Assembly (NCBI GenBank): GCA_937899415.1
Contig: CALBPI010000013.1
Location: 1-43,409 of the forward strand
Reading direction: 5' to 3'
Length of the DNA stretch: 43,409 nucleotides
DNA from: an uncultured Gammaproteobacteria bacterium
Lineage (GTDB): Bacteria > Pseudomonadota > Gammaproteobacteria > Steroidobacterales > Woeseiaceae
The notes below the pieces were generated by a model that was not told the DNA's origin, did no database searches, and worked only from the letters and a program-made list of their open reading frames with translations. Positions 1-43,409 of the stretch are shown here, one piece after another. Position numbers and translations under genes: made by a program. The first letter of the stretch is position 1; each line of letters begins with the position of its first letter.

Positions 1-63
1 CCGTCCCGGAACCTGTGCTGCTGGTCCGAGGCTCTACCGCCCCCGGGCCTATGTTAATCTGTT

Positions 64-96
64 GCGCGCCGAGGGGGTCAGACACCGCGGGCGCGC
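64..96 (-). terminator. Possible stem-loop after the first TonB receptor gene
   Basis: A 7-bp inverted repeat (GCGCGCC at 64-70 pairing with GGCGCGC at 90-96, 19-nt loop) lies just past the stop codon of the leftward receptor gene. There is no T-tract on the minus strand, so intrinsic termination is only a possibility. Nothing else is recognisable in bases 1-102. Confidence 0.25.
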
Positions 97-102
97 CAGA
101 CC

Positions 103-2397
103 TCAGTTGAAGTTGAGCCGGAAGCTCACGCCAAAGTAGCGATCCGCGTCGCGTGGAATCTGGTAACGGAAGCCATCACCCGAGAACGTCGTCGCGTAAG
201 ACTCATCCGTCAGGTTCTTGCCCACCAGCGTGACGCTCAGCCGATCATCCGCCGTGTGGTAACCGACACTCGCATTAAGAATGCTGTAGTCGGGCAGCAG
301 GAACGGATCGTCGGCTGTCTGACCGATGTTGCCGGACAGAATCTCGTCAGTGTAGACGTAGCTTCCGAAGAGCCGGATGCTCGCGCCGCTATCCAGCGCG
401 AGCTCGTACTGGCTTGCCAGCGAGATCTTCGTGTCCGGTGCAAACGGCAACGGATCACCGCGCGTAGACTCAGCATCCGAGAACGACGCACCACCACTGA
501 TCAGCCAGTCAGCAGACACGTTCCAGATAAAGTCGACCTCGAAACCCTGCGTCTCGACGTCACCGCCGTTCGTGAAGCCCGTGATCGTCGTGCCGTCTGA
601 ATCGTCGAAGTCGTTCGCCTGGAAGTTCTCGATTTCGGTCGAATACGCAGCAAGGCTCAGGAAACCCCAGCTTGCTGCGTGCTTGTAGCCAATCTCGATG
701 CTGTCCGAGGTCTCTGCGTCGATCGGGTTAATGTCGTTGGCGCTCATGTTGTAGAACACGTTGAACGCCGGACCTTTGTAACCCTGCGAGTAGGTCGCGT
801 AAGCCGTGCCCACATCGCTGAGATCCCACTGCAGACCCAAACGACCCGAGAAGTCGCTTTCATCCGTCGAGCCATCGAAGTTGGTGTCTTCCGTGCGCGG
901 GCGAACGCCAACGCCGCGGCGACCGAACTCGTCGTTGCTGAAGCGGTTGTGGTTGAACGAGACTTCGTCTTCCGTCCAGCGCGCGCCGAAGATCAAGCGC
1001 AGCTGATCCGTGAAGTTGTAGGTACCCTGACCGAACAACGCGTAGTTCTCGAACTCGGTGTCAAAGCGACCCGTCGCCGACACGATGTCGTTGGCGTTAC
1101 AGGTGATGCCGTTGTCCGCGATGAACTGCGCCACGTCGGCTGGCGAGTTGGGCAGGCCCAACGTTGTTCCCAGGTGGAACGTGATCGCCTCATCAAGCTG
1201 GCCATTGTTGTTCTGGCAGCTCGCCTCACGCGTGAAACTGCGTTGCGATTCGATGTTCCAGTAGAAGAAGCCCACCTGCCATTCAAGCGCCTCACCCGCT
1301 GGCGAGGTCAGACGCAGTTCCTGTGAGAACTGGCGCCACTCCTGCGGGCCGATGTCGTGCAGCTGGAAAGGCACACCGAAGACAGGCTGGTTGCTGTCGC
1401 CCGCGATTGAGGTGAAGTCACCTTCGCGAAACTCGGTGTTGTCCCAGGAGCGGAACGCCGTGATCGACGTGAACGCATTCTCGCCAACTTCGGAGTCGAC
1501 CTGGATCGACACACCCGTGAACGAGTCAAGCGTGCGCGTCTCGAAGTCGTGGTCGACGCGACGCTGGTCAAGATCGAGGCCCGTGCCTGAAGGCGCCGCC
1601 TCACTGGCCGGGTTACGGCCGCTGGGACGCGCCTCAAGATCGGCGCAACAGTCGCTGTCGGCTTCGTAGTCTTCGAAGATCATGAGCACGCTGGTCGTGT
1701 CATTCACGTCGTAGTCGAGCATCGCGCGGATGCCCTGCCGGTCGTAACCGTTGACGGTCTCGTTGTTGAAGACGTTTTCGATGTAGCCATCAAACTGTGC
1801 GTCAAACACCGTCAGACTGGCACGAACGTCATCGCCAAGCGGACCCGAGATACGGCCCTTGGTGATGATCTCGTTGTCTTCGAAGTAACTCGCCTGCACG
1901 TAGCCCTCGAACGTGTCCGTGGGCTTCTTCGTGATGATGTTCACCACACCCGCAGACGCGTTCTTGCCAAACAGCGTGCCCTGCGGACCGCGCAACACCT
2001 CGACCCGCTCTAGGTCGTAGAGGTTGGCGAACGCCTGACCTGATCGGCCGAGCACCACGCCATCTACGACCGTCGAGACACTGGGTTCGGCACCGATGCT
2101 GAACGAGATCGTACCGATCCCGCGCACCGTCAGCGCACTGTTACGTGTGGTGTTGCCGGTTCGGAAGGACAGCGCGGGCACCAGGGCCTGCAGGTCTTCC
2201 ATATTGCGCGCAAAACTTGCGTCGATCTGGTCCGCACCAAGTACCGATACCGCTACGGGTACGTCAGTGATGGACTCTTCGCGCTTCTGCGCCGTTACCG
2301 TGATTTCTTCGATTGCGCCCTGCGCGCCGGCCGGCGCTGACAAGGTCCATTGCAGTGCAACCGCAACTACTGCGGCCGCCACCATGCGGTTCCTCAT
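103..2397 (-). CDS. TonB-dependent outer-membrane receptor (764 aa)
   Basis: An outer-membrane active transporter powered by TonB/ExbBD. The chosen ATG at 2397 has GGAGAG just upstream and opens a signal peptide (MRNRMVAAAVVAVALQWTLS, cleavage near APAGAQG); the frame extends further upstream but without a signal. A TonB-box-like EITVTAQ begins the mature part. The plug follows (VPVAVSVLG, LTVRGIGT, VEVLRGPQGTLFGKNASAGVVNI), then a long beta-barrel ending in RLNFN. Length is normal for the family. The substrate cannot be read from sequence. The sodium/solute symporter immediately upstream on the same strand and the LacI-type palindrome in front suggest a carbohydrate, but this is inference. 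Confidence 0.95.
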   Translation of the reverse strand: MRNRMVAAAVVAVALQWTLSAPAGAQGAIEEITVTAQKREESITDVPVAVSVLGADQIDASFARNMEDLQALVPALSFRTGNTTRNSALTVRGIGTISFSIGAEPSVSTVVDGVVLGRSGQAFANLYDLERVEVLRGPQGTLFGKNASAGVVNIITKKPTDTFEGYVQASYFEDNEIITKGRISGPLGDDVRASLTVFDAQFDGYIENVFNNETVNGYDRQGIRAMLDYDVNDTTSVLMIFEDYEADSDCCADLEARPSGRNPASEAAPSGTGLDLDQRRVDHDFETRTLDSFTGVSIQVDSEVGENAFTSITAFRSWDNTEFREGDFTSIAGDSNQPVFGVPFQLHDIGPQEWRQFSQELRLTSPAGEALEWQVGFFYWNIESQRSFTREASCQNNNGQLDEAITFHLGTTLGLPNSPADVAQFIADNGITCNANDIVSATGRFDTEFENYALFGQGTYNFTDQLRLIFGARWTEDEVSFNHNRFSNDEFGRRGVGVRPRTEDTNFDGSTDESDFSGRLGLQWDLSDVGTAYATYSQGYKGPAFNVFYNMSANDINPIDAETSDSIEIGYKHAASWGFLSLAAYSTEIENFQANDFDDSDGTTITGFTNGGDVETQGFEVDFIWNVSADWLISGGASFSDAESTRGDPLPFAPDTKISLASQYELALDSGASIRLFGSYVYTDEILSGNIGQTADDPFLLPDYSILNASVGYHTADDRLSVTLVGKNLTDESYATTFSGDGFRYQIPRDADRYFGVSFRLNFN

Positions 2398-2474
2398 GGT
2401 TCGCTCTCCAGGTTCCCCCAAACCAATGAGCAGACCCGCCCTGTCTAGGCAAAGTCCACCCCCCGTCAAGCCTC

Positions 2475-2503
2475 GTTCTACGCCCCCTCATTGCTAAATG
2501 CAA
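2475..2503 (-). promoter_or_regulatory. Candidate promoter of the TonB receptor gene, overlapping the palindrome
   Basis: Reading leftward, TTGCAT (2503-2498), a 17-nt spacer and TAGAAC (2480-2475) form a sigma-70-like pair whose -35 lies inside the 20-bp palindrome, the arrangement expected for repression. An alternative is TTGACG (2469-2464), a 16-nt spacer and TAGACA (2447-2442). Neither is strong. Confidence 0.35.
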
Positions 2504-2515
2504 ACGTTTGCATTT
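2496..2515. promoter_or_regulatory. Perfect 20-bp palindrome, LacI/GalR-type operator
   Basis: AAATGCAAACGTTTGCATTT is an exact palindrome with a central CG, the form typical of LacI/GalR-family operators. It lies 99 bp upstream of the receptor ATG and 38 bp past the symporter stop codon. No LacI-family gene is in the window, so the cognate repressor must be encoded elsewhere. Confidence 0.75.
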
Positions 2516-2516
2516 T

Positions 2517-2532
2517 GTTGCGCGCGCGCAAC
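2517..2532. repeat. Second perfect palindrome (16 bp) adjoining the operator
   Basis: GTTGCGCGCGCGCAAC is an exact palindrome one base from the 20-bp operator, with centres 19 bp apart. It could be a second protein site, part of a terminator for the symporter gene (another small hairpin, GCTGCTATGCAGC, lies at 2539-2551), or both. No T-run follows it. Confidence 0.5.
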
Positions 2533-2553
2533 GGTAATGCTGCTATGCAGCAA

Positions 2554-4245
2554 CTAACGGGGTTTAATGAGTAGTCGCCAGCCCACGGCTGTACCGACAG
2601 CCAAAGCCCCGGCCAGCGGCCAGAAGAGCCCGTTGCCGCCGTTGACGAGACCCACGGGCGAAAACAGGAGGTAGAGCAGCACGATCGTCGCCAGCAGCAA
2701 CAAGGCAACCGGCCGCGCCAGCGGCCATTCCGTCATATCCACGGCGCTCTTGGACGTGTACGCCCAGGCCCCCTCACGCGGCTGGAGGTATCCGATGCCA
2801 AGCATGATGCCGACCTCGATGATGAACAGCACCGCGTAGAGATGCAGGAAGTGCAGCGTGAACACCTCGGGCAGACCAAAGCGCGCAATGCCGTAGGCGA
2901 CCACGTGGAAGCAGATCACGATCTTGGCGCCCAGCGCGGGCACGCGCCGCGTAAACAAGCCGACCATGACGATCGCCACCACGGGAATGTTGTAGAAGCC
3001 CGTGAAAATGCGAATGATCTGCCAGAGCCCCTCGGGCGCGTACTGCAGCAGTGGCGCGACCGTGAAGGAGAACAGTGCGATCACGATACTCGCGATCTTT
3101 GCCACCTTGACCATCTGCGCGTCGGACACGGGTTCTTTCTTCATCGGCGCGTAGACGTCGAGACAGAACAGCGTTGCGGCGCTATTGAGCAGTGAGTTAA
3201 ACGAGCTGAATACCGCACCGAGCAATACAGCCAGAAAGAGACCAGACAGGTAAAACGGCAGCACATCACGAATGAGCTGCGGGTACGCGAGGTCGATCGT
3301 CTCGAGCCCCGGACCGTAGAGATGGAACGCGAGCACGCCCGGGATCATCATCATGAACGGCACCATGACCTTGAAGAAGCCCGACAGCAGCACGCCCTTC
3401 TGCCCTTCGGCCAGCGACTGCGCGCCCAGCGTGCGCTGGATGACGTACTGGTTGGTGCACCAATAGAAGAGGTTGGCGAATAACATCCCCGTGAAGATGG
3501 TCGCGAACGGTGTCGGGTCCGTGGACGACCCGATGGCATTGAGCTTCTGCGTTTCGCTGGTTGTCAGTGTGGTCAGGCCCGCCGAAAACGACCCGTCGCC
3601 GAGTTTGATCACACCGAGTACAGGCACCAGCAAACCGATGAACAGCAGGCCGATACCATTGAGCGTGTCCGACACGGCGACCGCCTTGAGGCCACCGAAG
3701 ATTGCGTAGACTGCGCCAATGCTGCCGATTGTGACGATGGTGATGAGCAATCCCTGGCTGTAGCTGACGCCGAGCAGCGTCGGCACATCGAACAAGCGCA
3801 GTACCGCGATAGACCCGGCGTAGAGCACGGACGGAATCGTGACAAGCCCGTAGCCGACCATGAACAGCACCACCGACATGCGCCGCACGCCGTCGTCGAA
3901 GCGGTTGCTCAGAAACTCGGGCAGCGTGGTGAAGGCGCCCGCGAGGTAGCGTGGCAGGAACACGAGCGCCATGCAGATCGTTGCGAACGCGGCCGTGACT
4001 TCCCAGGCCATGCTGCTCATGTTGTAGCCGTAGGCGGAACCGTTGAGGCCGATGAGCTGCTCGGCCGAGAGATTCGTCAGCAGCATCGAGCCCGCAATGA
4101 AGATGCCCGTGAGCCCGCGCCCGGCCAGGAAGTAGCCGTCGCGCGTATCGACTTCGCCACGCGTCTTGAGATACGAGATGACGGCCACTGCCGCCATGAA
4201 CGCGATGCAGGTCGTCGCCGTCAGTAACCAGTTATCTGCAGACAC
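2554..4245 (-). CDS. SSS-family sodium/solute symporter, YidK-like (563 aa)
   Basis: An inner-membrane solute:sodium symporter of the LeuT-fold SGLT/YidK group, about 14 helices. Recognisable stretches are YFLAGRGL, NLSAEQLIGLNGSAYGYNMS, LPRYLAGAFTTLPEFL, the IFGGLKAVAVSDTLNGIGLL helix, FYWCTNQYVIQRTL and SSFNSLLNSAATL, the last covering the region that supplies the sodium-site serines in vSGLT. It resembles E. coli YidK along its whole length. The start is GTG with GGGGGG upstream. It begins 32 nt after the metalloprotease stop codon and precedes the TonB receptor, so outer- and inner-membrane uptake of the same solute is likely. The exact sugar is unknown. Confidence 0.92.
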   Translation of the reverse strand: MSADNWLLTATTCIAFMAAVAVISYLKTRGEVDTRDGYFLAGRGLTGIFIAGSMLLTNLSAEQLIGLNGSAYGYNMSSMAWEVTAAFATICMALVFLPRYLAGAFTTLPEFLSNRFDDGVRRMSVVLFMVGYGLVTIPSVLYAGSIAVLRLFDVPTLLGVSYSQGLLITIVTIGSIGAVYAIFGGLKAVAVSDTLNGIGLLFIGLLVPVLGVIKLGDGSFSAGLTTLTTSETQKLNAIGSSTDPTPFATIFTGMLFANLFYWCTNQYVIQRTLGAQSLAEGQKGVLLSGFFKVMVPFMMMIPGVLAFHLYGPGLETIDLAYPQLIRDVLPFYLSGLFLAVLLGAVFSSFNSLLNSAATLFCLDVYAPMKKEPVSDAQMVKVAKIASIVIALFSFTVAPLLQYAPEGLWQIIRIFTGFYNIPVVAIVMVGLFTRRVPALGAKIVICFHVVAYGIARFGLPEVFTLHFLHLYAVLFIIEVGIMLGIGYLQPREGAWAYTSKSAVDMTEWPLARPVALLLLATIVLLYLLFSPVGLVNGGNGLFWPLAGALAVGTAVGWRLLIKPR

Positions 4246-4277
4246 CCTCGCCCCCCCAGGCCTCAGCGGTTGCCGCG

Positions 4278-6728
4278 CTACCTTAGCAGGGTGGCGCTGT
4301 CACAGTGCCAGCAGTTGCTGCCGGACCCGATCGGACTGCCTGGCGGAATCTCGGCACGCGCAGGCAAGCGCTCTGCAGGCCACTCGCCCGAATCGAGATA
4401 GCGCTGGATCACACGCGCAAGCCAGTCACGCTCGGCCGCCGACTGGGCAAGCCTGCGGTTTTCAAGCTGCCGCCGCGCGCTGACGAGCGCCTGTCGCGCA
4501 GCAGCGCGTACTGGCGCATCGGCGTCAGCGTCTCCGTCGAGCGTGGCCAACGCCGTGACGTACTGCCACTGCACGGCGTACTGCACCTGCGGCGCCGCAG
4601 CACCCGGCGCAAACACCGAACGCGACAAGGTCTCGAAGACCTCTTCAGGACCCAGCTGCCCGGCATCGCGCGCATGCTGCAGCGTGACGCGCGCCATGCG
4701 CGTGTCGTCGAGCACCGAGCCCAAAGTCAGGCGCGCGGCAGCGCCGGCGGCGGCCAACGGGTCGAACAAGGGTGCGCGGCGGCGTTCGATGCGTTCGCGC
4801 CCCAGAATCGGCTCGCGGCAGTCGAACGGTGGCTGCATAAGTGCGAGCAAGCGGACCGAGCTCACCAGTGCCTCAGGCTCAATGGTGGCGGCCAGCGCGG
4901 CCAATGCGCGACGCTGGTCGGCGACGGGGACCGTTTCCACGCGCGTCACGTCACCACCCGCAACGTCGTAGTCGAAACTCGCGCCGCCAACAAACTTGGC
5001 TGCAGCCTGCACCTGGTACCGGTGGTAGAGGTAGATGGGCGCGAACACGGTTTGCAGGTCCGCAACGCTTTGTCCGGGGGCAAGGCGGTCCAGGTCAAAA
5101 TCGGCGAGCGCGGCTTCACGAACACGCATCGTCTCTTCCAGGAATTCGACGGCATCGTCACCGTTGTCCCAGAGACTGCCGCGCGGGTGTGCGGCACCAA
5201 TGGGCCGCGAATGCTGATCAGCGACGAAGTGCAGCCCGGAGCCGTAGGCGTCATCTATGGCCCGCGCAAGGCCGGCTTGCTCATCGGCGCCAGGCGGAAA
5301 CTCTGAGTACAACCAGGCCACCGTGAAGTCGTCCCAGGCCCCCATGCCGGTAGCGTAGGCCGCGCTAAAGTCGATCGCGCCCGCCTCGTTTACGGTGATC
5401 AGCGGCGCCGGGTAGTCCATGACCGACGCGCGGTCATCCGCGCTTGCGGCCATGTTATGCGCGAAGCCCAGCGAGTGCCCGACCTCGTGTGCCGAGAGCT
5501 GTCGGATACGCGCAAGTGCAACGGCCTGGGCATCAACGCCGTCACGACCCGCAAGCCCTTCGAAGATCATGCGGTCCTGGCGCACGCGCTGACTGCCTAG
5601 GATGACGTGACCCTTGAGCATCTCGCCCGTGCGCGGGTCCGCCACGCCGCCGCCGTAGGACCAGCCGCGAGTCTGTCGGTGCACCCACTGGATCACGTTG
5701 TAGCGCACGTCCAGTGGGTGCGCGCCGTCGGGGAGCACCTCGACGCGGTAGGCATCTTCAAATCCGGCCGCTTCGAACGCACTGCCCCACCAGGAGGCAC
5801 CCTCGATCAGCGCCGAGCGAATCGGCTCAGGTGCACCGGGATCGACATAGAAGACGATGGGTTTCTTTACGGGGCTGCGCGCAGCCATCGGGTCAGTTTT
5901 TTCAAGGCGGTAACGACGCGCCAAGCGGCGCACGAGCGAACCTGACAGCGGCTGACTGAAGTCGTAGTAGTCGACACTGATGGCTGCCGAGCGCGGGTCC
6001 CAGTCACGTTGCCGGAAGCCCGGCGCGGGCAAGCGAACGAATGTGTGATGCAACACGAGGCTCACGGCGCGTGCATCAGCGGCGGTCGCGCGGACCTCAT
6101 TTCCGGGCTCCGTGCTTGCGAAGGTCAGCGTCGCCTCGAGCTCCACGTTGTCGGGGAAGGCCAGCTGTTCGCCGTCAACAAAACTCCGGCTGGCATCGAG
6201 CCCAAAACTGCCCTGCCCCGTGCGCTTCAGTTGCGCGGCAATACCCAGGTGATCGCGAACGAGAAATCCTGACAGATCCACCAACAAACGCCCGTCCGCG
6301 TCACGCGCGAGAATCGAGGTGGTCCAAAGCACCGATGACGCGAAGGACTCCCGCACCGCGCGTTGCTCTTCGGCGCTTTCCGCTGATGCCCGGTAGTCGG
6401 TGTTAACCGCCTCAATGACGAGCTGCTCGCCGACCTGACGCAACGTAACGACAATGCCACTGTCGCCAGCACCGCGATCTAAACCGACGGGGTTGGACCC
6501 CAGGCCGGCGCGCAATCGCGTGGCATAGATGTATTGGCCCACGGCACCATCAGCGTCGGGCGCAGGCATCGTCGCCAACAGCTTGCCGCCGCCAGGCTTG
6601 GCGTGGATATCGAACAAGCCCGCCCGGGTATCCAGGCCTTCAGTCTTGTCACGGTAGTCGTCTGCCCAGACCGCAGCCGACATGAGCCCCGCGACGATCA
6701 ACGCGAGACCGGTCCGATACGCGCCCAC
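4278..6728 (-). CDS. Secreted zinc metalloprotease, DUF5117/DUF4953 type (816 aa)
   Basis: A periplasmic or exported metzincin-like peptidase. HEVGHSLGFAHN near residue 412 is the extended HExxHxxGxxH zinc motif, followed by the family's SVMDYPAPL (Met-turn region). The segment ASWWGSAFEAAGFEDAYRVE and the VADPRTGEMLKG stretch are also typical of these large proteins. The GTG at 6728 is chosen because it gives a signal peptide (VGAYRTGLALIVAGLMSAAVWA) and lies 2 nt past the stop of the DUF302 gene; the longer frame from 6803 would overlap that gene. It is apparently co-transcribed with DUF302 upstream and perhaps the symporter downstream. Substrate unknown. Confidence 0.88.
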   Translation of the reverse strand: MGAYRTGLALIVAGLMSAAVWADDYRDKTEGLDTRAGLFDIHAKPGGGKLLATMPAPDADGAVGQYIYATRLRAGLGSNPVGLDRGAGDSGIVVTLRQVGEQLVIEAVNTDYRASAESAEEQRAVRESFASSVLWTTSILARDADGRLLVDLSGFLVRDHLGIAAQLKRTGQGSFGLDASRSFVDGEQLAFPDNVELEATLTFASTEPGNEVRATAADARAVSLVLHHTFVRLPAPGFRQRDWDPRSAAISVDYYDFSQPLSGSLVRRLARRYRLEKTDPMAARSPVKKPIVFYVDPGAPEPIRSALIEGASWWGSAFEAAGFEDAYRVEVLPDGAHPLDVRYNVIQWVHRQTRGWSYGGGVADPRTGEMLKGHVILGSQRVRQDRMIFEGLAGRDGVDAQAVALARIRQLSAHEVGHSLGFAHNMAASADDRASVMDYPAPLITVNEAGAIDFSAAYATGMGAWDDFTVAWLYSEFPPGADEQAGLARAIDDAYGSGLHFVADQHSRPIGAAHPRGSLWDNGDDAVEFLEETMRVREAALADFDLDRLAPGQSVADLQTVFAPIYLYHRYQVQAAAKFVGGASFDYDVAGGDVTRVETVPVADQRRALAALAATIEPEALVSSVRLLALMQPPFDCREPILGRERIERRRAPLFDPLAAAGAAARLTLGSVLDDTRMARVTLQHARDAGQLGPEEVFETLSRSVFAPGAAAPQVQYAVQWQYVTALATLDGDADADAPVRAAARQALVSARRQLENRRLAQSAAERDWLARVIQRYLDSGEWPAERLPARAEIPPGSPIGSGSNCWHCDSATLLR

Positions 6729-6730
6729 GC

Positions 6731-7183
6731 CTACTGACCTGACGTTGCGGCGTTGGCAAACGCGGCGAGCGCGTTGTTGACGTTCTGCACGACACCGGAG
6801 CACGCGCCCAGACCATGTCGCTCCGCGATCCAGTAACCCGGGTTATAAGCGAGATAGGTGTCGCCGTTCGCGTCTTCGTAAACCAGCGCTTTCATGGGCA
6901 GGTCGATGCCCACACGCTGCTCGCAGTTCATGAGCCGCGTGCCCACGCGCGGGTTGCCAAACACGACGAGCACGGTGGGGCGCAATGATTGCTCCACGCT
7001 CGCGGCACCCGCTGCGTGATCGATGGTGTTGAAAATGGTCATCCCACGTTCGGTGAGCGCGGCCTCAAGCCGCTCGACGGTTGTGGGCACGTCGTAGTAG
7101 CTCGGCACCGTCCTGAGACCGTCGTCGACGGTCGTCGCGCAGCCCGTGAGCAGCAAGACCAACCAGATCATAGCGAATCGCAT
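6731..7183 (-). CDS. DUF302 lipoprotein (150 aa)
   Basis: A small exported lipoprotein. The ATG at 7183 gives MRFAMIWLVLLLTGC, a lipobox with Cys15; the frame upstream of it is non-coding. The rest is a single DUF302 domain (TVERLEAALTERGMTIFNTID, VLVVFGNPRVGTRLM, IDLPMKALVYED). The biochemical role of DUF302 is not established. It ends 2 nt before the metalloprotease start, so the two are translationally close-coupled. Its ribosome-binding site lies in the 3' arm of a hairpin (7192-7217). Confidence 0.88.
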   Translation of the reverse strand: MRFAMIWLVLLLTGCATTVDDGLRTVPSYYDVPTTVERLEAALTERGMTIFNTIDHAAGAASVEQSLRPTVLVVFGNPRVGTRLMNCEQRVGIDLPMKALVYEDANGDTYLAYNPGYWIAERHGLGACSGVVQNVNNALAAFANAATSGQ

Positions 7184-7191
7184 GGCATTGT

Positions 7192-7217
7192 CCCCGTTTG
7201 TTTCCCGGCAAACAGGG
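7192..7217 (-). promoter_or_regulatory. Hairpin sequestering the DUF302 ribosome-binding site
   Basis: In the mRNA sense CCCTGTTTG pairs with CAAACGGGG (8 Watson-Crick pairs plus one G-U) across an 8-nt loop. The 3' arm contains the purine-rich Shine-Dalgarno stretch of the ATG at 7183, so the stem would limit initiation. Confidence 0.4.
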
Positions 7218-7252
7218 TAGCTATACGCGCGCAAAAGCAGAAGCCCCGCAGA

Positions 7253-9217
7253 TCAGTCGTGTTGTGCGGCTGCGTCACTCGGCGCCGCCAGGTGTGTGTC
7301 GAGAAACTCAACCAACGCGGTGGCGTAATCCAAGCGGTTTGATTCGCGCTCGAGCGAGTGCGTGCCTTCTGGCAGCTCGATGTACTGCACGGGCTTGCCG
7401 TTGCGCTCGAGCGCCCTGGCCATCTTGCGAGACTGACGCACATCGACGACGCGATCCTTTTCGCCGTGCACGAGCAGGATCGGCATGTCGACCGCTTCAA
7501 CGAGGTTGACGGGTGACGCTGCGCGGAGTTGGTCGCGGTCTCTGTACAAGCGCCCGATGTGGCGCGTGCGTGCGCGTCCGCCGACATAGCGGTAAGAGCG
7601 CTTGAGCAGCGCTGGCAAATCCGACACGCCATTGAGACTGGCCGCGCATCGGTAGAGATCGCCATCTCGCGCAGCGCCCATCAGAGCCGCGTAACCACCA
7701 TAAGACCCGCCGATGATGCACACGCGTTCGGGATCTGCCCAACCCTGTGCTATCGCCCATCGCGTGCCGTCGGCGACATCGTCCTGCATGGCCTGGCCCC
7801 ACTCGCGATCACCGGCCTCTCTGAACGCTCGGCCGTACCCTGTTGAGCCGCGGAAGTTGATTTGCAGTACGCCGTAGCCGCGCGCTGCAAGCATTTGGGG
7901 TTCCCAGTCGAACCGCAGGAAGTCGCGCGCGTTGGGGCCACCATGAACGCTGACGACAAACGGAATGTGGTCGGCGGTATCTGCCGTCAAACCTGCCGGC
8001 AGCGTCACGTAGGCCGTGATCTCGAGACCATCTCGCGCCTCGAAACTGTGAATGCCCGGGCGAGACAAGTCACGCTCGATGAGCTCCGGGTACCGCGACG
8101 TGATGGGACCCACCGACTTCTTGTTGGCGTCGTAAAGGTAGTATCCCGGCGCCTTGTTCGATGCGTAAGACCGCATGACGATTCGCGTGCTATCGAGTGA
8201 TCGCGAAACAGGGAACAGGCGCAAATCGGGCAAGGCGTTCTGCACGCCTTTGATCGTCGCATCGAGCCTCGTGTCCATGTACACGTTGGGCACGAATTCG
8301 CTGGAATAGTGTACGGACTCAATGGCGCTGCCATCAGCTGACAATCGGACCCGCGAAATCTCGCTCTCATCGTGCTGTGCGACAAGCTCGACAAACGTGG
8401 CCGACACCGGGTCGAAACGGTACAGCGCACCCAGCGGGTACTCGTGATCCGATAGCACCAGCACGTGCCCCGTTCCATCTACGGGCAACTCGGCGACTCG
8501 GAATCCGTCTGCGTTGTAGCGCTCACTGTGATCGTGCCACTCGCCCTCCCCGTCCTTGATTTTGTAGGTGAAGCTCGTCTTGTCTCTCGCGATTCCCCAG
8601 CCGACGCGAACGTCACCTGACGCATCGACCCGCCACTGTGTGACATAGGGATCGACGCTTTGAAGCTTCTTGCCGAGACTCCCCGTGCGGGCATTGGCCA
8701 CATAGACCGCTTCACTACCCGAGCCTCTCTTGTCAAACGCGATGATGAATTCTTCGTCGCGCTCTGGCAGGAGGTGCAGGACGTCGTCCTGGAACTGTGG
8801 AATTACGCCGCCCTTGCGTTCAATTGAATGCATGTGGCGCGTAAACAGGATCTTTCCCGATCCGGTATTCGAATCGAAGGAAACCAGGCGCGTTTCGACC
8901 GTCGCGACGCCGCCTCGACGAAACGGCGTCTTGATGCCAACAAGCACGTATCGGTTATCGACCCAGTCGATCCAGCTCAAGTGCCATTGGTCGTCGGCCG
9001 TCATCACTTTGGGCTTGCCGGTACCAAGCTCCAGCGTGTAGATCGCGCGCTTGCCTTCAATCGTGACAAGCCCGGCGATCCGGCTGCCGTCAGGCGAGAT
9101 TTCCACGTTCGAAAACTGCGGCAGCTTCGCAAAAGCGGCAACGTCCTCTGTCACAGCCGCGGCGCAAGGCACCGCGAACAACACCGCAATTATCAGTACG
9201 GCCAAACGACTACGCAT
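7253..9217 (-). CDS. S9 family serine peptidase, acylaminoacyl/prolyl-oligopeptidase type (654 aa)
   Basis: An exported oligopeptidase. The signal peptide is MRSRLAVLIIAVLFAVPCAAA, with AGGGGA upstream of the ATG. An N-terminal beta-propeller (about residues 25-370) precedes an alpha/beta-hydrolase domain with HGGPNARDF, the nucleophile elbow GGSYGGYAALMGA, the acid in HGEKDRVVD and the His in EGTHSLERESNR. All catalytic residues are present and the length is usual. It is the most upstream leftward gene of the group; 69 nt separate it from the DUF302 gene. It probably trims peptides in the periplasm. Confidence 0.95.
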   Translation of the reverse strand: MRSRLAVLIIAVLFAVPCAAAVTEDVAAFAKLPQFSNVEISPDGSRIAGLVTIEGKRAIYTLELGTGKPKVMTADDQWHLSWIDWVDNRYVLVGIKTPFRRGGVATVETRLVSFDSNTGSGKILFTRHMHSIERKGGVIPQFQDDVLHLLPERDEEFIIAFDKRGSGSEAVYVANARTGSLGKKLQSVDPYVTQWRVDASGDVRVGWGIARDKTSFTYKIKDGEGEWHDHSERYNADGFRVAELPVDGTGHVLVLSDHEYPLGALYRFDPVSATFVELVAQHDESEISRVRLSADGSAIESVHYSSEFVPNVYMDTRLDATIKGVQNALPDLRLFPVSRSLDSTRIVMRSYASNKAPGYYLYDANKKSVGPITSRYPELIERDLSRPGIHSFEARDGLEITAYVTLPAGLTADTADHIPFVVSVHGGPNARDFLRFDWEPQMLAARGYGVLQINFRGSTGYGRAFREAGDREWGQAMQDDVADGTRWAIAQGWADPERVCIIGGSYGGYAALMGAARDGDLYRCAASLNGVSDLPALLKRSYRYVGGRARTRHIGRLYRDRDQLRAASPVNLVEAVDMPILLVHGEKDRVVDVRQSRKMARALERNGKPVQYIELPEGTHSLERESNRLDYATALVEFLDTHLAAPSDAAAQHD

Positions 9218-9335
9218 CGTGTCCCCTGTTGCGTGTTCTCGTTGTGTCGCCCAACGGTACTACAGCGCCAATTCGCTCAGTACCGAAAACAGGTGTCCCG
9301 GGCCTGTTCAGCTTTGCGTGTGTACCACGTTTAAC

Positions 9336-9707
9336 CTAACGGTGCTGATCGACAAGGATGGGGTTGCCATCGGGGTCGATCACAACAAAGTGCTCCGGCC
9401 CCTCGGTCGTCTCATCGGCCTCGCGAAAGAACTCCACGCCGGTTGCCTTGATCTGTTTCTGCAGCTCACGCACATCGGTGAATTCGTCCAGGTTTTGCGC
9501 GTTGGCATCCCAGCCCGGATTGAAGGTGAGTGTGTTCTTTTTGATGTGGCCAGCGAAAAGTCCCAGCGTGAGCGTGGGGCTTCTCATCATGAGCCAACCC
9601 TGGTCGGAGTAGTCGCCCAGCGTCTCGAAGCCCAGCTTCTCGTAAAACTCACGCGATGCCTTGATGTCGGCCACGTTGAGGCTGATCGAAAATGTGCCCA
9701 GTTCCAT
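9336..9707 (-). CDS. VOC (glyoxalase/bleomycin-resistance fold) protein (123 aa)
   Basis: A single vicinal-oxygen-chelate domain: FSISLNVADIKASREFYEKLGF at the start, and EHFVVIDPDGNPILVDQH at the end. The metal-ligand pattern is incomplete for a classical glyoxalase I, so the reaction cannot be named. AGGGAGA precedes the ATG. It starts 30 nt after the DUF4199 gene on the same strand and is probably the last gene of a three-gene unit with the LuxR regulator. Confidence 0.88.
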   Translation of the reverse strand: MELGTFSISLNVADIKASREFYEKLGFETLGDYSDQGWLMMRSPTLTLGLFAGHIKKNTLTFNPGWDANAQNLDEFTDVRELQKQIKATGVEFFREADETTEGPEHFVVIDPDGNPILVDQHR

Positions 9708-9737
9708 GTCTTATCTCCCTCTGTCTTGTTGTTGCGC

Positions 9738-10262
9738 TCAGGCCGGCAGGACGCCGGGCTTGCGCAGAATGGCGGCCGAGATCAGCGACACGATGGCGCC
9801 GACCGGAAAGATCTCGGAAAAGGTAATGGGGATACGGAACCAGGGCTTGCCGTAGTTCTCTGTCATCGCGGCCATTTGTGCCTCCACTTCGGCAATCCGT
9901 GCCGCGTCGGCGCCCGCCGCGCGTTCCGCCGCAATCACGCCGTCCGAGTACTCACTGATAAACGCGTAGTCGCTCGTGTAGAGAAACAACTCCCAGACGG
10001 ACACGTAGGCGACGCCGGCGACGGCAGCGATCCCGAGTCCAAGCAGAAACGCCTGCCCGAATCTAATGACGCCGCCGAGCTCCCTGTCGCGGTAGCGCTT
10101 GATGGCGATGAAGATCAGCGAAAAGGCCACCAGCATCAGCGTGTAGCCGAACGCCTCGCCGGCCGCGAAGCTGTCCTGGCCGCCCGCAACCATGCCGATG
10201 ATCATGGGCGTAATGACGAGCAGCCCCGACATCGCACCAAACTTGAGAATGTAGCCCTGCAT
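9738..10262 (-). CDS. DUF4199 integral membrane protein (174 aa)
   Basis: Four predicted membrane segments: about residues 6-25, 36-52, 67-90 and, after a long soluble loop, near the C-terminus. The soluble loop (TSDYAFISEYSDGVIAAERAAGADAARI) and the overall order match DUF4199. The ATG at 10262 is preferred over the upstream frame because it begins directly at the hydrophobic helix. It lies 99 nt downstream of the LuxR-type gene, with two short inverted repeats between them. Function unknown; possibly the partner or target of the membrane-anchored regulator. Confidence 0.82.
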   Translation of the reverse strand: MQGYILKFGAMSGLLVITPMIIGMVAGGQDSFAAGEAFGYTLMLVAFSLIFIAIKRYRDRELGGVIRFGQAFLLGLGIAAVAGVAYVSVWELFLYTSDYAFISEYSDGVIAAERAAGADAARIAEVEAQMAAMTENYGKPWFRIPITFSEIFPVGAIVSLISAAILRKPGVLPA

Positions 10263-10320
10263 CTGTGTCTCCCCCTGTGTGACGAGCCCTGAATGCTCGC
10301 TACGGACCCACCACAACACC

Positions 10321-10338
10321 ATCACCCAAACGGGTGAT
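10321..10338. repeat. Inverted repeat ATCACCC-AAAC-GGGTGAT
   Basis: A perfect 7-bp inverted repeat with a 4-nt centre, about 60 bp upstream of the DUF4199 start. It could be an operator for the adjacent LuxR-type protein or an intercistronic hairpin. A second small inverted repeat (GGCG-N5-CGCC, 10341-10353) follows. Confidence 0.45.
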
Positions 10339-10361
10339 TTGGCGCTAATCGCCCGAATTCA

Positions 10362-10775
10362 CTACGGAATCAGCTTGAGCTCCCGCGACTTGTTGACGGC
10401 CTCCGTGCGCTTCGACACCGACAGCTTCGCATACAGATGCGCCACGTGCGTCTTGACGGTGTTCGGGGAAATACCCAGGTCGCGCGCGATTTCCTTGTTG
10501 GATTGCCCGGCTGCGAGTTGCTCCAGCACGGCGTACTCGCGATCCGAGATACCGAGCGACGCCAGGGCGCGATCGTTGATCTCGAAGGGCCCGGGCGGGT
10601 CACGTCGCGCCACGCGCAGGCCGACCCAGATCCCCAGGACAATAAAGATCAACGCCACGAGACCGATGACCCCGGACGTCGGTAGGCTGCGCATGAGGAA
10701 GCGGTACTCGAGCCACTCGAGTAAAAACGCCAAAGCAACAAGCGCGAGTGCGTAGCCAGCAATGCTGCGTTTCAC
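10362..10775 (-). CDS. Membrane-anchored LuxR-type transcriptional regulator (137 aa)
   Basis: Two N-terminal transmembrane helices (AGYALALVALAFLLEWL and VIGLVALIFIVLGIWVGL) are followed by a LuxR/GerE DNA-binding domain (ISDREYAVLEQLAAGQSNKE, DLGISPNTVKTHVAHLYAKL, residues about 75-130). There is no receiver domain. The GTG at 10775 gives the protein beginning VKRSIAGYALAL; the longer frame upstream has no coding character. A regulator fixed in the membrane must act on DNA brought to it. It leads the LuxR-DUF4199-VOC unit and probably controls it. Confidence 0.85.
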   Translation of the reverse strand: MKRSIAGYALALVALAFLLEWLEYRFLMRSLPTSGVIGLVALIFIVLGIWVGLRVARRDPPGPFEINDRALASLGISDREYAVLEQLAAGQSNKEIARDLGISPNTVKTHVAHLYAKLSVSKRTEAVNKSRELKLIP

Positions 10776-10908
10776 GGACGACCCGCCATCGCTATAGTGT
10801 AGCGCGGCCCGACCGAGCGCTCTGCCTCTGGAAGGCGCCCGTCCTGGAATTGCAATTGTCGGTCGCGTTTTGCCATCGATTCGCAGCAACGGTCATGTCA
10901 AACCATCG

Positions 10909-11316
10909 ATGCACGACGACTTATCACTGATTGAAGGCAACCTCCTCGTCTATGACGGAGACTGCCCTTTGTGCACGCGTTACGTGAAACTCATTCGACT
11001 GCGAGACAGCATCGGTGAAGTGGATCTTGTAAACGCACGTACGGATCACCCCGCCGTGGCGTCTCTCGCTCGCGCTGGTTACGACCTCAATGAAGGCCTC
11101 GCATTGATCGAGTCAGGCCAGGTGTACTTTGGGGCAGCCTGCATGACGCGCCTCGCGCTGCTGTCGACGCCAGTTGGGCTGTTCAATCGCATGAATGCCC
11201 GTCTGTTCCGTTCGCCGAGGGTCGCAGCGTGGCTGTATCCCTTTCTGAGGGCTGGTCGAAACGCGCTGCTATGGCTGCTCGGCCGCAGGCCCATCGTCGA
11301 CCGTGAGATGCCATAA
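10909..11316 (+). CDS. DCC-family thiol-disulfide oxidoreductase-like protein, DUF393 (135 aa)
   Basis: The family signature YDGDCPLC is present, giving a CxxC at Cys19/Cys22 in a thioredoxin-like context, followed by VDLVNARTD and a C-terminal hydrophobic stretch (VAAWLYPFLRAGRNALLWLLG). No signal peptide. The ATG at 10909 begins MHDDLSL. DUF393 proteins are annotated as putative redox proteins and are found near or fused to HTTM proteins in other bacteria; an HTTM gene lies 3 kb downstream on the same strand. It lies upstream of the Fur-box promoter, so it is not obviously in that operon. Confidence 0.88.
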   Translation: MHDDLSLIEGNLLVYDGDCPLCTRYVKLIRLRDSIGEVDLVNARTDHPAVASLARAGYDLNEGLALIESGQVYFGAACMTRLALLSTPVGLFNRMNARLFRSPRVAAWLYPFLRAGRNALLWLLGRRPIVDREMP

Positions 11317-11330
11317 GCCATATATCACAA

Positions 11331-11359
11331 TTGCAAATGCGAATCATTCTCATTATTAT
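11331..11359 (+). promoter_or_regulatory. Sigma-70 promoter of the iron-regulated operon
   Basis: TTGCAA (11331-11336), a 17-nt spacer and TATTAT (11354-11359) form a good promoter. The spacer is filled by the Fur box. The ATG of the first gene follows 45 nt downstream, with GGGAG upstream of it. Confidence 0.7.
11336..11354. promoter_or_regulatory. Fur box
   Basis: AATGCGAATCATTCTCATT is a 19-bp interrupted palindrome with 8 of 9 arm positions matching, very close to the classical Fur box GATAATGATAATCATTATC. It sits between the -35 and -10 elements, so Fe-Fur would block transcription of the downstream lipoprotein/imelysin/HTTM/receptor genes. Confidence 0.82.
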
Positions 11360-11404
11360 TCGCTCCCTCATTTGCGCTTGGCGCAGTAATCAGGGTGGGA
11401 GACC

Positions 11405-12943
11405 ATGAATAAGAGATTCGCAGCAACACTGCTTTTTACGAGCCTTATTGCGCTCGCAGGATGTGAAGGTGACGACGGTTCACCGGGCGCCGCAGGCGCC
11501 ACGGGTGCCGCAGGCCCGGCTGGCCCCGCTGGCCCGGCAGGCACCAACGGCTCCAGCACAAGCGTCGATATCGTCGCTGACACGGTCACGACCGATGCCA
11601 ATGACATGCGCGGTCTGACCTTCGCGCAGGTCGGCGACAACGCCAACAAAATCTACGTCTCGGGCCATGTGGGCATCACCGATGACACCCGCCAGGTCGT
11701 GGTTGGTCGCTTCTTTGCCGACGGCTCGCTGGACACGAGCTTCGGTGGCGACGGCTTCGTTGAGCTTGAGGCTACTGCGACGGAAGGCAGCAGCGATGAG
11801 AATTCATACGGCGTTGCCGAGCTGCTCAACGGCGACGTGGTTGCTGTTGTGAATGCCCTCGACGCGGATGGCGGCCGTTCGGTCTACATGTTCCGACTCG
11901 CGCCCGATGGCACACAGGTACCGGGCTGGGGTGATGCTGACGGCAAAGTCGAAGTCGTCTTCGGCTATGCCAATGCCGACAACGCCACGTTCCCGGGCGC
12001 TCCTGCGGCACTGCCCTCCGATCTGGCATGGGATGTACAGACCGACCGCAGCGTGATGACCGACCGAGTCGTGGTATTTGGCCAGGGTTCGGCCAGCGAC
12101 GGCACGCGAACCGACCGGGATCGTTACGTGGCTCGTCTCGATGTCACCGCAACGGGTGCAACGACTGACCCGACTTTCAACAGTGGCAGCGCATTTACCT
12201 ACAACGCGACCGGTGTACTCAATGACAACAACCGTCGCGGCCTCGTCGAGGCGGACGGCAAAATTGTGTCTTCGGGCTACACCGACCTCGGTGGCGCGCT
12301 GGACAACCACATCTTCCTGATCCGTCTCAGTGCGGACGGCACACTGGACGCCGACTTCGGTGGCTTTAGTGATGAGCCGACGATTACGGCAACGCCCGGA
12401 ATCGCCGTGTTCAACCCGTTCAAGGTCGACCTCGGCTACGCCGAAGCCTACGCGGCCGGTTTCCAGCAAAGCACGCAGTCTTACGTGGTTGTCGGTTACG
12501 GCGCGACGACCAACGACACGACGCCTTCGACGCTGGGTTACGAAACGTCGCTTGCGCAGGACGTTGTGCTGTTCCGCGTCTCCAGCGGTGTCTCGGCAGG
12601 TATCGACACCGGCTTCGGCAACGTCGGCACGCAGGCAGTTCAAAGTGAAGGCCGGGGCTTCCCCACCAATGAAGACCGCGGTCGTCACATCGTGACGCTG
12701 CCGGATGATCGCGCCGTGGTGGCCGGTCGCATCGGCGGCAATCCTGCGGCCTTCGTGTTTACTGTCGACGGACAGCTCGATGACCGAGTGCTCGGCGACG
12801 GAATTGTGGAGCTGCCCAATGAGACAGTGAACAGCCAGTTCTTTGGCCTGGCCGTTTCACCAGAGGGTAATCGGGTCGCGCTGACCACCAATACCAACGA
12901 CAATGGTGCGCGCCTCGTTATTATGAAGCTCGCACTCGACTGA
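11405..12943 (+). CDS. Lipoprotein with collagen-like triplets and delta-60 repeats (512 aa)
   Basis: Lipobox IALAGC with Cys20, then about eight Gly-X-Y triplets (GSPGAAGATGAAGPAGPAGP and following) and a long domain of delta-60 repeats, for example GRFFADGSLDTSFGGDGF, RLSADGTLDADFGG and FTVDGQLDDRVLGDGI; such repeats are thought to form a beta-propeller. It is probably surface- or periplasm-facing and anchored in the outer membrane (no Asp at +2). It is the first gene behind the Fur-box promoter. No known iron ligand motif was recognised, so its role in iron metabolism is inferred from position only. Confidence 0.85.
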   Translation: MNKRFAATLLFTSLIALAGCEGDDGSPGAAGATGAAGPAGPAGPAGTNGSSTSVDIVADTVTTDANDMRGLTFAQVGDNANKIYVSGHVGITDDTRQVVVGRFFADGSLDTSFGGDGFVELEATATEGSSDENSYGVAELLNGDVVAVVNALDADGGRSVYMFRLAPDGTQVPGWGDADGKVEVVFGYANADNATFPGAPAALPSDLAWDVQTDRSVMTDRVVVFGQGSASDGTRTDRDRYVARLDVTATGATTDPTFNSGSAFTYNATGVLNDNNRRGLVEADGKIVSSGYTDLGGALDNHIFLIRLSADGTLDADFGGFSDEPTITATPGIAVFNPFKVDLGYAEAYAAGFQQSTQSYVVVGYGATTNDTTPSTLGYETSLAQDVVLFRVSSGVSAGIDTGFGNVGTQAVQSEGRGFPTNEDRGRHIVTLPDDRAVVAGRIGGNPAAFVFTVDGQLDDRVLGDGIVELPNETVNSQFFGLAVSPEGNRVALTTNTNDNGARLVIMKLALD

Positions 12944-12966
12944 TCGCAGTCCGTTGGAACTGAAGC

Positions 12967-12996
12967 GCCGGGCCTCTCGCTTGCGGGAGGCCCGGC
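12967..12996 (+). terminator. Intercistronic stem-loop (attenuating terminator)
   Basis: GCCGGGCCTC and GAGGCCCGGC form a perfect 10-bp GC-rich stem, extendable inside the loop, followed by a modest T-rich stretch (TCATCGTTTCT). It lies between the delta-60 lipoprotein and the imelysin gene and could reduce read-through, so the first gene would be made in excess. Confidence 0.65.
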
Positions 12997-13036
12997 GTCA
13001 TCGTTTCTCAAATACCCGTTCGCCGGAGGTATTGCC

Positions 13037-14314
13037 ATGACCACAAACCGAATGTCCGCTACGTCACGCGCTGCGGCGTCACGCTTTGGCGCGCTCATTG
13101 CTACGCTCATCGTTGCCGGTTGCGGCGGAGGCGGTGGGGGCAGCGATGCACCTCCAGTGACCACGCCGCCTCCGACAACGCCGCCGCCCGTTTCCGGCGA
13201 CGATGCCCGACGGGCCGTGCTCGCAGATATCGGCGCGAACATCATCCTCCCCGCCTTGCGCACATTCGACGATGACGCAATCGCACTGCAAACCGCATCA
13301 GCCAATTTTGCAGCGGCACCCGCAGACACGACGGTGCGCGATGCAGCCCGAGCGGCATGGTCTACGGCCATGACGTCGTGGCAGCGAAACGAAGTGCTGC
13401 AAGTTGGTCCCGCAGGCCGCTCATCGAATCCCGATGCTGTCGCAGGCGGGCAGGACTTCCGCGAGCTGATTTACTCATGGCCATTCACACTCGATGCTTG
13501 TGGTCTTGAGGCTGCCGCGGCAAACGGTGATGTCGTGGACAACACGACGGCCATCAATTTGACGGGCTTGGGCGCCATCGAGTATCTGCTTTACACCGAT
13601 GCAGCAGACCCTAACTGTACCGATCAACCTAACGCTGCCGCACGAGCGGCGCATATTGAAAAACTCGCAGATCGTGTCGCACTCTTGTCATCAACACTTC
13701 GCAATCGGTGGGAGCCTACAGGCGATAACTTCCTCGAGCAGTGGAGTACGGCCGGCTTATCGACGAGTGCGTTTTACAGCACACCGCAAGAAGCGCTCGA
13801 CGCTGTTTCCATTGCCTTGTTTTACGCCGAGAAAATCACAAAGGATCGTAAGGTCGCATTACCAACGGGGCTTCCAGCTACCGGCCTGGATTGCTCAGAT
13901 CCTGTCGCATGCCCGGAGTTTCTTGAGTCGTCGCTCTCGCGGCATTCAGGAGCCAACCTGATCGCAAACATGCAGACGTTTCGCGATGTTTGGACAGGCG
14001 TGGACGGTGGCATGGGCATGAACGACCTGCTTATTGGCATTGACCGTCAGGACCTTGCCGATGAGATCTTGGTCGAGATCGATGACTCGCTTGCTTTTCT
14101 CGCGACGATTGAGTCCGGAACCGGCTTTGACGCTGAGGTCGAGGCCATCACGGATGCCACAGAGTGTGCCAATGCATTCTCGGCCTCCGAGGGGCTGCCG
14201 CCCTGCGCGCTGCTCGGTCTCCTACGCACCGCGACCAATACGTTCCGGGGACCCATCGTCTCCGCACTAGGCCTCGCCGTGCCGCAGTCAGCCGCCGGCG
14301 ATAATGATGGCTGA
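13037..14314 (+). CDS. Imelysin-family (peptidase M75-like) lipoprotein (425 aa)
   Basis: Exported lipoprotein (lipobox IVAGC, Cys29, then a Gly-rich and Pro/Thr-rich linker) with one imelysin domain: VLADIGANIILPALRTFDDDAIAL, AARAAWSTAMTSWQRNEVLQVGP, and GLGAIEYLLY. The GxHxxE motif of classical imelysins reads GLGAIE here, with Gly in place of His, as in IrpA-like variants. Imelysins are iron-regulated envelope proteins of uncertain chemistry. CGGAGGT precedes the ATG. It is the second gene of the Fur-box transcription unit. Confidence 0.9.
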   Translation: MTTNRMSATSRAAASRFGALIATLIVAGCGGGGGGSDAPPVTTPPPTTPPPVSGDDARRAVLADIGANIILPALRTFDDDAIALQTASANFAAAPADTTVRDAARAAWSTAMTSWQRNEVLQVGPAGRSSNPDAVAGGQDFRELIYSWPFTLDACGLEAAAANGDVVDNTTAINLTGLGAIEYLLYTDAADPNCTDQPNAAARAAHIEKLADRVALLSSTLRNRWEPTGDNFLEQWSTAGLSTSAFYSTPQEALDAVSIALFYAEKITKDRKVALPTGLPATGLDCSDPVACPEFLESSLSRHSGANLIANMQTFRDVWTGVDGGMGMNDLLIGIDRQDLADEILVEIDDSLAFLATIESGTGFDAEVEAITDATECANAFSASEGLPPCALLGLLRTATNTFRGPIVSALGLAVPQSAAGDNDG

Positions 14315-14325
14315 GCACGCTGCCG

Positions 14326-15765
14326 ATGGCACCACAGACAGGAGCGATGGCACCGGATAGGCTGCGATCTCGTCCTGCGGCCCTGCTGCAGTCACTGCAA
14401 GCGCCGCGAGACATCGCGGCGCTTGCCGTGTTTCGCATCCTGATTGGCGGGCTTATGTGCGTGGGTGCGCTGCGCTTCATGGGCAACGGCTGGATAGAGC
14501 GGCTCTACGTCGAGCCCGATTTCCACTTCAAGTATTGGGGTTTCAGCTGGGTTCAGGTGCCCGACGCCACAGGCTTGTACCTGCTCTACGCCGGTATCGC
14601 GATCAGTGCATTCATGGTCGCGATTGGTGCGCTGTATCGCGTCGCGATCATTGTGTTCTGGTGCTTGTTTTCGTACGCGGAGCTCATGGATGTCACGACG
14701 TACCTGAACCACTATTACTTTATCAGTGTGCTCACACTGATCATGTGTTTTCTCTCCCCACACCGAGCCTGGTCCGTCGACGCTTGGCTGCGCCCGACGC
14801 TGCGCGCCGACACGCTGCCTGCGTGGCAAACCTACTGGCTTCGATTCCAGGTTGGATTGCTCTACTTCTACGCCGGGTGGGCCAAATTTGAGACAGACTG
14901 GCTGCTCCACGCGCAACCGCTGAACATCTGGTTGCCTCCCCACAGCGGCCTGCCATTACTTGGGCCCTTCCTCGAGATGCCCTGGGTGCATTTCGCCTTC
15001 TCATGGTTCGCCTTCCTGTTCGACACGCTGATTATCGGATTTATGTTGTGGCAGCGAACCCGCCCGTTCGCGTTTGTCGTCATACTTGTCTTTCACTACT
15101 TCACGCATCTGTTCTTCAACATCGGCCTGTTCCCTTTCATCATGGTGTTCTCGGTGTTGATCTTCTTCGAATCGGACTGGCCGCGCCGTCTTGCACGCCG
15201 TCTCCGCCTGCCGGTAGCGCATGCGCCTGCAGTAGTACCAGAATCAGACTCGATTCAGTGGCGCCCGCGCTCCGCTGCATTCGCGCTTGCGGTAGCTGCT
15301 TTTTGCGCCATTCAATTCCTCATGCCGTTGCGTCAGTGGTATTACCCGGGCACGGTGACCTGGCACGAACAGGGCATGCGTTTTTCATGGCGCGTGATGC
15401 TTCGGGACAAAGCGGGCAGCCTCGAGTACCGCGCGGTCGTCGGTGAGGAGCAGCGTATTGTTCTCGTCTCTCCGCACCGCTACTTGACCGAACAGCAATA
15501 CCGCGAAATGGTTGGCCAGCCCGACTTGATCTTGCAGCTGGCGCACCACATTCGTGACGATTTCGAAGGCCAGGGCTTAAGCCCGGTTGCTGTTTATGCT
15601 GATGCGCTCGTATCACTGAATGGGCGCGCAGCGCACCCATTAATTGACCCTGCTGTCGACCTCGCACAGACCAATCCCGGTCTGGCACGCGCGAACTGGA
15701 TTACCGATCCACCCACCGAACCTCCGCCGCTACAAAAGCCCCTGAGACTGGAACAAAGGCCATGA
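14326..15765 (+). CDS. HTTM protein, vitamin-K-dependent gamma-carboxylase-like (479 aa)
   Basis: An integral membrane protein homologous to the transmembrane part of human GGCX. Matching blocks are YLNHYYFISV...WSVDAWL, LLYFYAGWAKFETDWL and FHYFTHLFFNIGLFPF...DWPRRL. Lys187 in AGWAKFETDW aligns with the catalytic-base Lys218 of GGCX (AGVKKLDADW), and NHYY (His129) aligns with its NHSY. A soluble C-terminal domain follows (residues about 330-479). The first ATG has no clear Shine-Dalgarno; the Met at 14347 has AGGAG but only 2 nt away. It begins 11 nt after the imelysin stop codon and overlaps the receptor start by 4 nt (ATGA). Whether it carboxylates glutamate or does other quinone chemistry is unknown. 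Confidence 0.87.
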   Translation: MAPQTGAMAPDRLRSRPAALLQSLQAPRDIAALAVFRILIGGLMCVGALRFMGNGWIERLYVEPDFHFKYWGFSWVQVPDATGLYLLYAGIAISAFMVAIGALYRVAIIVFWCLFSYAELMDVTTYLNHYYFISVLTLIMCFLSPHRAWSVDAWLRPTLRADTLPAWQTYWLRFQVGLLYFYAGWAKFETDWLLHAQPLNIWLPPHSGLPLLGPFLEMPWVHFAFSWFAFLFDTLIIGFMLWQRTRPFAFVVILVFHYFTHLFFNIGLFPFIMVFSVLIFFESDWPRRLARRLRLPVAHAPAVVPESDSIQWRPRSAAFALAVAAFCAIQFLMPLRQWYYPGTVTWHEQGMRFSWRVMLRDKAGSLEYRAVVGEEQRIVLVSPHRYLTEQQYREMVGQPDLILQLAHHIRDDFEGQGLSPVAVYADALVSLNGRAAHPLIDPAVDLAQTNPGLARANWITDPPTEPPPLQKPLRLEQRP

Positions 15766-17942
15766 TGACTACGACAAGAGCGATCGCGTGCAGCCTTGCA
15801 CTAGCAACAACTGCGCCGCTTCAAGCGCAACAGGCTGCGTCAACGCAGGGCGACGACGAATCGCTCGACGAGATTGTCGTGACAGGCTTGTTCGAAGAGA
15901 TCGACCGCGTCGTGGGCTCAGCACATCGCGTCGATGCCGCGACACTTGAGACCTTTGAGTACAACGACATCAGTCGCGTGTTGAATCTCGTACCTGGTGT
16001 GTACTCCCGCGAGGAGGACGGTGTGGGCTTACGACCCAACATCGGATTGCGCGGCGGCAGCGCCGATCGGAGCACCAAGGTAGCCATCATGGAGGACGGC
16101 GTGCTGCTTGCGCCTGCGCCCTACTCGGCTCCGGCCGCGTATTTCTTCCCCCTGAGTTCACGACTAGTCGGGGTCGAGGTTTTCAAGGGCCCGTCGTCAA
16201 TTCAGTACGGCCCACAAACGATCGGTGGTGCCATCAATCTGGTCACAGCCCCAATTCCGCGAACGACTGAAGGCCTGCTCCAGGTTGCAGGCGGCAGTGA
16301 CGGCTATCGTCATCTGCATGCTCGCGGCGGCACGCAGACGGAGCAATTTGGCGTGCTTGCCGAGTTCATGCATCTGGGAAGTGATGGATTCAAGCAGATC
16401 GATGGTGGCGGCGACGCGGGCTACGATAAGAACGAGCTCATGCTAAAACTGGGCCGTGACATTGGGCCTGGTACGATCGAACTGCGCGTGACCTACGCTG
16501 ATGAGGTGTCCAACGAAACCTATCTTGGTCTCACAGAGTCTGACTTTCGTGCGGACCCTGTTCGCCGCTATGGCGCAAGCGAACTTGATCGTATGGAGTG
16601 GGACTGGCTCGCCCTTCGCGCCGACTGGGAGCAACCGTTATTCGGTGGCACGCTGCAGGCCACGGGCTACATCCAGAAATTCGATCGCGCGTGGCGCAAA
16701 TTCAACAATTTCAACGGGACCGACATTCGCGGAATCCTGTCGAACCCCGACACGCCGTTTAATCAGTTGTTTGTATCGATCCTGAACGGCGCCGACACCG
16801 ATGGCATTAGCGGTTCGCCGGACGACATTCGGATTGGCACCAACGACCGTGAATTCGATACCTCCGGCATTCAGGGCACGCTGCGTTGGTCATTTGGCGA
16901 CAGCGTCACACACGACCTGCAGGTCGGCGCACGATTGCACAGCGACAGAATTCGCAGCTTGCATGACGAGTTCGGATTCGAGCAGATCGCAGGCAGTGTC
17001 GTGGAAAACGACCAGCCGCGCGCTATCACGCGTGACAGCACCGGGTATACGCGCGCATTTTCGGCCTGGATCCGCGATGACATCGCGATTGGCCAATGGC
17101 GGCTGGTGCCAGGATTGCGCGTCGAGGCCATCGAAAACAGCCGCACGGATCGACTGGTTGGCCGTCAACAGAAAGACGACTACATCATTGCTCTACCCGG
17201 TCTCGGCGCCATGTACGATGTCAACGAGGACCTGAGCTTGCTGGCGGGTGTGCACAAGGGTTTCTCCCCTGCGGTTCCGTCGCTTAACGAAGACGTCGAT
17301 CCGGAAGAGTCCATCAACTATGAGCTCGGTGGTCGCTGGCGCAGCGACTGGGGCCGATTCGAATTGATCGGCTTCTACAACGACTACAGCAACCTGACCG
17401 CGATATGCACAATTTCGTCAGGCTGCGATCCTGCGCTGCTTGATACACAGATCAACGCTGGTGAGGTACGCACCGTCGGCGCCGAGTTTGGTTGGAACCA
17501 TCTGGTGCAGATCGGCAATCGACTGTCTGTTCCCATTTCGCTGACCTATACCTATACCGAGGCGGAATTCCGCGAGGCATTCACGTCGATTAACCCGCAA
17601 TTCGGTGTGGTGGAACCCGGATTCGAAGTTCCCTACATCCCGCCGCACCGCGCCAACTTCAACATTGGCCTTGCGGGTGCCAACTGGGGCACACAGCTTT
17701 CGGTGACCTATCAGGCCAGGATGCGTGATCAGGCTGGTATCGGAGACTTCGACACCGACGAAGGCTCGGACCAATTTACGGTAATCGACCTCGCGGCCAA
17801 CTATGCCGTCACGGATCGTTGGACGCTGTCTGGGCGGATCAACAACCTCAGCGATGAAGTGTATGTCGTCGCGCGTCGGCCGTTTGGTGCACGTCCCGGA
17901 TTGCCGCGCACGCTGCAGTTTGAGGCCACCTACCGATACTAG
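15762..17942 (+). CDS. FecA-like TonB-dependent receptor, probably for an iron chelate (726 aa)
   Basis: Signal peptide MMTTTRAIACSLALATTAPL with cleavage after QAQ, TonB box DEIVVTG, and a plug with the FecA-type string RPNIGLRGGSADRSTKVAIM, then EDGVLLAPAPYSAPAAYFFP and VFKGPSSIQYGPQTIGGAINLV. The barrel ends in QFEATYRY with a terminal aromatic. COG4772 (Fe3+ dicitrate) receptors share this plug. The start overlaps the HTTM stop by 4 nt, so translation is coupled. With the Fur box upstream, import of a ferric chelate is the best guess, though imelysin/HTTM company is not usual for plain citrate receptors. Confidence 0.93.
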   Translation: MMTTTRAIACSLALATTAPLQAQQAASTQGDDESLDEIVVTGLFEEIDRVVGSAHRVDAATLETFEYNDISRVLNLVPGVYSREEDGVGLRPNIGLRGGSADRSTKVAIMEDGVLLAPAPYSAPAAYFFPLSSRLVGVEVFKGPSSIQYGPQTIGGAINLVTAPIPRTTEGLLQVAGGSDGYRHLHARGGTQTEQFGVLAEFMHLGSDGFKQIDGGGDAGYDKNELMLKLGRDIGPGTIELRVTYADEVSNETYLGLTESDFRADPVRRYGASELDRMEWDWLALRADWEQPLFGGTLQATGYIQKFDRAWRKFNNFNGTDIRGILSNPDTPFNQLFVSILNGADTDGISGSPDDIRIGTNDREFDTSGIQGTLRWSFGDSVTHDLQVGARLHSDRIRSLHDEFGFEQIAGSVVENDQPRAITRDSTGYTRAFSAWIRDDIAIGQWRLVPGLRVEAIENSRTDRLVGRQQKDDYIIALPGLGAMYDVNEDLSLLAGVHKGFSPAVPSLNEDVDPEESINYELGGRWRSDWGRFELIGFYNDYSNLTAICTISSGCDPALLDTQINAGEVRTVGAEFGWNHLVQIGNRLSVPISLTYTYTEAEFREAFTSINPQFGVVEPGFEVPYIPPHRANFNIGLAGANWGTQLSVTYQARMRDQAGIGDFDTDEGSDQFTVIDLAANYAVTDRWTLSGRINNLSDEVYVVARRPFGARPGLPRTLQFEATYRY

Positions 17943-17980
17943 CCGCGGGGCTGATTTCCCTGGCGCCCCACAGGACGCGC

Positions 17981-18014
17981 CACCGCAGGACGCACCGAAG
18001 CGCGTCCCGCGGTG
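17981..18014. terminator. Stem-loop between convergent genes
   Basis: CACCGC-A-GGACGC pairs with GCGTCC-C-GCGGTG around an 8-nt loop: 12 pairs with one A/C mismatch. It sits between the end of the rightward receptor gene and the end of the leftward porin gene and probably acts as a shared terminator; only a short T-rich stretch follows on the plus strand. Confidence 0.55.
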
Positions 18015-18031
18015 TCTTGGTTGCGCCCGAC

Positions 18032-18757
18032 TTACAGTGCGAAGTCGACGGCGTAGCTGACGACGAACTTGATCTCGTCGTTATCGAGGTTGTCGGGACC
18101 CGGGTCGTCAAGGTCGGTGCCCGTGATGGCAAACGTGAAGCCATCTTTCGACAGCGACAACGCGTAGTCGAGGTAGCCCTCGGGGACGCCATTGAACGCT
18201 TCGCTGAAGTCACCGTCGTGGTAACCGACATGGAAGCCCAGCTCGACGTCTTCGCGCACCGTCACTGAGTAATCCGCGTAGGCGTAGAAGGTCTCACCGA
18301 AGCCGAAGTCCTGGCCCGGCGCCTCGTCGGCTTCCGTGTTCGTGACGATATTCAGGCCGAACGTGAACGCGTCGATCGACAGCGACCCGTAGATCTCACC
18401 GAAATCGAACTCCGCCTCTTTATCGTAGTTGTAGTAGAGGTAGCCGAAGTCGTAGCCGATGCCGTCACCGAACTCGCCGCTGTAGCCGAAGTAGATGTCG
18501 TGCTCGTAAGAGAACACGTCGCCCGGCGCGTAGCTCACGTTCGACACCCAGGTGCCGGCGTAGAAGCCACTGTCTGCAGCGTAGTCGATGCCACCTGAAA
18601 CAGCTGTGCCGTTTTCGGTCTGCGTCAGGCCGCGCCAGATGTAGTTGTTGGAGATGCCGACATTCGCAGAGAGGTCGTCTGCACTGGCTTGCGGCGCGGC
18701 AGCCAGCATCAGCGTGGCGAGCCCGGTCAGGGCGGCAGTGTTCCTGAGTTTGGTCAT
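18032..18757 (-). CDS. TorF-family putative porin, Gcw_chp/TIGR02001 (241 aa)
   Basis: An outer-membrane beta-barrel of the TorF/Gcw_chp family. The signal peptide is MTKLRNTAALTGLATLMLAA (cleavage near QASADD), the family opening VGISNNYIWRGLTQTENGTA follows, and then amphipathic strands rich in Tyr, Gly and Asp, ending FVVSYAVDFAL. AGGAAA precedes the ATG at 18757. The gene has a consensus sigma-54 promoter and an NtrC-like upstream site, implying expression on nitrogen limitation; TorF genes occur beside glnK-amtB elsewhere. The solute is unknown. Confidence 0.9.
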   Translation of the reverse strand: MTKLRNTAALTGLATLMLAAAPQASADDLSANVGISNNYIWRGLTQTENGTAVSGGIDYAADSGFYAGTWVSNVSYAPGDVFSYEHDIYFGYSGEFGDGIGYDFGYLYYNYDKEAEFDFGEIYGSLSIDAFTFGLNIVTNTEADEAPGQDFGFGETFYAYADYSVTVREDVELGFHVGYHDGDFSEAFNGVPEGYLDYALSLSKDGFTFAITGTDLDDPGPDNLDNDEIKFVVSYAVDFAL

Positions 18758-18814
18758 TGTGGTTTCCTGGTTTACTCGTTCTTGCACTCACGGCTCGCGC
18801 CGCACGGGGGACAG

Positions 18815-18830
18815 AGCAAGGGCCGTGCCA
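18815..18830 (-). promoter_or_regulatory. Sigma-54 (RpoN) promoter of the TorF porin
   Basis: On the minus strand TGGCACGGCCCTTGCT matches the sigma-54 consensus TGGCACG-N4-TTGCW at every defined position. Transcription should begin near 18804, 47 nt before the ATG at 18757. Confidence 0.85.
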
Positions 18831-18917
18831 AGCCACGGCCGCAGCGCTGAAACGCTGCTGTCACAAGCCTCTACGGCGAATGGGGGAACGATGAAGCCTC
18901 ACCCAAAATTGATGCGA

Positions 18918-18934
18918 TGCACCATTGCGGAGCA
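18918..18934. promoter_or_regulatory. NtrC-like enhancer site
   Basis: TGCACC-ATTGC-GGAGCA differs from the NtrC consensus TGCACC-N5-GGTGCA at one of 12 positions. Its centre is about 122 bp upstream of the predicted sigma-54 start, a normal enhancer distance. An 8-bp inverted repeat (TGCGATGC/GCATCGCA, 18913-18939) overlaps it. The rest of 18758-19058 shows no credible gene. Confidence 0.65.
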
Positions 18935-19003
18935 TCGCAAAGCGCGACATGCCCAAGAAACTGGCACCGCGCGCTTAAGTCCTTACAGGCGTAACAATTT
19001 TGG

Positions 19004-19021
19004 GATTTGGCGCTATTCGCC
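19004..19021 (+). repeat. 18-mer shared with 10336-10353
   Basis: GATTTGGCGCTATTCGCC matches GATTTGGCGCTAATCGCC at 10336-10353 in 17 of 18 positions, both on the plus strand and both in gaps between leftward genes. Each contains a GGCG-N5-CGCC inverted repeat. Meaning unknown. Confidence 0.5.
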
Positions 19022-19058
19022 GACGGAAATGGCAATCACGCCCCGGCGCGGGCCCAGA

Positions 19059-20609
19059 TCAGCCCGATAACATGGGAAACACGGCGGCCAGAGCCCAGGC
19101 AAACGCCACAGCATTGGCCAGCGCGCCCACGGCCGGGTGCCCCGTCGCCGAGTAGATCCAGCGGCTGAACAGGCCGTATACAAAGAAGTAGATCACGATG
19201 ATGCCGGCGATGATGACGAGGAAGAACAAGTCCTCGAAGGACAAGGCCACGGCCAGGCCTAACGAAAGCAGAAAGCAAAACCGGGTAAACAAGTGGCCGC
19301 CGCGCGCGTGCTGTTCCCCGCGCGTGAGCCACTCGTCGGTAAGGAAGTAGCAGAGCGTGCCTGCAAACATCATCGCGGCGATCGGTACGCGCTGCGTCGT
19401 AATCGCGAACGAGGTGACTTGCGTGTCCATAGCCCAGGCGACGACACCGGCAACGTAGGCAGTAGCCGCGACGGCGGCGACGCCAAGCGCGACCCCGTTC
19501 GTCGAGCGTTTGGGTCGATCTTGTCCACGACCGAGCCACCAGAGGCACAGCGCAGTCAGCAGGCCATAGACGAGGAAGTGCACGGCCAGGTAACCGCCCA
19601 CGAGCACACCCAGAAAGTCAGCCGGGAACGGCGCGAGCAACAATGGCGTGCCAATGGCGGGAATGAGGGCCGCAGGCAATAGCTGCTTCCACGGCAGCGC
19701 GGCGCCAACCGCGGGCTCGGCCACCGTCGGCAACACGCGCGACAGCGGCCAGGCCAGTAGCACGAGACCCAGCACGAGCAACACGATGGCCAGCCCGCGC
19801 GAATCGGCGTAGGTGGGTGGGTGCATGTGGTTCATCGTGTTGAGCCACTGCGACGCCTCGCGCATGCTCGTGACGCTGTAAAGCACGCCCACATGCTCCA
19901 CGCCCTCGGCGACGGCCACGCGGCGCGCCGTGTTTTCATCAAATTCACCAACAGTCACGCCCGCTTCGGGGTTGTCGGTGACCAGCCCGAGCACGCGTAA
20001 GGCTTCTTGCTTCAGGAACCCTTCGAGTCCGCCCACAATGACAAGAAGGTTGCCCGGCGACTCGGCCGTGACGGCAGGTGAGAACATGGATACAGCCACG
20101 GTGCCGTCCACGCGAAGATCCTGTTGCGCGTAGCGCACAACGATGTCCGATGCCATCGAGTGACCGAGGACAGAAAGCCCCCGCCCCGTTCCCGGAAGGC
20201 GGCGCGCCCACTCTACGACCTCGCCCATCTGCGCAACGAGCTCACGGGTCGCACCCTCCACTTGCGTGACGTCGCCCGCAAGCGCGCGCAGGTTGCGGCC
20301 ATGACCGTAGAAGTCGAAGGTCACGGCCACGTAGCCGCTCTTGGCAAGCGTGACAGCAAATGGCTGCATGAGCTGCTGCGAACCGGCAAATCCGTGCGCA
20401 ATGATGACCACAGGCATGGCGCCATCGCGGGGCGCCGCATCGGCCCAGTAGAGCGTGACGGGCGTTGGCCCAACCTGGTGTTTGGTGATCTCGAGATCCG
20501 CGTTAGCGGCATCAATGCGCATGAAGGCGATGTAGATGAGCATCAACGGCAGCACGACGGCCGCCAACGTAATGGGCGTCCAGCGGCGTGGTGATGCCGT
20601 ATCGGTCAT
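19059..20609 (-). CDS. Alpha/beta hydrolase fused to a polytopic membrane domain (516 aa)
   Basis: One N-terminal anchor helix (residues 13-30) leads into an alpha/beta-hydrolase domain (about 40-255): oxyanion region VIIAHGFAGS, nucleophile elbow GHSMAS with Ser151, and a plausible His239 in VEHVG. The second half has about seven hydrophobic helices (for example GLAIVLLVLGLVLLAWPL, LGVLVGGYLAVHFLVYGLL, VIIAGIIVIYFFVYGLF) with no recognised family. The ATG at 20609 is chosen over the TTG two codons earlier. Likely an esterase-like enzyme held at the cytoplasmic membrane; substrate unknown. It lies 87 nt after the PhyH gene on the same strand. Confidence 0.8.
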   Translation of the reverse strand: MTDTASPRRWTPITLAAVVLPLMLIYIAFMRIDAANADLEITKHQVGPTPVTLYWADAAPRDGAMPVVIIAHGFAGSQQLMQPFAVTLAKSGYVAVTFDFYGHGRNLRALAGDVTQVEGATRELVAQMGEVVEWARRLPGTGRGLSVLGHSMASDIVVRYAQQDLRVDGTVAVSMFSPAVTAESPGNLLVIVGGLEGFLKQEALRVLGLVTDNPEAGVTVGEFDENTARRVAVAEGVEHVGVLYSVTSMREASQWLNTMNHMHPPTYADSRGLAIVLLVLGLVLLAWPLSRVLPTVAEPAVGAALPWKQLLPAALIPAIGTPLLLAPFPADFLGVLVGGYLAVHFLVYGLLTALCLWWLGRGQDRPKRSTNGVALGVAAVAATAYVAGVVAWAMDTQVTSFAITTQRVPIAAMMFAGTLCYFLTDEWLTRGEQHARGGHLFTRFCFLLSLGLAVALSFEDLFFLVIIAGIIVIYFFVYGLFSRWIYSATGHPAVGALANAVAFAWALAAVFPMLSG

Positions 20610-20696
20610 ACGCAAAGCGGCGCGGACGCGACGTGCGATGTCATGCGCTTCCTCCTGCGACGACAGTGTACGTTGCCGCAGGCCGGGCGTGGGGCG

Positions 20697-21470
20697 CTAC
20701 AGAAAGTCCCGGGAGGTCGAAAAGTGCTGGCTGGCGCTGACGAGCTCAGAATAGGTGCGCGCCGGGGTAGTTTTGGGCCCGAAACGCGGGTCATCGCTGA
20801 TCGAGGGATTGTCTTCACGGTGGAAACTCGTGATTAGCCCCCATCGCGAGTCGGGTGAGGTATTGGCCGCGGAGGCATGAAGCAGGCTGGCGTGAAAGAA
20901 CACCGCATCACCGGGCGCAAGCTCGCAGTGCACGATACCGTCACGCTCGGCCAGCATGGCAACGCGGTCGCTATCGGCGCCCACTTGCTCGCCAACAGCA
21001 CCGTGGCGCAGTCGCCCGTACCGATGCGAGCCGGGAATGACTTGCAGACAGCCATTGACGCGCGTCGCTGCGTCGAGTGCGATGTAACAGCTTCCCATCG
21101 CGTCCGTGAGAAACCCGTCGTCATACCAGTAGCCATAGTCCTGGTGCCATTCCCAGGCGCCACCCTCATAGGCGGACTTTTGCATCAGCTTGGCGTGAAA
21201 GAATTTCGCGTCGCCGCCCAGGCAGTCGGACATCGTGTTGACCACGCGATCGAGGCTCGATAGCTGACCAAAGACATCGTCGCCCGGCGTGTACCAAAGC
21301 GTGACACGACTCTTTCGGCCATCGGCATCTCGTTTTTCATACGCATGCGTATCAGCGCCGCTCTGCTCCGCGGACAGGCGCAGCGCACCAGCCAGCGCGG
21401 GCTCGATGAGCTCACGCACGATGACGTAACCCTCAATACGAAACGCATCTCGTGTTGCAGTGCTGGCCAT
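20697..21470 (-). CDS. PhyH-type Fe(II)/2-oxoglutarate dioxygenase (257 aa)
   Basis: A phytanoyl-CoA dioxygenase-family protein. The facial triad is visible: His109-x-Asp111 in WHQDYG and distal His198 in FFHASLLHAS, with the 2-oxoglutarate-binding Arg209 exactly 11 residues later, the same spacing as human PhyH (His264/Arg275). GCLQVIPGSHRYG is also typical. The enzyme is probably active; its substrate is unknown. It starts 9 nt after the symporter stop codon, so it belongs to the galactoside uptake transcription unit, where a hydroxylase is unexpected. Confidence 0.92.
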   Translation of the reverse strand: MASTATRDAFRIEGYVIVRELIEPALAGALRLSAEQSGADTHAYEKRDADGRKSRVTLWYTPGDDVFGQLSSLDRVVNTMSDCLGGDAKFFHAKLMQKSAYEGGAWEWHQDYGYWYDDGFLTDAMGSCYIALDAATRVNGCLQVIPGSHRYGRLRHGAVGEQVGADSDRVAMLAERDGIVHCELAPGDAVFFHASLLHASAANTSPDSRWGLITSFHREDNPSISDDPRFGPKTTPARTYSELVSASQHFSTSRDFL

Positions 21471-21479
21471 ATCAGCGCC

Positions 21480-23081
21480 CTACCACTCCGCTATGCCGAT
21501 CGGCGACAGCCAGGCCGTCACGGCCACAAGCCCCGCAACGGCCACCGCATAGGCAAACCACCGGTAGCGCCAAGGCGTCAGATTCACCGCAGGCTTTTCC
21601 GGCCATTGGAAGGGCTCGGCCTGAGGCTGGATGCGCCCGAACGCCAGCATGATCAGACACGACACCACAAACAGGATCGCTGCAATGTGGAGAAAGTGAA
21701 GACCGAAGTCATCGAAGAGCTGCGTGTAGCCGTAGCTTACGAGATACACCACGAGTGCCACCTTGGCACCCATCGCCGGTACGCGCTTCGTCGCGAAACC
21801 CATAAACACGATGGTGAATATCGGAATGCTGAAGAAACCCGCGACCTTCTGGAAGTACTCATAGAAGCCGTCGCTCGCGAACGCAATGAAGGGCGCGATG
21901 ACCATCGCCGCGATCGCCAGCACGACCTGCAGACCCTTACCCATGCCAATGAGCTTTTCCTCCGCAATCGGTGCACCGCGGTCTTCCGCAATGGGCCGCA
22001 CGACATTCAGTATCGCGATCGTACTCGTCGAGTTGAGCCCCGAATTGAATGTGGTTAGCGACGCACCGAACATGACGGCCGCGATGACACCGATGAGGTA
22101 AGGCGGCATTACCTCCGCCACCAGCTTCGGGTAGGCCTCGGCCGAATTCATGAGCTCAGGCAGCGCGATGAGCGCAATCACACCGGGGAACACCGTGATA
22201 GCTGGTGCAATGAATTTAAGCCACGCGCCCAACATCATGCCCTTCTGACCGGCGGCGAGGTTCTTCGACCCCAGGCTGCGCTGAAGGATGTACTGCTCGG
22301 CACCCCAGTAGTTGAGGTTCACGAGCAGCATGCCCGTGAACAGGGTGTGCCAGGGCACAGGGTGCTCACTGTTACCCCACGCTGCCAGATGATCCGGACG
22401 CTCCGTGACCAGGCGTGACCAGCCCGCCCAGAAGTCACCATCACCGATGTAAAGGAGCCCGAAGTACGGTACGAGCAAGCCGCCTGCCACAAGCCCAACG
22501 CCGTTGAGCGCGTCCGATGCGGCAACGGCCTTGAGCCCTCCAAACACCGCGTAAGCACTGCCGACAATGCCAATAGCCCAGACAAGAATCCAGGTCGCCG
22601 CCCACTCTGATACTCCGAGCAATCCATCGATATCAAACATGCCGTTGAAGACGACGGCACCCGTATAGAGCACAGGTGGCATGAGGTTCACGATATAGGA
22701 GATGAGCAGCAACACGGCCACCCAGGTGCGCAGCGTGCCGCCGTAGCGCATGCCGAGAAACTCAGGCGTTGTGGTCACCCCAAGCCTCAGGTAGAGCGGC
22801 AGCAGAAACTCGGCGACGAGCACCATGGCGAAGATCGACGCGAAGCCGAACATCATGATGCTCATGTTGTAGAGATACGCGGATTCCGTTTCGCCAACGA
22901 TGGCGATCGCCGAGATGTTGGAGAGGAACAGAGAGCCGCCCACGAGGAACCAACCCAGGTGCCGCCCACCGAGGAAATAGCCTTCGGTCGAACGCAGGTC
23001 CTCTCCGCGCGTCAGCCACCATGAGGCGACAGCGATGGCCAGCGTGATGGTGAAGAATGTCGTCAGTGCGAGTGCGTTCAT
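21480..23081 (-). CDS. SSS-family sodium/sugar symporter, SGLT-like (533 aa)
   Basis: Sodium:solute symporter with about 14 helices: YFLGGRHLGWFLVGGSLFLS, NISAIAIVGETESAYLYNMS, VFGGLKAVAASDALNGVGLV, NYWGAEQYILQRSLGSKNLA, and ASLTTFNSGLNSTSTI over the sodium-site region. It is a diverged paralogue of the symporter at 2554-4245. It lies between the large TonB receptor (82 nt upstream, with a terminator in the gap) and PhyH (9 nt downstream). In this locus it most likely carries galactose or small alpha-galactosides into the cytoplasm. Confidence 0.93.
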   Translation of the reverse strand: MNALALTTFFTITLAIAVASWWLTRGEDLRSTEGYFLGGRHLGWFLVGGSLFLSNISAIAIVGETESAYLYNMSIMMFGFASIFAMVLVAEFLLPLYLRLGVTTTPEFLGMRYGGTLRTWVAVLLLISYIVNLMPPVLYTGAVVFNGMFDIDGLLGVSEWAATWILVWAIGIVGSAYAVFGGLKAVAASDALNGVGLVAGGLLVPYFGLLYIGDGDFWAGWSRLVTERPDHLAAWGNSEHPVPWHTLFTGMLLVNLNYWGAEQYILQRSLGSKNLAAGQKGMMLGAWLKFIAPAITVFPGVIALIALPELMNSAEAYPKLVAEVMPPYLIGVIAAVMFGASLTTFNSGLNSTSTIAILNVVRPIAEDRGAPIAEEKLIGMGKGLQVVLAIAAMVIAPFIAFASDGFYEYFQKVAGFFSIPIFTIVFMGFATKRVPAMGAKVALVVYLVSYGYTQLFDDFGLHFLHIAAILFVVSCLIMLAFGRIQPQAEPFQWPEKPAVNLTPWRYRWFAYAVAVAGLVAVTAWLSPIGIAEW

Positions 23082-23095
23082 TGCGAATCCAGCTC

Positions 23096-23131
23096 AAAAA
23101 AACGGGGCGAAACCAGTTTGGTCTCGCCCCG
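23096..23131 (-). terminator. Rho-independent terminator between receptor and symporter
   Basis: On the minus strand CGGGGCGA pairs with TCGCCCCG, then a mismatch and three more pairs, with a 5-nt loop, followed at once by TTTTTTT (23102-23096). It stands 14 nt before the symporter ATG, so most transcripts from the receptor promoter should stop here and a minority read on. Confidence 0.88.
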
Positions 23132-23163
23132 CTGCGTCGAATCAGCTCGTCGCCAGGGGAACT

Positions 23164-25986
23164 CTAGAACGTACCGCGGACGCCAATCTGCCAGCGGGCT
23201 CCGTTATCGATGAAGGACTCCAGGAAGTTGTCACGTTCGGAGAAGATGTAGAACTGCTCGTCCGTGATGTTGATGCCTTCGAGGAAAATCGACAGGGGCA
23301 GTGATGTCACCTCGTAGAGGTCGTAAGACACGGACAGGTCCACTTGCGTGTAGTCGTCGAAGAACTCGGCGAAGCCACCCTCCCCCTCGGTCGAGGCCAG
23401 GTAAGCGTCCCGGTAGTTCATCGACAACTGCGCCTGCCACCCGTAGTTCTCGTAGATCAGCGCGATGTTGTAGGACAAGTCGGAGATGTTCTCGAGCGGC
23501 GCATCCTGGCCATTCGCGGTCGCATCACTATCGGAAAGCGTGAGGTTCGCGGAAACGCCGAAGCCGTTGTCGAGCAGATATTGCGACGCCAGTTCCAACC
23601 CGTACACTTCAGCGGAGTCGCCATTCTGCGGCTCCGTGATCAGGAAGTTGATCGTCTGCGGACCCAACGGGTTGTTATTGAGGTCGACCGAGTCAGGAAT
23701 GGTGATGTCGCGACGGCTGTTCCCATTATTGATGAAGTCCGAGATGTTCTTGTAGAACACCGCACCCGTCAGCGACAAACCGTTATCGCCGTACCACTCA
23801 AGGGATGCGTCGAAGTTGTCGGAACGCACCGCCTCGAGACTTGGATTGCCTGATGCTGCTTCCTCCTGCCCCGCGTTGATCTGCGTCACGGCGAAAAAGG
23901 TCGACAGGTCGTTGAACGTTGGTCGAGCCAACGAACGCGAGAACCCTGCCCGAAGAATGAGGTTGTCGTCGAGATCGAACGCGATGTTGAACGACGGCAG
24001 GACATCAAGGTAGGAGTTGGAGAACGACACGCTGGTAGGTGAACCGAGCGTAATGGCGTTGTTTCCCGACACCGAGTCGATGACGATCTGTTGCAGCGGC
24101 GCCTGCGCACCCGTCGACTCGACGTCGGTGTAAGCCAGGCGCAAGCCTGCATTCGCGGTAAACGGCACGCCACCGAAGTCACCTGTGAAGTTGGCCTGCA
24201 CGTAGGCGCTCAGGATCGACTCATCAATGTCGCTGGAGCTCGTCGCGTTGAACGTCGGCGATAGGTAGCTCGGCGCACCCGTGAGCTGCGCGAGGTTATC
24301 AAACGCGAGTTCAACGACGGCGATGTTCGGCGTCAGGAAGTTGCGCGGGATGTTGGCGCCCGTGCTGCCCAGGAAGTCTTCGCCCTGGCCGTTGAACGGG
24401 ATCAGCAGTCGCGCTAGATCCGAGGCGCCCAGGAAATCCGAGAACAACAGGGAGCGGTCACAGAAAAAGGCGTTGGAACCAGCGCCCAGCGAGGGCAGCG
24501 CCACACTCGTGTCGCCACAGAAGCGACCGCCATCTTCGTTATCGAAGACCTTGTTTTCCTTGCCGCGCGAGATGAAGTCAGCACCGAACTGCAGGCTTGA
24601 GGTCTCGCTCATCTCAAGCTGGAAATCCGCCCGCAGGGTCAGGATTTCGTCGCTGATCTCATTGGACGAGTTCCGCGAGAAATGCAGGCGTGCGCCTTCT
24701 GGCGGCAGCTGGTCGATCCCGACCGTCGTCGTGTCATTCACCGTTGGCAGCGCCGTGAAGTCGATGTTGGGCACCTGACCGTTGAACGTCTGCGTGAAAT
24801 TGGCGCCCGGGTAGCTGACCACGTAGAAGCTGCCGCTGCCCGCGTTGGAGCCCACGTTGTCGCGGATGCCGTCCGCCTTCGAATACGAAGCGTCGAGCTG
24901 GTAGGTCAGGCGATCACTGAGTTGGCTGTCGAAATTGACACCGAACTGGAAGGTATCGGTGTCTGCTTCAGCGCGTCGCGCAACAAAATCGAAGATATTG
25001 CTGAACGGATTGCCAGCAGTGAAGTTACTGGTCTGCGACAGCACATCGTTCGCCGCATCAACCGTGACATTGCTGGCGAGACCCGGATTCGGGAAGTACG
25101 AGTAGGACGAAGACAGACTCGGGCTCTCGAAACGAGAGTACAGCGCGTCGAAGGTCACCACACTCAGGTCCGACGGTGCCCATTGCAATACCAGAGAACC
25201 ACCAATGCGTTCCCGGTCCTCATTGTTGATATTGGCATTGAACGAATTCAGTCGGTCGTTGACGCCGTCGCCGTTGTAGTCGGTGCTCGCATCGATCGCA
25301 ATTGACTCCGCCGTGTCCGTGCGGATTTCGCGCTCCTGATAGCTCAGCGAAGCGAGAATACCGATCGTGTCGTCGGCGAACGTGTTGCTGATGACGCCCG
25401 ACGCCTGTGTGCTCGTGGACTCGTTCAGCGTCTCGTACTGACCGGCAATTGAGAACGCACTCTGGAATCCCATTCTGTCGAATGGCCGTGCGGTCTGGAT
25501 GTTGACCAGGCCGCCAATCGACCCGTCGGTCTGCGACGCCGTTGGCGATTTGAAGATCTGTGCGGCGCTGACGAGCTCGGACGCAATCACGTCGTAGGAA
25601 AACTCGCGACCCGCGTTTTCGGTTGCAAGTCGTCGGCCGTTGATCGTGAGCTGGTTGAACTCCTGGCCGAGGCCACGAACGGTGACGAAGCGGCCCTCGC
25701 CACCGCGCTGACGCGTGATCGCAACGCCGGTAATGCGTTGCAGCGATTCCGCGACGTTGGTGTCCGGGAACTTGCCCAGCTCTTCGGCGGAGACGGCGTC
25801 GATGATCTGGTCTGCGCCGCGCTTTTGTTCCTGCCCGCGTTCGATCGCGGCCCGGATGCCAGTGACGGTGATTTCGTCAATGGGCTCTGATGAATCCTGC
25901 GCCTGAACGTTGCCCCCTGCCGCCAATACGACACCGGCCGCGCAGGCCCCCATGATGGCCTTAAACGGATAGCTCACTGCATGCAC
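23164..25986 (-). CDS. TonB-dependent receptor, TIGR01782 (Xanthomonas/Caulobacter) type (940 aa)
   Basis: A large outer-membrane receptor. TonB box DEITVTG, plug with AIERGQEQKRGADQIIDAVS, FPDTNVAESLQRITGVAITR and TVRGLGQEFNQLTINGRRLA, and a long barrel ending QIGVRGTF with terminal Phe. This subclass typically takes up oligosaccharides in Xanthomonas and Caulobacter relatives. The start is uncertain: GTG at 25986 opens the longest frame, but GTG at 25977 has GGGGGG at good spacing and still gives a signal peptide (cleavage near NVQAQ). The flanking alpha-galactosidase, galT and galK genes and the shared upstream motif suggest alpha-galactosides as substrate. Confidence 0.94.
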   Translation of the reverse strand: MHAVSYPFKAIMGACAAGVVLAAGGNVQAQDSSEPIDEITVTGIRAAIERGQEQKRGADQIIDAVSAEELGKFPDTNVAESLQRITGVAITRQRGGEGRFVTVRGLGQEFNQLTINGRRLATENAGREFSYDVIASELVSAAQIFKSPTASQTDGSIGGLVNIQTARPFDRMGFQSAFSIAGQYETLNESTSTQASGVISNTFADDTIGILASLSYQEREIRTDTAESIAIDASTDYNGDGVNDRLNSFNANINNEDRERIGGSLVLQWAPSDLSVVTFDALYSRFESPSLSSSYSYFPNPGLASNVTVDAANDVLSQTSNFTAGNPFSNIFDFVARRAEADTDTFQFGVNFDSQLSDRLTYQLDASYSKADGIRDNVGSNAGSGSFYVVSYPGANFTQTFNGQVPNIDFTALPTVNDTTTVGIDQLPPEGARLHFSRNSSNEISDEILTLRADFQLEMSETSSLQFGADFISRGKENKVFDNEDGGRFCGDTSVALPSLGAGSNAFFCDRSLLFSDFLGASDLARLLIPFNGQGEDFLGSTGANIPRNFLTPNIAVVELAFDNLAQLTGAPSYLSPTFNATSSSDIDESILSAYVQANFTGDFGGVPFTANAGLRLAYTDVESTGAQAPLQQIVIDSVSGNNAITLGSPTSVSFSNSYLDVLPSFNIAFDLDDNLILRAGFSRSLARPTFNDLSTFFAVTQINAGQEEAASGNPSLEAVRSDNFDASLEWYGDNGLSLTGAVFYKNISDFINNGNSRRDITIPDSVDLNNNPLGPQTINFLITEPQNGDSAEVYGLELASQYLLDNGFGVSANLTLSDSDATANGQDAPLENISDLSYNIALIYENYGWQAQLSMNYRDAYLASTEGEGGFAEFFDDYTQVDLSVSYDLYEVTSLPLSIFLEGINITDEQFYIFSERDNFLESFIDNGARWQIGVRGTF

Positions 25987-26006
25987 CCCCCGGTAATCTT
26001 GCGAAT

Positions 26007-26034
26007 CGTACGTCGCTAAGGTCTACGTACGTCG
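26007..26034. repeat. Direct repeat CGTACGTCG, 19-bp period, upstream of the receptor
   Basis: Two exact copies (26007-26015 and 26026-26034) separated by 10 bp lie 21-48 bp ahead of the receptor start, about two helical turns apart, the layout used by activators that bind one face of the DNA. Confidence 0.55.
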
Positions 26035-26092
26035 TGAACACCGATACGGTCGGAGAATTCGCGCACCAAGAAAATGGGTGCTACGGCAGTAC

Positions 26093-26108
26093 ATGTGTTT
26101 TTTGGTAA
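26093..26108 (-). promoter_or_regulatory. Candidate AraC operator upstream of the TonB receptor
   Basis: On the minus strand TTACCAAAAAACACAT is identical over 16 bases to the plus-strand motif at 26993-27008. It points toward the receptor gene and lies about 107-116 bp upstream of its start. Confidence 0.65.
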
Positions 26109-26130
26109 GTCGCCGTGCCGGCACCCGAAT

Positions 26131-26955
26131 TCAGGCCGACACATCCCGGGCCGCTGTGCGAACACGGTATTCCTTGGGCGACCAGCCGATCGTTTTGCTG
26201 AATTGTTTCGAGAAGTGGTACTCGTCGCAAAACCCTAATTCTTCAGCAATTTCCCGAAGAGAACGCTCATTGTCGTGCAACAGGTTGCAGGCCTGCTCCA
26301 TGACTGCACGGCGTGCATAACGGCCCGGAGGCTGCCCGCTCAGCCGCTTGAAGCGCTTTCGAAAGGACTCGTAGCTGATCCCCATTTGGCGTGTTGCGCG
26401 TTTTGGGTCACCGGTCTCGACGATGGCCTGCTGCGCCTTCTCAAGCCAGACGACGTCGGCCTCCGCGTGTTCGCGGGAGACGTGTTCAATATCGGCGAGA
26501 AGCTGCTGCAGGCGAATCACTTCCTGCACCATTTGGTGAGGATCGTCTCCGTGATCGTCGCCAACCGCCTCACGAATTCGTGTCTGCCAGTAGTCATGCG
26601 GCTCGAGGTGACGCACAGGTTTCGCAGAGTCGATGGCCTCGCGCTCGCGCCACAAGTCGAAGATCGGCCCCTCGAAGACCACGAAGGTCTCATTCCACGT
26701 TTTGCCTTTGGCTGGGCCGTACCAGTGCTCCACACCAGGGCACACAAGGATCGAGTCGCCAGGCACGATGTCGTACTCGCGTCCAGCCTCATCCCAGTAG
26801 GTGCCTGTGCCCTCGGTGACGAAAACCAGTGTAAAGTGCGGCAGCACACGCCGATGCGTGAGTACACCAACGCCGTTGCTGACATCGCAGGCAATTCGCA
26901 GGCCGCCTAACGGCGACACGACCAGGCTCTTGCGGAAAAATCGGTTTTCAAGCAT
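26131..26955 (-). CDS. AraC-family transcriptional regulator (274 aa)
   Basis: N-terminal cupin-like sensor domain (LPHFTLVFVTEGTGTYWDEA, DSILVCPGVEHWYGP) and a C-terminal double helix-turn-helix (YESFRKRFKRLSGQPPGRYA, SLREIAEELGFCDEYHFSKQ, GWSPKEYR). The ATG at 26955 has GGGGGCGAG upstream; the frame upstream of it has none. It sits between the receptor and the divergent alpha-galactosidase, and the same 16-bp motif lies beyond each end of the gene, so it probably activates both sides in response to a galactose-related sugar. Confidence 0.93.
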   Translation of the reverse strand: MLENRFFRKSLVVSPLGGLRIACDVSNGVGVLTHRRVLPHFTLVFVTEGTGTYWDEAGREYDIVPGDSILVCPGVEHWYGPAKGKTWNETFVVFEGPIFDLWREREAIDSAKPVRHLEPHDYWQTRIREAVGDDHGDDPHQMVQEVIRLQQLLADIEHVSREHAEADVVWLEKAQQAIVETGDPKRATRQMGISYESFRKRFKRLSGQPPGRYARRAVMEQACNLLHDNERSLREIAEELGFCDEYHFSKQFSKTIGWSPKEYRVRTAARDVSA

Positions 26956-26992
26956 CTCGCCCCCCGCGACTGCCTGAATGACGCTTTCGACG

Positions 26993-27008
26993 TTACCAAA
27001 AAACACAT
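26993..27008 (+). promoter_or_regulatory. Candidate AraC operator upstream of the alpha-galactosidase
   Basis: TTACCAAAAAACACAT, identical to the minus-strand copy at 26093-26108. A second half-site-like GGACCAAA at 27012 repeats TTACCAAA with a 19-bp period, and a -35-like TTCACA follows near 27027. It also lies 38 bp upstream of the regulator's own start, so autoregulation is possible. Confidence 0.68.
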
Positions 27009-27110
27009 TTCGGACCAAACGGGCCCTTCACAACAGCCCTGAATGCGCGAATGCTAGTGACCACGTGCGAGTTCGGGGGGAACACGCACCACACGAGACT
27101 GTTGCCAAAG

Positions 27111-29315
27111 ATGTCAGCAAACGAGTCAGGCATCCGCCTGCACAACCCGGTACCCGCGGTCACCGACGCCCACTCGGGCGCCCGCTATTGCCGGCTCTCG
27201 ACATCGGCCGTTGAGGTCATCATCGATATCTCGGCGGGGGCCAGACCGGGCATCATTTACTGGGGCCCAACCTTGCCGCATACGAGCCCCGAGGAGCTCG
27301 CGCTGCTCTCAACGCGGCAATGGGCGTTCGGTGGCGCCAACGTTGACGTTTCCGACTCATTGTCCAACGAATTCGGCGCCGGGCTCGCAGGTCCCTCCGG
27401 ATTCGTGGCCCATCGCAACCGCGAAGACTGGGCATCGATCCTGACGCTCACAGATGCGGCGCAGGATGCTGGGAACCGGGCCCTCCTCGTGTGCCAGGAC
27501 AGCAACACGGGGCTGAGCGCCACCTACACGCTTGAGATCGACCTGGACTCCCACGTTTTGAGCGCGCGGACCACGATCGAGAATCTGGGCAACGACGCAC
27601 TTACCATCGACTGGTGCGCCGCCCTGTGCCTGCCGCTCGATCGCCGCCTGCAGTCGCTGCTGACATTTACGGGCCGTTGGGCCGGCGAGTTCCAGACGCA
27701 GGAGGTCCCCGCATTTCGAGGCAGCGTAGTCCGCGAGAACAAGAGCGGCCGCACCAGCCATGACAACTTCCCGGCACTGGTCGCCAAAGCGCGCTACACG
27801 AGCGAGAAGCACGGGCCGGCCGCAGGCTTCCACCTGGGCTGGAGCGGCAATCATCGCGTTCGCGCCGACCGGCATTCGGACGGGCGCGCATTTGTGCAAA
27901 TGGGCGAGTTGTTCTATCCCGGCGAGATGGTGTTGGGACAAGGTGAACGATACGAGACACCCGAAATGCTTGCTGCCTGGTCGGACAACGGTCTCACCAG
28001 GCTCTCGCAACGCTTTCACGAGCACTTCAACAAACACGTGGGCGGCGGTCGCAAGGACCGAAAGCCGCGACCTGTGCACTACAACACCTGGGAAGCGATC
28101 TACTTCGACCACTCGGAGGAACGAGTCCTCGACCTCGTTGATCGTGCCGCAGATGTGGGCGCCGAACGGTTTGTTCTTGACGACGGCTGGTTTGGCACAC
28201 GACGACATGAACGCAGTGGGCTGGGTGACTGGTGGGTCGCCAAAGACGTCTATCCGGATGGCCTGCACCGAATCACAGATCGCATCCGCGAGCGCGGCAT
28301 GGAGTTCGGTATCTGGTTCGAGCCGGAAATGGTGAATCCCGACTCTGATCTATTCCGGGCCCACCCGGACTGGATCCTCGCGGCAGACGGTGTCGAGCAA
28401 GTGCCGTTCCGCGACCAGTACACGCTCGACCTGACCAAGCTCGAGGTCTTCAACTATCTGTTCGAGACCATTTCCGCGGTCATTGCGGAATACGACGTTG
28501 CCTATGTCAAGTGGGACATGAATCGCGATATCCAGCACCCTGGCAGTGCCGGGCGCGGTGTCATTCACCGCCAGACCCAGGCCGTCTACGACCTCATGGC
28601 CAAACTGCGTAGCCACTTCCCCGAGCTCGAAATCGAGAGCTGCTCTTCGGGCGGCGGCCGCGCGGACTTCGGTGTGCTGCGTCACGCCGACCGGCTCTGG
28701 CTGTCCGACAATAATGACGCTGGTGACCGGCAGGCCATCCAGCGAGGCGCCAGCCACTTCTTTCCACTGGCCATCAACGGCAGCCATGTCGGCCCGCGCC
28801 TGTGCCACATCACGCGCCGAACCCACAGCATGGCGTACCGAGCAGCCACGGCGATGTTTGGCCACATGGGTCTCGAACTGGACCTGGCCGACGAACCGGA
28901 AGCAGACGTCGAGACACTCAAGCGCGCGATCGCGTTGCACAAACAGCATCGCAAGCTCATCCATTCGGGGCGCTACTTCAGGCTCGACTCATCGGATTAC
29001 CTCAATGCGTTCGGCGTGGTGTCCGACGATGGTCGCGAAGCCCTTTTCTCGTGCGCCAAGACCGACGGCCACAGTACAACGCTTCCAGGTCGCTTTCGCT
29101 TCGCAGGTCTCGACGACGCCACGCGCTACCGAATGCGGCTGATCTGGCCGACGGAGAATGTCTCCATTACATCACCGTCCATCGTGGAACGCGCCGACCT
29201 GCTCGGCGACGGCATCATCGTTTCGGGCGAGGCCATCGGTCAGCACGGCGTGCAGTTGCCATTGATGTACTCCGACACCTGTCTCATCTACCACTTCGTC
29301 GCCGTCGACGAGTAG
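27111..29315 (+). CDS. Alpha-galactosidase, GH36, cytoplasmic (734 aa)
   Basis: Hydrolyses terminal alpha-galactosyl bonds (melibiose, raffinose type). The N-terminal beta-sandwich leads to the catalytic barrel: FVLDDGWFGTRR, FGIWFEPEMVNPDSDL, nucleophile Asp469 in VKWDMNR, CSSGGGRADFG, and acid/base Asp533 in WLSDNNDAGDR. All are intact. The Met at 27111 is preferred because the fold begins just after it; an ATG at 27051 would add 20 unlikely residues. Neither has a strong Shine-Dalgarno. There is no signal peptide, so cleavage is intracellular. First gene of galA-galT-galK. Confidence 0.94.
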   Translation: MSANESGIRLHNPVPAVTDAHSGARYCRLSTSAVEVIIDISAGARPGIIYWGPTLPHTSPEELALLSTRQWAFGGANVDVSDSLSNEFGAGLAGPSGFVAHRNREDWASILTLTDAAQDAGNRALLVCQDSNTGLSATYTLEIDLDSHVLSARTTIENLGNDALTIDWCAALCLPLDRRLQSLLTFTGRWAGEFQTQEVPAFRGSVVRENKSGRTSHDNFPALVAKARYTSEKHGPAAGFHLGWSGNHRVRADRHSDGRAFVQMGELFYPGEMVLGQGERYETPEMLAAWSDNGLTRLSQRFHEHFNKHVGGGRKDRKPRPVHYNTWEAIYFDHSEERVLDLVDRAADVGAERFVLDDGWFGTRRHERSGLGDWWVAKDVYPDGLHRITDRIRERGMEFGIWFEPEMVNPDSDLFRAHPDWILAADGVEQVPFRDQYTLDLTKLEVFNYLFETISAVIAEYDVAYVKWDMNRDIQHPGSAGRGVIHRQTQAVYDLMAKLRSHFPELEIESCSSGGGRADFGVLRHADRLWLSDNNDAGDRQAIQRGASHFFPLAINGSHVGPRLCHITRRTHSMAYRAATAMFGHMGLELDLADEPEADVETLKRAIALHKQHRKLIHSGRYFRLDSSDYLNAFGVVSDDGREALFSCAKTDGHSTTLPGRFRFAGLDDATRYRMRLIWPTENVSITSPSIVERADLLGDGIIVSGEAIGQHGVQLPLMYSDTCLIYHFVAVDE

Positions 29316-29339
29316 GTCCAGAGCTCCGGCCAGAGCGCG

Positions 29340-30449
29340 ATGCCCAGAACCGCACACAGCCCGGCTCACGAGGCACGCGAGCTAACACGGCGCGTTGCGG
29401 ATCAGTCCGTTTATTGCCGCACGATTCAGCGCGCAGACGGCCGCGACGTGCATCTCTATGGCTACGCCCCCCACACCCTGCCCGTGCAAGCTCAGCCGGA
29501 GCTCGACCTGCCGCAAGGCGGCGAGCTGCGTTGGCACCCGTTGCGCCGCGAGTGGAACATTTATGCAGCACACCGGCAATCTCGGACGTTCAAGCCATCG
29601 GCCGCAGATAATCCCCTGGCACCTTCGTTGCCCGGCAAGCCAGTGACCGAGATTCCTGTGGCCGACTTCGAGCTGGCCGTCTTCGATAACAAGTTCACAA
29701 GCCTGCACCCGCAAGCGACCGTGCTCTCTTCGGTCGCAGGCACTGACAAGCGTCCCGCGCGTGGGCAATGTGAAGTCATCGTGTATGGCCCCGAGTCCGA
29801 GGGCAACCTGCACACCATTGGGCAAGCGCAGCGTCGGTTGTTGCTCGCAGCCTGGGCAGATCGCTACGAGGCGCTGTTTCGCCGGGACTGCGACTTCGTG
29901 CTCCCGTTCGAGAACCGCGGCGACGATGTCGGTGTCACGCTGCACCACCCGCACGGGCAGATCTACGGCTTTGCGGAAACGCCGGTGATGCCGGGCCGCG
30001 CCGTCGAGGCGTTTGCTTCGGGCTACAGTCTTGAACGCGAAATTGAGAACCTGCCCGAGGAACTCATCGTCGAGACGCATGGCGACGTGCTGGCCTGGTG
30101 CCCGCCCTACGCTCGCTATCCTTACGAAGTCTGGGTTGCGCCTCGCACTCAGCGTGACGGCGTTTGGTCGTTATCCGAGCGCGAGTCTGATCAATTCGCC
30201 GAGCTCGTCGGTGCTATCACCGATCGCTACGACCGCTTCTTTGGTCAGCCCACGCCTTACATGTTCGCCCTGCACTGCGCGCCTGCATCCTGCGACGGCC
30301 CCTACCACATGACGGCGCAGTTCTACCCGATTCTGCGCGCGCCCGGACGGCTTAAGTACCTGGCCTCTATTGAGCAACACACGGGCGTATTCACGGTGGA
30401 TGTGCTGCCGGAGCAGGCCGCAACAGCGTTGCGTACACTAGAGGCGTGA
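29340..30449 (+). CDS. galT: Galactose-1-phosphate uridylyltransferase (369 aa)
   Basis: Transfers UMP between UDP-glucose and galactose-1-phosphate in the Leloir pathway. The active-site HPHGQ (203-207, nucleophile His205), ELRWHPLRREWNIYAAHR, and FALHCAPASCDGPYHMTAQF are present. The structural-zinc CxxC near the N-terminus of E. coli GalT (CFLC/CPLC) reads NPLA here (91-94), so that zinc site is lost although the first His of HPH remains. The gene starts 24 nt after galA and overlaps galK by 4 nt. Confidence 0.93.
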   Translation: MPRTAHSPAHEARELTRRVADQSVYCRTIQRADGRDVHLYGYAPHTLPVQAQPELDLPQGGELRWHPLRREWNIYAAHRQSRTFKPSAADNPLAPSLPGKPVTEIPVADFELAVFDNKFTSLHPQATVLSSVAGTDKRPARGQCEVIVYGPESEGNLHTIGQAQRRLLLAAWADRYEALFRRDCDFVLPFENRGDDVGVTLHHPHGQIYGFAETPVMPGRAVEAFASGYSLEREIENLPEELIVETHGDVLAWCPPYARYPYEVWVAPRTQRDGVWSLSERESDQFAELVGAITDRYDRFFGQPTPYMFALHCAPASCDGPYHMTAQFYPILRAPGRLKYLASIEQHTGVFTVDVLPEQAATALRTLEA

Positions 30450-31531
30450 ACCCCGACCTACTCAGCACGTTTGTCGCCGCGTTCGACACCACACCGACGC
30501 TTGAGGGCGCCGCCCCCGGCCGCGTCAATCTGATCGGCGAACACCTCGACTACAACGGCGGCTCCGTGTTGCCCGCCACGCTGCCGATGACACTGCGCGT
30601 GGCCATGCGCCCGCGCGAGGACAGCACCGTTCGTGTCGTCGCGACGGGCTACCCCGACACACCGCCGCGAGACCTCAGTGATGTGATGCGCGGTGACTGG
30701 TCGGATCATGCACTCGCCGCGGTACAGATGGGCAACGAAGTCGGGTTGCTGCAGGGTGGCGCCGACATCGCCATTCGCTCCGACATTCCCAGCGGCGCGG
30801 GGCTGAGCTCTTCTGCCGCCCTGCTCGTTGCACTGCTCAAGACCATGCGATCCGCCGATGAGCACTGCCTACTCGGTGATATCGACATCGCGCTACTCGC
30901 CCAACGCGTGGAGCGCGAATACATCGGCGTGCCCTGCGGGATCATGGACCAGTTCACAGTGGCCGTCGGTGAACCTGGGCACGCAATCCTGCTCGACACA
31001 AAACGACTCACGCACCGACTCATCGCACTGCCGACCTCGCACACCTTTGCGATCATCCACAGTGGCATCACGCGGGAGCTCACTGACGGTCGTTACGCCC
31101 GACGCGCCGATGAATGCCAACGTGCCGAGCAGATCTTCGACACCAAGGCGCTGTGCACGCTCGACCTCAAGACGATCAAAGACATGCCGCGTGTCGACCT
31201 TGCGCTACGGCGGCGTGCCCGCCAGTGCGTCACAGAACAACAACGCGTGATGGCCGCGGCTGCTGCCATGCGTCAGGGCAATGTGGTCGCACTCGGTGAG
31301 CTCATGATCGAAAGCCACCGCTCGATGTGCAAAGACTTTGAGATGTCCTTGCCCGCCATCGACTACCTCGTCGCCGATGCTGTTGAACAAGGCGCCGTCG
31401 GCTCGCGACTCACGGGTGGCGGGTTTGGCGGCTGCATCGTGTCGCTGGTTGAGAAGGGTCAACTCGAGGTGTGGTCGCAACGATTGCTGGCGCGGCATCC
31501 CGAGGCGTATTTCGTCGCAACGACGGGTTGA
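30446..31531 (+). CDS. galK: Galactokinase (361 aa)
   Basis: GHMP kinase that phosphorylates galactose at C1. Motifs in order: APGRVNLIGEHLDYNGG (substrate-binding signature), PSGAGLSSSAALLVAL (ATP loop), GVPCGIMDQFTVAVG (catalytic Asp) and LTGGGFGGCIVSLV. Slightly shorter than E. coli GalK. The start is GTG overlapping the galT TGA (GTGA), indicating coupled translation. Last gene of the galA-galT-galK operon; galE and galM are not in the window. Confidence 0.95.
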   Translation: MNPDLLSTFVAAFDTTPTLEGAAPGRVNLIGEHLDYNGGSVLPATLPMTLRVAMRPREDSTVRVVATGYPDTPPRDLSDVMRGDWSDHALAAVQMGNEVGLLQGGADIAIRSDIPSGAGLSSSAALLVALLKTMRSADEHCLLGDIDIALLAQRVEREYIGVPCGIMDQFTVAVGEPGHAILLDTKRLTHRLIALPTSHTFAIIHSGITRELTDGRYARRADECQRAEQIFDTKALCTLDLKTIKDMPRVDLALRRRARQCVTEQQRVMAAAAAMRQGNVVALGELMIESHRSMCKDFEMSLPAIDYLVADAVEQGAVGSRLTGGGFGGCIVSLVEKGQLEVWSQRLLARHPEAYFVATTG

Positions 31532-31649
31532 GCGTGCAGAAAGCGGCGACCAGATTCACCATAACTCTTGAAGTAACCTTCCAGGCTGGCGGGCGTCGTA
31601 CACATCTACTACGCTCCGCGAACAAGAACGCACGCGAGGGGGAGCGACG

Positions 31650-33551
31650 ATGCGCAAGACACTGCTACTGGCAACGCTGACACTGACACTGGCCGCATGT
31701 GGCGGCGGTGGTGGCGGCGGCACCCCGCCACCGCCCGCGAATCGGGCGCCTGCAGCAAACGATGTCTCCGCGCTGACACCGCCGGCGACCGCCGTGTCGG
31801 GCACGCTTTCCGCCACCGATGCCGACGGTGATGCGCTCACCTTCTCTGTTGCAACGGCTCCCGCCAATGGCAGCGTCACACTGAGCGGCACGGGCGATCG
31901 TGACTTTGAATACACACCCAATGGCGGCTTCGCGGGTGTCGACACGTTCACGTTCAGCGCGAGCGACGGCAGCCTGACCTCGAATACGGCAACGGCCACG
32001 ATCACGGTCAACACCGCGCCCGTCGTCAACGTACCCACGGCGACGCTGGAGACTAGCGATCTGGGCACCGCCACAGGCACGGTGAGCGGCAGCGACGTGG
32101 AAGGCGATCTGCTGACGTTTCAGGTGGCGACGCCGCCCACCAAGGGCGCCGTCACAAGCCTGGACGCGACATCGGGCGAATTTGTCTACACGCCCACCGT
32201 TGGCGAAGACGGCATCGACACGTTTACGGTGGTTGCCCGGGATGACGCGGAACCGTCGACACCGGGGACGATCACCGTCGAGATATTCGGCTGGATCGGT
32301 CCGCAACAGATTGGGTCTTCGGCAGAGGATCTCCTGGCCACCAATGCACTGCTGCTGACCGACGATGGCGGCCTGCTGCAAGGCGGTATTACGGAAGGCC
32401 AGGTGGGCAGCACCCCCAACGCAGGTGAAGGCGATAGCTTCCTGCGCAGCACAGACCGGCGCGGCAACGAGCTGTCGCTGACGCAGTTCGGTGGCACCGG
32501 CGACGATGTCATTCGTGGCATGCATGCGCGACCCCAGGGCGACGGCTACTACGTCATCGTCTCTAGCCCCGACGACAACATCTACCGGTTCAACACCGAC
32601 GGCACAGAGGTGTTCAGTGTGCCGCTGCCCGTAGGTCCCGGTATCACACTACTCATCGGCAACCTTTACTGGAGCGGTATCGACGCGGCCGGCGACCTCA
32701 TCATCTTGTCCTGGGTGGACCCGGTGGCTCCTAACGCCGTCACGTCAGGTCTCGTAACCAAGCTCAGTGGTGCCGACGGCAGCGTCATCTGGCAGCGCCA
32801 GCTGCTGACGTCAACCGAGGACGACGTTAACTTCTTTATCGATGACACGGACCGTATCTCACCACGGGGCGTGGACGTGGACGCCGCTGGCAACCCCGTT
32901 ATTGCCGGCGAGTTTTGGATCAACGCCGGCAACCGTCCTTGTGTGCGCTGCGGTTTCATCGCAAAGCTCGACGCCGCAACCGGCGACACCATCTGGGTGC
33001 GCGAACCCGACGCCTTCGCCACCTGTGGCGAGGACAGCAGCGGCCGGTTCTACCGGGTGACCGTGGCGAACGATGACACGCTTTACGTGAACGGACTGGC
33101 CAACTTCACCCAGTTCCCGGGCACCGATGGCCTGGTTGCCCGATACAGCGCCGATGGCACACAGGAACTTTGGCAGTTCTGCGACGACTCGGGCGCCGAC
33201 ACCACGTCGTTCTTCACGAACCCGCTCATCCTGGCTGACGGCGGCATCGTCAACTACGGCAGTGTAGGCGACGCCAACTCCCCGCCAGACCCCTCGTCGG
33301 GTGGCCCCAGCGCCGCCGATCTCGTGATCTACAAGTTCACCGACGCGGGCGCCGTGACCTGGTCGCAGACGATCGATGTTGTGCGGCAAGACACTTCAGA
33401 CGCCGAAGCCCTGGCGGGCGCCATCGTCGAGGACGTACAGGGCATTCTTTACATCACGGGGTCGACGGACGGCGAAGTCGGTGCAACCGCAAACGCCGGC
33501 GATCTCGACGCCTTTGTGCTGCGTTTGGGCGCCGATGGCAGTGTTCAGTAG
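31650..33551 (+). CDS. Lipoprotein with two Ig-like repeats and an SBBP-type propeller (633 aa)
   Basis: Lipobox LTLAAC (Cys17) followed by a Gly7 run and Pro-rich linker. Two tandem Ig/cadherin-like repeats occupy about residues 30-215, each with the DADGDALTF or DVEGDLLTF motif and a GxDTFTF strand. The remainder resembles SBBP beta-propeller blades (ITEGQVGSTPNAGEGDSFLR, QFGGTGDD, STDGEVGATANAGDLDAFVL). GGGGGAG precedes the ATG. Probably an outer-membrane-attached binding or structural protein. It follows galK by 118 nt, but nothing ties it to galactose. Confidence 0.85.
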   Translation: MRKTLLLATLTLTLAACGGGGGGGTPPPPANRAPAANDVSALTPPATAVSGTLSATDADGDALTFSVATAPANGSVTLSGTGDRDFEYTPNGGFAGVDTFTFSASDGSLTSNTATATITVNTAPVVNVPTATLETSDLGTATGTVSGSDVEGDLLTFQVATPPTKGAVTSLDATSGEFVYTPTVGEDGIDTFTVVARDDAEPSTPGTITVEIFGWIGPQQIGSSAEDLLATNALLLTDDGGLLQGGITEGQVGSTPNAGEGDSFLRSTDRRGNELSLTQFGGTGDDVIRGMHARPQGDGYYVIVSSPDDNIYRFNTDGTEVFSVPLPVGPGITLLIGNLYWSGIDAAGDLIILSWVDPVAPNAVTSGLVTKLSGADGSVIWQRQLLTSTEDDVNFFIDDTDRISPRGVDVDAAGNPVIAGEFWINAGNRPCVRCGFIAKLDAATGDTIWVREPDAFATCGEDSSGRFYRVTVANDDTLYVNGLANFTQFPGTDGLVARYSADGTQELWQFCDDSGADTTSFFTNPLILADGGIVNYGSVGDANSPPDPSSGGPSAADLVIYKFTDAGAVTWSQTIDVVRQDTSDAEALAGAIVEDVQGILYITGSTDGEVGATANAGDLDAFVLRLGADGSVQ

Positions 33552-33578
33552 CCTTTCCACCATTAAACATAATCTGTT

Positions 33579-33611
33579 TATGACTAATCCGTGACCGAGT
33601 CGGTAGTCATA
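33579..33611 (+). promoter_or_regulatory. Leader hairpin upstream of the diguanylate cyclase
   Basis: TATGACTA (33579-33586) and TAGTCATA (33604-33611) form a perfect 8-bp stem, with CCG/CGG pairing inside. A second small hairpin (TAGGG-AAC-CCCTA, 33642-33654) ends 7 nt before the GTG start. It lacks the GEMM c-di-GMP riboswitch core. Confidence 0.4.
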
Positions 33612-33661
33612 CCCACACGAAAACTGGAAGCTCACGTCATCTAGGGAACCCCTAACGTGCC

Positions 33662-34888
33662 GTGACCGACAACGCGCCAAAGGAATCGCGCTACGCGCAC
33701 CAGCTCAAACGTCGCTTCCCGACGTTACGCTTCGCGTCAAAGCTGGAGAGCGAGTACCGATCCGAACACCTGGCCACGATCCGCAACCGCGTGATCGCCA
33801 GCCTACTTGTCGCGTTGACCTTTGTGCTCTGGCACGTCTTCGTCACCCGAACGGGTAGCTTCGGCGACACGGTACCGCCGCTTGCAGACAACCTGCGCGC
33901 CTGGGTCATGCGCCCGGTCGCGGTCGTGCTCCTCGTCTCTGCCCTGCTCCGCAACTTCTACGCACGCCACTGGCTGACGGTTGCACCCGTGCTGCTCGCC
34001 ATCCTGGGCTCAGTAGGTGCCTTCAACGTCGCCATGCTCGTCGCCAACGGCAACGTGCACGCCTTCATCAGCATGCTCACGGGCTTCTTCGGCGTCTACA
34101 TGCTCATGGGACTGCTGTTCTGGCAGCTGGTTGCCGTCGGCTCCGTGCTGACACTCGTATTCGTGGCCAACCTGGTCTACGCGGGTGCGCCTATCGACGT
34201 CATCCAGGCGGAAGCGCCCATCATGTTCACGGCCACAGCACTCGCCTGCGTGTTTATCTACAGCCTCGAGCACAGCCAGCGCACTGCTTTTCTGCAGCGC
34301 AAGGTGCTCGAGGAAATCGGCAACCACGACGCGCTGACGCAGCTCAAGAACCGTCGCGCCTTCGACGAGGCGCTCACCATGCTCTGGCAACAGGGCATCC
34401 GCGAGGGCAAGCCCGTTGGTCTGTTGTTGCTCGATGTCGACCACTTCAAGCCCTACAACGATCACTACGGCCACCAGGCCGGCGACCGCTGCCTGGCAGC
34501 CATCGGTACCGTGCTTCGTTGCGTGACCACGCGGCCGTTCGATATTGCGGCGCGAATTGGCGGCGAAGAGTTCGCCGTGCTGTTCTACGACTGCACGCAC
34601 GAACATCTGGTGGCTACAGGCGAACGGCTCGTGCTGGGCGTGCAAGGCCTGGGCATCGAACACGAACGCTCCCCGGTTGCAGGCGAGCTCACGGCCAGTG
34701 TGGGCGGCGTACTGGTCCAGCCGCAGACGGAGCGTTCCTCACGCAGCCTGCTGCAATTCGCTGACGAGGCGCTCTACACGGCCAAGAATCGCGGCCGCAA
34801 TCGCGTTGTCATCGAGCGCGATGGTTACGAGAACATCGTGACCGGTGCGTTCCGCGGCACGCAGATTCAGAAGCGGATTGTGAGATAA
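33662..34888 (+). CDS. Membrane-bound diguanylate cyclase (408 aa)
   Basis: Makes cyclic di-GMP from two GTP. Several transmembrane helices (about residues 40-205) form an undefined N-terminal sensor; the GGDEF domain starts with EEIGNHDALTQLKNRRAFDE, has LLLDVDHFKPYNDHYGHQAGD, and the active-site motif GGEEF at 300-304. An inhibitory I-site RPFD (291-294) is five residues before it, so product inhibition is expected. The start is GTG with no strong Shine-Dalgarno nearby. A 7-bp GC hairpin follows the stop codon. Confidence 0.94.
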   Translation: MTDNAPKESRYAHQLKRRFPTLRFASKLESEYRSEHLATIRNRVIASLLVALTFVLWHVFVTRTGSFGDTVPPLADNLRAWVMRPVAVVLLVSALLRNFYARHWLTVAPVLLAILGSVGAFNVAMLVANGNVHAFISMLTGFFGVYMLMGLLFWQLVAVGSVLTLVFVANLVYAGAPIDVIQAEAPIMFTATALACVFIYSLEHSQRTAFLQRKVLEEIGNHDALTQLKNRRAFDEALTMLWQQGIREGKPVGLLLLDVDHFKPYNDHYGHQAGDRCLAAIGTVLRCVTTRPFDIAARIGGEEFAVLFYDCTHEHLVATGERLVLGVQGLGIEHERSPVAGELTASVGGVLVQPQTERSSRSLLQFADEALYTAKNRGRNRVVIERDGYENIVTGAFRGTQIQKRIVR

Positions 34889-34903
34889 GCCCGACCCAAA
34901 ACT

Positions 34904-34922
34904 CCGCGCCAATTCGGCGCGG
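34904..34922 (+). terminator. Stem-loop after the diguanylate cyclase
   Basis: CCGCGCC-AATTC-GGCGCGG, a perfect 7-bp GC stem with a 5-nt loop in the 54-nt gap before the DUF6090 gene. No T-run, so a weak or Rho-assisted terminator at best. Confidence 0.45.
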
Positions 34923-34942
34923 CATTGCGCTAAGCTCCGGGC

Positions 34943-35698
34943 ATGACGCGCCTGCACCGCATCAACAAACACCTCAAGGACCGCGACTGGTTCACGGTGT
35001 TCGTCGAACTGATCATCCTGATTGTCGGCGTGTACTTCGGCATTCAGGCCGCGAACTGGAATGAGGCGCGGCAGGACCGCGCCGACGAAGCCGCGTTCCT
35101 CCAGCAACTCCACGAAGACATCGTGGCAGCCGAAACTCTGGCCAACCGGATCGGGCGCTTCCGGGTTGCCCGCCGCCAGTACATGGAGTCGGCGCTGGAT
35201 GTGCTTTTCGAGCGCGCCGATCGCGACGAACTCAGCGACCCGGAATGCCAGGCCGTGTACACCGCGGCATTCGTGAATATGCCGTTCATCGACATCGGCT
35301 CGTTCAATGAGCTGTCGTCGTCGGGCAGAGTCGATATTATCCGCGACGACGAGCTGCGTGGTGCGCTGCTCCGACTGCAGCAGGCGATCAACCAGTCCAA
35401 CCGCACCGTTCAGATTCTGAGCAGCATTCCATTCGGTCTGGCCGCGGAATACCCGGAGCTCATCCAGCTCGTTGGCGTGGTTGACGATTCCGGCGACCGC
35501 CCGGAGATTCGCTCTGTAGCCACGTGCGACACGGCCGGCATGCGTGCCTCGCAGGCCTTCCTCAACAAGGCCGCCAGTAACATCGATCTCTACGACGCAT
35601 TCTTTCGGGACGGCTTTGAGCCCTGGCAGGAAGCCATCACGGCTGTGCGAGAGCGCACTGATTTCCTTTTAGGACTCAGCGAAAACGCAACCAAATAA
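34943..35698 (+). CDS. DUF6090-family membrane-anchored protein, copy 1 (251 aa)
   Basis: One N-terminal transmembrane helix (FVELIILIVGVYFGIQAANW) preceded by a basic, KDRDW-containing tail and followed by a helical soluble domain (QQLHEDIVAAETLANRIGRF, FNELSSSGRVDIIRDDELRG). The same order occurs in the gene at 36502-37242, so the two are paralogues. Function of the family is unknown. The gene starts a run of four close plus-strand genes. Confidence 0.8.
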   Translation: MTRLHRINKHLKDRDWFTVFVELIILIVGVYFGIQAANWNEARQDRADEAAFLQQLHEDIVAAETLANRIGRFRVARRQYMESALDVLFERADRDELSDPECQAVYTAAFVNMPFIDIGSFNELSSSGRVDIIRDDELRGALLRLQQAINQSNRTVQILSSIPFGLAAEYPELIQLVGVVDDSGDRPEIRSVATCDTAGMRASQAFLNKAASNIDLYDAFFRDGFEPWQEAITAVRERTDFLLGLSENATK

Positions 35699-35722
35699 AC
35701 AACAATATCTGGGGGAGAGTTC

Positions 35723-36049
35723 ATGCTCGCTGCCTTAATCATCTTCGCCATCGTGCTCGGCATCCTCAATGTGCTGCCGGAAACCAAACACCTGGACAGC
35801 AACACGGCTATTGCCGCAGTGGTGCCGCCGCTGCTGCTGAACTGGCTTCTGACCCTCGCCGTGTCGACCTTTCAGCTTCCGCCGAGTCTGGCCGTCGCCG
35901 GTATCACGCTCTACTTTGTTGTCCCGTTTCTCTGGCTACGATTCACACTCGGTGAAACGATGAAAGTCGCCTTCATCGTTGCGACGGTCACCGTTCTCAC
36001 GGCCGTTGTCGTCGGAGTCGGTTTCGAGTTCTTGCTGATGCAGGCGTAA
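35723..36049 (+). CDS. Small membrane protein, three helices (108 aa)
   Basis: Not recognised. Three hydrophobic segments (AALIIFAIVLGILNVL, VVPPLLLNWLLTLAVSTF, LAVAGITLYFVVPFLWL) plus a C-terminal hydrophobic stretch (VAFIVATVTVLTAVVVGVGF). TGGGGGAGAGTTC gives a strong ribosome-binding site for the ATG. It lies between the first DUF6090 gene and the RidA-like gene with gaps under 30 nt, so it is probably co-transcribed. Confidence 0.7.
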   Translation: MLAALIIFAIVLGILNVLPETKHLDSNTAIAAVVPPLLLNWLLTLAVSTFQLPPSLAVAGITLYFVVPFLWLRFTLGETMKVAFIVATVTVLTAVVVGVGFEFLLMQA

Positions 36050-36078
36050 CGCGGCGACCGACCCGCCTCCGCACCGAT

Positions 36079-36495
36079 ATGCGTAAACACATCAGCGCCG
36101 GTTCACCCTTTGAAGGCCAGATCGGTTTTTCGCGCGCGGTCCGCGTTGGGCCGATTGTGGCCATCTCGGGCACGGCCCCCATTGGCGGGGACGGCGAGGT
36201 TTATGGCGAGGGGGATGCCTACGCGCAAACCCGCCGCTGCCTCGAACTCATCATTGAGGCAGCCTCTCTGGCCGGCATGGGTAGAGCCGAGGTCATTCGC
36301 ACGAGAATCATGCTGACTGACATGAAAAACTGGGAAGCAGCGGCGCGGGCGCATCGCGACATGTTCTCAGACGCGGCGCCGGCCTGTACCTTCGTTGAGG
36401 TGTCGCGCTTTATTGATGAACGCTGGCTCGTTGAGGTCGAAGCAGACTGCGTCGATGACAACGACGCCTCCATGACCGCTATGACAGGCGACTAA
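36079..36495 (+). CDS. RidA (YjgF/YER057c/UK114) family protein without the catalytic Arg (138 aa)
   Basis: Family blocks: SRAVRVGPIVAISGTAPIGG, EVIRTRIMLTDMKNWEAAAR and PACTFVEVSRFIDERWLVEVEADC. In E. coli RidA the imine-deaminating Arg105 lies in PARSCVEV; here the aligned position reads PACTFVEV, so the Arg is replaced by Cys. It is likely one of the Rid subfamilies that do not deaminate 2-aminoacrylate. It sits inside the DUF6090 cluster, ending 6 nt before the second copy. Confidence 0.87.
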   Translation: MRKHISAGSPFEGQIGFSRAVRVGPIVAISGTAPIGGDGEVYGEGDAYAQTRRCLELIIEAASLAGMGRAEVIRTRIMLTDMKNWEAAARAHRDMFSDAAPACTFVEVSRFIDERWLVEVEADCVDDNDASMTAMTGD

Positions 36496-36501
36496 TCCAT
36501 C

Positions 36502-37242
36502 ATGTTGTTCCGTCGAGTCCGAAAACACGTCAAGGCGCATGACTGGTTCGCAGTTGGTGTGGACTTCGTCATCGTTGTCATTGGCGTCTACATCGGCATC
36601 CAGGTATCCAACTGGAATGACGCGGCGCGAACCCTGTCGCTAGAGGACTCTTATGTGTCGCGGGTCGGTGACGAGATCGAACAAAACATCGAGATCATGC
36701 AGGCCGAGATTGAATTCGCGGAGCAATCAAGCAGGACACTGCGCGATTTCATCGCAGTCATGGAGGACCCAACTTCGTCGGACTCTGATGTGGTCGAATC
36801 CGCAAACGCATACCTGTCGCGCGGGGTGTTTTTCGCCAAATTCCGACCGGTCCAGACGACGTTCGACGAACTTACGGCGACGGGCAATCTGGACATTATT
36901 CAGGACAGCGTGCTTCGCCTGGCCCTGATCGACCTGCATGCTTTCTACGACAATGGTGCGTCGACGGTGGCGTCCAATAACGACTGGATTTCGCAGCTCG
37001 AGGGCAATATTTACCTCGGGTTTGATGCTGCGCGATACGACTCGAGAACATCGACGCTGTTCGAGCCGCGCACGCTCGCGGAATCCGCCGCATACATCCG
37101 CGAGAACAAGGACGTGCTGATACGACACGCCGCACTGAGCTACTGGGTCAAAGACCGCACTCTGGGTTTACTCGAGTCGGCCATCGCTCAATCGAATGCT
37201 GTTCTGGATGAGGTTTCCCGTGTGCAATCCGACAACCGGTAG
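36502..37242 (+). CDS. DUF6090-family membrane-anchored protein, copy 2 (246 aa)
   Basis: Same architecture as the gene at 34943-35698: a basic HVKAHDW tail, one helix (FVIVVIGVYIGIQVSNWND), then a soluble helical domain with FDELTATGNLDIIQDSVLRL aligning to FNELSSSGRVDIIRDDELRG. It is diverged enough that the duplication is old. Function unknown; clustering with RidA-like and a small membrane protein suggests a shared but unnamed task. Confidence 0.8.
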   Translation: MLFRRVRKHVKAHDWFAVGVDFVIVVIGVYIGIQVSNWNDAARTLSLEDSYVSRVGDEIEQNIEIMQAEIEFAEQSSRTLRDFIAVMEDPTSSDSDVVESANAYLSRGVFFAKFRPVQTTFDELTATGNLDIIQDSVLRLALIDLHAFYDNGASTVASNNDWISQLEGNIYLGFDAARYDSRTSTLFEPRTLAESAAYIRENKDVLIRHAALSYWVKDRTLGLLESAIAQSNAVLDEVSRVQSDNR

Positions 37243-37246
37243 CTCA

Positions 37247-37378
37247 ATGACGACATGATTTGCGCTAGTCCTCGCGGCATGGGTCGCCTTCGCGCCCTTT
37301 TCAGCGACCGCCGGCGATGTCGCCGCCGACTGCAGCGGTTTCGAGGACCCGATCTACTGCAAGACGATCACGTTCTAG
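37247..37378 (+). pseudogene. Remnant of a small secreted peptide with an in-frame TGA
   Basis: From the ATG at 37247 the reading is Met-Thr-Thr, TGA, then FALVLAAWVAFAPFSATAG and DVAADCSGFEDPIYCKTITF before TAG. Everything after the TGA looks like a signal peptide and a short mature peptide with two Cys. No alternative start lies in the open part and no Shine-Dalgarno precedes the ATG, so it is probably a broken gene, or the truncated start of a longer one. A strong terminator follows. It begins 4 nt after the DUF6090 gene. Confidence 0.45.
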
Positions 37379-37393
37379 ACGCTAAGGCGGCGA

Positions 37394-37419
37394 CGGACAG
37401 ACGAGGATTCGTCTGTCCG
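37394..37419. terminator. Perfect 11-bp stem-loop between convergent genes
   Basis: CGGACAGACGA-GGAT-TCGTCTGTCCG. It lies 14 bp before the end of the leftward L31 gene and after the broken peptide, and could end transcription from both sides. Confidence 0.7.
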
Positions 37420-37432
37420 GCCCGACCTACGC

Positions 37433-37678
37433 TTACGACTTGCGCGTGTAGCGCTTGTTGAACTTCGCGATCCGACCGTCGTTCTGCGAGACACGCTGCT
37501 TGCCGGTGTAGACCGGGTGGGACGCACTCGAGATATCGATCATCATGTACGGGTAGGTTTCGCCTTCGTACTCTTTCGTTTCCGTGGTGGCCACAGTCGA
37601 GCCGATCAGGAAGTACACATCGGCCGTCGTATCGTGGAACAACACTTTGCGGTATTCGGGATGGATGCCAGGTTTCAC
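37433..37678 (-). CDS. rpmE2: Ribosomal protein L31, type B (C-minus, zinc-free) (81 aa)
   Basis: [40 protein letters not shown] and [20 protein letters not shown] are characteristic. The zinc-binding Cys ligands of type A L31 are absent, the form that replaces L31A in zinc starvation. The GTG at 37678 gives the usual N-terminus V/M-KPGIHP. The ATG at 37711 would add 11 odd residues and lie almost at the predicted transcription start. A Zur-like palindrome overlaps its extended -10 promoter. Confidence 0.95.
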
Positions 37679-37711
37679 GGGCTTGCTCTCTAGGCTGGGG
37701 GGCGGGGCCAT

Positions 37712-37729
37712 GCAATATTATAACATTGC
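37712..37729. promoter_or_regulatory. Zur-like palindrome
   Basis: GCAATATTATAACATTGC is palindromic at 16 of 18 positions and has the TGTTATAAT core typical of proteobacterial Zur boxes. It covers the -10 of the type B L31 gene and lies 40 bp upstream of the divergent DUF1295 gene, which could also be affected. Confidence 0.72.
37717..37725 (-). promoter_or_regulatory. Extended -10 promoter of rpmE2
   Basis: On the minus strand TGTTATAAT is a perfect TGn extended -10 with TATAAT. No good -35 is visible, as is common for this promoter class. The start should fall near 37710, about 30 nt ahead of the GTG. Confidence 0.65.
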
Positions 37730-37768
37730 GCGACTTGCGCTGGGCGCAGCATGTCCGCAGGAGCCCCG

Positions 37769-38725
37769 ATGAAGTACGTTTCGATCCTGTTTCCCTTCGC
37801 CATCGCCGCCGGTGTCCTGCTCGCGGGTACGTCGACAGGTACCGCAGCGCTCATCAATGTCCTGGGTCAAGGCCTGCTCTTCGCCATCGTCGTCTGCCTG
37901 CCACTCTACAAGACCGGGCGCATGTCCTACGTCGATATCGGCTGGCCGCTGGGCATTGTCGTTATTGCCGTTGTCGCCGTCTTCACACTCGACGGTGACG
38001 CGACGCGGCGGGCATTGATCGGCGGCGTCTATCTTCTGATCGGCGGCCGAATGGCCCTCATGGCGCTCGGCCACCTGCGACACGGCGTGCTCAAGGAGGA
38101 GCTGCCGCGCTACGCTTATCAAAGGCGGCGCTGGGAGAAGTCCGGCAAGACCAACACAATGCTCGCGGCGCAGACCGAGGTCATTGCCCAGGGCGCGTTC
38201 AACGCCTCCTTCCTGGCGTTCCCGGCTTTCCTCATTGCCGCCAACCCTGCGCCAACCGTCTCGCCACTAGAGGTCGTTGGGCTTGTTGTCTGGGTGGTCG
38301 CGTATCTGTTCGAAGAGATCTCGGACCGACAAAAGCGCGCCTTCGTGCGTGCGCAACAGGCGGCCGACAACAGCAATGGCGTGTGCGATGTCGGCTTGTG
38401 GACCTATAGCCGGCATCCGAACTATTTTGGCCAATGGATGGGCTGGAACGGAGTGCTCATCGCCGCGCTGCCGTCCTGGCTAGCCTTGTACGGGTCCGAG
38501 CACTTGGTCGTTTGGATTGGCCTGGGCATCGGGGCGGCCATGGTCTCCTACTATATGTACAACACGCTCGTGTACTACTCAGGCGCCTTGCCTTCCGAGT
38601 ACTACTCGGTGAGAAAGCGTCCGGCATTCGCGGACTATCAACAGCGCACGAACCGGTTTTTCCCTGGCCCGCCCCGTGACTCGATTGCGACGCGTGAAAC
38701 TGAGAGTCCTGATGCCGCAGAGTGA
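37769..38725 (+). CDS. DUF1295 / steroid 5-alpha-reductase-like membrane protein (318 aa)
   Basis: Integral membrane protein of the DUF1295 group, related to steroid reductases and isoprenylcysteine methyltransferases. The C-terminal signature GLWTYSRHPNYFGQWMGWNG and PSEYYSVRKRPAFADYQ are intact; these families bind NADPH or SAM there. About eight hydrophobic segments. The ATG at 37769 is chosen for its AGGAG; the one at 37751 has none. Substrate unknown. Its stop codon lies 14 nt inside the next gene. Confidence 0.88.
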   Translation: MKYVSILFPFAIAAGVLLAGTSTGTAALINVLGQGLLFAIVVCLPLYKTGRMSYVDIGWPLGIVVIAVVAVFTLDGDATRRALIGGVYLLIGGRMALMALGHLRHGVLKEELPRYAYQRRRWEKSGKTNTMLAAQTEVIAQGAFNASFLAFPAFLIAANPAPTVSPLEVVGLVVWVVAYLFEEISDRQKRAFVRAQQAADNSNGVCDVGLWTYSRHPNYFGQWMGWNGVLIAALPSWLALYGSEHLVVWIGLGIGAAMVSYYMYNTLVYYSGALPSEYYSVRKRPAFADYQQRTNRFFPGPPRDSIATRETESPDAAE

Positions 38726-39503
38726 CGTGACCGCAGCTGGCCGACACTTCTCCGCGCTGGTCGCGGCCTCTGCAGTTGCGGCGCTGTGGCTACCACTGGG
38801 GCAGCACGAGTTTCTTGTTTCGCATTGGATGAAGGTGGGTACCTTCGCCGCGCCCGTGCTTCTGCTGGTATCTGCGGCATCCAATTCAAGTCGTCCGCGC
38901 CTCTCAGACCCACGCTTCGCGTCGATTCTGCTGTTGGTTGCCTACATCGCGCACCAGTTCGAAGAGCACTGGATCGACGTACTCGGCAACCAGTACGCGT
39001 TCCACGGCTATGTCAATGCGCTGGTACGCGGCGCCATCGGCTCCGACGACCTCAGCGTGGCACCACTGACACCGATGAGCATTTTCGTGATCAACACGTC
39101 ATTAGTGTGGCTCGTTGGTGTGATTGCGATCCTTCGCGCGCGAACCCACTGGTTTCCGGTTTTTACGATGGCGGCTATCGCGCTCGTGAATGGCGCCACA
39201 CACATCATCGGCAGCATCGTCACGTTTGCCTACAACCCTGGCCTATTGACCTCCGTCCTTCTTTTTCTGCCGCTGCCCATCGGGTTTTATCGCAAGGTCC
39301 TGGGTGAGAACCCGGCCTTGAAGTGGCCAGTCATCGCAAGCCTGATCTGGGCCGCGCTGGCGCACGTCTTGATGGTGGGCGGGATGTTGGCCGCGAACCT
39401 ATTCGGCGTGATTCCTGAGCCGGTCTATTTTGTCGCGCTCGTTGTATGGTCGCTGCTGCCGCTTGGGCTCTTTCGGCGCGTCTACAAAAACGACGCAGCC
39501 TGA
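38712..39503 (+). CDS. HXXEE-domain membrane protein (263 aa)
   Basis: About seven hydrophobic helices with the domain signature AHQFEEHW near the second helix and conserved His further on (GATHIIGSIVTFAYNPGLLT). The family's function is unknown. The ATG at 38712 overlaps the DUF1295 stop by 14 nt, with GAGAG upstream, so it is coupled to that gene. It ends inside the tail of the convergent PhlG-like gene (22-bp overlap). Confidence 0.85.
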   Translation: MPQSDVTAAGRHFSALVAASAVAALWLPLGQHEFLVSHWMKVGTFAAPVLLLVSAASNSSRPRLSDPRFASILLLVAYIAHQFEEHWIDVLGNQYAFHGYVNALVRGAIGSDDLSVAPLTPMSIFVINTSLVWLVGVIAILRARTHWFPVFTMAAIALVNGATHIIGSIVTFAYNPGLLTSVLLFLPLPIGFYRKVLGENPALKWPVIASLIWAALAHVLMVGGMLAANLFGVIPEPVYFVALVVWSLLPLGLFRRVYKNDAA

Positions 39504-40330
39504 AACGCCTGGTGCCGATGCGGGTCAACCGCCTCGGTGTATCCCCGCAGCCGCTCCAGGAACAGGTCTCTGTCATAACCGACCTGTGACGCAGGTGACT
39601 GCGCAGCGTTCATCGACTTCTCGTAATCGAGCAGTATGCCCTGCTCCCGCTGCGCGTAAAGCGCAGGCAGAAAGTTTTCGAATGTCCCCACTTCGATCAC
39701 GTTATGCGTTTGCCAGGCTTCGAAGAACTCGGGCGAGAAGTGGCCGGTGATCCTCCGGTTGATGGATCGGCCGATCGCATTGCTCGATGAGACACCGATC
39801 ACGATCTCGTAGTGGTAGTGCACGCCCAGGTGTTCGCCGCTTTCAACCACATCCTTGAAGTGGATCCGCAACATCATCACGGGCCCGACCGCCGGCAGCT
39901 GCTTGCCCATCGCCCAACCATCGACGTCGCAGTAGTAGACCTTAAGCTTGTTGTTGACGGGGTACTTCCAGCCGTACTTTTCGTACTGCATCGCCTCCTG
40001 GATTTCTATCGTCGCGCCGACCTTGGCCGTGTGGCCGGGCCCCACTTTTCCCGATAGGGTGGCGTCGACATGATCAGACGGATGCCAAAGAAGATAGGCC
40101 GGAACAAGCTGGCCTTGATAGCCCTCGACGTCCGCGAGCCGAACCTTTAAGCGCGTGAAGTTCAAGAACCACCAGTGCAGCATCTCGGCACTGACGCCGC
40201 GGATCAGCGGATGGTTGAGCACGACGCAAAACTGGCCGTTCGCACGTTCGTGAATCTGAAAGAAGGCGTTGTCGATCGATTTGAGCTTCCAACCGAAGTC
40301 ACGTTCCGCGGGCATTGTCAGCTTTGTCAT
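39482..40330 (-). CDS. DAPG/phloretin hydrolase family (PhlG-like) C-C hydrolase (282 aa)
   Basis: Resembles PhlG, which cleaves the acetyl C-C bond of 2,4-diacetylphloroglucinol. Blocks are LRGV-type start, EMLHWWFLNF, LLWHPSDHVDA, HYHYEIVIG and WQTHNVIEVGTFENFLPALY. His209-x3-Glu213 (HNVIE) corresponds to the zinc ligands His270/Glu274 of PhlG, and His83 or His87 with a Glu near 109-112 would complete the site. AGGAGT precedes the ATG at 40330. It follows a LysR gene by 29 nt. The natural substrate may be another acylated phenol. Confidence 0.85.
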   Translation of the reverse strand: MTKLTMPAERDFGWKLKSIDNAFFQIHERANGQFCVVLNHPLIRGVSAEMLHWWFLNFTRLKVRLADVEGYQGQLVPAYLLWHPSDHVDATLSGKVGPGHTAKVGATIEIQEAMQYEKYGWKYPVNNKLKVYYCDVDGWAMGKQLPAVGPVMMLRIHFKDVVESGEHLGVHYHYEIVIGVSSSNAIGRSINRRITGHFSPEFFEAWQTHNVIEVGTFENFLPALYAQREQGILLDYEKSMNAAQSPASQVGYDRDLFLERLRGYTEAVDPHRHQAFQAASFL

Positions 40331-40359
40331 GCGCACTCCTTTGAATGGACTTTGATCGC

Positions 40360-41238
40360 CTACCGCCTGTTCGCAAGAAATCCCGATACGCGCAGGCTTT
40401 GAATGAACGATTGCACCTTGGCGGTGCGATGCGTTGCGCCATGGGTCACGAGCCACAGCTTCGCGCGCCAGGCGCGATTGGGCGGCAGCACTTCAACGAT
40501 GCCCGGGAGCTGCTGCCCCAGCTCCACAGGGAGAAAGGTAAGGCCAACACCGGCCTGCAATGCCTGCAGGCGGCAGTGGAAGCTGTCGCTCTCGAAACGG
40601 TACCTGGCATTCTTGACGCGCCGATTGAGCCAGGCATAAGGACCGGCAGAGCGTCCACGGGTCAGCCCCACAAAATCATGATCGGCGAGCGCGATCACCG
40701 ACTCCGGCATACCGTGCGTTCTAACGTAGGCCTTGCTGGCGTAGAGCGCGCTGTCGAGTGGCTTTATGGGAATCACAACATAGTCAGGGTCATCCGGCTT
40801 GTCGCCGGCGCGAATCGCGATGTGCGCCTCACCGTATTCCAGCCGGACCAAATCCGCTGTCACGGAACAACACAGGTCAGAGTCCGGGTTGTTTGCGACG
40901 AAGTGATGAAACCCAGGCGCCAACACTTGCGCCGCAACATCCACCGTGGAGACCACAAGCCCCCCGGAGATGCCGGGATTGCGTGATGTCGCACGGCCGA
41001 TGAACTGGTTGAAATTGTCTTCGGTCGCCTCCGCAACGCGCAATAAGTCCTCACCGATCTCCGTCAGCGAGTAGCCCTTGGCGTTGCGAAAGAAAATCTT
41101 GCCGCCGAGCTCTTTTTCCAGGCTGTCGATGTGCCGGATGATTGTGGCCCGATGGACACCGAGCCGCTCAGCGGCGGCGCTCACCGTTCCGTACTTGGCC
41201 ACATGGTAGGCCGTGCGAAACTCATTCCATTTATCCAA
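40360..41238 (-). CDS. LysR-family transcriptional regulator (292 aa)
   Basis: N-terminal winged helix-turn-helix (TVSAAAERLGVHRATIIRHI, FFRNAKGYSLTEIGEDLL) and a C-terminal substrate-binding domain (LVVSTVDVAAQVLAPGFHHF, LQALQAGVGLTFLPVELGQQ). The start is TTG at 41238 with GAGAGGG 8 nt upstream; no in-frame ATG is available. It is on the same strand as, and 29 nt upstream of, the PhlG-like gene, an unusual tandem arrangement for LysR genes, and probably controls it. Confidence 0.93.
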   Translation of the reverse strand: MDKWNEFRTAYHVAKYGTVSAAAERLGVHRATIIRHIDSLEKELGGKIFFRNAKGYSLTEIGEDLLRVAEATEDNFNQFIGRATSRNPGISGGLVVSTVDVAAQVLAPGFHHFVANNPDSDLCCSVTADLVRLEYGEAHIAIRAGDKPDDPDYVVIPIKPLDSALYASKAYVRTHGMPESVIALADHDFVGLTRGRSAGPYAWLNRRVKNARYRFESDSFHCRLQALQAGVGLTFLPVELGQQLPGIVEVLPPNRAWRAKLWLVTHGATHRTAKVQSFIQSLRVSGFLANRR

Positions 41239-41695
41239 TCTCGTAGCCCTCTCGACTACCGCGATACCATTATTGAAACACCAAGCGCTGCAATCGTGCC
41301 ACGGCGCCCCTTAGAACTCCGTTGTGTCCAGCGGGTCTGTCCCAGCACGGCGTTCTGCCTAATCGTTGAGGTCGTTGGCGTCGGAGTCTGCCTCAAACCC
41401 ATCAGCGTCTGAATCGACGGCGCCAAGCGTACGGATCAGTGGGGTTTTCGAAAGGCGCGCAGGCGCACACTGAGTGTGCACACACTCGCATTGCGCGTGT
41501 GCAGTGTGAGCGGCAACATCTCGTCGGGATCACCCAACAGACGTGCTTCAGAGGAGACAGTGTCATCTCATTTTGGGCCGCCGACATGCAGGGCAAGGCC
41601 GACAGCAAGTACGATCAGTTCTCGCAGGGCACCCGCATGTTCCAGAACATGCTGAAGGCTGATGAGGGCTATCCCGACCAGGCGCGTTGATCTCG
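41239..41695. other. Intergenic region with a nested inverted-repeat cluster
   Basis: No convincing gene. Bases 41463-41511 hold nested inverted repeats of CACACTG/GTGTG type: GAGTGTG-CA-CACACTC (41472-41487) inside GCGCACACTG/CAGTGTGAGC arms (41463-41472 and 41502-41511, one mismatch). GAGGAGA at 41551-41557 is ribosome-site-like but leads no good start. A 34-codon frame (ATG 41586 to TGA 41690) is unsupported. Confidence 0.5.
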
Positions 41696-42523
41696 ATGAA
41701 GGTGTCGTCGTTAATAGGCGCCGTTGCGGCCGCGGTGATCGCAAACAACGCCTTCGCTGTGTGCCCCGCAGCCGGCTCGGCTGTGGGACCGGAGCTCTAC
41801 CCCACCGCGAGCGTATTGCCCGCAAACCTACTGCGCGTTTACGTGTACTTCCCGCGGCCTATGGGGCCCGACGTCAGTGCGTCTGATCTCGAGCTGCTGG
41901 GTCCTGACGGCGCTGTGATACCGGGTGCGTTCTTGCCGACGCGCTTCGGGCTTTGGTCACCAGACCGCCGTCGCCTGACGGTGTTGCTCGATCCAGGCCG
42001 CGTGAAGACGGGATTGGAGGCCAACGAAGCGCTGGGGCGCGCGCTCGAATCCGGGAAGCGATACACACTCAGAGTACCTGGCACCCTGCGCGATGCCGAG
42101 GACTGCGCGCTGGGTGAGGATGCGACATTCGCGTTCACCGCGGGGCCCGCAGACTATGAGCCCCCGGCGCCGGAGACCTGGCAGCTCGCAATCCCGACGG
42201 CCGGCACACGCGACACTCTGGAAGTGGATCTCGGCAGCACCCACGATCATGTCTCGATGGCATACCGGATGCGGGTACTCACAGCAACGGGCAAGCGTGT
42301 GGGCGGCGACATACGGTTCACGCGCGCCGAGCGGATCTGGCAGTTCACCCCCAGCGAGTCGTGGTCATCCTCGCCCTATCGGATCGCGATCGATCCAAGG
42401 CTCGAAGATCTGGCGGGAAACCGGCCCGGTGTGATGTTTGACAGAAGCTTGGATGCGCCCGTCCGTGATTGGAATCGCGAGCTGCCATTTACCCCATCCT
42501 CGCCGGGCGACGAACCTGACTAG
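41696..42523 (+). CDS. Secreted protein of unknown function, Ig-like domains (275 aa)
   Basis: Signal peptide MKVSSLIGAVAAAVIANNAF (cleavage near AFAVC). The mature part looks like two beta-sandwich domains: LLRVYVYFPRPMGPDVSASD...GAFLPTRFGLWSPD resembles bacterial Ig-like Big_5 style folds that open many surface proteins, and RDTLEVDLGSTHDHVSMAYR...LEDLAGNRP is similar. No catalytic motif was seen. The ATG at 41696 is preferred to the TTG at 41687. No strong Shine-Dalgarno. Probably periplasmic or surface. Confidence 0.72.
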   Translation: MKVSSLIGAVAAAVIANNAFAVCPAAGSAVGPELYPTASVLPANLLRVYVYFPRPMGPDVSASDLELLGPDGAVIPGAFLPTRFGLWSPDRRRLTVLLDPGRVKTGLEANEALGRALESGKRYTLRVPGTLRDAEDCALGEDATFAFTAGPADYEPPAPETWQLAIPTAGTRDTLEVDLGSTHDHVSMAYRMRVLTATGKRVGGDIRFTRAERIWQFTPSESWSSSPYRIAIDPRLEDLAGNRPGVMFDRSLDAPVRDWNRELPFTPSSPGDEPD

Positions 42524-42925
42524 ACTGTCTTTCCCCGTACTTATGTTCTGTTCGGGGACGCGAATGATGGTCGGTTCTCAAGCGCGGACGTGCGTGCAAA
42601 GCGCCTATGGTCGCGAACCAAAGGTCACGGAGCTGGATCGATGGCGCGGCCTATATGGGATAACCGCCAGCATTGTGACAGCAATCTCAAATGGGCTTTT
42701 TCAGCGCGCGAGCGATTGATTTGCAATCACGCCGCGCTTGCGCGATTTTTCTATGCAAGCTTTCCACAACAAATATTGCGTCACATTTATGCTCGTGATT
42801 GGATCATCCAAGTGTTCTGGTGCCGAAATGCGACGGCGCAAAAGCTGCAGGCGCGGTCTTCCGCCGTGCAGTGGAATCAGCTGTTATGCAGCGACTGCGC
42901 TGCGCCAGATTTGGAGGGCCCACCA
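42524..42925. other. Intergenic region with stem-loops
   Basis: Contains TCCCCG/CGGGGA (42532-42558, 15-nt loop) after the preceding stop codon, a possible weak terminator, and GATTG-ATTTG-CAATC (42714-42728) flanked by GC-rich arms. The open frame running through it into the next gene has poor composition and no ribosome-binding site, so it is not called as coding. Confidence 0.45.
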
Positions 42926-43324
42926 ATGAGGCGTTTCATCGCGATTGCCGCACTCTTGCTATCTGCATCAGCTGCCGCAGAGGACGGAATCGTAATTCAG
43001 TTCCAGATCTTCGAGCAGGAAAAGGGCAGCTCGGATAGGAGCGGCTACACAAACGCCGTCCTGATGCGCCTCAATGAAGAGGTGACGCTGGAGCTTGATG
43101 GGCTGTACGTCCTAAAGATCGCGGCAAACCAAATGGAGTCGTCGCAAGCTTCGCTGCTCTTCACGCTGAAGGATATGATCGACGGGCGCCCTTACTACAT
43201 TGGAGCAAAGTCCGTGAACCTGAGAATTGGAGACGCCTCCGAGTTCAGCTTCGATCGAAGCAACATTTCGTACGACATCAAAATCGATACTTCGTACGGG
43301 GTATTGCCGGAAAGTGAGGGCTAA
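42926..43324 (+). CDS. Small secreted protein of unknown function (132 aa)
   Basis: Signal peptide MRRFIAIAALLLSASAAAE with GGAGGG upstream of the ATG. The mature protein alternates hydrophobic and polar residues (DGIVIQFQIFEQEKG, RLNEEVTLELDGLYVLKIAA, SLLFTLKDMIDGRPYYIGAK), suggesting an all-beta domain with no Cys. No family recognised. The frame extends to 42590 but that part is non-coding. Confidence 0.72.
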   Translation: MRRFIAIAALLLSASAAAEDGIVIQFQIFEQEKGSSDRSGYTNAVLMRLNEEVTLELDGLYVLKIAANQMESSQASLLFTLKDMIDGRPYYIGAKSVNLRIGDASEFSFDRSNISYDIKIDTSYGVLPESEG

Positions 43325-43329
43325 TTCTC

Positions 43330-43409
43330 GTGGACATTCCGTCGCTGCATAACCAGTCACTGCAGCAGACGCTTGACCCTGTCGCGACCTTGGCTGTCGC
43401 CAAGCCCGC
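43330..43409 (+). CDS. Partial open frame running off the window
   Basis: From the GTG at 43330 the frame is open to the end (VDIPSLHNQSLQQTLDPVAT and on), 6 nt after the previous stop codon, with GAGGG at 43315-43319. Too short to identify. Confidence 0.35.
   Translation, partial: MDIPSLHNQSLQQTLDPVATLAVAKP

Follow-up and report, generated by a model that had tools for sequence, protein, structure and literature searches.

MelR, which activates melibiose use in enterobacteria and is of the AraC type, is one of several described systems to which the locus analysed here can be compared, the likeness being an AraC-type regulator beside an alpha-galactosidase gene. It differs from MelR in that a TonB receptor and an SSS symporter accompany the regulator, which scores 19.5 bits with the NCBIfam MelR equivalog, the cut-off being 253. 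A second known type is the CUT locus, defined by the presence together of a receptor, an inner-membrane transporter, a degrading enzyme and a regulator, and this gene content is found here as well, with a TonB receptor in the first role. CUT loci have been reported from Xanthomonas, with relatives in aquatic bacteria (PMC1790865); compared with the Xanthomonas loci, as outlined in the accessible part of that report, the present one differs in its gal genes and in its AraC-type regulator, for which a tandem operator is defined.

The galactose/galactoside locus of Porphyrobacter sp. HL-46, an erythrobacter relative, is described with an SSS permease, RafA and BgaL (PMC5507952). It shares Leloir genes, an SSS symporter and the cytoplasmic galactosidase RafA with the locus described here, and the available portion of its description names no AraC-type regulator, no such operator and no glycerol gene. 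For the operator itself, the nearest models are the sites of XylS (TGCA-N6-GGNTA-N6-TGCA-N6-GGNTA) and MtlR (AGTGC-N5-AGTAT-N7-AGTGC-N5-AGGAT), the latter lying just upstream of the -35 element (PMC5481539, PMC4514859). As far as these are set out in the sections of the two papers at hand, they resemble our sites in that two half-sites are repeated directly with a gap of 6-7 bp, each half-site contains a pair of boxes spaced by about 10 bp, and one of the two has an A-tract. They differ in that here the boxes are CCAA and CAT, the period is 19-20 bp and the regulator reaches the cut-off of none of the NCBIfam AraC-type models. The letters of the motif core found no match in the literature searched.

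By "the window" we mean the whole stretch of DNA that was analysed, 43,409 nucleotides of contig CALBPI010000013.1 from an uncultured gammaproteobacterium of the Woeseiaceae. We favour a reading, at a probability of roughly 0.9, in which the AraC/XylS-family regulator has two tandem operators, one on either side of its gene, and each of two copies of a 16-mer in the window makes up the upstream half-site of one of them (Table 1). A repeat noticed by eye would thus become a regulator-operator pair with a consensus. The predicted regulon in the window, galA-galT-galK plus the genes for the TonB receptor, SSS symporter and PhyH-type oxygenase, is well supported.

Table 1. Features of the cluster, in positions of the window
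Feature	Position	Strand	Remarks
Putative galA operator	26996..27027	+	half-site 1 CCAAAAAACACAT 26996-27008, 6-bp spacer, half-site 2 CCAAACGGGCCCT 27015-27027
Putative TonB-operon operator	26074..26105	-	half-site 1 CCAAAAAACACAT 26105-26093, 6-bp spacer, degenerate half-site 2 CCGTAGCACCCAT 26086-26074
TTCACA abutting half-site 2 of the galA operator	27027..27032	+	tentative -35-like element
AraC/XylS-family regulator, 274 aa	26131..26955	-	ATG 26955; cupin/AraC_binding sensor and C-terminal double HTH; proposed to bind both operators
galA, GH36 alpha-galactosidase	27111..29315	+	PF02065 E 9.4e-123; ATG 27111 preferred, ATG 27051 possible
galT, galactose-1-phosphate uridylyltransferase	29340..30449	+	PF01087, PF02744; under the NCBIfam galT cut-offs
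galK, galactokinase	30446..31531	+	TIGR00131 above cut-off
TonB-dependent receptor	23164..25986	-	TIGR01782 above cut-off; start GTG 25986 or 25977
SSS-family sodium:solute symporter	21480..23081	-	NF007790 above cut-off; 82 bp after the receptor gene
PhyH-type oxygenase	20697..21470	-	after the symporter gene

The 16-mer and the tandem operators

The first-pass annotation had pointed to an identical 16-bp motif on both sides of the AraC gene, each copy facing its gene from about 100-115 bp ahead, and this description is exact. The 16-mer TTACCAAAAAACACAT occurs without mismatch at 26993-27008 on the plus strand and at 26093-26108 on the minus strand, with both copies oriented toward their respective genes. 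The distance is 102 bp to the galA ATG at 27111, and 106 or 115 bp to the receptor start, according to whether GTG 25986 or GTG 25977 is used; a six-G run ends 8 bases upstream of the latter. On the galA side, the copy is at the same time 38-53 bp ahead of the start of the AraC gene.

A pair of identical sequences could also be due to chance, or to a recent local duplication devoid of function, and the occurrence of just two copies in the genome would suit such an origin. We give it practically no weight. Dinucleotide shuffles of the window yielded a mean of 0.09 matches to the 16-mer at up to 3 mismatches, and 1 of 100 shuffles reached two, against the two perfect copies observed, so that the annotation was right to consider a chance identity of 16 bases very unlikely. 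It had also named random occurrence throughout the genome as a result that would count against an operator. In the 3,938,189 bases of the assembly (102 contigs) there are two exact copies, no match with 1-2 mismatches and six with 3. Since a control search with the pattern reversed, allowing up to 3 mismatches, yields 8 matches over the whole genome, these six represent background; five lie within mechanically listed ORFs of at least 120 aa, and the sixth has its end 13 bp ahead of a start codon. As their number is within that of the control, we claim none of them as an additional member of the regulon. These genome-wide counts, together with the motif being conserved at both of these places in other genomes (see below), led us to discard chance and simple duplication.

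About 20 kb away, the window contains a gene for a further SSS symporter, assigned to the same NCBIfam family, and beside it a further TonB-receptor gene (2554-4245 and 103-2469). A scan of the window found the 16-mer motif absent near this second pair.

The proposal that the motif is an operator site very probably stands as to its role, yet the 16-mer cannot be equated with the full site. Judged from the aligned letters, it is only the upstream half of a predicted tandem operator, which consists of CCAA-N6-CAT, 6-7 bp and a looser copy, and it extends slightly past half-site 1, beginning at 26993 on the galA side and reaching 26108 on the TonB side. The second half-site of the TonB operator in the window is weak, with CCGT instead of CCAA. 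A consensus scan detected no sigma-70 promoter-like pair near either operator and thus lends no support to the TTCACA of Table 1, while TTCAC is found at the same offset after the site in 5 of 18 aligned sites.

According to the reading that we favour, a regulator dimer would bind ahead of galA-galT-galK and ahead of the TonB receptor-SSS-PhyH operon, the two HTH motifs of each monomer contacting one half-site of the CCAA-N6-CAT type. The cupin domain would sense the substrate or one of its breakdown products, and the ligand-bound regulator would help RNA polymerase to start at both operons. The DNA itself shows where the putative operators lie, which way they face, that they are conserved and that they occur together with the regulator, and from this we infer that the regulator physically binds both sites. 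Activation is most likely, rather than repression, and the cupin domain probably responds to an inducer. As the galA operator is situated just upstream of the regulator gene too, autoregulation through this site is possible.

Conservation and specificity of the sites

Upstream regions were compared from 12 genomes, the window included. From 27 regions 18 were used, after removal of near-duplicates (G043 twice, and loci L014 and L015) and of five symporter regions that lack a site; the galA regions of L014 and L015, near copies of L013, never entered the set. When 21 galA and tonB regions were matched to CCAAAAAACACAT, the forward match was the better one in 17 and the reverse match in none. 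The four ties are the galA regions of L016 and L017 and the tonB regions of L017 and L082, the last of these having 5 mismatches in 13. Ahead of the Hirschia symporter gene there is an exact forward site too, and the other five symporter regions, all from Erythrobacter-type loci in which the symporter gene follows the receptor gene, reach 4-5 mismatches at best. In a Sphingomonadaceae bin the regulator-galA gap (L016:2459-2560) contains two equally good half-site matches in opposite directions.

A pattern made of half-site 1 and the following CC, CCAAA-N5-CA[T/A]-N6,7-CC, is present in forward orientation in all 18 non-redundant regions and in reverse orientation in one; in 300 rounds of shuffling the count averaged 0.05 and reached 2 at most. 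Of the 18 regions, 17 have the longer tandem pattern in forward orientation, and shuffles never produced it, so that the sites have the two direct half-sites of an AraC/XylS operator, half-site 2 being weak at the TonB gene of the window. Because both patterns were derived from the very sites counted, a de novo search by EM was run on 16 regions outside the window with both strands allowed. It recovered the same motif, forward in 16 of 16, and its model ranks the two sites of the window first and second, at 25.7 and 19.4 bits, followed by 11.4 for the next best. The EM run comprised real regions only, and two of the 16, both from Hirschia, had been picked because the motif was seen there. We rely on it in preference to a separate hold-out, which is weaker, its training sites having been chosen by likeness to the motif of the window.

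The half-site period varies between 19 and 20 bp among the 18 aligned regions. By eye, half-site 2 of tonB regions ends in CAT (7 of 9) or TAT (2 of 9), that of galA regions in CCT, ACT or TCT (6 of 8), CAT (1) or AAT (1). The site ends in CCATGG in 7 of the 18 alignment rows.

In the genome of the window the tandem pattern occurs exactly twice, both times at the cluster. G043 has two matches, both in its cluster, and G056 three, two of them in the cluster, while the 57 relatives without a regulator match have 26 in total, spread across 21 genomes. The reversed pattern gives 17 matches over the 60 genomes, one of them in the genome of the window. Thirteen cluster loci, Hirschia counting as two, contain 23 matches, all at promoters of the galA, tonB or symporter type, compared to one match in 13 control loci with weaker-matching AraC proteins (including L021, an uncertain control as a contig end cuts the locus). 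Ten further loci, eight from the genome of the window and two from Altererythrobacter, contain none, and the extended loci of G056 and G043 hold only tandem sites already counted. The shorter, looser pattern does give a few stray matches, for example three extra in L016, two in L041 and one each in L018, L019, L025 and L031.

A genome-wide search in Hirschia with the pattern of the window produced two exact matches, one ahead of the symporter gene and one ahead of galA within the cluster, and a third that precedes by 81 bp a TonB-receptor gene some 9 kb further along. The third site, one of six with 2 mismatches, is credible because of its place, not its score. In G056 the best two of ten genome-wide matches are the two cluster sites. 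In G056 and G043 some 8 kb separate the TonB receptor-SSS-PhyH operon from the regulator gene, and the operon has retained its own operator. The symporter is 78% identical to the products of the same-place genes in these genomes, and the PhyH gene has also kept its place (58-59% identity). The idea that uptake and the galA-galT-galK operon form one regulon gains from this, as the motif stays with the TonB gene even at about 8-9 kb from the regulator gene. Three Erythrobacter-type genomes (G1139, G1140 and G1141) have a divergent half-site 1 that reads TTCAT instead of CACAT; their cluster sites have 3 mismatches, like many others, and the pattern of the window fails to pick out the cluster genome-wide there. 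A degenerate match on contig 2 of Altererythrobacter is not claimed as a site, since the genes around it are unrelated by the ORF list.

These data also bear on whether the motif might be the site of some other, unlinked regulator, with the adjoining AraC-type gene present only incidentally. Linkage by itself is indeed no proof of binding. Nevertheless, we think this very unlikely, as motif and regulator co-occur across two classes despite a change in gene order, the full pattern is rare in genomes lacking the regulator (the 26 matches in 57 genomes), and the second HTH motif is invariant (see below). Tandem direct repeats of two boxes about 10 bp apart are, moreover, what dimeric AraC/XylS regulators use, according to the portions of the XylS and MtlR papers at hand (PMC5481539, PMC4514859). 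The earlier suggestion of a probable AraC operator is strengthened by the same motif standing before the same genes, with orthologous regulators, in another family of the order and in Alphaproteobacteria; paired sites of this kind are thus found next to the same genes in bacteria that are only distantly related. Very probably, the sites serve as operators, and we regard the whole as a new regulator-operator pair of the known AraC/XylS type, the consensus of which predicts the regulon in regulator-bearing genomes.

The regulator and its distribution

The regulator has a cupin/AraC_binding N-terminal domain, as in the sugar-sensing subgroup (PF02311, E 2.3e-12), and the double HTH of the AraC/XylS family (PF12833, E 5.6e-18; PF00165, E 4.1e-12). 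Both parts are also seen in its predicted model (mean pLDDT 81.7, pTM 0.55). Over the whole chain the top structural matches of this model are ToxT and Rns, at low TM-score, and in structure comparison the sensor domain matches the lactose sensor BgaR and AraC.

Of 60 relatives searched, 3 match the regulator at E<=1e-20, namely the genome of the window, G043 and G056, and the same three are recovered at 1e-60 among 396 genomes of the order. The searches of the class (1 of 369) and the phylum (1 of 398) include the genome of the window in their counts. Searches centred on other hosts found it in 2 of 2 genomes in the family of G056, in 3 of 397 in the family of L012 (the genomes of L012 and L019, plus G1182), and in 1 of 105 in the family of L018, a count that includes the genome on which that search was centred. 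A scan of contig sets with six short peptide patterns, covering 84,980 species at one genome each, returned 21 loci. Eight of them (L012-L019, L019 being partial), from Altererythrobacter, Erythrobacter, a Sphingomonadaceae bin and Hirschia, are 41-54% identical and were treated as orthologues; the other 13 have lower identity or match in the C-terminal part only. Overall, the orthologues are 41-58% identical, and galactoside clusters surround them in Erythrobacter, Altererythrobacter, Hirschia and a further family within the order to which the window belongs. A distribution so thin and scattered suggests horizontal spread of these loci. The HTH2 sequence LGFCDEYHFS and the HTH1 sequence YE-x-FRK-x-F are invariant in 10 of 10 orthologues.

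A regulator from a Verrucomicrobia bin (L020), 36% identical, was excluded from the orthologue counts. Between this AraC-type gene and a divergent PhyH gene there are three tandem copies of a related motif (L020:7843-7900), with 3-4 mismatches each and in exact 21-bp steps. The tandem pattern is not matched in this three-fold repeat, which possibly reflects a related recognition code for another substrate.

Candidate substrates

The sugars originally suggested were melibiose and raffinose. That the regulon is as proposed and serves for one of these, or for another plant alpha-galactoside, is a serious possibility, if somewhat short of an even chance. It would agree with the presence of GH36, galT and galK genes in the cluster of the window, where neither glpD nor glpK was found. 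Elsewhere in this genome a single GlpD homologue reaches E 1e-30 or better, with 27% identity. The suggestion holds to this extent, but these sugars are not the sole candidates, because a glpD homologue directly follows galA in all nine relatives with readable DNA at that place (L012, L013, L014, L015, L017, L018, L033, L034 and L082; six lineages by our grouping, with glpD profiled against NCBIfam in three of the nine), and a glpK homologue is in the cluster as well in three (L018, L033 and L034).

Floridoside and isofloridoside are alpha-galactosyl-glycerols that serve as osmolytes in red algae, and floridoside is a major red-algal photosynthate. An alpha-galactosidase would be expected to release galactose and glycerol from either, and the glycerol genes beside galA in the relatives point to a substrate of this kind. 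We tentatively propose a dedicated, thinly scattered regulon for alpha-galactosyl-glycerols, of which the lineage of the window may have moved or lost the glycerol arm. The substrate would enter through the TonB receptor and the sodium symporter and be cleaved by GalA, GalK and GalT would take the galactose and GlpK and GlpD the glycerol, and one AraC-type sensor would switch everything via CCAA-N6-CAT tandem operators; the lineage of the window would have kept the switch, the transport and the galactose arm. A GH36 enzyme has been reported, in the part of the source available, to accept glycerol as acceptor in isofloridoside synthesis (PMC8509150). Titles and the first part of abstracts in the open-access literature revealed no bacterial floridoside pathway or regulon, which is weak evidence. 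Thus we have a candidate bacterial route for floridoside use that is testable, and the regulator could serve as a sensor for the predicted inducer. As the cluster of the window is without glpD, floridoside is proposed at the level of the family and is for this organism a mere possibility.

A Melibiase_2 (GH27-type) alpha-galactosidase gene lies between the receptor and symporter genes in one Erythrobacter locus (L013:12221-13495). By eye, its product has an N-terminal stretch like a signal peptide, and the gene is not in the ORF lists of the near copies L014 and L015. This second alpha-galactosidase weakens an interpretation in terms of floridoside only, and is as expected for larger alpha-galactosides.

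Digalactosyl-glycerol, which forms the head group of DGDG, a galactolipid of plants and algae, seems an unlikely substrate. It would explain the GH42 beta-galactosidase gene that Hirschia has between its symporter and regulator genes, and a GH42 gene on contig C10 of the genome of the window that lies near genes for a symporter and a galT homologue and near a divergent GlpD-like gene; among the ORFs profiled, however, which were part of the total, no beta-galactosidase gene was recognised in the Erythrobacter-type clusters or in those of G056 and G043. The C10 genes form a second galactoside cluster (L038, C10:9000-19000) with an SSS symporter, the galT homologue, the GH42 beta-galactosidase and the divergent GlpD-like gene, in which the tandem operator was not found. 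Another contig of the same genome carries its only glpK homologue at E 1e-30 or better (L037, C55:28927-30396), which is reported with one in-frame TAG, either a break in the gene or an error of the assembly.
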